Shown here one piece after another: positions 1 to 43,783 of a stretch of 43,783 nucleotides of DNA. Position 1 is the first letter of the stretch. The number at the start of each line of letters is the position of its first letter. Under the pieces are notes generated by a model that searched no databases, was not told where the DNA came from, and saw only the letters and a list, made by a program, of their open reading frames with translations. The stretch is from the NCBI GenBank assembly GCA_017448345.1, contig JAFSLP010000108.1:1-43783 (forward strand). Direction: 5' to 3'. Origin of the DNA: Paludibacteraceae bacterium (GTDB taxonomy: Bacteria; Bacteroidota; Bacteroidia; Bacteroidales; Paludibacteraceae). A program made the translations under genes and the position numbers.

Positions 1-2
1 CC

Positions 3-131
3 TTTTTCAATTGGTTGAACGAAAAAACGGATATTCAAAGAGCGCATAAAGTCCGATCATCGCAGGGACTTTGGCTGCATCTGATGGGGAAACTATCCAT
101 CGCGTTTGTTTATCTTATTTTTAACTGCTGA
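3..131 (+). CDS. C-terminal fragment, possible DDE transposase (5' truncated)
   Basis: An open frame runs from the window edge to a TGA at 129-131 and gives 42 residues containing NEKTDIQRAHKVRSSQGLW and then a hydrophobic tail (MGKLSIAFVYLIFN). The pattern KT-x-IQ-x-A-x-KVRS-x-GL followed by a hydrophobic helix resembles the C-terminal end of some DDE transposases of Bacteroidota insertion sequences as I remember them. No catalytic residue lies inside the window, so the family cannot be confirmed. If it is a transposase, an insertion sequence ends just left of the ribbon-helix-helix gene. It could also be the tail of an unrelated protein. Confidence 0.3.
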   Translation, partial: FFNWLNEKTDIQRAHKVRSSQGLWLHLMGKLSIAFVYLIFNC

Positions 132-137
132 TTCGCA

Positions 138-158
138 TTAATTATTAATTATTAATTG
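138..158 (+). repeat. ATTAATT heptamer array overlapping a start codon
   Basis: Three tandem copies of the 7-base unit ATTAATT end in ATTG. The last copy supplies both the in-frame stop and the TTG start codon of the ribbon-helix-helix gene. Confidence 0.8.
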
Positions 159-335
159 AAAAAGTCTCCCCGTGAATATCGCATCTCTATCCTGCTGAAC
201 GAGAGTGAACTGCGCACCCTCGACCGCTTCTGCGATACCTACGGAGTGGCGAACCGCAGCCGTCTTATCCGTGAGACGCTCATGCGGGCAATTCTCAAAC
301 AGCTCGACTCCGACCAGCCGACTCTCTTCGACTAA
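156..335 (+). CDS. Small ribbon-helix-helix (CopG/Arc-like) protein
   Basis: A 59-residue frame begins KKSPREYRISILLNESEL and continues with a helix-turn-helix-like stretch (LDRFCDTYGVANRSRLIRET), ending QPTLFD. A short beta strand (YRISILL) followed by two amphipathic helices with a turn is the ribbon-helix-helix pattern of small DNA-binding regulators and antitoxins, so it probably binds DNA as a dimer. The only possible start is TTG at 156, directly after an in-frame TAA at 153-155; both lie in the ATTAATT repeat at 138-157. No toxin partner is visible. The gene ends ten bases before the hairpin that terminates the convergent rpoD. The fold is moderately supported and the role unknown. Confidence 0.55.
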   Translation: MKKSPREYRISILLNESELRTLDRFCDTYGVANRSRLIRETLMRAILKQLDSDQPTLFD

Positions 336-344
336 ATCATAAAA

Positions 345-367
345 AAACGCCTCTTGTGGAGGCGTTT
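345..367 (-). terminator. Rho-independent terminator of rpoD
   Basis: A perfect 9-bp stem (AAACGCCTC / GAGGCGTTT) with a five-base loop is followed on the minus strand by seven T. It starts three bases after the rpoD stop codon. On the plus strand it could also stop transcription of the ribbon-helix-helix gene, but the T run is shorter there. Confidence 0.85.
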
Positions 368-369
368 GC

Positions 370-1230
370 TTAACCAAGGTAGGTCTTCAGTATGTGACTT
401 CGTTGGCCCGAATTTAATTTACGGATGGCTTTTTCCTTGATCTGACGCACACGCTCGCGGGTCAGATGAAGCTCGTCGCCGATCTCTTCCAGCGTCTTCT
501 CCGGCGTTCCTATGCCGAAGAACTTGCGGAGGATGTCCGCCTCACGCGGGGTCAGAGTCTGCAACGCACGGGCTATCTCTGTGGAGAGCGACTCGTTAAT
601 CAGTCCGCGGTCTGCGTTGGGGGAATCTTCATTCACCATCACATCTATCAGACTGTTGTCTTCGCCCTCTACAAAGGGTGCATCCACGCTCACATGACGG
701 CCGGACATCTTTAGCGTCTCGGCTATCTTGTCAACGGGGATGTCCAGCATATCCGCCAGCTCCTCGGCACTCGGCTTGCGCTCGTGCTCTTGCTCGAAAC
801 GCTGGAAAGCCTTGTTGATTTTGTTCATCGACCCCACTTGGTTGAGGGGGAGACGGACAATTCGGCTTTGCTCTGCCAGCGCCTGAAGAATGGATTGACG
901 GATCCACCACACTGCATAGGAGATGAACTTGAAACCACGCGTCTCGTCGAATTTCTCGGCAGCCTTGATGAGTCCTAAGTTGCCCTCGTTAATCAAATCG
1001 GGCAAACTCAGACCTTGGTTCTGATACTGTTTTGCTACGGAAACCACAAAACGCAGGTTGCTCTTGGTCAGTTTCTCCAGTGCCGCACGGTCACCGTTGC
1101 GGATACGGCCTGCCAATTCTACCTCTTCTTCCACCGAAATCAGCTCCTCACGGCCTATCTCTTGGAGATACTTGTCCAGACTCGCCGATTCACGGTTGGT
1201 AATTGATTTTGTAATTTTTAATTGACGCAT
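370..1230 (-). CDS. rpoD: Primary RNA polymerase sigma factor RpoD/SigA
   Basis: This 286-residue protein is the housekeeping sigma factor that directs RNA polymerase to promoters. Region 1.2 ([16 protein letters not shown]) is followed by region 2 with [17 protein letters not shown], the [18 protein letters not shown] segment and the -10 recognition helix [13 protein letters not shown]. Region 3 (RLPLNQVG) and region 4 with the helix-turn-helix [20 protein letters not shown] complete it. Region 1.1 and the long non-conserved region of E. coli RpoD are absent, and the length is what I expect for Bacteroidota sigma factors, which read TTTG / TAnnTTTG promoters. The ATG at 1230 has no Shine-Dalgarno sequence. 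It lies downstream of tRNA-Arg on the same strand and may share the promoter at 1622-1653. Confidence 0.97.
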
Positions 1231-1245
1231 TTCTAAACTTTGTTT

Positions 1246-1391
1246 AGAGTGTAGAGTTGATAGTTGATAGTCTTAAGTTTAGAGAAGTCCTTCAGTTGAG
1301 TGTTTGTAAGTTTACAAGTATTATCGGTTAAACTTTCTACTTGATAACTATCCGACTTCTTTCAACTCTCAACTTTCAACTCTCAACTTTT
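1246..1391. repeat. Intergenic heptamer-type repeats (CTTTCAA / CTCTCAA)
   Basis: The 175-base gap between rpoD and tRNA-Arg is made largely of TTGATAG-type repeats (about 1255-1270) and of alternating CTTTCAA and CTCTCAA 7-base units (about 1361-1391). No gene is visible here. Confidence 0.7.
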
Positions 1392-1405
1392 CGCTTTTAG
1401 CGAAG
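1391..1405. other. Hairpin beside the tRNA 3' end
   Basis: TTCGCT-TTT-AGCGAA forms a six-base-pair hairpin directly next to the 3' end of tRNA-Arg. There is no proper T run, so it could be a tRNA processing or termination structure, or one of the many small palindromes of this window. Confidence 0.4.
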
Positions 1406-1479
1406 TGATCCGGTCGGGATTCGAACCCGAGACCCACAGCTTAGAAGGCTGTTGCTCTATCCAGCTGAGCTACCGGACC
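1406..1479 (-). tRNA. tRNA-Arg (anticodon TCT)
   Basis: The minus strand folds into a complete cloverleaf. The acceptor stem is GGTCCGG / CCGGATC with one G-T pair and discriminator A. The D arm is GCTC...GAGC, the anticodon arm ACAGC-CTTCTAA-GCTGT has anticodon TCT, and the T arm TCGGG-TTCGAAT-CCCGA is standard. CCA is not encoded. It reads AGA codons. A strong promoter lies about 140 bases upstream and rpoD follows on the same strand. Confidence 0.96.
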
Positions 1480-1621
1480 CGGAGCGCCCTCCCGATGAAA
1501 TAATCGTACCTCTATGGCTAAGAAACGGGAGAAGCGGCTTCCGCATAGAAGGGTATAAACCCCTCACCTTATAAACCGTATTGACACACCGAAAAGATGC
1601 CGATACGGCGAAAAAAGCGTG

Positions 1622-1653
1622 CAAAGTTACTGCTTTTTTTTGAATTGTGCAAA
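1622..1653 (-). promoter_or_regulatory. Bacteroidota-type promoter for tRNA-Arg (and possibly rpoD)
   Basis: Read on the minus strand there is TTTG (1650-1653), a 20-base spacer and TAACTTTG (1622-1629). This matches the -33 TTTG / -7 TAnnTTTG consensus of Bacteroidota. Confidence 0.8.
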
Positions 1654-1689
1654 TAAAATCGCACTTTTCTGATTTTTTGACACGCTTTT

Positions 1690-2004
1690 TTACAGAATAC
1701 TGTCAAAAATCTGTGCCAAATCCTGCTTGCGGCTCGCTCCTACATGGCGATTTACCAGTTCACCGTTCTTGAAGAACAGCATCGTCGGGATGTTCATGAT
1801 GCCGTACTCCTCGCAGGTGTCGGGGTTGTCATCCACATTCAGTTTGCCTACCACTACGCGGCCCTCGTATTCGTTCGATAACTCCTCCAGAATAGGAAGC
1901 ATCATCTTGCACGGACCACACCATGCAGCCCAGAAATCCACTACTAACGGTTTGCCTGACGCAATCACATCCTTGATGTTAGCGTCTGTAATTTCTACTG
2001 TCAT
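1690..2004 (-). CDS. trxA: Thioredoxin
   Basis: A 104-residue cytoplasmic thioredoxin that reduces protein disulfides. The active-site WCGPCK lies in the usual FWAAWCGPCKMM context near residue 30, and the cis-proline segment MNIPTMLFFKNGE is present. There is no signal peptide and the length is normal. The start codon overlaps the clpC stop codon in an ATGA arrangement, so translation is probably coupled to clpC. This links disulfide reduction with protein quality control in one transcript. The upstream sequence is A-rich with no Shine-Dalgarno motif. Confidence 0.96.
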   Translation of the reverse strand: MTVEITDANIKDVIASGKPLVVDFWAAWCGPCKMMLPILEELSNEYEGRVVVGKLNVDDNPDTCEEYGIMNIPTMLFFKNGELVNRHVGASRKQDLAQIFDSIL

Positions 2005-4286
2005 AAACTTTGTTGTATTTGTTTGATTGTTATCTTTTTTTGGTTCGGACGACGCAGCAGTATATCTGTCAGCGGGTCCTCCAAGTAGGTCTGTACGGCG
2101 CGTTTCACAGGACGGGCACCGTTCTTCTTGTCATAACTCTTCTCCACCAGCTGTCCCACCACCTCGGGGGTCACGCTCAGCTGGTGCCCTTGGGTCTTCA
2201 GCCGTTGTTGCAGCAGCCCGATTTCTACACGCACTATCTGGTTGATAGTTTCCCGGCTCAGAGGCTCGAAAGTCACGATGTTGTCTATACGGTTTACGAA
2301 CTCCGGCGGAAACTGTTTCTGCAGCGCCTTGATGAGCGTCTGGTTGATGTTCTTCTGGTCCATCTCCGTCGCTCCGAAACCTACGCCGCTGCCGAACTCC
2401 TGCAACTGCCGTGTGCCTACATTGCTGGTCAGCACGATGATCGTGTTGCGGAAATCAACGATGTGCCCCTGACGGTCGGTCAAACGGCCTTCGTCTAACA
2501 CTTGCAGCAGTACGTTGAAGATATCCGGATGGGCTTTCTCTATCTCGTCAAACAGCACAATCGAGTAGGGTTTGCGGCGGACGGCTTCTGTCAGCTTGCC
2601 GCCGTCCTCGTGCCCCACGTAACCCGGAGGGGCGCCGACCAGCAGACTCACCGTGTGCTTCTCCATGTATTCCGACATGTCGAATCGTATCATGGCGTCT
2701 TTGCTGCCGAACATCTCCTCCGCAAGGCATTGCGCCAGATAAGTCTTGCCCACACCCGTCTGCCCGAGGAAGAAGAACGAACCGATAGGCCGTTTCGGGT
2801 CCCGCAGACCGAGCCGGCTGCGCTGGATGGCGCGGACTACCGTCTCAACTGCTTTGTCCTGACCGATAATCTTTCTGCGCAGCGACTCGCCCATCGTACG
2901 CAGACGCTCGCTCTCGACTGTCGCCACACGTTGTACCGGCACGCCGCTCATCATGCTCACTACGCCTGCTACGTCGTCCGTTGTGATGGTGTAACTGTTC
3001 GCCTCGGTCTCGCCGATGGCTTTTTGTCTGGCGTGGCTCCGTGCGCCAACCTCGTCCATCACGTCGATGGCTTTGTCCGGGAAGGCACGGTCGGTCAGGT
3101 ACCGCTCACTCAGCTTGACGCATGCGCGCAGCACCTCCGCTGTGTAGATAACGTGGTGGTAGTCGGCATAATGTCCGCTCAGCCGTGTCAGGATGTCTAT
3201 CGTCTCGTCGCTCGTCGTCGGGCGTACCTGCACTTTCTGGAACCGCCGCTCTAACGCTCCGTCTTTCTCTATGGATTTGGCGTACTCTGCCGTCGTCGTC
3301 GCGCCGATACATTGTACCTCGCCCCGTGCTAACGCAGGCTTCAGGATGTTCGCGGCGTCCAGCGAACCCGAGGCGTTGCCGGCACCGATGATGGTGTGTA
3401 TCTCGTCGATGAAAAGTATCACCTCGGGATGTTCGCGAAGCTCGGTAATCACATTCTTCATCCGCTCCTCGAACTGACCCCTGTATGTCGTTCCTGCTAC
3501 CATGGAGGCGATGTCCAGAGTCACTATCCGTTTGCCGCGAAGAGCTCCTGCATCATTATTCACGATACGCAGCGCCAGACCTTCCACGATAGCCGATTTG
3601 CCTACACCCGGCTCGCCTATCAGGATGGGGTTGTTCTTCTTCCGGCGGCTCAGTATCTGTACCACGCGCTCTATCTCCACCGATCGGCCTACCACGGGGT
3701 CAAGCATCCCTTGCTCCGCTTGTTTGGTCAGGTCACGGCCGTACTTGTCCAATGCCGCCGTTTTGCTGCCCTTGGTGTTCTTCTGCTGCTGCCCGCGGGG
3801 CTGCCAGTTCTCGTCATTCACGTCACCCATTTGCTGGTTCCCGTCACGAGGTGATTCGGCGCTGTAATGCGGCTGACCGTATATCTCCACTAATTTCTCG
3901 TAACTCAAACCCCATTCATCCTCTAAAAACGCTGCGGCTGTGTTGATGTTTTCGCGCATGATGGCAAGCAGCAGATGTATCGAACCCACTGCTTCTGCAT
4001 GGTATTCGCGGCTGATGCCTTCTGCTATGCGCAGAATACGGTCGGTGCGCAGACTCCGCTCTACCGGTTCTATCACACTGCTCTCGCTCCGTAACTTGGC
4101 GTCCAGACTCTTCTTCGCCTCTTCGGGATTGAAGTCCGCCTGACGGAGCACTTCATATGCCGAGCCGTTTCCCAGACGGATAATCGCCAGCAACAGGTGT
4201 TCGGGTTCGACACTCTTGTTCAGCAAGCGTTCTGCCTCGTCCTGCGCATAAATAATAATTCTGTTCAAATTTTGTGTTACTACCAT
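2001..4286 (-). CDS. clpC: ClpC-family AAA+ unfoldase lacking the middle domain
   Basis: A 761-residue Hsp100 ATPase that unfolds proteins for the ClpP protease. The N-terminal Clp-N double repeat (about 1-145) is followed by a polar linker. D1 has Walker A GEPGVGKS near residue 225 and Walker B VILFIDEIH. D2 has GQTGVGKT near residue 505 and SIVLFDEIEKAHPD. The sequence VGF in D2 fits the hydrophobic tripeptide loop that docks ClpP. The segment DEVGARSHARQKAIGE runs almost directly into ITTDDVAGVVSMMSGVP, so the coiled-coil middle domain of typical ClpC (about 50 residues, with the UVR-like motif) is missing; in this respect it resembles ClpA. It precedes trxA with an ATGA overlap. Confidence 0.92.
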   Translation of the reverse strand: MVVTQNLNRIIIYAQDEAERLLNKSVEPEHLLLAIIRLGNGSAYEVLRQADFNPEEAKKSLDAKLRSESSVIEPVERSLRTDRILRIAEGISREYHAEAVGSIHLLLAIMRENINTAAAFLEDEWGLSYEKLVEIYGQPHYSAESPRDGNQQMGDVNDENWQPRGQQQKNTKGSKTAALDKYGRDLTKQAEQGMLDPVVGRSVEIERVVQILSRRKKNNPILIGEPGVGKSAIVEGLALRIVNNDAGALRGKRIVTLDIASMVAGTTYRGQFEERMKNVITELREHPEVILFIDEIHTIIGAGNASGSLDAANILKPALARGEVQCIGATTTAEYAKSIEKDGALERRFQKVQVRPTTSDETIDILTRLSGHYADYHHVIYTAEVLRACVKLSERYLTDRAFPDKAIDVMDEVGARSHARQKAIGETEANSYTITTDDVAGVVSMMSGVPVQRVATVESERLRTMGESLRRKIIGQDKAVETVVRAIQRSRLGLRDPKRPIGSFFFLGQTGVGKTYLAQCLAEEMFGSKDAMIRFDMSEYMEKHTVSLLVGAPPGYVGHEDGGKLTEAVRRKPYSIVLFDEIEKAHPDIFNVLLQVLDEGRLTDRQGHIVDFRNTIIVLTSNVGTRQLQEFGSGVGFGATEMDQKNINQTLIKALQKQFPPEFVNRIDNIVTFEPLSRETINQIVRVEIGLLQQRLKTQGHQLSVTPEVVGQLVEKSYDKKNGARPVKRAVQTYLEDPLTDILLRRPNQKKITIKQIQQSL

Positions 4287-4306
4287 ATATCTTTTGTCTT
4301 TCTTAT

Positions 4307-4361
4307 ATTCTTTCGACTTTTGACTTTCGACTTTCGACTTTTGACTTTTGACTTTCGACTA
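4307..4361. repeat. CTTTCGA / CTTTTGA heptamer array
   Basis: About seven tandem 7-base units (TTTCGAC and TTTTGAC) fill the gap between the porin gene and clpC. Confidence 0.85.
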
Positions 4362-6365
4362 ATTATAAAAATGCCATGCCAGACCGGCTCGGAACACATC
4401 GCGGTTGGTCGGATATCCCGGCATGGTCAGATAGTTGGTGTTCGACCTCATAAACAGATGGTTGAGGTGTTGGTAATGTGCGAAGAAACGCAGCCGGATG
4501 GACCGCACATAAAAACTGGCGTACACGTTCATCCATGGATAATTACCCACTTGCGTCTCTTGCTGGGTGGCAAACATTCCCGTAGCCGGACATAGTACCG
4601 GCGCTTTGTATCGCGTGAAATACCGCACATCGACGCCTATCTGTGCGTCCAAGGCTTTGAACCATGTCCCGTGGTAATACAGCCTGTGCTGTAGTATCAC
4701 TATCGGAACCGGCATCACGCTGTCGTTTGTCGTGTGTTGGACCACTGCGCGGTTCTCCAGATTGACCCACGGAGTGGTGATGTCTAACCCTATGTCTCCG
4801 CTCAGTATCTGCACGTTGCCGCTGTATTGTCTGGGCTTCCAGTCCGATGCAGATACATAGACGGGGTTCGTCTGGTTCTCAAAACTGAAGTCGATATGCG
4901 GCTTCACCCATTGGGTCGGGTAGCTGATGCGGGCGCCGCCCAAGAAGCGGTAGGTGAACCCGAACTCGTTGTCCCATGCGATATGGTTTGACCTGAAATG
5001 CTGCAGGTACCAGCTCGGTTTCTCGCTCTTGGCATAGGCGCGTGCGGTGATAATCATCGGATATTTGCCGGCGTTGAACTTCGTCTCTATCTTTCCGTTC
5101 ACGTCAAACTCGCCGATTTTGTATCCTAACAGGCATACTAACCCCTCAATGGTATAATGCACATGGGCTCCGCTGTGTTTGTGTATAGCACCGCCCACGT
5201 AGGTGTTGTTCGTCCAATGGTAACCGTAGTCGTAGATGTTTCCGTCAACCCGGTTTCTCCTGATTCGTTTGCTGCTGTCCCCTGTCGTTGATGCCTCTAC
5301 CGTGACGCACTCGGTCGTCATGAACCGCTGGCACTCGTTCATCGCAAACACCGTCGCGCCGAACTTCAGCTTGGTGTTGTATGCCTCGCAGAATGTCACG
5401 GCTATCGTGTTGCGGATGGTCAGCACGTCGGTGCTGTCGTTGGTCTTGCTGTTGTTGTAATAGGTCGTGTCGTAAAACCCTTGGTTGGCGCTCTGCTCGA
5501 TATACCGCCTGTTGGAGTTGTTCGTCTCGAAGATGTGCGAGAACGTCATCAGCGGGATGTACTCCACTTTCACTGTGTCGCGTTTCTCTCTCCGCCCGTC
5601 GGTTCTCACCTCTATCGTGTCGTGGTATTCGCGCTCTTTGGTGATGGCGTACTGGTTGTGCAGATAGCCGCTCAGATACCGGTAGCCTGTCATCGCATTC
5701 AGCCTCACCGGCAGGTCCTCGGAATTAAGACTGCTGCTCAGCTGGCTCACGTCCTGTAGTCCTCCGTTGTCGAACGAGTTGAGCCTGCTCCAGCCGAAAG
5801 CGGCGTGCATGCTGTAGTGGTCGCCGTCATAACTGCCCCAGACGGAACCGCGGAACAGCTTGCCTGCTGTGTTCGCGTAATGGCCGATAGAACTCAGGTA
5901 ATCCATCTCCAGACCAAGGTTGAGCTTGCGCCCGAGGTTCGTGGTGAATAGAAAATCAATATCGTTCTCCTCATGTCCCGTGACGAATCCTTTCTTGTAG
6001 GCTACCGTTGAAAACGGGGTCGTTGTGTTGAAGTACCGTTGTTGCTGGGGCGTCACTACATACGGAGTCAGGCTCCATGCAAAGGGGTCGTCTATCGTGC
6101 GTACCCTACGGTTCACTATCCTTGATTCGAGAGGGGACACTAACACGTTGCCGTTCGTCACATTGCTCAGCGAGTAGTCTTGTTGCACATCCACATCGTG
6201 ATAGTTCAGCATCACCGTGTCGCGGAAGGCTGTCGTGTCGGCTACGGCGCTGTACGACGGCATCTGCCAGCTCTTCACAACAGTCTTCGTACGCGGCGGC
6301 TTGGCAGCGGCCCACTGGGTCGCTGCCAACAGCACTAATACGATATAAAGCCTCTCAACTTTCAA
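4359..6365 (-). CDS. Putative outer-membrane porin (Porin_10-like)
   Basis: A 668-residue exported protein. It starts with a short signal peptide (hydrophobic core LYIVLVLLAATQWAAA), then an N-terminal region with TTAFRDTVMLNYHDV, and then about 550 residues of alternating amphipathic strands rich in Tyr, Trp and Asn that end in LAWHFYN with a near-terminal aromatic, as in beta-barrels. The layout matches the putative porin family of Bacteroidota (PF14121) as I know it. The start is a TTG at 6363-6365, directly preceded by an in-frame TAG and lying in a CTTTCAA repeat, so the first residues (MKVER) are repeat-encoded. The family assignment is by overall pattern; the transported substrate is unknown. 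Confidence 0.7.
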   Translation of the reverse strand: MKVERLYIVLVLLAATQWAAAKPPRTKTVVKSWQMPSYSAVADTTAFRDTVMLNYHDVDVQQDYSLSNVTNGNVLVSPLESRIVNRRVRTIDDPFAWSLTPYVVTPQQQRYFNTTTPFSTVAYKKGFVTGHEENDIDFLFTTNLGRKLNLGLEMDYLSSIGHYANTAGKLFRGSVWGSYDGDHYSMHAAFGWSRLNSFDNGGLQDVSQLSSSLNSEDLPVRLNAMTGYRYLSGYLHNQYAITKEREYHDTIEVRTDGRREKRDTVKVEYIPLMTFSHIFETNNSNRRYIEQSANQGFYDTTYYNNSKTNDSTDVLTIRNTIAVTFCEAYNTKLKFGATVFAMNECQRFMTTECVTVEASTTGDSSKRIRRNRVDGNIYDYGYHWTNNTYVGGAIHKHSGAHVHYTIEGLVCLLGYKIGEFDVNGKIETKFNAGKYPMIITARAYAKSEKPSWYLQHFRSNHIAWDNEFGFTYRFLGGARISYPTQWVKPHIDFSFENQTNPVYVSASDWKPRQYSGNVQILSGDIGLDITTPWVNLENRAVVQHTTNDSVMPVPIVILQHRLYYHGTWFKALDAQIGVDVRYFTRYKAPVLCPATGMFATQQETQVGNYPWMNVYASFYVRSIRLRFFAHYQHLNHLFMRSNTNYLTMPGYPTNRDVFRAGLAWHFYN

Positions 6366-6410
6366 CTAAAAGACTACTCTAAACTCTAAACTCTCAACTC
6401 TCAACTTTTC
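6352..6410. repeat. CTCTCAA / CTTTCAA / CTCTAAA heptamer array
   Basis: Tandem 7-base units fill the gap between the GH57 gene and the porin gene. They provide the porin TTG start and its first codons on the minus strand and run into the last codons of the GH57 gene. Confidence 0.85.
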
Positions 6411-7666
6411 TTCTTCAGCTTCGCCTGCAGAGCCTGAATCTCCTCCTCTTGGTTGCGGATGGTCTTCAGCAACTCGTTCAGCTCCTCGTTCTCGATGGTT
6501 GTCGGGTATTGCTCTTCCACGGACTGTAGGAAATCGGAAAGCACGTTCATGTAGTTGATGAACGCGTCATATGCCGATTCATACTGCGTCTCGCCTTGGT
6601 CAATATGGTTCATGTAGTGCAGATAGTTCACATCCTGCAGACGCAGCCAGTTGGTCTTCAGGTTCTTGTCCTGACACAGATGAACACGTTCCGCCACGGC
6701 GAAGAGCTTGTGGATGGCCTCTTGCTGCAAGTCGTTTCCGGCATACACACTCAGGTCTTTTGCCTCGCCGCTCCATGTCAGCGGATACGGGCTGGATAAC
6801 ACATCGTTGGCTGCCAGTTTCTTGGCTGCCTCGGCGGGAGTCATGAAGCCCATCTCGCGCTCCAACGCATAGTACGGCAGTGCCTTCAGGAAATCGAAGA
6901 TACCGCTTCCCGCGTTCTGACGGATGCCGAATGTCTCGGCGCCTACCCAGATGTTGATGATGTCTTCTCCCTCAGGCAGAGCCTGTAACTGGTTCGCGTA
7001 TTTCTCTGCGTCTATCGGGAAATTGCCCCAGCCCGGATCGGAGAAATGGAAACTCAGCTCGTCACTCAGGTTCGTGTTGCGCAGCAGCACTTTCATCTTC
7101 GGCGCGCCGGCGGACTGGTAAATCTGGTTCGGAGTCTTCCAGCTGATGACATGTTTGGCGCCTTCGGTCAGGATTGTTTTGTAACCCATCTTGTTCAGGT
7201 TATACGCCGTCTCATCGGTGTACAGCAGCTCCGTGTTCCATATGGTCTGGGCTTTTACGCCGAAGATGCTCTCTAACAGCGCACCTTGTTTCTTGAACTG
7301 CTCTTTCATCTCGCTCACGTTGTATTCCGAGGCAAGCGAATAGCTGTACGGAGTGGCGAGAAACTCCACGCATTTGGTGCCGGCTAACTCTTTCAGTATG
7401 TCAATCATCTCGGGATTGAACTGCTCGAACATCTCAATCATCGTGCCGCTTACGCTCAGCGCGCAGTGGAATTTGCCCTTGCTCAGGCTGATCATGTCAC
7501 GGATGGTCTGGCACAGAGGAAGATAGGAGGTCTGTACCAGCCAGTTGATATGTTCTTCGGTTGCCATGTCGTCATAGTAGTAATGGTCATGGCCGATTTC
7601 AAAGAAACGATAGCGCTTCAGACGATAAGGAGCATGCATCTGGAAGCAAAAACATATATTTTTCAT
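6401..7666 (-). CDS. Glycoside hydrolase family 57 alpha-amylase-type enzyme
   Basis: A 421-residue cytoplasmic enzyme expected to act on alpha-glucans such as glycogen. The N-terminus CFCFQMHAPYRLKRYRFF is the His-containing first motif of GH57. The segment IWNTELLYTD near residue 150 carries the probable catalytic Glu, and WVGAETFG lies further on. The last 35 residues (NEELNELLKTIRNQEEEIQ onward) form a charged coiled-coil tail. It is the third gene of a debranching enzyme - GT4 - GH57 cluster with the same order as the glycogen cluster of Bacteroides. It is separated from the GT4 gene by about 70 bases of AAATGGT-type repeat. There is no signal peptide. Confidence 0.92.
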   Translation of the reverse strand: MKNICFCFQMHAPYRLKRYRFFEIGHDHYYYDDMATEEHINWLVQTSYLPLCQTIRDMISLSKGKFHCALSVSGTMIEMFEQFNPEMIDILKELAGTKCVEFLATPYSYSLASEYNVSEMKEQFKKQGALLESIFGVKAQTIWNTELLYTDETAYNLNKMGYKTILTEGAKHVISWKTPNQIYQSAGAPKMKVLLRNTNLSDELSFHFSDPGWGNFPIDAEKYANQLQALPEGEDIINIWVGAETFGIRQNAGSGIFDFLKALPYYALEREMGFMTPAEAAKKLAANDVLSSPYPLTWSGEAKDLSVYAGNDLQQEAIHKLFAVAERVHLCQDKNLKTNWLRLQDVNYLHYMNHIDQGETQYESAYDAFINYMNVLSDFLQSVEEQYPTTIENEELNELLKTIRNQEEEIQALQAKLKKKS

Positions 7667-7685
7667 ATCTTTAAAAATTACTAAA

Positions 7686-7737
7686 TGGTTAAATTTCTAA
7701 ATAAATGACCAAATGGTAAATGTCCAAATGGTAAATC
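7686..7737. repeat. AAATGGT/AAATGACC repeat array
   Basis: This gap between the GT4 and GH57 genes holds several copies of the AAATGGT and AAATGACC/AAATGTCC units. The same family recurs at six other junctions in the window. Confidence 0.85.
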
Positions 7738-8998
7738 ACAACGTATGGTTGATCACCCCGTCGTAAATCGCGCGTACTTTCAGTCCTGCGTCTGACCATT
7801 TGATGTTGTTCACCTCGGCTTGACCTAACTCATGCAGGCTCTTGTACATCGCCGGATATTTGACAATTGCGTAGATGGCGTCTGCCATGGCGTCGATGTC
7901 CCAGTAATCCGTCTTGATGGCGTGTTGTAGTATCTCCGCGCAGCCGGACTGGTGGCTGATGATGGACGGGCAGCCGACCTGCATCGCCTCCAGCGGACTG
8001 ATTCCGAACGGCTCGCTCACACTCGGCATGATATATACATCGCTCATGGCAAGCATCTCTTGTACCTGTTTGCCGCGCATGAAGCCCGGGAAATGGAACT
8101 TGTCCGCTATTCCGCGTTTGGCTACAAGGTCGATCATCTCTGCCATCTTGTCGCCGCTTCCTGCCATTACGAAACGCACTCCGTTCGTCTTGCTCAATAC
8201 TCTCGCTGCGGCTTCTACGAAATACTCCGGACCTTTCTGCATCGTGATACGGCCGAGGAATGTCACCAGTTTGTCTTTGCGCTCTGGTTTCTTGAACTCC
8301 TCGGGATGTGCCAGAGGCTCTACGGCGTTGTGGACTGTGCTCACTTTGCGTGGGTCGATGCCGTATTTCTCTATCACCGTGTTACGCGTCAGATTGCTCA
8401 CGCAGATGATATGGTCCGCCTCGTCCATGCCGCGTTTCTCGATGGCATATACTGTCGGATTGACATTGCCGCGGCTGCGGTCGAAATCGGTGGCATGCAC
8501 GTGAATCACCAGCGGCTTCCCGCTGATATGTTTGGCGAACACTCCTGCCGGATAAGTCAGCCAGTCATGACTGTGAATAATATCAAAATCCAGACTGTGT
8601 GCCAGCACGCTTGCTACCGCCTCGTAGTTGCCTATCTCTTCAATCAGGTTGTCGGGATAGCGCCCCGAGAATCCTACGCACCCTAAATCATCGGTGCCGA
8701 TGCGACGGTAATCGTAATGGATGCCGTCACGCAGATGATAGTACTCCTCCGGGCTCATCTTGCCCTCCATACGCTGTCTTACATAGTCATAGTCGTTGTC
8801 TTTCCATACGATAGGCACGCTGTTGGCGCCGATGATGCGCAGGAAACTCTGGTCCTCGTCGCCCCATGGTTTGGGAATGACGAACGTGATGTGCATGTCT
8901 TCCTGTTGGGCCATGCCGCGTGTCAGACCGTAACTGGCTGTGCCTAAACCGCCTAAGATATGGGGGGGAAACTCCCATCCGAACATTAACGCTTTCAT
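7736..8998 (-). CDS. Family 4 glycosyltransferase, glycogen synthase-like
   Basis: A 420-residue GT-B enzyme that probably elongates alpha-1,4-glucan. The N-terminal Rossmann domain starts MKALMFGWEFPPHILGGLG, with the GG loop typical of starch/glycogen synthases. IIHSHDWLT is in the middle, and the C-terminal nucleotide-sugar domain has FLGRITMQKGPEYFVEA and the E-x7-E motif EPFGISPLE. The ATG overlaps the stop codon of the debranching gene in an ATGA arrangement, so the two are probably co-translated. No export signal is present. The sugar donor (UDP- or ADP-glucose) cannot be read from the sequence. Confidence 0.93.
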   Translation of the reverse strand: MKALMFGWEFPPHILGGLGTASYGLTRGMAQQEDMHITFVIPKPWGDEDQSFLRIIGANSVPIVWKDNDYDYVRQRMEGKMSPEEYYHLRDGIHYDYRRIGTDDLGCVGFSGRYPDNLIEEIGNYEAVASVLAHSLDFDIIHSHDWLTYPAGVFAKHISGKPLVIHVHATDFDRSRGNVNPTVYAIEKRGMDEADHIICVSNLTRNTVIEKYGIDPRKVSTVHNAVEPLAHPEEFKKPERKDKLVTFLGRITMQKGPEYFVEAAARVLSKTNGVRFVMAGSGDKMAEMIDLVAKRGIADKFHFPGFMRGKQVQEMLAMSDVYIMPSVSEPFGISPLEAMQVGCPSIISHQSGCAEILQHAIKTDYWDIDAMADAIYAIVKYPAMYKSLHELGQAEVNNIKWSDAGLKVRAIYDGVINHTL

Positions 8999-11007
8999 TT
9001 GGCTGCCTCCTTTCCTTCGCTTTCGACTTTCGACTTTTCGCTTTCGACTTTCGACTTTTCGCTTTCTTCTAATTGATACTTCTTCAGCGTATCCATCACG
9101 CTGATTACGGCTGCTACGCTGGGGGCGTAACTCATGCCGCCGTGACCCTTGTAGGGCGGGTTGCCGTCATACATCTCGTTCAGCGTGCCGATGGTCAGCT
9201 CGTTCATCTCGGCTTCGAAGCCTACCAGCAGTCTCTCCATAAAACTGATACCGCTGTATTTATATACGTTCATATAGGCACGCGAATAGGCGGCTATCGT
9301 GAACGGCCATACCGGACCGTTGTGGAAATTACGGTCGCGCTCCTGCTGGCCGCCGCGATAGACAGGACGGTAATCGCCGCTCTTTGGACTCAGCGTACGA
9401 AGACCTTTAGGGGTCAGCAGCTCTTTCGTGCATATATCGACCACGGCTTTCTGCTGCTTCTTGTCCAGCGGGCTGAAGGGCAGACCGGCTGCCCATATCT
9501 GGTTCGGACGGACCTCGCGGTTCGCGTAGTTGTCCAGCACGAAGTCGTTCAGATAGTACCCGTTCCAGAAGGTCTTCACAAAAGCGTCTTTGGTTATCTC
9601 GGCTTGGTATTCCATCAGGTCGGCGCTCGTCTCTTTGCCTAACTCGCGCAGCATCTCTGCCACGAAACGCATCGCGTTGTACCATAGCGCGTTGATCTCC
9701 ACCACATAGCCTGTTCGCGGGGTGATGGGCCAGCCGTTCTCCGTCGCGTTCATCCATGTCGCCGGACGCTGGCTGCCGTCAACCCACAGCAGACCGTTCT
9801 GGTGCAGCTTGGCACGCGGATGGTTCTGCTTGCGGTAATAGGTGATGATGTCTTTGCATAACTCGCCGTATAGCTCGGCTGCCTCTAACAGCGTGTATTT
9901 GTGGGCATATTTCTGTGCCGCACGGACAAACCATAGCAGCGCGTCCGGCTCGTCCATGCCGCTCATCTTGATGTCGTAGATTTTGTTTTGCATGAACAGC
10001 CGGATCTCGTCTATCGCCGTCTTGTTGATGATGGCGTCCCAGTATTCCGGACGGTCGATGTCTAACGTGCAGCTCGGTACGCTGAAGAACGTGTTGCGTG
10101 CGTCCGCGTGGAACCATGGGAAACCGGCAAGCATGTAGCATTTGTCGCCCTCGCGTTTGTAGAACTGGCTCGCGCTGTTCTTCAGGGTGCTGAACATGTC
10201 CTCGCGGCGGTTGCGGCGCTCTAACTCTTTCTTCCATGTAGCTTTCAGAGTGCTCGTCTTGCATTCCGTCACGCCGGCGGCAAAGATGATACTCTCGCCT
10301 TTCTTCATCGGCAGTTCGAAATAACCCGGCACCAGCAGGTCTTCTTTGTAGGCATAGCCGCGTTCGCGCTCTTTGCGGTATTCGATATCTTTGTACCATT
10401 GCGGGTCGTGATGATATTCTACACCCTTGCTGAACTGCATGTACAGGTTCGGGAAACCCGGATACATCCGGTTGAAACGGCCGTTCTCGCACTCGTCCAT
10501 GTCGGTCTTGGCGAGAGGGTTCTCATGCGTCAGCTCGTTCACGCTGCGGAAAGCAAGGAACGGACGGAAACGAAGGGTCGTCGGACTGCCGCTTTCCAAT
10601 AACGTGTAACGGATCAGAACACGCGGCTCGAAACTGACCAGCATCCGCTCTTTCTCCAGTACCATCGCGCCTACGCGGTAAACGGTCTTGGAGATGAGCT
10701 CGCAGTCAAACTCACGGATGTACTTGTGTCCGTTGGGACTGAAATGGTTGTCGCCGTATTCATGCAAACCGAGGTTGAACTCGGCGCCGTGTTGTATCAC
10801 GGTCTCGTCCAGCGAACTCAGCAGAACGAAATTGTCGTTCCCCAAGGTCGGAAGGGGCAACACCAGTTGACCGTGATATTTGCGGGTGTTGCAATCGACA
10901 AGGGTTGTCGAGTTGTACACTCCGGCACGGTTGGTTCGAATCATCTCTTTCTGAAGCGAACGCTCCAGATTAACAAGTACTGTCTTGTCAAAATTCAGAT
11001 AACTCAT
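8995..11007 (-). CDS. Glycogen debranching enzyme (amylo-alpha-1,6-glucosidase type)
   Basis: A 670-residue cytoplasmic enzyme that removes alpha-1,6 branches from glycogen. An N-terminal beta-rich domain (MSYLNFDKTVLVNLERSL; YHGQLVLPLPTLGNDNFVLL) is followed by an alpha/alpha-barrel with LAGFPWFHADARNTFF, GLLWVDGSQRPATW, GYVVEINALWYNAMRF and NGPVWPFTIAAYSRAY, as in the bacterial debranching enzymes of GH133. The last 20 or so residues (SEKSKVESEKSKVES) come from heptamer repeats at 9015-9070 and are not part of the family. It is the first gene of the glycogen cluster. No clear promoter was found in the 200 bases upstream, so it may be transcribed with manC. Confidence 0.94.
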   Translation of the reverse strand: MSYLNFDKTVLVNLERSLQKEMIRTNRAGVYNSTTLVDCNTRKYHGQLVLPLPTLGNDNFVLLSSLDETVIQHGAEFNLGLHEYGDNHFSPNGHKYIREFDCELISKTVYRVGAMVLEKERMLVSFEPRVLIRYTLLESGSPTTLRFRPFLAFRSVNELTHENPLAKTDMDECENGRFNRMYPGFPNLYMQFSKGVEYHHDPQWYKDIEYRKERERGYAYKEDLLVPGYFELPMKKGESIIFAAGVTECKTSTLKATWKKELERRNRREDMFSTLKNSASQFYKREGDKCYMLAGFPWFHADARNTFFSVPSCTLDIDRPEYWDAIINKTAIDEIRLFMQNKIYDIKMSGMDEPDALLWFVRAAQKYAHKYTLLEAAELYGELCKDIITYYRKQNHPRAKLHQNGLLWVDGSQRPATWMNATENGWPITPRTGYVVEINALWYNAMRFVAEMLRELGKETSADLMEYQAEITKDAFVKTFWNGYYLNDFVLDNYANREVRPNQIWAAGLPFSPLDKKQQKAVVDICTKELLTPKGLRTLSPKSGDYRPVYRGGQQERDRNFHNGPVWPFTIAAYSRAYMNVYKYSGISFMERLLVGFEAEMNELTIGTLNEMYDGNPPYKGHGGMSYAPSVAAVISVMDTLKKYQLEESEKSKVESEKSKVESEGKEAAK
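9015..9070. repeat. CTTTCGA heptamer array inside the debranching gene
   Basis: About seven CTTTCGA / CTTTTCG units at the 3' end of the gene add a repetitive SEKSKVE peptide tail before the stop codon, which overlaps the next start. Confidence 0.85.
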
Positions 11008-11086
11008 GATGTGTGATTTAATATTAAGTATTTTTTATTGTTTTGTATGGTTCTTTTTTTGCGTCGTTTTTTTTCTGTTCGCTTTT

Positions 11087-11235
11087 TTGTATCCGCCAGT
11101 ATTGGCGGATTTTTCTTTTGCGCTGTTTCCTTCTCTCGCATTTTTCTTACAGGTCGCAGGACGGTCCTACAGCGTAGCGGTCTTACAATGCAAAGGTCTT
11201 ACAGCGCAGCGGTCCTATAGTTCGCTCACGAACTG
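11087..11235. repeat. Hairpin array with GGTCYTACAG linkers
   Basis: In the gap between manC and the debranching gene, a hairpin (ATCCGCCA-GTAT-TGGCGGAT at 11089-11108) is followed from about 11160 by four linker copies of GGTC(C/T)TA(C/T)A, each followed by a short variable insert. The inserts are GCGTAGC, ATGCAAA, GCGCAGC and then AGTTCG-CTCA-CGAACT. The last one lies in the final codons of manC. No gene is visible in this gap. Confidence 0.65.
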
Positions 11236-12435
11236 TTTGATCCGCTGCTCCTCCGCTTTCTTGCATACTAACAGCGCACCGTCCTGTTCGGCGATAATCA
11301 TGTCGTCCACGCCTTGCACGATAGCTTTCTTGCCTTTCTCTAACACGACGATGTTTCCCTTCGCCTCATAGAAATGCGCCTCGCTGTGAAGGCTCACATT
11401 TCCCTCTGCGTCTTTCTCGCTCAGCTCATACAGGCTGCCCCATGTGCCCAAGTCGCTCCAGCCGAAACTGGACGGCATCACATACACATTGTCCGCTTTC
11501 TCCATGATGCCGTAGTCGATGCTGATATTCGGGCATTTGGGGAACATCACCTCGATGAAATCCTCCTCTTTGTCCGTCCCCATCATCATCTCCCCTTCCC
11601 GGAACCGGTCTGCCACTTCAGGCAGCAGGTAGCGGAAAGCCTCGCTTATCGTCTGCAGGTTCCAGATGAAGATGCCGCTGTTCCATAGGAAATCGCCGCT
11701 CTGCAGGAATACTTTCGCCATCTCTAAGTTCGGCTTCTCCGTAAACGTCTTCACCGGATAGATATCTTTCAACTTTTCACTCTCAACTCCGGAACTTCTT
11801 TCAACTTTCAACCTTCCACTTTCAACTCCATTCAGTTCGTCGCGGACGAACTGAATATACCCGTACCCCGTCTCCGGGCGTGTCGGTTGCATGCCTAACG
11901 TGCAGATGGCTTTGTTCTTGCTCACGAACTCGAACGCCCGCACTATCGCCTCGCGGAATTTCTCTTCTTCCAGTATCAGATGGTCGCTTGCTGCCACCAC
12001 GATATTCGCCTGCATCTCCGGACACGTCCAGTCTATTCCTAACGGGTCACCATCGGTACCATTTTCTCCCTCTCCTTGGGAGAGGGTCGGGGAGAGGTGG
12101 TTCATTTTGCGCCTGCAAATAGCCCGTATATGCGCTGTCGCATACGCGATACAGGGTGCCGTGTTACGGCGCGCTGGTTCGCATAATATCTGACCTTCGC
12201 TCAAATCCGGTACCTGTTGCAGGATAATCTGTTTGTACGCAACATTCGTCACGATAAACATGTTCTCTATCGGCACTATCGGACGGAAACGGTCAACCGT
12301 CATCTGCAGCAGGCTGCGGCCTGTGCCGAAGAAATCTAAAAACTGCTTGGGTTTCTCTTCTCTGCTGTACGGCCAGAAGCGGCTTCCTATGCCGCCGGCC
12401 ATGATTACGCAATAGTTGTTATCTTTTTTTGTCAT
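11215..12435 (-). CDS. manC: Mannose-1-phosphate guanylyltransferase
   Basis: A 406-residue cytoplasmic enzyme that makes GDP-mannose from mannose-1-phosphate and GTP for polysaccharide and glycan synthesis. The signature GGIGSRFWPYSREEKPKQF opens the Rossmann domain; VVAASDHLI, FTEKPNLEMA and FLWNSGIFIWN follow. There are two foreign in-frame insertions. One encodes HLSPTLSQGEGEN (palindromic element, 12064-12101). The other encodes SGRLKVERSSGVESEKLKD (CTTTCAA-type heptamers, 11766-11830). Both fall in regions that look like surface loops. The C-terminal isomerase domain of bifunctional enzymes is absent. The promoter is probably at 12699-12729, giving a leader of about 255 bases. Confidence 0.94.
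   Translation of the reverse strand: MTKKDNNYCVIMAGGIGSRFWPYSREEKPKQFLDFFGTGRSLLQMTVDRFRPIVPIENMFIVTNVAYKQIILQQVPDLSEGQILCEPARRNTAPCIAYATAHIRAICRRKMNHLSPTLSQGEGENGTDGDPLGIDWTCPEMQANIVVAASDHLILEEEKFREAIVRAFEFVSKNKAICTLGMQPTRPETGYGYIQFVRDELNGVESGRLKVERSSGVESEKLKDIYPVKTFTEKPNLEMAKVFLQSGDFLWNSGIFIWNLQTISEAFRYLLPEVADRFREGEMMMGTDKEEDFIEVMFPKCPNISIDYGIMEKADNVYVMPSSFGWSDLGTWGSLYELSEKDAEGNVSLHSEAHFYEAKGNIVVLEKGKKAIVQGVDDMIIAEQDGALLVCKKAEEQRIKQFVSEL
11766..11830. repeat. CTTTCAA-type heptamer array inside manC
   Basis: About eight degenerate CTTTCAA / CTCTCAA units lie inside manC and are translated in frame. Confidence 0.8.
12064..12101. repeat. CCCTCTCC/GGAGAGGG palindromic element inside manC
   Basis: A left arm (CCCTCTCC) is followed by two alternative right arms (GGGAGAGGG and GGGGAGAGG). 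About 37 bases are identical to the copy in gldD at 13000-13036. Here it is read on the minus strand as LSPTLSQGEGE. Confidence 0.9.
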
Positions 12436-12698
12436 ACGTTTATAAGGTGTTTTTCATTGGTCGTTTTTTCTCTATGGTGATTGCTTCCTTTGTTCCTCTT
12501 TCTTTTCCTCTTTCTTTTTCCTCCCATTCCTCTTTCTTTTTCCTTCTTTTTGGCGGCTAAAAGCGCGTTATTACGGCGTTATTACGGCGTTATTAGCGCG
12601 TTATTTCTGGTACGTTTAGCCTCTGTGAAGGCATGAAATCTTTGTTTCCCTTCATGTTTCTGCTCAGTTGGCTGAATAGTTCTTCCCCAATTAGCGTG
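12436..12698. repeat. Leader of manC with polypyrimidine and GCGTTATTACG repeats
   Basis: This gene-free stretch is the probable 5' untranslated region of manC. It holds a CCTCTTTCTTTT-type polypyrimidine tract (about 12490-12555) and four 11-base units related to GCGTTATTACG (about 12564-12606). No reading frame or known riboswitch is recognisable. Confidence 0.6.
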
Positions 12699-12729
12699 CA
12701 AAGATACAACTTTTTTTTTACATGTGCAA
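12699..12729 (-). promoter_or_regulatory. Promoter of manC
   Basis: Read on the minus strand, TTG (12727-12729), a 20-base spacer and TATCTTTG (12699-12706) match the Bacteroidota promoter pattern. Confidence 0.7.
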
Positions 12730-12821
12730 GCGCGCGTGCGCTTTTTTTTCATAAAAGTGTTTTTTCTTCTGTAAAAACTGAAATTCTCCATTCTCAATTC
12801 TCGATTCTCAATTATTTTTAC

Positions 12822-12829
12822 TATCTTTG
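12822..12829 (+). promoter_or_regulatory. -7 box (TATCTTTG) of the gldD operon
   Basis: TATCTTTG lies 19 bases before the gldD ATG. The expected -33 position falls in a TTCTCAA heptamer array and shows no clear TTTG, so the promoter is half-matched. It rules out the TTG at 12827 as the gldD start. Confidence 0.6.
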
Positions 12830-12847
12830 CATCCTAATTTGGGTAAA

Positions 12848-13471
12848 ATGGATTTTTTGTCTTTTAAAACACGTGTCTCTTGTTGGGTTCTCGCCGCTGT
12901 TTCGGCGAGTGTGGTGTTGTTTGTTTCTTGTAGCAGCTCATCGGTTCCCAAACCCTACGGATATTTCCGCATCACCACTCCCGACACTGCCTATACCCCT
13001 TTCTCCCTCTCCTTGGGAGAGGGTCGGGGAGAGGTGTTCCCCTACACCTTCGCGGTCTCGCAAAACGCTGTTGTTCAGCCCCGTACGGATGTGGAGGAGC
13101 CTTATTGGGTGAATATCGTCTATCCCTCCCTGAATGCTACGATCCATTGCTCGTACAAACCCGTCCGTAACAACCTCCGCGAACTGACTGAAGATGCTCT
13201 TGGGTTTGTCTATCGCAATGCCTCTTTCGCCAACTCGATACCCGAGCGCGAATATGCTCATCCCGAGGCACATGTCTATGGAGTGCTCTTTGATTTGGAA
13301 GGCAACACGGCTTCTTCGTGCCAGTTCTTCGTCACGGACTCCACACGCCATTTCTTCAGGGCTTCGGTCTATTGCAACTGTCCGCCTAACGCCGATTCAC
13401 TCGCGCCGGTGTATAACTACCTCAGAACGGATGTCATCAAAATGGTCGAAACCTTCCAATGGACGAAATGA
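12848..13471 (+). CDS. gldD: GldD-like lipoprotein
   Basis: A 207-residue lipoprotein. The signal sequence ends in VLFVSC (lipobox, Cys near residue 20), and SVPKPYGYFRI directly after it is the characteristic start of GldD, a cell-envelope lipoprotein needed for gliding and linked to type IX secretion in Flavobacterium and also found in non-gliding Bacteroidales. The C-terminal half (VYGVLFDLEGNTASSCQFFVTDSTRHFFRASVY) fits the family. An in-frame palindromic element at 13000-13036 adds about 12 residues (FSLSLGEGRGEV). The ATG at 12848 is chosen because earlier in-frame starts overlap the -7 box. The GGGP synthase gene follows across an MVNDQ repeat array. Confidence 0.85.
   Translation: MDFLSFKTRVSCWVLAAVSASVVLFVSCSSSSVPKPYGYFRITTPDTAYTPFSLSLGEGRGEVFPYTFAVSQNAVVQPRTDVEEPYWVNIVYPSLNATIHCSYKPVRNNLRELTEDALGFVYRNASFANSIPEREYAHPEAHVYGVLFDLEGNTASSCQFFVTDSTRHFFRASVYCNCPPNADSLAPVYNYLRTDVIKMVETFQWTK
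13000..13036. repeat. CCCTCTCC/GGAGAGGG palindromic element inside gldD
   Basis: Same element and same plus-strand orientation as the manC copy, identical over about 37 bases. Here it is translated from the plus strand as FSLSLGEGRGEV. Confidence 0.9.
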
Positions 13472-13553
13472 CCAAATAAATGACCAAATAAATGACCAAA
13501 TGGTAAATGACAAAATGGTAAATGACCAAATGGTAAATGACCAAATGGTAAAT
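13472..13553 (+). repeat. 15-base MVND(Q/K) repeat array before the GGGP synthase gene
   Basis: Copies of AAATGACC, AAATAAATGACC and AAATGGTAAATGACC start at the gldD stop codon. They provide four in-frame ATG codons for the next gene, at 13500, 13515, 13530 and 13545, each 15 bases apart. Confidence 0.9.
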
Positions 13554-14723
13554 AAGAAAGCGCTCGCCCTCCTGCTTGATCCCGAGAAAGCGGATCTGAA
13601 TGCCCTTCCGCTTTCTGCGGACTGCTTGCCCGACTACATCTTTGTCGGCGGCTCCACAGGTGGCGACCCCACCCCCTTTGTCCGTGCCCTGAAAAAAAAG
13701 CTTTCGACTTTCGACTTTCGACTTTCGACTGTTCCCATCGTCCTCTTTCCCGGTTCCGCCGCGCAGTTCACACCCGAAGCGGATGCAATACTCTATCTCT
13801 CTCTCCTTTCTGGGAATAATCCCGAATACCTTGTCGGTCAGCAGGTTAAGTCCGCGAGAGCCGTTCACGACTCCGGCATAGAAGTCATCCCGACGGCATA
13901 TATCCTCATCGACGGAGGTGTGGAGACATCCACCATGCGCGTCACGGGCACCAGACCCATCCCTCAGTCCGACATCAACACCATCATAGACACCTGTATC
14001 GCGGCAGAACTGATGGGGAAGCGGCTCATCTACCTCGAAGCCGGTTCAGGAGCGCACACACCCGTCTCGCCGGACATCATCAAAGCCGTACGCGAACAGA
14101 CGTCCCTCCCCCTCATCGTCGGTGGAGGTATCCGCACGCCCGAAGACATGAACGCCGCCTTTGAGGCTGGTGCCTCTGTGGTCGTCATCGGCAACCACTT
14201 TGAGTCCCACCCCAAAGAACTGAAAGATTTTATCTTGAGAAATCGGATAAATTCGGATAAATTCGGACCCTCTCCGATAAATTCCGAAGATGAGAAATAT
14301 ATGCGTCTCGCCCTCGCAGAAGCCCGGAAAGCCCTCGCGGAGGATGAGATTCCTGTCGGCTGTGTCATCGTCTCGCAGGGGCGGATTATCGGTCGCGGAC
14401 ATAACCTCACAGAGACGCTCTCGGATGTCACGGCGCACGCTGAGATACAGGCTGTTACGGCGGCTGCTCAAACCCTTGGTGGAAAATATTTGCCTGATGC
14501 GGCGCTCTATGTCACGGTCGAACCTTGCCCCATGTGTGCAGGAGCCATCGGATGGGCGCAGATAAAACGTATCGTCTACGGAGCGCCTGACCCCAAAAGA
14601 GGCTACACACTTTTCGCTCCGCGTGCCTTCCATCCCAAAGCCTCCGTCACATCAGGAGTACTCGAAGCCGAGTGTAAAGAACTGATGCAGGACTTCTTCT
14701 CGAAGAAAAGAAAAACCAAATGA
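13500..14723 (+). CDS. Fusion: geranylgeranylglyceryl phosphate synthase (PcrB/GGGPS) + tRNA adenosine deaminase TadA
   Basis: One frame of 407 residues encodes two enzymes. Residues about 16-255 are a TIM-barrel GGGP synthase (KKALALLLDPEKADL, YIFVGGSTGG, YLEAGSGAHTPVS, LIVGGGIRTPEDM), which joins a polyprenyl group to glycerol-1-phosphate, the first step to archaeal-type ether lipids. Residues about 263-407 are TadA, which makes inosine 34 in tRNA-Arg: zinc motif HAE near residue 313, PCPMCAGA near 342. The junction (14243-14287) is a run of CGGATAAATT-like repeats with no stop codon. A CTTTCGA array (13701-13730) adds LSTFDFRLST inside the synthase. Start candidates are the repeat ATGs at 13500, 13515, 13530 and 13545; the last gives the most family-like N-terminus. 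A sequencing frameshift at the junction cannot be excluded, but both domains are intact in one frame. Confidence 0.9.
   Translation: MVNDKMVNDQMVNDQMVNKKALALLLDPEKADLNALPLSADCLPDYIFVGGSTGGDPTPFVRALKKKLSTFDFRLSTVPIVLFPGSAAQFTPEADAILYLSLLSGNNPEYLVGQQVKSARAVHDSGIEVIPTAYILIDGGVETSTMRVTGTRPIPQSDINTIIDTCIAAELMGKRLIYLEAGSGAHTPVSPDIIKAVREQTSLPLIVGGGIRTPEDMNAAFEAGASVVVIGNHFESHPKELKDFILRNRINSDKFGPSPINSEDEKYMRLALAEARKALAEDEIPVGCVIVSQGRIIGRGHNLTETLSDVTAHAEIQAVTAAAQTLGGKYLPDAALYVTVEPCPMCAGAIGWAQIKRIVYGAPDPKRGYTLFAPRAFHPKASVTSGVLEAECKELMQDFFSKKRKTK
13701..13730. repeat. CTTTCGA heptamer array inside the GGGP synthase domain
   Basis: Four tandem CTTTCGA units are translated as LSTFDFRLST between an alpha helix and the next beta strand of the barrel. 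Confidence 0.85.
14243..14287. repeat. CGGATAAATT-type repeat at the GGGPS-TadA junction
   Basis: Three degenerate units of CGGATAAATTC followed by a CCGATAAATTCC copy encode the linker RINSDKFGPSPINSE between the two enzyme domains. Confidence 0.75.
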
Positions 14724-14920
14724 CCAAATGGTAAATGGTAAAATGGTAAATGACCAAATGGTAAATGACCAAATGGTAAATGGTAAAATGGTAAATGGTA
14801 AAATGGTAAATGACAAAATGGTAAATGACCCAATAAATGACAAAATGGTAAATGACAAAATGGTAAATGACAAAATGGTAAATGACAAAATGGTAAATGA
14901 CAAAATGGTAAATGGTAAGA
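14718..14920 (+). repeat. Long 15-base MVND(Q/K) repeat array before pgpH
   Basis: Thirteen or so tandem units of ATGGTAAATGACAAA and its variants (GAC/GGT and CAA/AAA at the last two codons) fill all of the space between TadA and the conserved part of PgpH. The frame of PgpH is open through the whole array and meets an ATG in nearly every unit. The other two plus-strand frames meet TAA or TGA in each unit. Confidence 0.95.
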
Positions 14921-16791
14921 TGTATCACACCATCTTGCGTCTTGGCGTCTTCGCCATCCTTGCTGCGGTCATAGTGCTTCTCTTCCCGAGGTATAACAAC
15001 GCCTTCCGCTATCATTATGAAATAGGCAAACCGTGGGGCTATGCCACACTCACGGCGGATTTCGACTTCCCGGTGTACAAGACCGACGAGCAGATGGAGA
15101 AGGAGCAGAAACAGCTCCTCTCTACCTTTGCACCCACCTATAACTACATCCGCGGTATGCAGAGGCAGGTGCTCATCGTCTCGCTTGCCGACCACGACTG
15201 GCTCATTCAGAACGGCTTCGGAAGAATCGCAGTCATGCAGGGACGGGTCTCGAAGACCTTCCCGCTCTCCGAGGTCTATACGCCCAAATCGGCGTACGAG
15301 CAGTTCGGCGCTAACTTTCAGGAAGCCAACCTCTTGCGTGATACCATCCTCACGGATAGGATGCGCGAAAAACTCCTTTCCTCCCTCTCTCCTACGCAGG
15401 GGTTAGTCCAGAAAGGCGAGAAAATCATCGAGAAAGGCGAGATTGTCACCGAGCGTGATTACCAGACCCTCCAGTCGCTCCGCCGTTCCTATGACGACGA
15501 GAAGGCGGGGCATCGCCAGCGTACGCTGTCCATCCTCGGCGAGGCGATCCTTGTGGTCCTTTTCCTCTGTCTCTTTGTCGTCTATCTGTATGTCTTCCGC
15601 ATCCAGTATCTGCGTTCCACCAATACCGTCCTTTTCTTCTGTCTGCAGATGCTTATCGTCATTGCCCTTGCCTGTCTGGCGATACGTTTCAACCTCTCCG
15701 TGTACATCATTCCTTTCGCGTGGGTGCCTGTCCTCACGCGTGTCTTCTTTGATTCGCGTACTGCCCTCTTCCTGCATTTTACTACGATTCTCATCACCTC
15801 TGTTATTGTCCCTGCACCTGTGGAGTTCTTCTTCATACAGATAGTGGTCGGCATGGTGGCTGTCTCCTCGCTCTCCGATATGACGCGCCGCGCACAGCTC
15901 GTCCAGACGGCGGCGTGGATACTCTTCGCCCAGACCGTCGCTTATACGGCTATCACTTTCGCACAGACGGGAGACATCACCTCGATTGACTTGTGGATGT
16001 ACCTCTATTTCTTCATCTGCGCATTGCTCACCGTGGGCTGTTATGGCTTGATTTATATGTTTGAGAAGATGTTCCGCTTCATCTCGTCCATCACCTTGGT
16101 CGAACTGACGGATATCAACTCCGAACTCCTCCACATGCTTGCGGAGCAGGCGCCCGGTACCTTCCAGCACTCCATGCAGGTCTCCAACCTTGCTGCCGAA
16201 GCGGCGAAGACCATCGGTGCCAACGCCCTCCTCGTCAGGACGGGTGCGCTATACCATGATATAGGAAAGACCGTCAACCCCTTCTATTTCGTGGAGAACC
16301 AGACAGGTGCCGAGAACCCCTTGCTGGAGATGGAGCCTCGCGAGGCCGCGCAACTCATCATCTCGCATGTCACGGAAGGAGAGAAGATTGCCCGTAAGAA
16401 CCACCTCCCGGAGGTCATCATCAACTTTATCACCACGCATCATGGCACTTCGCTTGTGCGCTATTTCTATAACACATGGTGTAACGCCCATCCTGACGAA
16501 CAGGTGGACACAGCGGCTTTCCAGTACCCCGGACCCAAACCCACCACCAAAGAGGCGGCTATTCTCATGATGGCGGACGCCGTCGAAGCCCGTTCGCGCA
16601 GCCTCTCCGATTTCTCCGAGGAATCGGTTACCGAAGCGGTCAACACGATGATTGACGCCCAGATTGCGGACGGACAGTTCGCCGAGACGCCACTCTCCTT
16701 CAAGGATGTGGAAGACATACGCCGTGTCTTTGTCGCGCGTATCTCTGCCATGAACCATCATCGTATCTCATATCCTACCCTCAACAAATAG
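14920..16791 (+). CDS. 7TM-HD phosphohydrolase, PgpH-like (probable cyclic di-AMP phosphodiesterase)
   Basis: From the ATG at 14920 this gives 623 residues. An N-terminal membrane anchor (LGVFAILAAVIVLLF) precedes an extracytoplasmic region of about 200 residues with TFAPTYNYIRGM. A block of about seven membrane helices (roughly residues 215-400) follows, then a cytoplasmic HD domain with HSMQVSNLAAEAAK near residue 417, ALYHDIGK near 445 and ITTHHGTSLVRYF. This is the layout of PgpH, which hydrolyses c-di-AMP. The frame is open upstream to 14728 through the repeat array, so up to 64 extra residues of MVND(Q/K) repeats might be translated. It ends with TAG followed by a 20-base palindrome. 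Confidence 0.92.
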   Translation: MYHTILRLGVFAILAAVIVLLFPRYNNAFRYHYEIGKPWGYATLTADFDFPVYKTDEQMEKEQKQLLSTFAPTYNYIRGMQRQVLIVSLADHDWLIQNGFGRIAVMQGRVSKTFPLSEVYTPKSAYEQFGANFQEANLLRDTILTDRMREKLLSSLSPTQGLVQKGEKIIEKGEIVTERDYQTLQSLRRSYDDEKAGHRQRTLSILGEAILVVLFLCLFVVYLYVFRIQYLRSTNTVLFFCLQMLIVIALACLAIRFNLSVYIIPFAWVPVLTRVFFDSRTALFLHFTTILITSVIVPAPVEFFFIQIVVGMVAVSSLSDMTRRAQLVQTAAWILFAQTVAYTAITFAQTGDITSIDLWMYLYFFICALLTVGCYGLIYMFEKMFRFISSITLVELTDINSELLHMLAEQAPGTFQHSMQVSNLAAEAAKTIGANALLVRTGALYHDIGKTVNPFYFVENQTGAENPLLEMEPREAAQLIISHVTEGEKIARKNHLPEVIINFITTHHGTSLVRYFYNTWCNAHPDEQVDTAAFQYPGPKPTTKEAAILMMADAVEARSRSLSDFSEESVTEAVNTMIDAQIADGQFAETPLSFKDVEDIRRVFVARISAMNHHRISYPTLNK

Positions 16792-16792
16792 C

Positions 16793-16812
16793 ATCGACCA
16801 TGCATGGTCGAT
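16793..16812. other. Perfect 20-base palindrome after pgpH
   Basis: ATCGACCATG-CATGGTCGAT is a perfect palindrome two bases after the pgpH stop codon, followed by TAA. A near-copy (ATCGACCATATATGGGCGAT) sits in the leader of the secreted protein gene at 19388-19407. It may be a protein-binding site; there is no T run for a terminator. Confidence 0.6.
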
Positions 16813-16815
16813 TAA

Positions 16816-16864
16816 ATAAATGACTGAATGACCAAATAAATGGTACATGGTAAATGACCAAATG
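16816..16864 (+). repeat. AAATGACC/AAATGGT repeat array before dus
   Basis: Several units of this family lie between pgpH and dus. Two in-frame ATGs (16847 and 16862) come from the repeat. Confidence 0.85.
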
Positions 16865-17902
16865 AACAAATTATACTTGGCTCCCATGGAGGATGTCACC
16901 GATCCTGCCTTCCGTGCCCTCTGCAAACGCTATGGAGCCGACCGTGTCTATACCGAGTTTGTCAACGCCGACGCGCTCGTCCGCGATGTCTCTTCCACCA
17001 CCCGCAAACTGACCATCTCCGATGCAGAACGGCCGGTGGCGATACAGATCTACGGACGCGAACCGGAGGCTATGGCGGATGCCGCGCGTATCGTCGAGCA
17101 GGCGCACCCGGATTTCATTGACATCAATTTCGGCTGTCCGGTCAAGAAAGTCGCAGGCAAAGGTGCCGGAGCCGGACTCCTTCGTGACGTGCCTAAGATG
17201 CTGGAAATCACTCGCGCCGTCGTCAATGCCGTCCATACGCCTGTCACAGCCAAGACCCGCCTCGGATGGGATGAAAACGACCTCCATCCGCGCGTCAATC
17301 CCTTGGGACTCAACACTCCCTCCCTTGTGGGGAGGGCAGGGGAGGGGTTGTTCATCTTGGAACTTGCAGAAGCCCTTCAGGACTGCGGCATCGCCGAACT
17401 CGCCATCCACGGACGCACGCGTTCGCAGATGTACAGGGGCGAAGCCGACTGGACCCTTATCGGCGAGGTCAAAGCCAACCCGCGCATGCATATACCTGTT
17501 ATAGGTAACGGGGACGTGTGTACGCCTGCACGCGCAAAAGAGTGTTTCGACCGCTACGGTGTGGATGCCGTCATGGTCGGACGGGCGACTTTCGGCGCCC
17601 CGTGGCTCTTCGCCGAGATGAAAGCGACCCTGTGCCCGGGATCTCCGGATTATCCGGATTTTCCGGTTTCTATGGCGGACAAAGTCTCTGTCCTCAAGGA
17701 GCACGTCCTCGCTTCCATCGCGTGGTGCGGCAACGACGAGCGCAAAGGCATCATCCATTCGCGCCGCCATTTCGCCGCCTCGCCGGTCTTCAAAGGGCTT
17801 GCCGACTTCAAGCAGACCCGCATAGCCCTCCTTCGCGCAGAAACTGTCGCCGACGTCTTCGCTATCATGGACTCCATCGTCGACCGCTGGGGAAATGATT
17901 AA
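16862..17902 (+). CDS. dus: tRNA-dihydrouridine synthase
   Basis: A 346-residue flavoenzyme that reduces uridines of tRNA to dihydrouridine. The start LYLAPMEDVTDPAFRALC is the FMN-binding first motif. DINFGCPVKKVAGKGAGAGL carries the catalytic Cys, ELAIHGRTRSQMY and VMVGRATFGAPWLF follow. There are two in-frame repeat insertions. One is a palindromic element (17316-17350, TPSLVGRAGEGLF). The other is a TCCGGATTATCCGG-like run (17639-17671, GSPDYPDFPVS). The ATG at 16862 is preferred over 16847 because the conserved N-terminus begins there. It follows pgpH in the same orientation and probably belongs to the gldD transcript. Confidence 0.94.
   Translation: MNKLYLAPMEDVTDPAFRALCKRYGADRVYTEFVNADALVRDVSSTTRKLTISDAERPVAIQIYGREPEAMADAARIVEQAHPDFIDINFGCPVKKVAGKGAGAGLLRDVPKMLEITRAVVNAVHTPVTAKTRLGWDENDLHPRVNPLGLNTPSLVGRAGEGLFILELAEALQDCGIAELAIHGRTRSQMYRGEADWTLIGEVKANPRMHIPVIGNGDVCTPARAKECFDRYGVDAVMVGRATFGAPWLFAEMKATLCPGSPDYPDFPVSMADKVSVLKEHVLASIAWCGNDERKGIIHSRRHFAASPVFKGLADFKQTRIALLRAETVADVFAIMDSIVDRWGND
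17316..17350. repeat. Palindromic element inside dus
   Basis: CTCCCTCCC-TTGTG-GGGAGGG followed by a second right arm (GGGGAGGGG) is a diverged member of the palindrome family seen in manC, gldD and maf. Confidence 0.8.
17639..17671. repeat. TCCGGATT repeat inside dus
   Basis: TCTCCGGATTATCCGGATTTTCCGG-type units are translated as GSPDYPDFP. They are related to the TCGGAT repeats at the GGGPS-TadA junction and in the topoisomerase tail. Confidence 0.65.
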
Positions 17903-17946
17903 ATGCGAAAATGATTAAATGCGAAAATGAATAAATGACCAAATGA
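17893..17946 (+). repeat. AAATGATT/AAATGCGA/AAATGACC repeat array before the SBF gene
   Basis: About six 7-9 base units beginning AAATG lie between dus and the transporter gene. The last one provides its ATG. Confidence 0.85.
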
Positions 17947-19043
17947 ATAAATGGTTTGATTCCAACGCCCTTTGGCTCTCGATGCTTATCGGAGCTTTCG
18001 GATATAAACTCTTCCTGCCGCTTGCTCCGCTGTTGCCGGTGCTCATCTTTTTTATGCTTTTCTTCACCTTCTGCAAGGTGAATCCGCTGGACCTCCGCCT
18101 GCATCGATGGCATTGGGTGGTGCTTTTCGCGCAGCTTGTTCTCAGTTTCGCCTCATATGCCGCTGTCCTCTCTCTCACCAGTAACAATATTCTTGCGCAA
18201 GGTATCCTCATGTGTTTCATCATGCCTACGGCTACAGCGGCTCCTATCATTGCCGGTAAGATGGGCGGCTCCATACAGAACCTCACCACTTTCACCCTCC
18301 TCTCTAATTTCGCCACAGCCCTCATCGTCCCTGCCACGTTCCCGCTCATCACAAGTGATCTCTCAATCCTCCATTCCCAATTCTCAATTCTCCATTCCCA
18401 ATTCCTCCCTGCTTTTCTACTGATTCTCAGCCATGTGGCGCCGCTGTTGCTCGGACCCTTCTTCGCCGCTTGGCTCCTTAGAATAGGCTATAACTACTAT
18501 CAGCGCCGTAAATATCTGTCAGCGAGTGAAACTCGCGGTCTGTCAGTGATACGGTCTGTCAGCGCAAGCGGTCTGTCAGTCGAAGACGGTCTGCCAACTT
18601 TCACGCTGTCGAAAAAGTTGGCATTGATCCCCTTCTACCTCTGGGTTGCGTCTATTGTGGTCCTTATGGCGGTGGTTACCCGGACGGTCATTGAAAATAT
18701 CCACTATACTTTATCCGTTATTCCTTACCTGCTGGTAGGCAGTTTCTTCGCCTGCCTCATCCAGTTCTCTCTGGGCAAACTCATCGGCTGGTGGCTTCCG
18801 GCACCCAGTAAGGGCAAGGACTATCAGGATGTCCTCATTAATCCTGCCGCTGCGCCTAAGACGATGCAGGGCGTCAGCTCCATCACGGCTGGGCAGGCTT
18901 TCGGACAGAAGAACACCTCCCTCGGCGTATGGATGGCGCAGACTTACTTGGACCCTCTCTCCGCACTCGGTGCCGCTGCATACATCCTCTGGCAGAATAT
19001 CTTCAACTCCGCCCAACTCGCCCTCGCCGCCCGCAAGAAATAA
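17943..19043 (+). CDS. SBF-family (bile acid:sodium symporter-like) membrane transporter
   Basis: A 366-residue protein with about eight to ten membrane segments. ILAQGILMCFIMPTATAAPI, the NLTTFTLLSNFATALIVP segment, and GQAFGQKNTSLGVWMAQTYL are the conserved regions of the SBF/BASS family, which import organic anions or pantoate with sodium; the substrate here is unknown. Two in-frame insertions disturb loops. One is a TTCTCAA heptamer array (18361-18404) read as SILHSQFSILHSQF at residues about 140-154. The other is a hairpin array (18516-18600) read as SASETRGLSVIRSVSASGLS at residues about 192-215. The ATG at 17943 comes from the AAATGAATAAATGG end of the upstream repeat. Confidence 0.85.
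   Translation: MNKWFDSNALWLSMLIGAFGYKLFLPLAPLLPVLIFFMLFFTFCKVNPLDLRLHRWHWVVLFAQLVLSFASYAAVLSLTSNNILAQGILMCFIMPTATAAPIIAGKMGGSIQNLTTFTLLSNFATALIVPATFPLITSDLSILHSQFSILHSQFLPAFLLILSHVAPLLLGPFFAAWLLRIGYNYYQRRKYLSASETRGLSVIRSVSASGLSVEDGLPTFTLSKKLALIPFYLWVASIVVLMAVVTRTVIENIHYTLSVIPYLLVGSFFACLIQFSLGKLIGWWLPAPSKGKDYQDVLINPAAAPKTMQGVSSITAGQAFGQKNTSLGVWMAQTYLDPLSALGAAAYILWQNIFNSAQLALAARKK
18361..18404. repeat. TTCTCAA/TTCCCAA heptamer array inside the SBF gene
   Basis: Six tandem 7-base units. Because 21 bases is three units, the translated peptide repeats every seven residues (SILHSQF). Confidence 0.85.
18516..18600. repeat. Hairpin array with GGTCTGTCAG linkers inside the SBF gene
   Basis: Four copies of the linker CTGTCAG...CGGT enclose different short stem-loops: GCGAGT-GAA-ACTCGC, GT-GAT-AC, GC-GCAA-GC and GTC-GAA-GAC. 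The linkers stay constant while the stems change in length and sequence. The whole array is translated in frame. Confidence 0.75.
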
Positions 19044-19334
19044 CTCCCTTTTCTTCCCTTCGCCTTCTCCGTATGTTCATTTCAGGGCAATATTCATCTT
19101 CATCATTCCATCATTCAGCTCGCACAGCGAGCGGCTCAATCCATCATTCATCATTCCATCATAAAGGGGGCGGGGGTGCCAATATACAATTAGCATTAAT
19201 TCAGCATATCTCACCATAGGATAACCATAGGATAACCATAGGATAACCATAAGATACTTCGCCAAAATGTCTAAAATCATGCTTTTACTATATATATACA
19301 CAGTATATATATACTTTTAAACATGTTTTTTTTA
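19044..19334. repeat. Repeat-rich intergenic region with ATAGGATAACC tandem repeat
   Basis: No gene is visible. The region holds CATCATTCCATCATTCA-type repeats (about 19098-19165) around a CTCGC-ACA-GCGAG hairpin, four 11-base units of ATAGGATAACC (about 19213-19253), and a TATATATATA-centred palindrome (about 19288-19315) just before the promoter at 19335. Confidence 0.75.
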
Positions 19335-19366
19335 TTTGCACATGTCAAAAAAAAGCAGTACCTTTG
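19335..19366 (+). promoter_or_regulatory. Promoter of the 788-residue secreted protein
   Basis: TTTG (19335-19338), a 20-base spacer and TACCTTTG (19359-19366) match the Bacteroidota consensus well. The leader of about 85 bases contains the ATCGACC palindrome at 19388-19407. Confidence 0.85.
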
Positions 19367-19457
19367 TACTCGATTTGATATGTATGTATCGACCATATAT
19401 GGGCGATTAATCATAACAACAAACTAACTTTTTTGTTTAACTAAATTTATTTTTATC

Positions 19458-21824
19458 ATGAGAAAATTATTCTCTCTCTTGACTGCGATTCTCTTCACAG
19501 GCAGCTTGATGGCGGAGACAATCACCATCAACGCTACTGATGTAACGACCATTGAGTCGGGGGCTACAACAGGCTTGGATGTTACACTTCAGGGTGTACG
19601 CATCGTATGGGAAGGTGCTTATTACAACAATGACCAAAGTCAGGACATCCGCGTTTATGCTAACAAAACGCTATCTCTCACCGCAGAGTCCGCAATCACT
19701 AAGGTGGAGATTGTAGGTTATGGAAAGAAAGACCTGACAGTGTCTTCTTCGGCTGGTTCTGTAGTGTGCGCTGATGCTTCTGCTGGTGAAATTACCAAAT
19801 CAGACTGGGAGGATCCGCTGATTGTGGTTTCTGACATCAATGCAAAGAGTGTTACACTTACTTGCACCAAGCAAATGCGCGCTTATGCCGTCCGTCTTAC
19901 CCTTGGTGAAGGTGGCGGTGAAGAACCGGGCGACGAACCGGGTGATGATCCTGATCCGCAACCGACTGTTACCGGTGTAGTAACTTTCACAAATGCGGAC
20001 TTTGCTGGTCAAGGCACACCTAACACCGGTAGCGAGGTTTCGGCTACGAAGGATGGCGTTACCTTTACTTATAGCAAAGGCTATAGTGCAGACGAGTCCC
20101 TCCGTTGCTATGCGCACGGCGCAATGTCCATCAAAGCTGCTTCCACCATCGCCAAAATCAACTTTACTACCACAGGTGGCAAAGACGGTGGTTTGGCTGC
20201 AGAGGTAGCTGTTAATGCAACCAGCTATGAAGTGGCTGATTTGGCTTCACAAGCACGTCTCACCGAAATCAAGGTTACCCTTGGCGAAGGCGGCGACGAG
20301 CCGGGCGACGAACCGGGCGATGACCCCCAACCCGTTACTGACCCCACCAACTGTGCTGAGGCTGCTGCCGCTGCCCTCTCCGTAGCTGATAACAATGTTG
20401 AGTACAACGACGGTAAAGAATATACCATCCAAGGTTATGTTACTGAGATTCAGACCGCTTTCAATGCACAATATAGCAACATCTCTTTCTGGATGGCAGA
20501 TACCAAAGACGGTGGCAAGGTGCTTGAGGCGTACCGCGCTGCTTGTGCTTCTGCCGAGGATGCTCCTGCTGTGGGCGACAAAGTGGCTGTTACCGGTAAA
20601 CTGACCAAATATAACACCACTCCTGAGTTCGCTGCCGGCTGCACCGTAGAGATTCTCGAGAAGGGTGAGGTAATCCCCGTGGATCCTGCCAAGAACCTTG
20701 GCGAAAAGACTATCGCTGAGTTCCTCGAACTTAAGAACACCAAGGACACCTGCGTCCTGACAGGTATCGTTGCCAACATCAAGAATGCTACTTATGGTAA
20801 CTTCGACCTCGTTGAGCTGGACAATGCAGAAATCTCTGTGTACGTCTATGGTCTGCTTACCGCCGCTGGTGAAAGCAAACAATTCGAGAGCCTCGGCGTT
20901 GCGGAAGGTGACACTCTGACCGTTCTCGCTATTTACAGCGAATATAACGATGCTCCGCAGGCGAAGAACGCTATCTTCGTTTCTGTCAAGAAAGCTGCTG
21001 TTGAACCGGGTGAGGATGTCGAAATCACCCTCAACTCGCTGACCAACCCCGGTTCACTGATGTGGACCGATGCCGTAGATGTTGAAGGCTGGTGGCAGAT
21101 TATGGGTGCCGGTGAATCATATGATTTCTCCATCTCGAATGTAGCTACCGAGCAGACCGCTGGAGTATATACCGTGGCAGACCTTGACCCTGATTATTCT
21201 TACATCAGCATCTATGGCGAAACAGACACAGTCGATGTTGCTTTCGCTGATGGTTCTGTGACGGTTGCTGTTTCCGAGGAAGGTATTGTTACGGTTAAAG
21301 GTACTCTCGTTGGCGCTGATGGTAACAATTATATCTTTGACCTCACCTATAAAGATCCTGTGGCTGAGAGCACGGTTGACGTCGCTATCTCCGAGTGGAC
21401 TCTTATTGATGATTATGTGGAGTCTTATGGCTTGTTTGTGCTGGCTGGCAATGCAGAAGATGAAACGCATGTTATGCTCTCATTGTGGATGCCGGAAGGC
21501 GCAACCGATATCTACGGCGACTATACCGAGGAAGATTTCGATCTCCAGAACTTCGGCTGCGGTATTATTGATGCGAATAGAGTTGCTCCGGCTATCTTCT
21601 CTGCTGACATCAAAGTGGAGAGCGCTGAAAACGGTGATGTACTCGTTACCGCTGACCTCCTCTGCTATAACAACACGCTCTATCGTGTAACCACAGTTAA
21701 TGCAGGTCAGGGATTTGAGAACGTGGACGCTGCTGTTAAGGCTGTCAAGTCCATCGTGAACGGACAACTCGTCATCGAGAAAGCCGGCAAGCGCTACAAC
21801 GCGAACGGCGCAGTTATCCGCTAA
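19458..21824 (+). CDS. Secreted multi-domain protein with OB-fold-like modules
   Basis: A 788-residue exported protein with a signal peptide (RKLFSLLTAILFTGSLMAE). Two similar beta-rich domains (about 22-155 and 170-270) each end in RLTLGEGG or KVTLGEGG and are joined by acidic GDEPGDEPGDDP linkers. Two domains resembling OB-folds follow: NCAEAAAAALSVADNN to VEILEKGE (about 295-410), with YTIQGYVTEIQ and VGDKVAVTGKL, and AEFLELKNTKDTCVLTGIV to VSVKKA (about 425-515). The C-terminal region (about 525-760) has two related beta domains. It ends in the motif VNGQLVIEKAGKRYNANG, shared with the next gene. I do not know its function. Surface adhesion or ligand binding is possible, and the shared C-terminus may be a sorting or anchoring signal. 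Confidence 0.8.
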   Translation: MRKLFSLLTAILFTGSLMAETITINATDVTTIESGATTGLDVTLQGVRIVWEGAYYNNDQSQDIRVYANKTLSLTAESAITKVEIVGYGKKDLTVSSSAGSVVCADASAGEITKSDWEDPLIVVSDINAKSVTLTCTKQMRAYAVRLTLGEGGGEEPGDEPGDDPDPQPTVTGVVTFTNADFAGQGTPNTGSEVSATKDGVTFTYSKGYSADESLRCYAHGAMSIKAASTIAKINFTTTGGKDGGLAAEVAVNATSYEVADLASQARLTEIKVTLGEGGDEPGDEPGDDPQPVTDPTNCAEAAAAALSVADNNVEYNDGKEYTIQGYVTEIQTAFNAQYSNISFWMADTKDGGKVLEAYRAACASAEDAPAVGDKVAVTGKLTKYNTTPEFAAGCTVEILEKGEVIPVDPAKNLGEKTIAEFLELKNTKDTCVLTGIVANIKNATYGNFDLVELDNAEISVYVYGLLTAAGESKQFESLGVAEGDTLTVLAIYSEYNDAPQAKNAIFVSVKKAAVEPGEDVEITLNSLTNPGSLMWTDAVDVEGWWQIMGAGESYDFSISNVATEQTAGVYTVADLDPDYSYISIYGETDTVDVAFADGSVTVAVSEEGIVTVKGTLVGADGNNYIFDLTYKDPVAESTVDVAISEWTLIDDYVESYGLFVLAGNAEDETHVMLSLWMPEGATDIYGDYTEEDFDLQNFGCGIIDANRVAPAIFSADIKVESAENGDVLVTADLLCYNNTLYRVTTVNAGQGFENVDAAVKAVKSIVNGQLVIEKAGKRYNANGAVIR

Positions 21825-21870
21825 TAGCCGTCCGCTGCGAATAGCTGTCCGCCAAGTTTGGCGGATGAAC

Positions 21871-21906
21871 AAAGAGGGTGTGTCAAAATTTCGGCACACT
21901 CTCTTT
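21871..21906 (+). terminator. Rho-independent terminator
   Basis: A 12-bp stem (AAAGAGGGTGTG / CACACTCTCTTT, with G-T wobble) is followed by GTCTTCT. It lies 47 bases after the stop codon of the 788-residue protein. A small CCGCCA-AGTT-TGGCGG hairpin precedes it at about 21850-21866. Confidence 0.75.
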
Positions 21907-21962
21907 GTCTTCTATAATGGTTGATAATTGTCTTCAATGGTTGACTACTCTTTATAATTTAT

Positions 21963-22026
21963 ACGCACATACGCGCAACATACGCGCAGCATACGCGCTA
22001 CATACGCGCAAAAACGCGCAAAAATA
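21963..22026. repeat. ACGCGCAACAT tandem repeat upstream of a promoter
   Basis: Six units of 8 to 11 bases (ACGCGCAACAT, ACGCGCAGCAT, ACGCGCTACAT and shorter ACGCGCAAAA forms) end 30 bases before the -33 box of the starch-binding protein gene. Related units occur upstream of the promoter at 32456. Confidence 0.85.
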
Positions 22027-22055
22027 AACAAAATGAAGCAAAAATGCATTTTTTT

Positions 22056-22087
22056 CTTGCACGTTCGAAAAAAAAGTAGTATATTTG
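22056..22087 (+). promoter_or_regulatory. Promoter of the 1391-residue modular protein
   Basis: CTTG (22056-22059), a 20-base spacer and TATATTTG (22080-22087) match the Bacteroidota consensus. The leader is about 65 bases. Confidence 0.8.
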
Positions 22088-22157
22088 TCGCCAATTTAAG
22101 TCATATTGGTTAAAACAACCATATTTAACTAACATTATTAACTAAAATTATCGTATC

Positions 22158-25100
22158 ATGAAGAAATTATTCTCTTTGATGACGGCAATGATTCTTTGCA
22201 TCGGCGCAATCCACGCTGCTGATACCAAGATTTATTGCAAGGTGGCACAGGCTTGGTGGAATGCCGACGGTGCCGCTGTCGCTGCTTATGCTTGGAGCGG
22301 CGAAGGAGAAACTGCTGTGACAAACGCCGAATGGCCTGGAGCACGTATGACTCCCGTCGAAGAAAAGGCAGATCTCTGGGAGATTAGCCTCGACCTCGAC
22401 AAGTACGAGAACGTCATTTTCGTACGAGTTAGCGGAGAAGGCGAACTCCAGAACTGGGGCGCTCAAACGGCTGACCTCAGACTGCCGAAGGACGACAAAG
22501 TGCTCTACACCATCACTTCCGAGACAGCTGCATGGGCTGGAGAAGGGAAAAAAGTGGAAGGCGCTTGGTCTAAACTCGACGAAGAAGGCGGCGAAGAGGA
22601 CCCGAAAGATCCGACCGTCGTTGTGAAGAGTTCGCTTGACGAGTGGGCTTCGGAATTTCCATTCATCCTCGCAGAAGACAAGAAATCTGCTTCGCTCTCA
22701 CTGCCGACCATTCCTATGGGAGACATTAACTTCAAACTCATCGTCAACGGTGAATGGCGTTCCAACGGACGCGAGTTCTCTCGTAAGAGACCGGGAGCTG
22801 CTGGAATTACCGGCAACTTGGAAGCAAACATGGTTCTCAAGGCTGACGCCGCAGGTAAGTACACGCTGACATGGACGTTTGCGAACGACTCGCTCGGTAT
22901 CGAATTCCCGGAGAAAGGGGAAGAAGATGCTCTTTCTGTTTCTGCAAAAGGCTCGTGGGACGAATGGGCTAACGAATTGCCGTTCGTGCTCTCCGAGGAC
23001 AAAGCTTCCGCTTCGCTCACTGCACCGCTGCACGCAGGTACGTATGACTTCAAACTCATCGTCAACGGTGAATGGCGTTCTAATGGTATGCAGTTCAGCC
23101 GTGACAAGGTCGGAGCTGCTAACATCAAAGACAACAACGAGGAGAACATGAAAGTCGTAGCCGATGTGGAAGGTAACTACACCGTTACTTGGACCTTCGC
23201 GAACGACTCGCTTGGTATCAAATTCCCGGACAAACCCGTTGACCCGGAAGCTGCCAAGTTCTATGTTACCGGTGACTCCGCTTTCGTAGTGGACGCTCTC
23301 GCCGGATTAGACAAGAAATGGGCACCCGATGCTATCAAAACTACCGACTACATCCTGACACTCACGCTCAAAGGCGGACAGGACTACAAGATGAAAGTTA
23401 CCCTCGACGGTACTTGGGCTACCGCGAAAGGTTACAGTGACCTCTCGAATCCTGCAAAAGGCCTGAGCACGGACGAAGACAACAACATCTGCTTCAAGCT
23501 CGAAGGAGAAGGTTCGCAGGACATAGTTATTGAATACGGAGAAGATGCCGTATTTAACGTAGCAGGTAAGTTCTATGTAGAGCCCGTTGATCCGGAAGCT
23601 CCTAAGTTCTACATCGCTGGTACGATGACCGACTGGGAGAAGAACAAAATCGCTGTCAACGAAGACCAGTATGTTTTGAAACTGGAAGCCGGTGACCATA
23701 AACTCAAAATCATTGTGGGTGAGAATTGGATCGGATACAAGAAACTGTCCGTTGTAACAAAAGGTCTGAGCACCGACGCGGATGACAACATCTGCTTCAC
23801 GCTCGCTGAAGCCGGCGAGGTAAAAGTGACCTATAACGGTGCAGACTTCATCGTGGATGGTAACTTCTACGTGAAACCCGATGATCCCGAAGCTGCTAAG
23901 TTCTATATCACCGGTTCGAAGGAACTCGTGGGCGAGGAGAAAGCTTGGAAAGCTGATGCTATCGCTGTTTCCGCGGACTCCTATACATTCGAGAAACTGC
24001 CTGTTGGCGACTACAAGCTCAAAATAACCCTCAAGGGTGCTTGGGAACCTGCTTCCGATGTACTGGGCTTCGATGCGTTGACCGAAGTGGCTGAAGGTCT
24101 TTCCAAAGACGAAGACGGCAATATCTGTTTCACGCTCGCTGAAGAAAGCGACGTAAAGGTTAGCTACTTCATGGCGGATGGAAAGCAGGTATTCAAACTC
24201 GAAGGCAAGTTCTACACAGAACCGGGTGTTGTTTCGTTCTATATTACCGGTGACTCCGCATTCGTTGTGGATGCTGGTCTCTCTGCTGACAAACAATGGG
24301 CGCCGAACGCTATCCCTGTTATCGACGACGACAACATGGTATTCAAACTCAAAGGCAACCAGGATTACCAAGTCAAGATTACCTTGGATGGTACATGGGA
24401 GACGGCAAAGAACTTCACTGACCTGACAGAGGTTTGGAAAGGTGTCAAAGACGTTGATGGCGAGAACCACAACATCGGCTTCAAACTCACAGAGGATGCA
24501 GACGTCATGATTAAGTACAACGATCATGACTTCAAACTCGAAAGTGCGAAGTTCTATGAAGAGTCGGTTGAGCCGGAAACGGCTAAGTTCTATATCACAG
24601 GTTCGAAGGTACTCGTGGGCGAGGAGAAAGCTTGGAAAGCTGATGCTATCTCTGTTTCCGCGGACTCCTATACATTCGAGAAGTTGCCTGCCGGTGACTA
24701 CAAACTCAAAGTTACCCTCAAGGGTGCTTGGGAACCTGTTTCCGATGTTCTGGGCTTCGATGCGTTGACCGAAGTGGCAGAAGGTCTTTCCAAAGACGAA
24801 GACGGCAATATCTGCTTCACGCTTGCAGAGGCATCTGATGTAACCGTTACTTACGGATTGGGTGGAGCCGGTTCAGTTGTCTTCAAACTCGAAGGAAACT
24901 TCTATGTGGAGCCTGTTGTGATAGACGCTAAGTTCTATATCACCGGCGACGCTGCTCTCGTGGGCGAGGAGAAAGCTTGGAAGCCAAACGCAATCGCTGT
25001 TTCCGAGGATTCTTATACCTTCAAAGCACTGGCAGTAGGCGAATACAAGATGAAGATTACCATCGATGGTACATGGGCTACCGCGAAGGGATATGATGAC

Positions 25101-26333
25101 CTCACGAATCCGGATGAGAATATTAAGAAGGACGGCGACGGCAACATCGTATTCTACCTCGCAGAGGCTGGAGACGTTACCGTTACTTATGCGGAAGGCG
25201 TTCTGACTTTGGATGGCAAGTTCGGTGAAATGGCTGTTGATCCGGATGTGAAGTTCTACATCGCTGGTTCGATGACCGATTGGGAGACGAACAAGATTGC
25301 TGTCAAAGACGATCGTTACTTGTTTAACCTGGAGGCTGGCGACTACAAACTCAAAGTAATTACCATCGCAGAAGAATGGAAAGGCTATGACGATTTGACT
25401 GAGAAGCCGGAAGGTGTAACTAAAGACGCGGACGGCAATATCTGCTTCACGCTCGCAGAGGCTGGTCAGGTAATCCTTATGTACACAAGCGACGTATTCA
25501 CTCTTTCCGGTAACTTCTACGTAAAACAGGAAGACGAACTCTCTGTTTCGGCGAAGGGCGCTTGGAACGAATGGGGTCTTGAACTGAACTTCGAAGTTTC
25601 CGAGGACAAGAAGTCTGCTGTACTGAACATTCCGCTCTTAAAGGGTGAGTATGAGTTCAAACTCATCGTGAATGGAGATTGGCGTTCCAACGGATACACC
25701 TTCCATCGTGAATTCGTAGGCGCAGCAGGTATTACCGAAAATGCAGAAGCGAACATGGTTCTCAATGCAGACGTCGATGGCGAATACACCATTACATGGA
25801 CGTTTGAGAACGACTCACTCGGAATCGTCTTCCCGGAGAAAGATGAGCCGATTACCGACAAAGTGATTCTGTATGTGGTTCTCCACATCGACTGGGAGAA
25901 AGTCTTTGCATATGCATGGAGCGAGGAAGGCGAGAAGAACGCTGAATGGCCGGGTATCGAACTGAAGAAGTTCATCGCCGGCGAGAAGCCTGTTCCGAGC
26001 CGTGTACGCGCTGCTTTGCAGGCTGAAGACGAAGTCGTTTACATGTATGAGTGCCCGAAGGAGCTTGCTAATGTAATCTTCAACAACGGTATCGTCGGAG
26101 AAGGTGCAGAGCAGACAAGCGACCTCACATGGGAAGAAGAGAAACCGGTATTTGTCATCGATTCCGAGAAGAACGATCAAGGCAAGTACGACGGTGAGTG
26201 GACAGCCGAGACGCCGACAGATCTCAATATCGTTACCGACGATACCAAGGCTGTCAAGGTGCTCTATAACGGTAACTTCTACATCCTCAGAGCCGGTAAG
26301 GTTTACAACTTCCAAGGTCAACTCGTTAAGTAA
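22158..26333 (+). CDS. Large secreted array of starch-binding-like modules
   Basis: A 1391-residue exported protein with a signal peptide (KKLFSLMTAMILCIGAIHAA) and no catalytic domain I can see. A CBM26-like module (about 22-120; aromatic AYAWSGEG and AEWPGARM) is followed by two E-set-like modules (about 150 and 258; KLIVNGEWRSNG). Seven modules start KFY(I/V)(T/A)G at about residues 365, 483, 580, 691, 808, 924 and 1031. A third E-set module (about 1128) and a second CBM26-like module (about 1233; AYAWSEEGEKNAEWPG) complete a near-symmetric array. Modules at 580 and 808 are almost identical in DNA, showing recent duplication. It ends with NGNFYILRAGKVYNFQG, like the preceding gene. Binding of starch or related glucans at the cell surface is inferred from the CBM26-like and SusE/SusF-like modules. 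Confidence 0.82.
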   Translation: MKKLFSLMTAMILCIGAIHAADTKIYCKVAQAWWNADGAAVAAYAWSGEGETAVTNAEWPGARMTPVEEKADLWEISLDLDKYENVIFVRVSGEGELQNWGAQTADLRLPKDDKVLYTITSETAAWAGEGKKVEGAWSKLDEEGGEEDPKDPTVVVKSSLDEWASEFPFILAEDKKSASLSLPTIPMGDINFKLIVNGEWRSNGREFSRKRPGAAGITGNLEANMVLKADAAGKYTLTWTFANDSLGIEFPEKGEEDALSVSAKGSWDEWANELPFVLSEDKASASLTAPLHAGTYDFKLIVNGEWRSNGMQFSRDKVGAANIKDNNEENMKVVADVEGNYTVTWTFANDSLGIKFPDKPVDPEAAKFYVTGDSAFVVDALAGLDKKWAPDAIKTTDYILTLTLKGGQDYKMKVTLDGTWATAKGYSDLSNPAKGLSTDEDNNICFKLEGEGSQDIVIEYGEDAVFNVAGKFYVEPVDPEAPKFYIAGTMTDWEKNKIAVNEDQYVLKLEAGDHKLKIIVGENWIGYKKLSVVTKGLSTDADDNICFTLAEAGEVKVTYNGADFIVDGNFYVKPDDPEAAKFYITGSKELVGEEKAWKADAIAVSADSYTFEKLPVGDYKLKITLKGAWEPASDVLGFDALTEVAEGLSKDEDGNICFTLAEESDVKVSYFMADGKQVFKLEGKFYTEPGVVSFYITGDSAFVVDAGLSADKQWAPNAIPVIDDDNMVFKLKGNQDYQVKITLDGTWETAKNFTDLTEVWKGVKDVDGENHNIGFKLTEDADVMIKYNDHDFKLESAKFYEESVEPETAKFYITGSKVLVGEEKAWKADAISVSADSYTFEKLPAGDYKLKVTLKGAWEPVSDVLGFDALTEVAEGLSKDEDGNICFTLAEASDVTVTYGLGGAGSVVFKLEGNFYVEPVVIDAKFYITGDAALVGEEKAWKPNAIAVSEDSYTFKALAVGEYKMKITIDGTWATAKGYDDLTNPDENIKKDGDGNIVFYLAEAGDVTVTYAEGVLTLDGKFGEMAVDPDVKFYIAGSMTDWETNKIAVKDDRYLFNLEAGDYKLKVITIAEEWKGYDDLTEKPEGVTKDADGNICFTLAEAGQVILMYTSDVFTLSGNFYVKQEDELSVSAKGAWNEWGLELNFEVSEDKKSAVLNIPLLKGEYEFKLIVNGDWRSNGYTFHREFVGAAGITENAEANMVLNADVDGEYTITWTFENDSLGIVFPEKDEPITDKVILYVVLHIDWEKVFAYAWSEEGEKNAEWPGIELKKFIAGEKPVPSRVRAALQAEDEVVYMYECPKELANVIFNNGIVGEGAEQTSDLTWEEEKPVFVIDSEKNDQGKYDGEWTAETPTDLNIVTDDTKAVKVLYNGNFYILRAGKVYNFQGQLVK

Positions 26334-26369
26334 CGAAGGGTTTTAGGTAAACCAACCCAAACGCAAATG

Positions 26370-26398
26370 AAAGAGACGCTCCACGTGAGCGTCTCTTT
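26370..26398 (+). terminator. Rho-independent terminator
   Basis: A perfect 12-bp stem (AAAGAGACGCTC / GAGCGTCTCTTT) with loop CACGT is followed by TTATT. It ends the transcript of the 1391-residue protein and may also serve the convergent phosphatase gene. Confidence 0.9.
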
Positions 26399-26442
26399 TA
26401 TTGTTAGAACGTTGCTTGTCGTTTGAACGTTTCCCTGTTTTA

Positions 26443-27873
26443 TTACTCATCGTAAACGGCTTTTAGGATGAGCGGTGCAATCTCCGTATTGTCATGCCAC
26501 CCGCTGAAACGCTCCGCTCCGGCTCCGATAGCAAAGATAGGAACAGCGTGTGCTGAATGTGCGCGTGTGGTCCAGCCGATATGTGCTTTCTTGTTCAGCA
26601 GCGCGATACCCTCGTCGCCTAACTTGTTGATGGTTTTGTACATCGTCTTAGTGTCTTTGGTCTTGTGTTTGCAGGCGGCTTTGTATAGTCCTTTCAGCGT
26701 TTTCTCCTCGTCTGCGCTTATCTCCACGCTCTCCCAGAAACCCAACTGACGGCGGTAAATCTCCTTCACATCCTCCCATGACGGTTTCTTGTTTTTCTTG
26801 AACAACTGCGAGAACTGGTCACTCAGCACCCATGCCGAACATTTCTGGTGCTGCAACTGCTCCAGATGCTAGGTATAGTCACTGTTCCCTAATGCCAGAC
26901 CGCCTGTTTCATGGTCTGCGGTCACTACAATCAGCGTCTCCTCCGGATGTGCGAGATAGAAAGCGTAGGCGATCCTCATCGCTTCGTCCATGTCCCATGT
27001 CTCTCCGAAAGCTGTTGCTGCATCATCGGCGTGGCACGCATAGTCAATCATTCCGCCCTCTACCATCATAAAGAACCGTTCGTATCGGCTCTCAAGGAAC
27101 GGAATAGCTGTGCCTACTATCTGCGCCAGTGTCAGGTCGCCCTCCTTGCGGTCGATGGCGTAGGGCAGGTTGTCGCCGTGTTTGGCGCCTTGGTCATCAT
27201 CCTTTTGCACAAGAATCAGTCTTTCGACATTTTTCGGAGTGCTCGTAAGCACCTTTTGACTTTCGACTATCGTCTGCGCCTCTTCGTATCCGTGCGCTAT
27301 CGTATATCCGGCTTTCTCTGCCATGCGGTACAGGTTCTCCGGCTTGTCGTCATGCTTGCCCTGAGGATGATGGAACCCTGCGCCGCCGAAGAAATCGAAA
27401 CCGCTGCTGCATAGCTGTTTGCCTATTTTGTAATACTCGTTGCGTTTCTGCACGTGCGCATAGAATGCCGCAGGTGTGGCATGGTCAATGGCAACTGTCG
27501 TCATGATACCAATGCCCCAACCCTGTTCTTTCAGCTCCTCCGCGATAGTCGTCAGGCGGTTGCCGTTCTCGTCCAGTCCCAAGGTGCCGTTGGTCGTCTT
27601 GCTGCCGGTGGCGAGACATGTGCCGGCAGCAGCGGAATCGGTGATACCGTTGCTCTTGGAGAAGGTGGAAGCATGTCCTGAATAAGGAAAAGTCGTCATC
27701 AGCGTTTGCACCCGTCCTAACGGTGAGCCTTGCACCGCTGACCGGTACATCTCGGACCCTAACACTTGGTTCGTTCCCATTCCGTCGCCGATGAAATAGA
27801 AGATGTATTTCACCTCGGCGTAACTGAAAAAAGTGACCACTAACAAGGTGGTCAGGAGAAAAAATCGTTTCAT
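26443..27873 (-). pseudogene. Alkaline phosphatase interrupted by an in-frame TAG
   Basis: Read through, this frame gives 476 residues, the usual size of a periplasmic alkaline phosphatase (phosphomonoester hydrolysis). Signal peptide FFLLTTLLVVTFFSYAE, metal motif FIGDGMG, nucleophile Ser in TDSAAAGTCLATG, DHATPAAFYAH, VEGGMIDYACHADDA and TADHETGG are all in the first 334 residues. A TAG at 26869-26871 falls after GNSDYT, and the same frame continues with HLEQLQHQ and reaches RAHSAHAVPIFAIG, which carries the last metal-binding His. The truncated product would lack that ligand. TAG is used as a normal stop by pgpH here, so recoding is unlikely. It is one substitution away from an intact gene: recent mutation, sequencing error or strain polymorphism. 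Confidence 0.88.
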
Positions 27874-27874
27874 A

Positions 27875-28714
27875 TTACTTGTCTTTGGTCTTTTGTCTTT
27901 GAGCGGCTTGCTGCGGTCTTTCTGCTTTTGTCTTTTGCCTCTGGCGTTTGCGTTTGCGTGCCTCTCGCCGTTTCTGAGCCTGCTTTGCCTCCCTCTCTTC
28001 GAGTGTCAGATGCGGCGGAGGTTCTATTCCCTGTTCGCGCAGACGTTGGTCTTGTATCTCCTGCTGGTGCTCAATCATCCGCTCTTTGTCCTCGCGCTTG
28101 AGGGCTGCCACCTCTTCGTTGGCGAGGGGCTCGTGTGCCAGCAGGTCCTCATAAATCAGCAGAGTCGCCCATGCGTCTGTCGATGCGTAGCGTGCCTGTT
28201 CGGGCGTCAGATGGCTGTTCTCCCAGTTCGTCAGCTGCTGCGCTTTGGATATCTTCCTGCCGAAACAGATGGCGAAAATCTTCTGCAGACCGAGGTCCAG
28301 AATGCCGTATCGTGCCACTAAGGCCTGCACGTCCACGCAGTTGGCAGGGGTGAAATCACGTCTCCGCCTCAGACCGTTAATGTCGTCTTTGAATGCCAGA
28401 CCAACCTTGCATATACTCCCGTCCGCAAACAGGTCTGCCAGTTCTTGAGGCATGCCTATATGGGTCAGGCGGAATAGATAACAGCGCTCATGGCTCGCTA
28501 TCTGTACAAGTGCGGTCGGGTAGTGTATCCCGCGCTGGAAACTGGGGCGGGCTTCGGTATCTACGCCTAACACGCGTTGCGTCCGCAGGTACGCCATAGC
28601 CTCTGGCACTTGTTCCTCGCGGTCCACAACGATTACCTCGCCCTCAAAAGCTGCTACCGGCATCCATTGCAGCAACTCTTTACTGATTTTATGTATATAA
28701 TGGTTCTCTTTCAC
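27875..28714 (-). CDS. 3'-5' exonuclease (RNase D-like)
   Basis: A 279-residue DEDD-family nuclease. VLGVDTEARPSF carries the first Asp-x-Glu, KVGLAFKDDINGL the second Asp, and QARYASTDAWATLLIYE the Tyr-x3-Asp, so all four catalytic acids are present. The last 75 residues are highly charged (REDKERMIEHQQEIQDQRL and then Lys/Arg/Gln-rich), probably a nucleic-acid-binding or disordered tail. The stop codon lies one base from the phosphatase start, and the DUF5063 gene is directly upstream; DUF5063 and this exonuclease are neighbours in many Bacteroidales. It may mature structured RNAs, but the substrate is unknown. Confidence 0.9.
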   Translation of the reverse strand: MKENHYIHKISKELLQWMPVAAFEGEVIVVDREEQVPEAMAYLRTQRVLGVDTEARPSFQRGIHYPTALVQIASHERCYLFRLTHIGMPQELADLFADGSICKVGLAFKDDINGLRRRRDFTPANCVDVQALVARYGILDLGLQKIFAICFGRKISKAQQLTNWENSHLTPEQARYASTDAWATLLIYEDLLAHEPLANEEVAALKREDKERMIEHQQEIQDQRLREQGIEPPPHLTLEEREAKQAQKRREARKRKRQRQKTKAERPQQAAQRQKTKDK

Positions 28715-28742
28715 TAACTCTCAATTCTCAACTCTCAATTCG
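28715..28742. repeat. CTCTCAA/TTCTCAA heptamer array
   Basis: Three to four 7-base units fill the junction between the DUF5063 gene and the exonuclease gene. Confidence 0.7.
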
Positions 28743-29227
28743 TGCAATGCTCTCATCACTGCCAGCAGCTTCCGTCCCCAATGGGCGTCAAACGCCTCAT
28801 GGCATACCACCACGGCGTCATGCATAATCGGTTCCTGTCCTGTCTGAAAAGCCGCCGCCATGTCTTTGAGTTCCTGATAAATATCTGCTATCCCTTCCGA
28901 GATATATGCCGTCTGTACTTCATCGGTGTAGATGCCTTGGTCAACGAATACATCCAGATAGGCATCGTCCTGTCCCAGCAACTCTCGCATACCTATCAGC
29001 GCGTAGTTATAGTCCTCTTCCGTCACAAACCGTTGCGGCTCTTCCTCCATCATCAGCTCCTGCACCTCTAACAGCCGGGTTCGCAGATAGAGAACCGGCA
29101 GAATACGCAGTATCTGCTCACGCCACTCGTCTTTCTCATGCTCCTGACAATGCTCCACCAACAGGCAGGTCTGCGCTGCAGCCGTCACGAAAGAAATGGT
29201 TGAATCCGCGTAAATAAAGTTTTTCAT
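28721..29227 (-). CDS. DUF5063-like protein
   Basis: A 168-residue, mostly helical, acidic protein starting MKNFIYADSTISFVTAAAQT. It resembles the DUF5063 proteins that precede the 3'-5' exonuclease in Bacteroidales; no function is known to me. The start at 29227 is chosen because an in-frame ATG nine codons upstream (29252-29254) overlaps the -7 box and would lie upstream of the transcript start. The last codons come from the CTCTCAA repeat at 28715-28742. It shares a divergent promoter region with the coiled-coil protein gene. Confidence 0.75.
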   Translation of the reverse strand: MKNFIYADSTISFVTAAAQTCLLVEHCQEHEKDEWREQILRILPVLYLRTRLLEVQELMMEEEPQRFVTEEDYNYALIGMRELLGQDDAYLDVFVDQGIYTDEVQTAYISEGIADIYQELKDMAAAFQTGQEPIMHDAVVVCHEAFDAHWGRKLLAVMRALHELRVEN

Positions 29228-29251
29228 ATCTATATAACTGAAAAAATCATG

Positions 29252-29283
29252 CAAAGATAAAAAAAAATTTTGATATTTGCAAA
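29252..29283 (-). promoter_or_regulatory. Promoter of the DUF5063-exonuclease-phosphatase operon
   Basis: On the minus strand TTTG (29280-29283), a 20-base spacer and TATCTTTG (29252-29259). It overlaps the divergent promoter at 29268-29299. Confidence 0.8.
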
Positions 29284-29299
29284 TTTTTGCGTACCTTTG
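29268..29299 (+). promoter_or_regulatory. Promoter of the coiled-coil protein-upp operon
   Basis: TTTTG (29268-29272), a 19-base spacer and TACCTTTG (29292-29299) on the plus strand, interleaved with the divergent promoter. Confidence 0.8.
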
Positions 29300-29363
29300 C
29301 AGAAAATTCCGGCAAAGGAATATAGTTTTTAATCTAAATACAACAATTTAAACGGTTTAAATC

Positions 29364-30005
29364 ATGAGAAAAATTATCTTGTTTGCCTTTATGGCAATGA
29401 CTATGGGTGCTATGGCACAACATGTCACTCCGCTTTCTATCACGCTGGAAGACGTCAAGTTTGACTCCATCCGTATTCAGCATGCGTCTGAGCCGGACAT
29501 GCTCCGCGCAAGGCTCAAAACGGTTGCCCAGCAGTTTGACAAGAACGCTGAGGAAATCAAGGCTGCCCGGACGGAACTGAAAGTGGAGCAGGCGCACGCG
29601 AAAGAGATGAAGAAATCGCTTGCTGATGCGGCTAAGATGGCTGCCGCTCTCAAGAAACTCTACGGAAAAGAGGAGAGCGAACTCAAAGGCATGCAGAAAT
29701 CTATCGAGAAACAGCACAAGACCCTGAGCAAACAGCAGTCGCTCAACCAAGAGACACGCGACAGTTATACCCGGCTCCTTGAGCAGCAGCAGAAAGAGTT
29801 GGACTACTCTCTCCGCGAGGTGGCTGACCGTCTGCGCGCTATCGCCGACCTTGAGTCCTCTATCCAAGCCAGCCAGAACAACCTCCTTTCCTATGATCAG
29901 GAGGTGGCTAAGAAAGATGCGGACTTGAAGGCACTGGAGGCACAGCACAAAGCAATGGTGGAGAGACTGAAAACTGAGCAAAAATCCGCTAAATCAATGC
30001 AATAA
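29364..30005 (+). CDS. Secreted coiled-coil protein
   Basis: A 213-residue protein with a signal peptide (RKIILFAFMAMTMGAMA, cut before QHVTP). From about residue 45 to the end it is a long helical region rich in Lys, Glu, Gln, Ala and Leu with heptad spacing, interrupted once near residue 125, so it probably forms an extended periplasmic coiled coil. The stop codon overlaps the upp start (TAATG). I do not recognise a family. A structural or envelope-associated role is possible, and the link with upp may be only positional. Confidence 0.75.
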   Translation: MRKIILFAFMAMTMGAMAQHVTPLSITLEDVKFDSIRIQHASEPDMLRARLKTVAQQFDKNAEEIKAARTELKVEQAHAKEMKKSLADAAKMAAALKKLYGKEESELKGMQKSIEKQHKTLSKQQSLNQETRDSYTRLLEQQQKELDYSLREVADRLRAIADLESSIQASQNNLLSYDQEVAKKDADLKALEAQHKAMVERLKTEQKSAKSMQ

Positions 30006-30676
30006 TGAGAGTTGTCAACTTATCAGAACAGAACAGCGTTCTCAACCAGTTCTTGCGCGAGATAAGGGACGTGAATATCCAGAAGGATAGTATGCGTTTC
30101 CGCCGCAACATCGAGCGCATCGGTGAGTTCATGGCGATGGAGGTGAGTAAGACGCTGACCTATCAGCCCACCGAAGTACAGACCCCCTTGGCTACGGCTA
30201 CAGTCAATACCATCAGTGATCGGTTGGTCTTGGCTACTATCCTGCGCGCAGGTATGCCCCTCCATCAAGGTTTCCTGAATATCTTTGACCATGCGGAGAA
30301 CGGCTTCCTGAGTGCCTACCGCCGCCTGAATGACAAAGGTGAACTGGAGATTGTGGCGGAGTATATGGCTGCGCCTGATATAAACGGAAAGACCCTGATT
30401 GTGGTTGACCCGATGCTGGCTACCGGCATGTCGATGGAGGTGGGCTATCTCGCTCTGCTGAGGCACGGCAAACCGGCATATACGCACCTCTGTTGCGCTA
30501 TCGCTACGCCGCAGTCCATTGACTATATGCGCAAGGCGCTGGATGACCGTCAGGATGTCACGCTTTGGTGTGCGGCTGTGGACCCGGTTCTGAATGATAA
30601 GAAATATATAGTTCCCGGTCTGGGCGATGCCGGTGACCTCTGTTACGGAACTAAAATACATCTCTCCGATCGCTAA
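30005..30676 (+). CDS. upp: Uracil phosphoribosyltransferase
   Basis: A 223-residue cytoplasmic enzyme that converts uracil and PRPP to UMP in pyrimidine salvage. The N-terminus (VVNLSEQNSVLNQFLREIRD) is typical; VLATILRAGMPLHQGF and the PRPP loop VVDPMLATGMSM are present, and the C-terminal YIVPGLGDAGDLCYGT is the uracil-binding signature. The length is normal. It is translationally coupled to the upstream coiled-coil gene through a one-base overlap, with the VanZ-like gene 13 bases downstream. Confidence 0.96.
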   Translation: MRVVNLSEQNSVLNQFLREIRDVNIQKDSMRFRRNIERIGEFMAMEVSKTLTYQPTEVQTPLATATVNTISDRLVLATILRAGMPLHQGFLNIFDHAENGFLSAYRRLNDKGELEIVAEYMAAPDINGKTLIVVDPMLATGMSMEVGYLALLRHGKPAYTHLCCAIATPQSIDYMRKALDDRQDVTLWCAAVDPVLNDKKYIVPGLGDAGDLCYGTKIHLSDR

Positions 30677-30689
30677 CAGCAAATCCTAT

Positions 30690-31049
30690 ATGGCGTTTTT
30701 ACCTGCCGTCCTTGTGGCGGCAGGTATTGCTATACTCTCCCTCTGGGAGAACCCGCAGATGCCGGATGCCGTGACGGTCAATGACAAACTGGCGCACACG
30801 CTGATGTATGCCGTTCTCGCGCTTGCGCTTATGGGAGCGTTCGTCTCCATCCGCCGCACGACGCTTGCCGTATATGTCTCCGTCTGGTTGTTCGCCACGG
30901 GCTATGGCGCACTCATCGAGGTGCTCCAGCGTTTCTGTACGCTCTCCCGTTCCTGCGAGGTGGCGGACCTCTGCGCGGACTCCCTCGGGGCTCTCATTGG
31001 CATACTCTGTGTATTCATCTTCACCATCCTCCGAAAGAATAATTCGTAA
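30690..31049 (+). CDS. VanZ-like membrane protein
   Basis: A 119-residue protein with about four membrane helices. Segments NDKLAHTLMYAVLALAL and GYGALIEVLQRFC...RSCEVADLCADSLGALIG match the VanZ-like family, whose general role is poorly defined. The ATG at 30690 is chosen because an earlier in-frame start would overlap upp. The first codons contain a GC-rich hairpin (ACCTGCCG / CGGCAGGT at 30700-30724). The final codons run into a GTAATTC repeat. Confidence 0.8.
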   Translation: MAFLPAVLVAAGIAILSLWENPQMPDAVTVNDKLAHTLMYAVLALALMGAFVSIRRTTLAVYVSVWLFATGYGALIEVLQRFCTLSRSCEVADLCADSLGALIGILCVFIFTILRKNNS

Positions 31050-31082
31050 TTCGTAATTCGTAATTCGTAATTTTTAATTTTG
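31042..31082. repeat. GTAATTC heptamer array overlapping the dprA start
   Basis: Four tandem GTAATTC units and a GTAATTTTTAATTTT tail end in the TTG start codon of dprA. Confidence 0.85.
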
Positions 31083-32153
31083 CCTTCCCCCCTCTATCAT
31101 ATTGCTCTCTCTTTCCTCCTGCGCACCCGTCTGCGTGAGGCGCTCCGGCTCATCGAACATTATGGTTCGGCAGAGGAGGCGTGGCGGCATCTGGACGAAC
31201 CCGGCATGGCGGAAGCCTTGGACCATGCACGGCGCGAACTGGAATGGATAAACGCGCATGATATCCGCGTCTGGACTCTCGCCGACAGCGATTACCCGTA
31301 CCGTCTGCGTCAGTGCCCTGACCGTCCCCTGCTGCTTTACGGCAAAGGCAACATCAGCCCCTCGGACGGACATATCGTCAGCATCGTCGGTACGCGAAAA
31401 CCTACCGAGTATGGCAAGGAACTGACCTCCCGTCTGGTGCGTGAGCTCCATGAGCGGCTGGACTCGCTCACCGTCGTCAGCGGAGGAGCTTATGGCATAG
31501 ACATAGCCGCTCACCGTGCCGCCATCTCGCTTGGCGTACCTACGGTCTTCATTCCGGCGCATGGCTTGGACCGCATCTATCCTTACGTCCATCGGCGTGA
31601 CGTGGTGGCGTCGTTGGCCAACGGAGGCTTGCTTACCGAGTTTCCTTCCGGCACGGAGCCTTTGGCGCAGAATTTCCTGCAGCGCAACCGTATTATTGCA
31701 GGCTTGGCGGATGCAGTGGTGGTCGTTGAGTCACGCGAACACGGCGGCAGCTTGGTCACCGCACGCATGGCAGTGGATTATGACCGCGAGCTCTTCGCCT
31801 TCCCCGGCAGACCCGATGACCTCTCCTCGCAGGGCTGCAACGGGCTCATACGTGACCATAAAGCCCAACTCGTCAATACCGCTGATGACCTCGTCGCGGC
31901 GATGAACTGGACCACGCGGACCACGCGCCCGCAGCCCGTGCAGACACAGCTCATCGGGCTGATGGACGAACTCACACCACGGCAGCAACTGCTCCTTCAG
32001 AAACTGCAGGAAGCCGAAGACGGACTGCATATCAACCTCCTTGTCATGGAGACCGGACTGTCCTACAGCGATGTCTCTTCCGACCTCGTCATGCTCGAAC
32101 TCCAAGGTCTCGTCCGCTCCCTTCCCGGCGGCATCTACCGCTTCGTCCGCTAA
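31080..32153 (+). CDS. dprA: DNA processing protein DprA
   Basis: A 357-residue cytoplasmic protein that loads RecA on incoming single-stranded DNA in natural transformation. The Rossmann core has SIVGTRKPTEYGKEL, VVSGGAYGIDIAAHRAAI, EFPSGTEPLAQNFLQRNRII and VVESREHGGSLVTARMA. The C-terminal winged-helix region (PRQQLLLQKLQEAEDGLHIN onward) is present. The start is TTG at 31080, since no ATG or GTG occurs between the in-frame stop at 31068 and the conserved N-terminus; the TTG is made by the end of the GTAATTC repeat. Confidence 0.94.
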   Translation: MPSPLYHIALSFLLRTRLREALRLIEHYGSAEEAWRHLDEPGMAEALDHARRELEWINAHDIRVWTLADSDYPYRLRQCPDRPLLLYGKGNISPSDGHIVSIVGTRKPTEYGKELTSRLVRELHERLDSLTVVSGGAYGIDIAAHRAAISLGVPTVFIPAHGLDRIYPYVHRRDVVASLANGGLLTEFPSGTEPLAQNFLQRNRIIAGLADAVVVVESREHGGSLVTARMAVDYDRELFAFPGRPDDLSSQGCNGLIRDHKAQLVNTADDLVAAMNWTTRTTRPQPVQTQLIGLMDELTPRQQLLLQKLQEAEDGLHINLLVMETGLSYSDVSSDLVMLELQGLVRSLPGGIYRFVR

Positions 32154-32455
32154 AGACAATAATTGCCGATTATTAAGATTCAATAATTTCTATGCACAGA
32201 AATACCTTCTTCTAAATCTCTTATTTTCAGTGGTTTGTGAACTCTTGTCGGGGGCAAGTAATAGGAATCACCTATAAGTGTCCTATGTAAGTGCTATGTA
32301 ATACCTGTTCAGAAGCCTTTTTGAAGTTTCCGATTATTAAGATTTAAACGATATACCAAGATTAGCTAACCTACGCGCAACATACGCGTAAGGTACGCCG
32401 TTTGATACAATTTTTGAAAATAGTTAATATTAAATAAAGAAAACTTTCCCTAAAA
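32154..32455. repeat. Intergenic region with CCGATTATTAAGATT and ACGCGCAACAT repeats
   Basis: No gene is visible. A 15-base sequence, CCGATTATTAAGATT, occurs twice (about 32165 and 32331). Two to three ACGCGCAACAT-type 11-base units (about 32372-32399) precede the promoter at 32456, as they do upstream of 22056. Confidence 0.7.
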
Positions 32456-32487
32456 TTTGCATAATTCGTTTTTTTTTTGTAACTTTG
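32456..32487 (+). promoter_or_regulatory. Promoter of the small membrane protein-topoisomerase operon
   Basis: TTTG (32456-32459), a 20-base T-rich spacer and TAACTTTG (32480-32487). It rules out the TTG at 32485 as a translation start. Confidence 0.85.
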
Positions 32488-32538
32488 CAGGCGATTTTCA
32501 ACGGAACTTGTAAATCGTCAAATCGTAAATCAAATAAT

Positions 32539-32706
32539 ATGGAAACTGGAAAGAAGTATTTGGGAGTTATTCTCCTGTTGTTGGGTGTTTTGTGCCTCGT
32601 GCTGTATAAATTTGCGCTGCCGGAGAACGCATTGCTCATTACCGGTATGGCGCTTGAGCTCGTGGGGATTCTTGCCTATATCTTTATCAATAAAAGAAAC
32701 GCATAA
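32539..32706 (+). CDS. Small two-helix membrane protein
   Basis: A 55-residue protein starting METGKKYLGVILLLLGVLCL, with two hydrophobic helices (about 8-22 and 32-49) and a positively charged C-terminus. No family is recognised. It lies between a strong promoter and the topoisomerase subunit gene, whose start codon follows three bases after its stop codon, so they are probably co-transcribed. The ATG at 32539 is preferred because an upstream in-frame TTG lies in the -7 box. Confidence 0.7.
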   Translation: METGKKYLGVILLLLGVLCLVLYKFALPENALLITGMALELVGILAYIFINKRNA

Positions 32707-32709
32707 CGG

Positions 32710-35487
32710 ATGGCTGCCCAAGGCGGATTCAATGATGCGGTAAAGTATCATCTGACGGGTATGTACCAAGACTGGTTCTTGGACTATGCGTCGTATGTGA
32801 TACTGGAGCGTGCTGTGCCGGCGATTGAGGATGGACTCAAACCCGTGCAGCGCCGCATTCTGCATGCCATGAAGACGGTCGATGACGGCAAGTATAACAA
32901 AGTTGCCAACATCGTCGGTCAGACTATGCAGTACCATCCGCATGGTGACGCCTCTATCGGAGACGCACTCGTCCAGCTCGGGCAGAAAGACCTGCTTATT
33001 GACTGTCAGGGTAACTGGGGAAATATCCTCACCGGCGATGGAGCCGCCGCGCCGCGTTATATCGAGGCACGCCTCTCCAAATTCGCGCTGGAGACTGTCT
33101 TCAACCCCAAGACGACGGAGTGGATGAAGTCCTACGACGGACGCAAAAACGAGCCGATACACCTGCCTGTCAAGTTCCCGCTCCTTCTTGCGCAGGGCGT
33201 CGAAGGCATTGCTGTCGGACTCAACTCCAAGATTCTGCCGCATAATTTCAATGAACTCTGCGACGCCTCGCTGGCGTATCTCCGCAACGAGCCTTTCCAG
33301 CTCTTCCCGGACTTCCCTACGGGCGGTGTCATAGATGTCACCCGTTATAACGACGGCGAACGCGGCGGACAGGTCAAAATACGTGCGCGCATCCAGAAAG
33401 CGGACGACAACAAGACGCTGGTTATCACAGAAATACCATACGGCACCACCACCTCCAAAATCATCGAGACGATTCTCAAGGCGAACCAGAAAGGCAAGAT
33501 TAAGATTAAGAAAATCGATGATTTCACGGCGGACACGGCGCGTATCGTCGTTCAGCTGGCACCGGGCTCCTCGTCCGATAAAGCCATCGACGCGCTCTAT
33601 GCCTTCACCGACTGCGAGGTGAACATCAGCCCCAACTGCTGCGTCGTGGAGAACAAGAAACCGATCTTCACCTCTGTCAGCAACCTTCTCCGTCTCTCTA
33701 CAGACAACACCAAAGCCCTCCTCAAATGGGAACTGGAGATAGAGAAAGGCGAACTGGAGGAGAAGTATTTCTATACCTCTCTGGAGAAAATCTTCATCGA
33801 GAACCGTATCTATAAGCAGGAAGGCTACGAGAATGCGCCGAACAAAGAGAAACTCATCGCTTTTGTGGATGACGCCCTCACGCCTTTCAAGCCGCAACTC
33901 ATTCGAGAGGTGCGCACGGAGGATATAGAACGGCTCTTTGAGATTCGCATGATTCGTATCACCAAGTTCGATTCCAAGAAAGCGGACGAACTGATGAAGG
34001 ACCTTGAGAAGAAAATCAAAGCCTGCGTCAAGAACCTCAATCATCTTACCGACTATACTATCGCTTGGTTTGAGATGCTCAAATCCAAATATGGTGAGGC
34101 GTACCCGCGTCGCACCGAGGTGCGGAACTTCGGTGCTATCAACGTGCAGGCGGTGGTGGAGAATAACGAGAAACTCTTCATCAACCGCGAGGAAGGCTTC
34201 ATCGGTACCGGGCTCAAGAAAGACGAGTTCCTCTTCAACTGCTCGGATATTGACGACATCATCGTCTTCCATAAGGACGGCAAATACAAGGTCATGAAGG
34301 TGGCGGACAAACTCTTTGTCGGCACAGACCTGCTGCATATAGCCGTCTTCCAGCGCGGAGACGACCGCACGGTATATAATGTCGTCTATCGCGACGGCAA
34401 GAAAGGCACGTATTTCATGAAGCGTTTCAATGTCACCGGCGTGGCGAGGGACAAAGAATACGACCTCACGCAGGGCAAACCCGGCTCCAAAATCGTCTAT
34501 TTCACGGCAAACCCCAACGGCGAGGCGGAAATCATCCGCGTGGCACTCAAACCCCAGTTGCACCTCAAGAAACTTGAGGTATGCAAGGACCTCTCCGAAC
34601 TGGCGGTCAAGTCCCGTACGGCAAGAGGAAACGTACTCACCAAGTTCGAAGTCAAGTCCATCACCCTTAAGCAGAAAGGACACTCCACGCTGGGCGGGCG
34701 TAAGGTATGGTTCGACCCGGATGTCCTCCGCGTCAATTATGACGAGCACGGCATCTATCTCGGCGAGTTCTGGGACGAAGACCGTATTCTCGTTATTAAT
34801 AACGACGGTACATATTACACCACTTCTTTTGACCTCACCGCGCATTTCGAAGACAACATCCTCCGCATCGAGAAATGGCAAGCCGATAAAGTCTGGTCGC
34901 TCATCCAGTGGAACGGTGAGCAGAACTACTACTACGGCAAACGCTTCCGCTTGGATGACGCCAGTGCCAAGATGCAGTCTTTCCTCGGCGACGACAAAGA
35001 CTCCCGCATAGCCCTTCTCTCCGACCGGGCGGAGGCAACCTTCCGTGTCCTCTTCTCCGACGACAAACACGAACCGCTGGAGATTCTCATGGCGGACTTC
35101 ATCGACGAGAAATCGCCGAAAGCGAAGGGCAAGCGTATCTCCACCCTCGACATCGCTTCCTTCGAAGATATCACACCCGAACCAGAGGTGTCTCCCGATG
35201 AAACGGGAGAAACCTTTGATGGAAAAGAGGATTCTCCCGCCCCCTCCGATATTTCAGACCCTTCGGATACCTCGGAATCTTCGGATAAATCCGACCCCTC
35301 GGATTCCTCGGATACCTCCGATTCTTCCGATTCTTCCGATTCTTCGGACTCTTCGGATACCTCCGATTCTTCCGAGAACTCGGATACTTCCGGCTCGTCT
35401 AATCCCGCCGAGTTTTCCGCTATAGATGTAGAGGGCGTCACGATGACGTTTGAGAAACCCAAAGACACCCAACTGGATCTCTTCTAA
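32710..35487 (+). CDS. parC: Type II topoisomerase A subunit (topoisomerase IV-like) with Ser-Asp repeat tail
   Basis: A 925-residue DNA-cleaving subunit. The N-terminus WFLDYASYVILERAVPAIED, QRRILHAM near residue 45, and AAPRYIEARLS with the catalytic Tyr near residue 117 define the breakage-reunion domain. A coiled region and a beta-propeller-like C-terminal domain follow. I see no clear GyrA box, so ParC is more likely than GyrA. Residues about 841-897 are an insertion of Ser-Asp dipeptides (DTSDSSDSSDSSDSSDT) encoded by TCCGAT/TCGGAT hexamer repeats. A conserved-looking end (MTFEKPKDTQLDLF) follows. No parE gene lies in the window. Confidence 0.9.
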   Translation: MAAQGGFNDAVKYHLTGMYQDWFLDYASYVILERAVPAIEDGLKPVQRRILHAMKTVDDGKYNKVANIVGQTMQYHPHGDASIGDALVQLGQKDLLIDCQGNWGNILTGDGAAAPRYIEARLSKFALETVFNPKTTEWMKSYDGRKNEPIHLPVKFPLLLAQGVEGIAVGLNSKILPHNFNELCDASLAYLRNEPFQLFPDFPTGGVIDVTRYNDGERGGQVKIRARIQKADDNKTLVITEIPYGTTTSKIIETILKANQKGKIKIKKIDDFTADTARIVVQLAPGSSSDKAIDALYAFTDCEVNISPNCCVVENKKPIFTSVSNLLRLSTDNTKALLKWELEIEKGELEEKYFYTSLEKIFIENRIYKQEGYENAPNKEKLIAFVDDALTPFKPQLIREVRTEDIERLFEIRMIRITKFDSKKADELMKDLEKKIKACVKNLNHLTDYTIAWFEMLKSKYGEAYPRRTEVRNFGAINVQAVVENNEKLFINREEGFIGTGLKKDEFLFNCSDIDDIIVFHKDGKYKVMKVADKLFVGTDLLHIAVFQRGDDRTVYNVVYRDGKKGTYFMKRFNVTGVARDKEYDLTQGKPGSKIVYFTANPNGEAEIIRVALKPQLHLKKLEVCKDLSELAVKSRTARGNVLTKFEVKSITLKQKGHSTLGGRKVWFDPDVLRVNYDEHGIYLGEFWDEDRILVINNDGTYYTTSFDLTAHFEDNILRIEKWQADKVWSLIQWNGEQNYYYGKRFRLDDASAKMQSFLGDDKDSRIALLSDRAEATFRVLFSDDKHEPLEILMADFIDEKSPKAKGKRISTLDIASFEDITPEPEVSPDETGETFDGKEDSPAPSDISDPSDTSESSDKSDPSDSSDTSDSSDSSDSSDSSDTSDSSENSDTSGSSNPAEFSAIDVEGVTMTFEKPKDTQLDLF
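35240..35400. repeat. TCCGAT/TCGGAT repeat encoding the Ser-Asp tail
   Basis: About 25 degenerate TCCGAT, TCGGAT and TCGGAC units with short spacers encode alternating Ser and Asp in the topoisomerase tail. Confidence 0.85.
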
Positions 35488-35490
35488 ATA

Positions 35491-35522
35491 ATTCTCAATT
35501 ATCAATTCTCAATTCTCAATTA
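35491..35522. repeat. TTCTCAATT-type repeat array at the maf start
   Basis: Four TTCTCAA / TATCAAT units lie between the topoisomerase stop codon and the conserved N-terminus of Maf, where a start codon is expected. Confidence 0.85.
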
Positions 35523-36115
35523 TATTAGGCTCTCAGAGCCCTCGCCGGCGCGAACTGCTTGGCGGTCTGGGCATCCCTTTCACGGCAGTCTCCATTGACG
35601 CGGACGAGACTTGCCCGCCGGAACTCCAAGCAGGCGATATTCCTTATTATATCTCGCGTGCGAAGGCGTGCGCGTACGAGAACCGGCTCCTTCCGGACCA
35701 GCTCCTCATCACGGCGGATACAATCGTCTGGGCGGACGGGCATATGCTCGGCAAACCCCATGACGAAGCAGAAGCTTTCGCCATGCTCCGCACACTCTCC
35801 GGTAAGACGCACCAAGTCTATACCGCCGTCACGTTTGCCGAGAAACTTTCCTCCCTCTCTTTGGGAGAGGGCAAGGGAGAGGTGTTTCTTTCCACTTATG
35901 TCGATAAAACGGACGTCACCTTTGCCGAGCTTTCCGACGACGAAATCCGCTATTATATAGACCGCTATAAACCTTTCGACAAAGCCGGTGCCTACGGTAT
36001 TCAGGAGTGGATAGGCTACATCGCCTGCACCGCCATCCATGGCTCCTATTTCAATGTCATGGGTCTCCCCGTCCACCTCGTCTATCAGGAACTCAAAAAG
36101 CGTAGCCTCATCTGA
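35498..36115 (+). CDS. maf: Maf-family nucleotide pyrophosphatase without a canonical start codon
   Basis: A roughly 205-residue cytoplasmic Maf protein, which hydrolyses non-canonical or excess nucleoside triphosphates. ILGSQSPRRRELLGGLG is the substrate-binding signature, ITADTIVWADGHMLGKP holds the catalytic residues, and FDKAGAYGIQEWIGY follows. Between the in-frame TAA at 35489 and the conserved motif there is no ATG, GTG or TTG. The codons are ATT, ATC, AAT, TCT and similar, all from the TTCTCAA repeat. The ATT at 35498 is given as a working start because it yields the usual length; 35519 is another option. A palindromic element (35847-35885) adds FAEKLSSLSLGEGKGEVF in frame. The product is near-certain; the start is not. 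Confidence 0.88.
   Translation: MINSQFSIILGSQSPRRRELLGGLGIPFTAVSIDADETCPPELQAGDIPYYISRAKACAYENRLLPDQLLITADTIVWADGHMLGKPHDEAEAFAMLRTLSGKTHQVYTAVTFAEKLSSLSLGEGKGEVFLSTYVDKTDVTFAELSDDEIRYYIDRYKPFDKAGAYGIQEWIGYIACTAIHGSYFNVMGLPVHLVYQELKKRSLI
35847..35885. repeat. CCCTCTCT/GGGAGAGGG palindromic element inside maf
   Basis: Fourth copy of the palindrome family, with the left arm followed by two right arms, translated as LSSLSLGEGKGEV. Confidence 0.85.
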
Positions 36116-36135
36116 CTCCTCGTCTCTTGCTTTAG

Positions 36136-36335
36136 TTTCTTTGTTCATTGCGTCGGGATTTAATCCCGACATCGGATCCATGACCGCCTGTGCTCTTTGG
36201 TTCTGTGCGCCCACTTGGCAGCTTTTTGAGCGCGAGTTTTCTCCCTTCGGTTCTGCTCTCGCGGTTAGTACCGCGAGCCATCCTTCTTTGTTAGCTTCTC
36301 GGGGCGTAAGCGCCGAGTCTTTCTTCGTTCATTGC
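36136..36335. repeat. Cluster of variable-stem hairpins after maf
   Basis: No gene is visible. Three hairpins of similar size but unrelated stems follow maf: GTCGGGAT-TTA-ATCCCGAC (36152-36170), CTCGCGGT-TAGT-ACCGCGAG (36258-36277) and CTCGGGGC-GTAA-GCGCCGAG (36298-36317, one mismatch). The first, like the terminator hairpin at 36336, is preceded by the constant sequence TTC(G/A)TTCATTGC or close to it. Confidence 0.75.
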
Positions 36336-36363
36336 GTCCGAATATCATTCGGACATTTTTTTT
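36336..36363 (+). terminator. Rho-independent terminator of the topoisomerase-maf transcript
   Basis: Stem GTCCGAAT / ATTCGGAC with loop ATC is followed by a run of eight T. It is the last of the hairpin cluster and the only one with a T run. Confidence 0.85.
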
Positions 36364-36381
36364 GCAAAAAAATCAATTATA

Positions 36382-36413
36382 TTTGCATATGTCATCTTTT
36401 TTTTGTACCTTTG
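36382..36413 (+). promoter_or_regulatory. Strong promoter upstream of the VWA-like lipoprotein
   Basis: TTTG (36382-36385), a 20-base spacer and TACCTTTG (36406-36413). The next coding start is about 420 bases downstream. Confidence 0.85.
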
Positions 36414-36837
36414 CGCCCGCAAAGGTTAAAGACCTCTACCGCTGGCACCGACAGCGTAAAAAAGCGGTGACATAATAAAAAGCGTCTTACGCGCTTTGTT
36501 TTGGCTCATCGGAATCTGGTAAATTCACAAGTATCCAAAACATGGCAGCACAAAGATGCTCATTAGTGTGTATATGGATTTCATATACGCGTATTGTGCG
36601 TATAGGTATATACATACGGCGTGGGCTACGGTGTTGTTGTTTTGATACAAAAGGCAATACCAGAGCCTCGATGAGCGGAACAGCAATATTGCAGTCCCGC
36701 TTTTGTTTGTATATATGCTTCTGGAATATCCGGAATTTCCAGAATAGCGCAGCGGTCCAGTACAACTAATACAACAAAATAGATGGAGTATGCCGAAAAG
36801 CCATAAATGAGTAGGCAAAATTAAAATCAATACAATT
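36414..36837 (+). other. Long leader or unidentified small RNA region
   Basis: Transcription from 36382 should begin near 36419. The first 80 bases are GC-rich and can form CCGCTGGC...CAGCG-type pairing and AAGCG-TCTTACG-CGCTT (about 36480-36498), after which composition falls to that of the lipoprotein gene. A TTCTGGAA / TTCCAGAA inverted repeat with a GCGCAGCGGTC tail lies at about 36718-36756. Short open frames here have no recognisable protein. Either a 420-base leader or a separate small RNA fits. Confidence 0.4.
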
Positions 36838-38751
36838 ATGAAAACTAAAATTTTATTAGTGATTGCACTATTGTCAGTATTATTTCTCAGCTGTGAAGGC
36901 GGCAGTGAACCTTCTAACAGTTACGATGGAGAAAATAATACAGAGCACGGAATGTATTTGGGCATTACCGCGTTTAGTAACGATGTGAAATACTATGGTT
37001 CGAAAATTGACCGATTCCATGTCTTGACAAAATCTAATGTCAGTACCTATACATCGTTCGTTAACTCACTTTCGATGGGTGACGCAACAGTATTGTATTA
37101 TGCTGTTGATAATAACTTGAGTTATTTACAGAATTGTAAATTCCCTGATGATTTATCCAGTGTAAATATTGTCACATTTACGGATGGATTAAACCAAGGT
37201 TCGCGTGCGTTGGATAAACAAGAAGGTGAACATGATTATGCTGCGAATGATAAATCATACATAGCAGAAATAAATAGAAAAATCAAAAATACAAAAGTTC
37301 AAGGACTTCCGATAAATGCTTATGCGATAGGCATACGCGGCAAGGATGTATCAGGTGATGCGATTACTATATTTCAAGATAATTTGCAAAAATTAAGTAG
37401 CAGTAAAGAGAATGCGATGGAAGTAACGAATATGAAAGAAGTAAATACTAAATTTAGAGAAATCGCGTCATCTCTATATAGTAAGAGTGAGACGACAACT
37501 TTAACAATTACTATTCCTATGCCTTCCGAGAATGAAAAAGAACGTTTTACTTTTGATGACGTGACGGATGCAACAAAATCCAAATGTTATTTGGAAGGTG
37601 TTTATGCTAATGGAGCTCTGAACAATATTAACTATGTGGGGTGTGGTAGTAATAGTGGAATAGTGGTAAAAGAAAAGTCTGCGGGAGGGGTTAAGATTAA
37701 ATTTGAGTTTGAGGATTTCTCGGATAATAAGGGCAAAGCAATCAGTACAACCAATATGCAACAATGGCACATGGAGCAAGGACAAACAACATGGACACGT
37801 AACTCTGAGTTCCGCCCAAATGAGTCGATAGAAACGATAGAAGAGCATAAAACAGCAGTTGTTATGCTCGTGTTAGATTGCTCTTCGTCCTTGGGTAATG
37901 ATTTCGAAAATGTAAAATCTGCCGCAAACGATTTTATTAAAACTCTTGTTGGCGAAGCTGTAAATACAAATCCCGGAGGTGGAACCGGAAACTCTGAAGA
38001 AGCAAAAGCTAAAGTTCGGTTAAAATTTGGAGGTGGAAATACGCACGGAGATAATTTTCAGTTTGGGTTATGGAGTGAAACGTTAAATAAATTAGTTTGC
38101 AGTAAAAGTTTTTCCATCTCTGCTGCTACTTCACAATATTTCGATGTGACAATACACGAGGGAGAAACATTTTCATGTTGGTGCTCTGACGAAAGGGGAG
38201 AATATAACGGGAATAATGGTTTTGTTCTTGAAAATGACCATAAATATACTTTGTATCTTTTTGGGTATACGTATGAATTGCATGACGAGACGGGAAAAGG
38301 AGAGATGGAATTGGCAAAGATACGATTCTGCAAAGAGTATGCATATACTAATGTGGCAGAAATGGGGTTAGTAGATGAAGATGGTGACTTTTGGGTGGGA
38401 GGATATTGGTTTGGAGAAGAAAGTGGAACGACATCGTATTACGATATTCCGGCAGCAACATTAAGTCCTGTATATTTCTATAACTATATAACTGATAATG
38501 AGAACAACTCAGGCTGGTATTATGCTTTAGACAAACACACTTATACCTTTGAATCTGGGAAGAGTTACACTTATACATGTGGTGATGATGGGGAATATTT
38601 AGTATTTACCATCACTCTTGACGGTTCATTTAATGCACCGGCTAAAAGACAAATAGTAGCTCAGAGGCGGGTACATAAATCGAAAATGGCATCTTCTCGT
38701 TCTAACTTTTCAAGTACCTTTAAACACAGTGCCTTAATGCGCATGCAATAA
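36838..38751 (+). CDS. AT-rich lipoprotein with two VWA-like segments
   Basis: A 637-residue lipoprotein (lipobox FLSC near residue 19). Residues about 38-215 resemble the later half of a von Willebrand A domain (FHVLTKSNVSTYTSFVNSL, VNIVTFTDGLN, PINAYAIGIRG). Residues about 340-375 resemble a VWA start with a MIDAS-like Asp-x-Ser-x-Ser (VVMLVLDCSSSLGNDFENVK). The C-terminal third is a beta-rich region with many Tyr, Trp and Gly, then a basic Ser-rich tail. Base composition is clearly more AT-rich than that of the neighbours, which suggests transfer. It sits between maf and the UbiA gene, which are usually adjacent in Bacteroidales. Function unknown; adhesion or protein-protein contact is a guess. 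Confidence 0.75.
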   Translation: MKTKILLVIALLSVLFLSCEGGSEPSNSYDGENNTEHGMYLGITAFSNDVKYYGSKIDRFHVLTKSNVSTYTSFVNSLSMGDATVLYYAVDNNLSYLQNCKFPDDLSSVNIVTFTDGLNQGSRALDKQEGEHDYAANDKSYIAEINRKIKNTKVQGLPINAYAIGIRGKDVSGDAITIFQDNLQKLSSSKENAMEVTNMKEVNTKFREIASSLYSKSETTTLTITIPMPSENEKERFTFDDVTDATKSKCYLEGVYANGALNNINYVGCGSNSGIVVKEKSAGGVKIKFEFEDFSDNKGKAISTTNMQQWHMEQGQTTWTRNSEFRPNESIETIEEHKTAVVMLVLDCSSSLGNDFENVKSAANDFIKTLVGEAVNTNPGGGTGNSEEAKAKVRLKFGGGNTHGDNFQFGLWSETLNKLVCSKSFSISAATSQYFDVTIHEGETFSCWCSDERGEYNGNNGFVLENDHKYTLYLFGYTYELHDETGKGEMELAKIRFCKEYAYTNVAEMGLVDEDGDFWVGGYWFGEESGTTSYYDIPAATLSPVYFYNYITDNENNSGWYYALDKHTYTFESGKSYTYTCGDDGEYLVFTITLDGSFNAPAKRQIVAQRRVHKSKMASSRSNFSSTFKHSALMRMQ

Positions 38752-38773
38752 AGTGTATTGGCGTCTCTTTACT

Positions 38774-38813
38774 AAACAAATAGGGCAACTCTTTGGAGTC
38801 GCCCTATTTGTTT
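38774..38813. terminator. Bidirectional terminator between the lipoprotein and UbiA genes
   Basis: A long inverted repeat (AAACAAATAGGGC-A-ACTC, loop TTTG, GAGT-C-GCCCTATTTGTTT) with A and T runs on the two sides serves the convergent genes. Confidence 0.9.
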
Positions 38814-39750
38814 ACATCCCTCTTACAATCACGATACTGTACAGCATCCCCAACAGCATAGTCAGCTTGACCACCTGCTGGCAGGTCTTGTAGTCGCTCG
38901 GAATCTTCGCTGCCCAAAGCAGCCATAATGCGCCTAATAGCGGGATTACCACGCCTAACACGATATACCGTGTGCTGAGGCTTGACCAGCCGGTCGGGAA
39001 AGGCAGCACGTGCCACCATAGATGACCAATGATGGCTAACGTGCAGACAATCAGCACCGTCACAAACACTTTTGTCCACTTCTCGCCCCATACGACAGGC
39101 ATCGAATGGCACTCCAACTCGCGGTCACCCATCTGGTCCTGCATGTCTTTCACTGTCTCGCGGATCCATGTCAGCAGGAAGGCAAACAGTGCAAAACCGC
39201 CCAGCCATGCGTACAGATCATGCACCAGCGTAGTGTAGGGTAGTATCGTCTCGTACCGCAGCTGTAACACTGCCACATTTGCCATCGCTACTAACAGCGG
39301 AGTCAGTCCGGCTAACAGCGCAATTGTCAGATTACCAATTAGAAACAGCCGTTTGTAACTGCTCGAATAGAACCACAGCAGCCCGGGCACTACCACAAAC
39401 ACGATGCCTATGGTTATGCTCCGCAGGATTGCCGCCGCCGCAATGCCGCAGACCACGCCTGCCGCACTCAGCCCTACGCTCAGCCGCATTGCCGCAGGCT
39501 TGCTCACACTCCGTGTCACCACCACCTCGTCAGGGCGGTTGATACGGTCAATCTTCACGTCGAAATAGTCATTGATGACGTACCCGCCTGCTGCTATCAG
39601 CACGGTCGCCGCACCCACAAGCAGCAGGATGTACCACGGCAACTGCTCGCCGAAAGCCGCTGCATCCAACACCGGCGTCGCCACCCATTTCTCCATCACC
39701 CATATCAGCGCACCGAGAAACAGCAGATTGCTCCACCTAACCAGACGCAT
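38812..39750 (-). CDS. UbiA-family prenyltransferase (probable GGGP geranylgeranyltransferase)
   Basis: A 312-residue membrane enzyme with about nine helices. The signature NDYFDVKIDRINRPDE (first Asp-rich motif, residues about 65-80) and the second motif RETVKDMQDQMGDRE define the UbiA family. In Bacteroidales the gene in this neighbourhood is commonly annotated as digeranylgeranylglyceryl phosphate synthase, which adds the second prenyl chain to GGGP. The GGGP synthase at 13500 supports that role, but a menaquinone-type prenyltransferase cannot be excluded. The ATG at 39750 gives the family-like N-terminus (MRLVRWSNLLFLG); longer starts run into repeats. Confidence 0.85.
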   Translation of the reverse strand: MRLVRWSNLLFLGALIWVMEKWVATPVLDAAAFGEQLPWYILLLVGAATVLIAAGGYVINDYFDVKIDRINRPDEVVVTRSVSKPAAMRLSVGLSAAGVVCGIAAAAILRSITIGIVFVVVPGLLWFYSSSYKRLFLIGNLTIALLAGLTPLLVAMANVAVLQLRYETILPYTTLVHDLYAWLGGFALFAFLLTWIRETVKDMQDQMGDRELECHSMPVVWGEKWTKVFVTVLIVCTLAIIGHLWWHVLPFPTGWSSLSTRYIVLGVVIPLLGALWLLWAAKIPSDYKTCQQVVKLTMLLGMLYSIVIVRGM

Positions 39751-39781
39751 TATGTCCTTGAACTGTTCCAAAATATCTAAA

Positions 39782-39838
39782 TATCTAAATGTCTGAATAA
39801 ATGACAAAATGGTAAATGAATAAATGGTAAATAACTCA
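39782..39838. repeat. AAATGTCT/AAATGACA/AAATGGT repeat array
   Basis: Units of this family, plus AAATATCT copies that continue to about 39772, separate the alpha-amylase and UbiA genes. Confidence 0.85.
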
Positions 39839-39864
39839 AAATCAGGTTCTTACCTGATTTTGAG
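39835..39864 (-). terminator. 13-bp inverted repeat straddling the alpha-amylase stop codon
   Basis: CTCAAAATCAGGT and ACCTGATTTTGAG pair perfectly around a four-base loop, and the TAA stop codon (39850-39852) lies at the loop. On the minus strand TTATTT follows. It probably acts as a terminator or attenuator before the UbiA gene. Confidence 0.7.
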
Positions 39865-41490
39865 TATCACTCCTTTCCAAGCCTCTAATTTCAGTTCTAC
39901 CACTCCGTCCGGTATGAAGGAAACCTCCTGTTTGCCGCCGCGCAGTAGGTCAGTAGCCGTCGCCTTCGCTTTGCCTTCCATACCTAAATAGACAAAGGCA
40001 TCGTTGGGAAGGAAAACGCGCATCTGTTGTTCGCGGTCATGGAAATTGACCACCACCAACAGCGTCTCGCCTTTTACGTGCCGCAGGAACGCGAACTGTT
40101 CGTGTTTGTTGAACCCTTCGCCCTGAGCGTAGGTGATATCGTACATCTGTCCTTTCTGGATGGCTTTGTCCTCACGCGCGAGAGTCAGCAGCCGCTGGTA
40201 GAAATCCCGCAACTCATGCTGCGCATCGTTCATCTTGCCGCCGTCGAACTTGCCTTTGTTCGCCCATGCCTGCAGGCTCTTCACGCCCCAGTAGTCGAAG
40301 ATACTCGTCCGTCCGTCGATGCCGCTGAACCCTTCCATATCCATGCCGCGCTCGCCCAACTCCTGACCTGAATAAATCATCACCGGGCACTGGTTGAGTG
40401 TCGCAGCTACTATCATCGCCGGTTCCGCACAACGGCCGCTGCCGCTGAAAAAACCGCTGGCGATACGCTGCTCGTCGTGGTTCTCAAGGAAATACAGCAT
40501 ATGTTTGATACGCTCGTCGCCGTGCTGCATCCATTGGTGGGTGATTCCCTCTGCGGGCCAGTTCTTGCTGGTCACTCCGCGCAGGTAATCGTACATACCC
40601 ACTTTGTCATACAGATAGTCGAACCCTGCCTCTAAATAGGCGTCGTATCGGTTCGGGTCGTAGCACTCGCCGATGAAGATGAACTTCTTGTGTTTCTTCT
40701 TCACCCGTGCTATAGCCCATGCGAAGAACTCCACCGGCACCATCTCAGCCATATCGACCCGCACACCGTCGATGCCTTTGTCTGCCCAGAACAGCAGAAT
40801 ATCAAGCATCTTCGTCCATGTGTTTGGGATGGGGTCGAACTGCTTCTCGCCGCCGCCCTGATAGAACACGCCGTAGTTCAGTTTGACGGTCTCATACCAG
40901 TCGTTCTTGTCCGGATGGCTCGTGAAACGGTCGTTGCCTGTCACCTTCGCCGGATACTCCTCATAGCCTTGCAGGTCCATGTCCATCGTGAACCGTTCGC
41001 CCGGCATATAATAGAAGTTATTCAGCGGAGAGAATGCCCATTCGGGGTGGTCGCCTTCGCCTAAGTCGCTGACGCCCTGTGGCTTGCACGTGCTCTTGTA
41101 CTCGCGGCTCACATGGTTTGGTACGAAATCTATCAGCACGCCCAGCCCTGCCTCGTGAGTCCGTTGGACCAGCGCCTCGAACTCCTGCATACGTTTCTGT
41201 TCGTCTTTCGCCAAGTCCGGATCCACGTCGTAATAATCGGTGATGGCGTAGGGCGAACCGGCTTTGCCTTTGGTGATAGCGGGGTTGTTATGGGCGGCGG
41301 TGGCATGACGGATTATGCCCGTGTACCATACGTGCGTAGCACCCAGATCCGAGAGGGATTTGAGTGCACGCGCGTTGATATCTACAAACCTGCCGCAACC
41401 GTTCTCTTCCTTGCTCCCGTCATGCTTGCGCGTCTCGTTGTAGTTCGCAAACCAGCGGGGGAAGAGTTGATAAATAATGATTTTATTCAT
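39850..41490 (-). CDS. Cytoplasmic GH13 alpha-amylase
   Basis: A 546-residue enzyme that cleaves alpha-1,4-glucans. The GH13 regions are clear: VLIDFVPNHVS, GIDGVRVDMAEM with the nucleophile Asp, FIFIGECYDPN with the acid/base Glu, and LENHDEQR with the stabilising Asp. The absence of a signal peptide (it starts MNKIIIYQLFPRWFA) indicates that it acts in the cytoplasm on glycogen or imported maltodextrins. It ends in a beta-sandwich domain (VVVNFHDREQQMRVFL). It lies downstream of ackA in the same direction, separated by an AAATGGT-type repeat, and may be transcribed with pta-ackA. Confidence 0.95.
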   Translation of the reverse strand: MNKIIIYQLFPRWFANYNETRKHDGSKEENGCGRFVDINARALKSLSDLGATHVWYTGIIRHATAAHNNPAITKGKAGSPYAITDYYDVDPDLAKDEQKRMQEFEALVQRTHEAGLGVLIDFVPNHVSREYKSTCKPQGVSDLGEGDHPEWAFSPLNNFYYMPGERFTMDMDLQGYEEYPAKVTGNDRFTSHPDKNDWYETVKLNYGVFYQGGGEKQFDPIPNTWTKMLDILLFWADKGIDGVRVDMAEMVPVEFFAWAIARVKKKHKKFIFIGECYDPNRYDAYLEAGFDYLYDKVGMYDYLRGVTSKNWPAEGITHQWMQHGDERIKHMLYFLENHDEQRIASGFFSGSGRCAEPAMIVAATLNQCPVMIYSGQELGERGMDMEGFSGIDGRTSIFDYWGVKSLQAWANKGKFDGGKMNDAQHELRDFYQRLLTLAREDKAIQKGQMYDITYAQGEGFNKHEQFAFLRHVKGETLLVVVNFHDREQQMRVFLPNDAFVYLGMEGKAKATATDLLRGGKQEVSFIPDGVVELKLEAWKGVILKIR

Positions 41491-41512
41491 GTTTGCAAAT
41501 ACGTGTCTTTCT

Positions 41513-41582
41513 ATGGTAAATGTCTAAATTACCAAATGTCTCAATAAATGACCAAATGGTAAATGTCCAAATGGTAAATTAA
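41513..41582. repeat. AAATGGT/AAATGTCC/AAATGACC repeat array
   Basis: About seven units lie between ackA and the alpha-amylase gene. Confidence 0.85.
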
Positions 41583-42769
41583 ATGAGCGCCATCGTGTCG
41601 CTGGCTATCATCAGCTCCTCGTCCGTCGGGATGAGCACAACGGTCACTTTGCTGCCTTTCTTGCTGATGATACGCTCCTCGCCGCGGACGTTGTTAGCGG
41701 CTTCGTCCAGCTCGATGCCGAGGAACGACAATCCCTTCATCACCTCTGCGCGGATGTACGGGTCGTTCTCGCCGATTCCGGCTGTAAATACCAGAATATC
41801 AATGCCGTTCATGGCAGCTGCATACGCACCGATGTATTTCTTCAGACGGTAGATGAACATCTTGCGTGCCAAATCTGCGCGTTTGTTGCCTTCTTTGATG
41901 GCAGCCTCGATGTCACGGCAGTCGCTCGACACACCGCTCACGCCAAGCAGACCTGATTTCTTGTTCACGAGGTTGTTGAAACCGGCGGTGTCCAAGTGCT
42001 CTTTGTCCATGATAAACGTTGCAGCGCCGAGGTCGAGGTCGCCTGCACGCGTACCCATCACCAGACCCTCAACCGGCGTCAGACCCATACTCGTATCCAC
42101 GCTCTTGCCGTCCATCACGGCCGTGCAGCTGCCGCCGCCGCCGATGTGTGCCGTCACGATTTTCTTGCCTTTCGGATCTACTCCTAAAAATTCGCATGCG
42201 CGCGCGCTCACGTAGCGGTGGCTCGTTCCGTGGAAACCGTAGCGGCGGATAGCGTATTTCTCGTACAGCTCGTACGGCAGCGCATACATGTACGCGTAGT
42301 CCGGCATCGTCTGGTGGAATGCGGTGTCAAAGACTGCTACCTGCGGAACGCCCGGCAGAATCTTCTCGATAGCGTCAATACCCTTCAGGTTGGCAGGGTT
42401 GTGCAGCGGAGCGAGGTCGATACACTCGATAATCTGCCGTTTTACCTCCGGCGTGATGAGAACGGACTTGTTGAATTTCTCGCCGCCATGCACTACGCGG
42501 TGACCAACTGCGTTGATCTCTTTCAACTCCTTGATGCAACCGATCTCCGGGTCAATCAGTTTCCCTAAAATAAGCTCGATACCTACGGTGTGTTCGGGCA
42601 TCGGTTTCTCGAATTTCACTTTCTCGCCGTTCGGCAACTTGACTAACAGGAACGAATCCGGCAGACCGATTTTCTCGATGCCGCCTTGTGCCATCACTTC
42701 CTTGCTCTCCATCTCAAAGAGCTTGTATTTGATACTACTGCTTCCGCAGTTCAATACTAATATCTTCAT
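41579..42769 (-). CDS. ackA: Acetate kinase
   Basis: A 396-residue cytoplasmic enzyme that converts acetyl phosphate and ADP to acetate and ATP. MKILVLNCGSSSIKYKLF is the phosphate-binding start, VGHRVVHGGEKF and VFDTAFHQTMP follow, YGFHGTSHRYVS and TAHIGGGGSCTAVMDGKS are the family signatures, and VFTAGIGENDPYIR is near the end. The length is standard. It follows pta on the same strand; together they form the acetate-producing, ATP-yielding branch of fermentation. Confidence 0.97.
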   Translation of the reverse strand: MKILVLNCGSSSIKYKLFEMESKEVMAQGGIEKIGLPDSFLLVKLPNGEKVKFEKPMPEHTVGIELILGKLIDPEIGCIKELKEINAVGHRVVHGGEKFNKSVLITPEVKRQIIECIDLAPLHNPANLKGIDAIEKILPGVPQVAVFDTAFHQTMPDYAYMYALPYELYEKYAIRRYGFHGTSHRYVSARACEFLGVDPKGKKIVTAHIGGGGSCTAVMDGKSVDTSMGLTPVEGLVMGTRAGDLDLGAATFIMDKEHLDTAGFNNLVNKKSGLLGVSGVSSDCRDIEAAIKEGNKRADLARKMFIYRLKKYIGAYAAAMNGIDILVFTAGIGENDPYIRAEVMKGLSFLGIELDEAANNVRGEERIISKKGSKVTVVLIPTDEELMIASDTMALI

Positions 42770-42799
42770 TTGTTTTCAATTATGGTGTTAAAATTCTTC

Positions 42800-42900
42800 T
42801 TTTGTGCCGGATGCCATCCGGCGTTAGTCTTTCAGGCGCTTGCGCTTGTCTTTGAGCGCAGCGGTCTGTTTTATTTCGACTTTCATAGCAGCGGTCTATT
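42800..42900. repeat. Hairpin array with GTCTTTCAG linkers between pta and ackA
   Basis: GCCGGAT-GCC-ATCCGGC (about 42807-42823) is followed by GTCTTTCAG, GCGC-TT-GCGC, GTCTTTGAGCGCAGCG, GTCTG... and TAGCAGCGGTCTA. The linker style matches the arrays at 11160 and 18516. No gene is visible. Confidence 0.65.
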
Positions 42901-43783
42901 TAATCGCCTGGTTTGCCGTAATCACTACCATCTGTACAATATCCTGTACTTTGCATCCGCGGCTCAGGTCGTTCACCGGAGCGGCGATACCTTGCAGAAT
43001 CGGACCTACGGCATCTGCGCCGCTGAAACGCTCTACCAGCTTGTAACCGATGTTACCTGCCTGCAGGTCGGGGAATACCAGCACATTCGCCTTGCCGGCT
43101 ACAGCGCTGCCCGGTGCCTTGGTCTTGGCTACGCTCTCAACCAGTGCCGCATCAGCCTGCAACTCGCCGTCGAGCGCCAGCTCCGGAGCCATCTCTTTGG
43201 CTAACTTAGTCGCTTCCTGTACTTTGTCCACCAGCTCATGCTTGGCGCTGCCTTTCGTGCTGAAACTCAGCATCGCCACTCTCGGCTCGATACCTGCGAT
43301 GGCACGGGCGGTCTCGGCGGTCGAGATAGCTATCTCTGCCAGCTGCTTCGCGTCAGGATTCGGGTTCACCGCACAGTCGGCGAACAGCAGGAATCCGTTC
43401 TCGCCCAACTGCTTGGCAGGCGTGAACATCAGGAACGCGCCGCTGACGATGGAGCAACCCGGTTTGGTCTTCAGTATCTGGAATGCCGGACGGATGGTGT
43501 CTGCCGTCGTGCCGCGTGCACCGGCTAACTCGCCGTCTGCGTCACCGGCTTTGATCATCAGGCAGCCCAAGTACAGCGGATCCTGTGCTTTCTTTGCTGC
43601 CTCTTCTTCCGTCATGCCCTTGGCTTTGCGCAGTTCGAACAGCAGCTTCGCGTACTCCGGCATCTTCGGGTCGTGAATAGGATCGACAATCTTCGCCTCC
43701 TTGATGTGCTCATAGCCTTTCTCGGCAGCCATGCCCTTGATTTTCTCAGGGTCGCCAATCAAAATAAGCTGCGCAATCTTGTC
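42896..43783 (-). CDS. pta: Phosphate acetyltransferase (5' part outside the window)
   Basis: The C-terminal 295 residues of Pta, which converts acetyl-CoA and phosphate to acetyl phosphate, the substrate of the adjacent acetate kinase. The frame is open to the window edge (DKIAQLILIGDPEKI). GELAGARGTTADTIRPAFQI, SGAFLMF, FADCAVNPNPDAKQLAEIA, PRVAMLSFSTKGSAKHE and the PVNDLSRGC segment near the end are family motifs. Roughly 40 residues are missing at the N-terminus if it is a short Pta. Confidence 0.96.
   Translation of the reverse strand, partial: DKIAQLILIGDPEKIKGMAAEKGYEHIKEAKIVDPIHDPKMPEYAKLLFELRKAKGMTEEEAAKKAQDPLYLGCLMIKAGDADGELAGARGTTADTIRPAFQILKTKPGCSIVSGAFLMFTPAKQLGENGFLLFADCAVNPNPDAKQLAEIAISTAETARAIAGIEPRVAMLSFSTKGSAKHELVDKVQEATKLAKEMAPELALDGELQADAALVESVAKTKAPGSAVAGKANVLVFPDLQAGNIGYKLVERFSGADAVGPILQGIAAPVNDLSRGCKVQDIVQMVVITANQAIK

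Follow-up and report, generated by a model that had tools for sequence, protein, structure and literature searches.

How can a protein-coding gene accommodate four small hairpins in succession, each with a stem of its own and all joined by a constant linker, and at which level is such a structure kept? The question arises in the window, the whole stretch of 43 783 nucleotides analysed here (contig C103 of an assembly of 2.5 Mb that is 80.6% complete), where a transporter gene carries such an array in frame. A second array of the same family lies between genes. The features are as follows.

17943..19043, + strand: SBF (sodium/bile-acid-symporter-like) transporter gene, ORF of 366 aa (PF01758), host of the in-frame array
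18516..18596, + strand: four-hairpin array with constant linkers, read from the sequence as four times CTGTCA-hairpin-GGT and then CTGCCA
18522..18536, + strand: hairpin 1, GCGAGT-GAA-ACTCGC, 6 bp with a GAA loop, following CTGTCA at 18516-18521
18537..18545, + strand: linker GGTCTGTCA, also at 18553-18561 and 18570-18578
18546..18552, + strand: hairpin 2, GT-GAT-AC, 2 bp
18562..18569, + strand: hairpin 3, GC-GCAA-GC, 2 bp with a GNNA loop
18579..18587, + strand: hairpin 4, GTC-GAA-GAC, 3 bp with a GAA loop
11145..11214, + strand: second array, linkers GGTC[CT]TACA, intergenic, opposite to both neighbouring genes

A family of hairpin arrays in one genus

The preliminary description had the linker CTGTCAG...CGGT recurring four times around differing palindromes, in frame within the SBF gene, and this is borne out. 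CTGTCAG and CGGT each occur four times in the array, the stems are exactly as noted and all perfect, and the ORF runs across 18516-18596 with no stop. The full linker GGTCTGTCAG is present exactly three times (at 18537, 18553 and 18570), with half-linkers at both ends of the array. Given the lengths, the 13 complementary pairs, at about 0.25 each, would arise by chance with a probability of about 1e-8 by hand arithmetic. The linker alone is not rare; allowing one mismatch, GGTCTGTCAG has 5 matches in the window against a shuffle mean of 2.14, and 6 of 100 shuffles reach 5. The pattern GGTCTNNCAN{6,18}GGTC has 8 window matches against a shuffle mean of 0.17 and a largest value of 1 in 100 shuffles; five of the eight fall in two arrays and three look like chance. 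In the array at 11145-11214 two of the four inserts are fully paired by eye (GC-GTA-GC and GC-GCA-GC) and the other two are broken. The SBF match of the ORF, at 25.7 bits, is barely above the PF01758 cut-off of 24.3, and the gene has a match in 135 of the 178 genomes of the genus. It contains a second in-frame repeat at 18361-18404, in which TCTCAATCCTCCATTCCCAAT occurs about twice; ATTACCA-type repeats are found in that loop at two other loci (L192, L199).

How general are such arrays? The hairpin array is not peculiar to the SBF gene, nor is this the only one, as many more occur in the same genome and its relatives. The genome itself has 14 matches to GGTCTGTCAG, of which three lie in the SBF array and three in another four-hairpin array (contig C48); some of the remainder are within hairpin units (C78, C83) and several are chance-like. 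The two-linker pattern GGTCTNNCAN{6,18}GGTCTNNCA occurs in 131 of the 178 genomes of the genus, with 0 to 66 matches per genome, against 0-5 per strand for the reversed pattern used as control. Outside the genus none of 180 genomes from 32 other genera, among 300 of the family, has more than 4 matches. A scan of named genomes gave at least 119 stretches; the 80 listed are mostly from Bacteroidales and Paludibacteraceae MAGs, many with the names of rumen or gut isolates, and 8 of these 80 are from other organisms. The single match in viral contigs has as its insert a different tandem repeat with no hairpin unit, and among the titles and abstracts listed in searches of open-access literature there is no report of this array family. 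It is restricted to the genus, its strand-oriented inserts being joined by the linker CGGTCTNNCAG.

Self-complementarity of the inserts and changes in their stems

Loci were collected by linker pattern or protein homology, so that pairing was not a criterion of selection; the first array finder, which required pairing, was not used for counts of palindromy for that reason. A parsed array has at least two linkers. The pairing-blind parser demands linkers of the form G-N-TC-[TC]-NN-CA and so misses arrays joined differently, for instance by GTCCTGTA in the Mfd loop. Eleven loci that title or sequence marked as foreign organisms or unrelated repeats were excluded before the counts (L075, L076, L087, L091, L099, L101, L126, L130, L145, L151 and L168). 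As a null for pairing, 3′ halves were exchanged among inserts of the same length class.

By this parser a stem of 2 bp or more is present in 399 of 443 inner inserts, whereas 1000 swaps average 229.5 and never exceed 257; with end inserts included the count is 690 of 752. The 464 units of distinct context, a count that also left out L167 (an early count left out only 8 loci with foreign titles), comprise 132 distinct inserts. When each distinct insert is counted once (2000 swaps), 21 of 27 7-mers are paired (null 10.5, maximum 18), 17 of 20 8-mers (11.9, 16), 12 of 13 9-mers (3.4, 9), 17 of 23 11-mers (5.3, 12) and 6 of 21 15-mers (0.5, 4). The few 10-, 12-, 13-, 14- and 16-mers do not pair above the null maximum. 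Among the G...C 7-mers of the 464 units the second pair is C-G in 151, T-A in 65, T-G in 4, C-A in none and otherwise in 3. Stems are varied, the 196 triloop hairpins with 3 bp or more having 22 distinct ones. In inserts of 15-16 nt a GA/GA step frequently separates two segments of 2 bp, as in GC GA GT GAA AC GA GC; we take this step to be a candidate for tandem G-A mismatches. The claim that self-complementarity is kept while the stems vary therefore holds at the other loci, where the inserts are palindromic far above the half-swap null and not at chance level.

There is a preferred number of hairpins, which is four. Among 200 arrays the paired hairpins number one in 11, two in 33, three in 40, four in 104, five in 8, six in 2, and ten and fifteen in one each. 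The longest arrays are those of L105 and L174, with 15 and 10-11 hairpins respectively and mostly 7-nt inserts; the former overlaps the 5′ end of an ORF and the latter lies between genes.

The SBF array can be followed among orthologues, six of the ten that bear an array having the same pattern of insert lengths, 15-7-8-9. In these six 98.7% of cells are paired, and covariation is 0.256 against 0.098 when shuffled, a value reached in 0 of 500 shuffles, with every slid version lower. Two of the five measures are weak: there are 3 both-sided pair changes, reached by 25 of 500 shuffles, and 4 further pair types, reached by 358 of 500. Helix 1 is invariant and thus uninformative on covariation. 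Its stem is identical in orthologues G046, G070, G077, G123 and G085, with a GCA loop in G077. The second pair of hairpin 2 is C-G in three and T-A in three of the six, and its first pair is broken in one; the second pair of hairpin 3 is C-G in five and T-A in one, and the middle pair of hairpin 4 is C-G in three, G-C in two and T-A in one.

Flank similarity groups the arrays into 35 clusters, some of which merge different arrays through shared repeats. Comparing pairs of arrays with at least 90% flank identity, we find 7 one-sided changes and 1 two-sided paired change, a thin figure, since the seven represent about five distinct changes at four loci (L146, L157, L184 and L297). At 80-90% identity there are 13 one-sided and 39 two-sided paired changes, and 8 two-sided changes with one state unpaired; counted by position, 319 paired positions are unchanged, 39 have changed on both sides and remain paired, and 21 are otherwise. 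In this band the loop is altered in 70 of 146 hairpins. At 70-80% identity the corresponding changes number 11, 55 and 2. Insert length differs in a further 6, 39 and 48 comparisons in the three bands, from most to least alike. A compensated change is also seen between two Mfd antisense arrays (L121 and L245). The counts by flank identity are those predicted by constraint with compensation, for arrays and ortholog pairs that are not independent, several coming from the same species. A process that copies a sequence together with its complement, which the preliminary description had offered as an alternative to maintained structure, is not favoured by the excess of one-sided changes between the closest relatives, thin as that is.

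Host genes, strand and turnover at array sites

Where do the arrays lie? Of 156 with at least three hairpins, 108 are in ORFs in the sense direction, 13 are antisense, 27 are intergenic and 8 partly overlap an ORF, so that 121 of 156 are within ORFs; the simple ORF caller used covers 90% of array loci. All 16 host ORFs tested (10 sense and 6 antisense, the array list from the first finder holding 9 antisense arrays) match a Pfam family. The sense hosts are SBF, Dus, Peptidase_M16, a RapZ C-terminal protein with APH, a RadA-like AAA/ChlI protein, Fe-S/pyridine-nucleotide and FAD proteins, alpha/beta hydrolase, Radical SAM/SPASM and DUF3987; the antisense hosts are TRCF (Mfd), UPF0004/Radical SAM (MiaB-like), two Fe-S proteins, GH3 and DUF2490. 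At 30 of 30 SBF loci one tblastn alignment spans the loop in a single frame, and the length of the Mfd loop is a multiple of three in 31 of 31 rows (30 distinct loci). The sense four-hairpin arrays given by the first finder are 65-87 nt long. Their own length is unrestricted modulo 3, 68 of them dividing as 30, 23 and 15, and the flanks must therefore offset the difference wherever an array is in frame. The peptides at the SBF site vary between species, and a 16-nt unit is read through all three frames. Strand bias was compared with third-position GC skew, of which a weak component follows the array strand (-0.041 ± 0.009 for 248 gene groups, from overlapping loci that are not independent). 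Of the loci having genes both ways, 38 of 65 with sense arrays, 5 of 7 with antisense arrays and 13 of 20 others give a negative value.

The occupancy of a given site changes. Among 50 SBF orthologues placed on a tree, and labelled by eye, 10 have four-hairpin arrays, 10 other inserts or repeats and 30 no such repeat (50 of 52 loci, L211 having been left out and one removed by a length filter). The array label requires 8 changes on this tree against a shuffled mean of 9.3, and 70 of 500 shuffles are as low; single vertical descent of the SBF array is not supported by the gene tree. The scatter implies that the content of the loop is lost, gained or exchanged quickly, or that the gene itself moves between species, while the identity of hairpin 1 in scattered species points to a common origin. 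Unrelated inserts in the SBF loop of L195, L228 and L230-L235 are for the most part short repeats in tandem, TCACGTCA, ACTAGT and AATCACC among them. In the Mfd loop there are antisense arrays at L315 and L316 and a sense array at L341, and elsewhere other repeats or none. A related hairpin array, with the linker GTCCTGTA (GTTCTGTA in L335) and loops that are mostly GN(N)A, lies antisense to mfd at L319, L322, L325, L335 and L339, which suggests further linker families.

Linkers agree with each other within an array more than they do across arrays of the same genome, in 79 of 118 cases against 41.5 expected and a maximum of 58. This test used 7 of 13 genomes, leaving out G062, G064, G066 and G029 (one match each), G068 (5 matches, all TGTCA), G069 (18, nearly all with one linker) and 5 chance-like matches; by genome, there is no excess in G074 (6 of 16, null 6.2) and little in G026 (13 of 19, null 9.2, maximum 16). 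The series of hairpins behaves differently. In 14 genomes, with loci grouped by hand, no run of three hairpins is common to different loci in 309 within-genome or 2907 between-genome pairs, and the sharing of adjacent hairpin pairs is slightly higher inside genomes (9 of 357) than from one genome to another (33 of 3615). Array pairs whose flanks resemble each other were not counted, among them one in L102, where two arrays about 1 kb apart have the same four hairpins; it was taken as a local duplication. Recent transposition of whole arrays is not seen, since the hairpin series is not common to different loci, and it was rejected as a source of the arrays.

Loops, explanations and known relatives

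The loops follow a rule. GNA accounts for 433 of 541 triloops in the collected arrays, against 8.1% in GC...GC or GT...AC frames outside arrays, and GNNA for 76 of 99 tetraloops against 6.1%; just 18 of these 76 are GNRA. The pair closing the triloop is C-G in 439 and T-A in 102, with a pyrimidine on the 5′ side in 541 of 541. The rule is obeyed in intergenic triloops (GNA in 66 of 71) and, read on the array's own strand, in antisense arrays (12 of 16 GNA and 14 of 15 GNNA), where the mRNA carries the complement; among intergenic tetraloops only 3 of 7 are GNNA. In sense arrays the proportion of GNA depends on the coding phase (59 of 64, 21 of 48 and 58 of 90), and ANA loops reach up to 21 of 48 in one phase. 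That it is structure which is maintained, as had been suggested, is thus supported by palindromy above control, by compensated stems in orthologues and by loop rules in sense, antisense and intergenic triloops.

The promoters of N4 virion RNA polymerase are a natural parallel to GNA/GNNA mini-hairpins. In the energy model 2-bp stems are hardly stable and no unusual stability is seen for the mini-hairpins. Folding of the SBF array is not exceptional (z of -0.54 as DNA and -0.70 as RNA for the + strand, -1.39 and -0.20 for the - strand), and only hairpin 1 of the four is predicted, in all four folds. GNA and GNNA loops on stems with at least two G-C pairs form extraordinarily stable mini-hairpins in DNA, GCGAAGC having a Tm of 78 C (PMC4686876). 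GT/AC stems miss the two-G-C-pair rule, owing to their T-A closing pair. On balance the loop evidence favours DNA over RNA.

The explanation that we prefer, tentatively and at somewhat short of an even chance, is that the arrays are genus-restricted multi-hairpin inserts whose fold is kept at the nucleic-acid level, most likely as mini-hairpins of single-stranded DNA, with the peptide a passenger. It starts from what is directly observed, which is the family, its palindromy, the preferred number of four, the in-frame placement, the compensated stems and the GNA/GNNA loops. Many unrelated protein genes carry the arrays in frame, in permissive loops, and other arrays lie between genes; the conserved entity would be the fold on the array's own strand, perhaps where a template under replication or the side of a transcription bubble exposes it, so that hairpins and linker together may be recognised by a putative protein. 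The encoded peptide, of about 22-29 residues, would be tolerated. The likeness of linkers within arrays is not predicted by selection acting locus by locus and counts against this explanation. So do the unexceptional folding energy, the T-A-closed stems, the lower share of GNA in two coding phases and of GNNA between genes, the two weak covariation measures, the scatter of insert content on the SBF tree and the two broken inserts of the window's second array. A more specific version, somewhat improbable as it stands, would have the arrays be four-part recognition sites in single-stranded DNA, in which GN(N)A mini-hairpins present the fixed linker to a putative genus-specific protein acting on the chromosome (in replication, repair, segregation or self-marking), carried as translated passengers in housekeeping genes and kept by compensatory evolution.

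Could the hairpins act instead in mRNA, for example as sites for RNA-binding proteins or as translation or decay signals? The excess of sense over antisense arrays in ORFs (108 against 13), the intergenic arrays that are co-oriented with both neighbours (14, against 8 opposed to both) and the wobbles on the array strand (28 of the G-T type, 8 of the A-C type) are in keeping with this. Yet stop codons can account for the bias, as 64 of the 108 sense arrays have no open frame when flipped, and the GN(N)A loops of antisense arrays are kept on the strand that is not mRNA. Moreover GNRA is a minor part of the GNNA tetraloops, the RNA z-score is ordinary and Rfam gives no match up to E=1 at 17900-19300, and we consider an RNA-level element unlikely. 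Selfish mobile palindromic elements, resembling the Rickettsia palindromic elements (RPE), are a somewhat unlikely alternative, in which spreading would depend on the structure and the host proteins would do no more than tolerate its presence. They would fit the in-frame inserts in SBF, Dus, Peptidase_M16, RapZ C-terminal/APH, Radical SAM, Fe-S, GH3 and TRCF (Mfd) genes, the orthologous sites that are filled or unfilled, the patchy copy number and the small within-genome excess of adjacent hairpin pairs. Against them stand the lack of any three-hairpin run at two loci once the like-flank L102 pair is left out, the continued pairing of orthologous stems and a Y1 transposase that is seemingly not required.

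A mutational by-product, with template switching or slippage building repeats in permissive loops and correcting quasi-palindromes with no selection on structure, would explain why quite different tandem repeats occupy the SBF loop, and likewise the Mfd loop, why linkers are homogeneous within arrays and why 2-bp stems so weak in the energy model occur at all. Neither the number four nor GN(N)A loops nor a 5′-pyrimidine closing pair would follow from it, and between close relatives one-sided changes outnumber two-sided ones (7 to 1, from about five distinct changes at four loci); we regard it as unlikely. Extremely improbable is chance, or a pattern dictated by the encoded peptide: the frame does influence the choice of loop, as the ANA loops of one phase show, but intergenic arrays pair equally and have GNA loops, half-swap and slide controls fall far short, and the peptides at the SBF site differ between species.

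The array family is real and unusual, and nearest in kind to the in-frame palindromic coding elements; several small hairpins, constant linkers and compensated stems set it apart. RPE and the coding palindromes of Wolbachia and Methanocaldococcus jannaschii are likewise palindromic, in frame in conserved genes, tolerated and also intergenic (PMC2229807, PMC2996958). RPE are 105-146 bp long and modelled as long stem-loops (PMC2229807), whereas here there are usually four hairpins of 2-6 bp with fixed linkers in 65-87 nt. In-frame insertion in conserved genes, by which RPE are recognised, is found here for the 121 arrays in ORFs; RPE copies at different loci are alike, whereas here the linkers are alike and the hairpin series is not (0 of 309 pairs). 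REP, BIME and REPIN are also small dispersed palindromic repeats. REP sequences have a GTAG or CGTC tag and are mostly extragenic, with some in genes, and as single-stranded DNA are bound by the RAYT (Y1) transposase (PMC3733652); the present arrays are tandem, on the same strand and mostly genic, and the listed ones end in TCTNNCA and GGTC(T), with no such tag. A Y1/RAYT mobiliser shows no clear association with the arrays. Y1_Tnp (PF01797, E<=0.001) is found in 9 of the 17 draft genomes where the pattern matches 30 times or more and in 59 of 161 others; the eight repeat-rich drafts in which it was not found include G002 (66 matches) and G120 (62 matches, 98% complete), and it was not found in G000 or the window's own genome. 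PARCEL (palindromic amphipathic repeat coding elements), too, repeat in tandem within coding sequence and have dyad symmetry at the DNA level, but their definition is an amphipathic protein repeat of 25 residues (PMC2996958); in the present arrays it is the pairing that is kept, while the peptide varies. Perfect inverted repeats in coding sequence occur in the mitochondria of Nematomorpha, where they reach 284 bp and lie in conserved protein regions (PMC6649704), unlike the tiny hairpins in permissive loops seen here. The d(GCGAAGC) mini-hairpins of DNA have the same GNA/GNNA loop rule and the same minimal stems, but are known from oligonucleotides, aptamers and a G-quadruplex (PMC4686876, PMC6479982), whereas this is a genomic family.

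For reading constraint on a nucleic-acid fold within protein-coding DNA, the arrays offer a natural dataset that spans a genus; the first 464 units by themselves include 132 distinct inserts. If the fold is one of DNA, this would be an unusual large-scale case of chromosomal mini-hairpins being kept. In this genus permissive protein loops collect short repeats and swap them at a fast pace, a point of relevance to the question of how proteins acquire new segments.

Other repeats are present in the window. AAATGA-rich tandem repeats with a unit of about 15-16 bases lie at 14718-14914, 13466-13553, 17893-17953 and 7675-7736, one of which is translated as the long MVND-rich N-terminus of an ORF starting at 14728. 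Tandem 11-mers, ACATACGCGCA and GCGTTATTACG, are found at 21967-22021 and 12565-12605, each with a small palindromic core.
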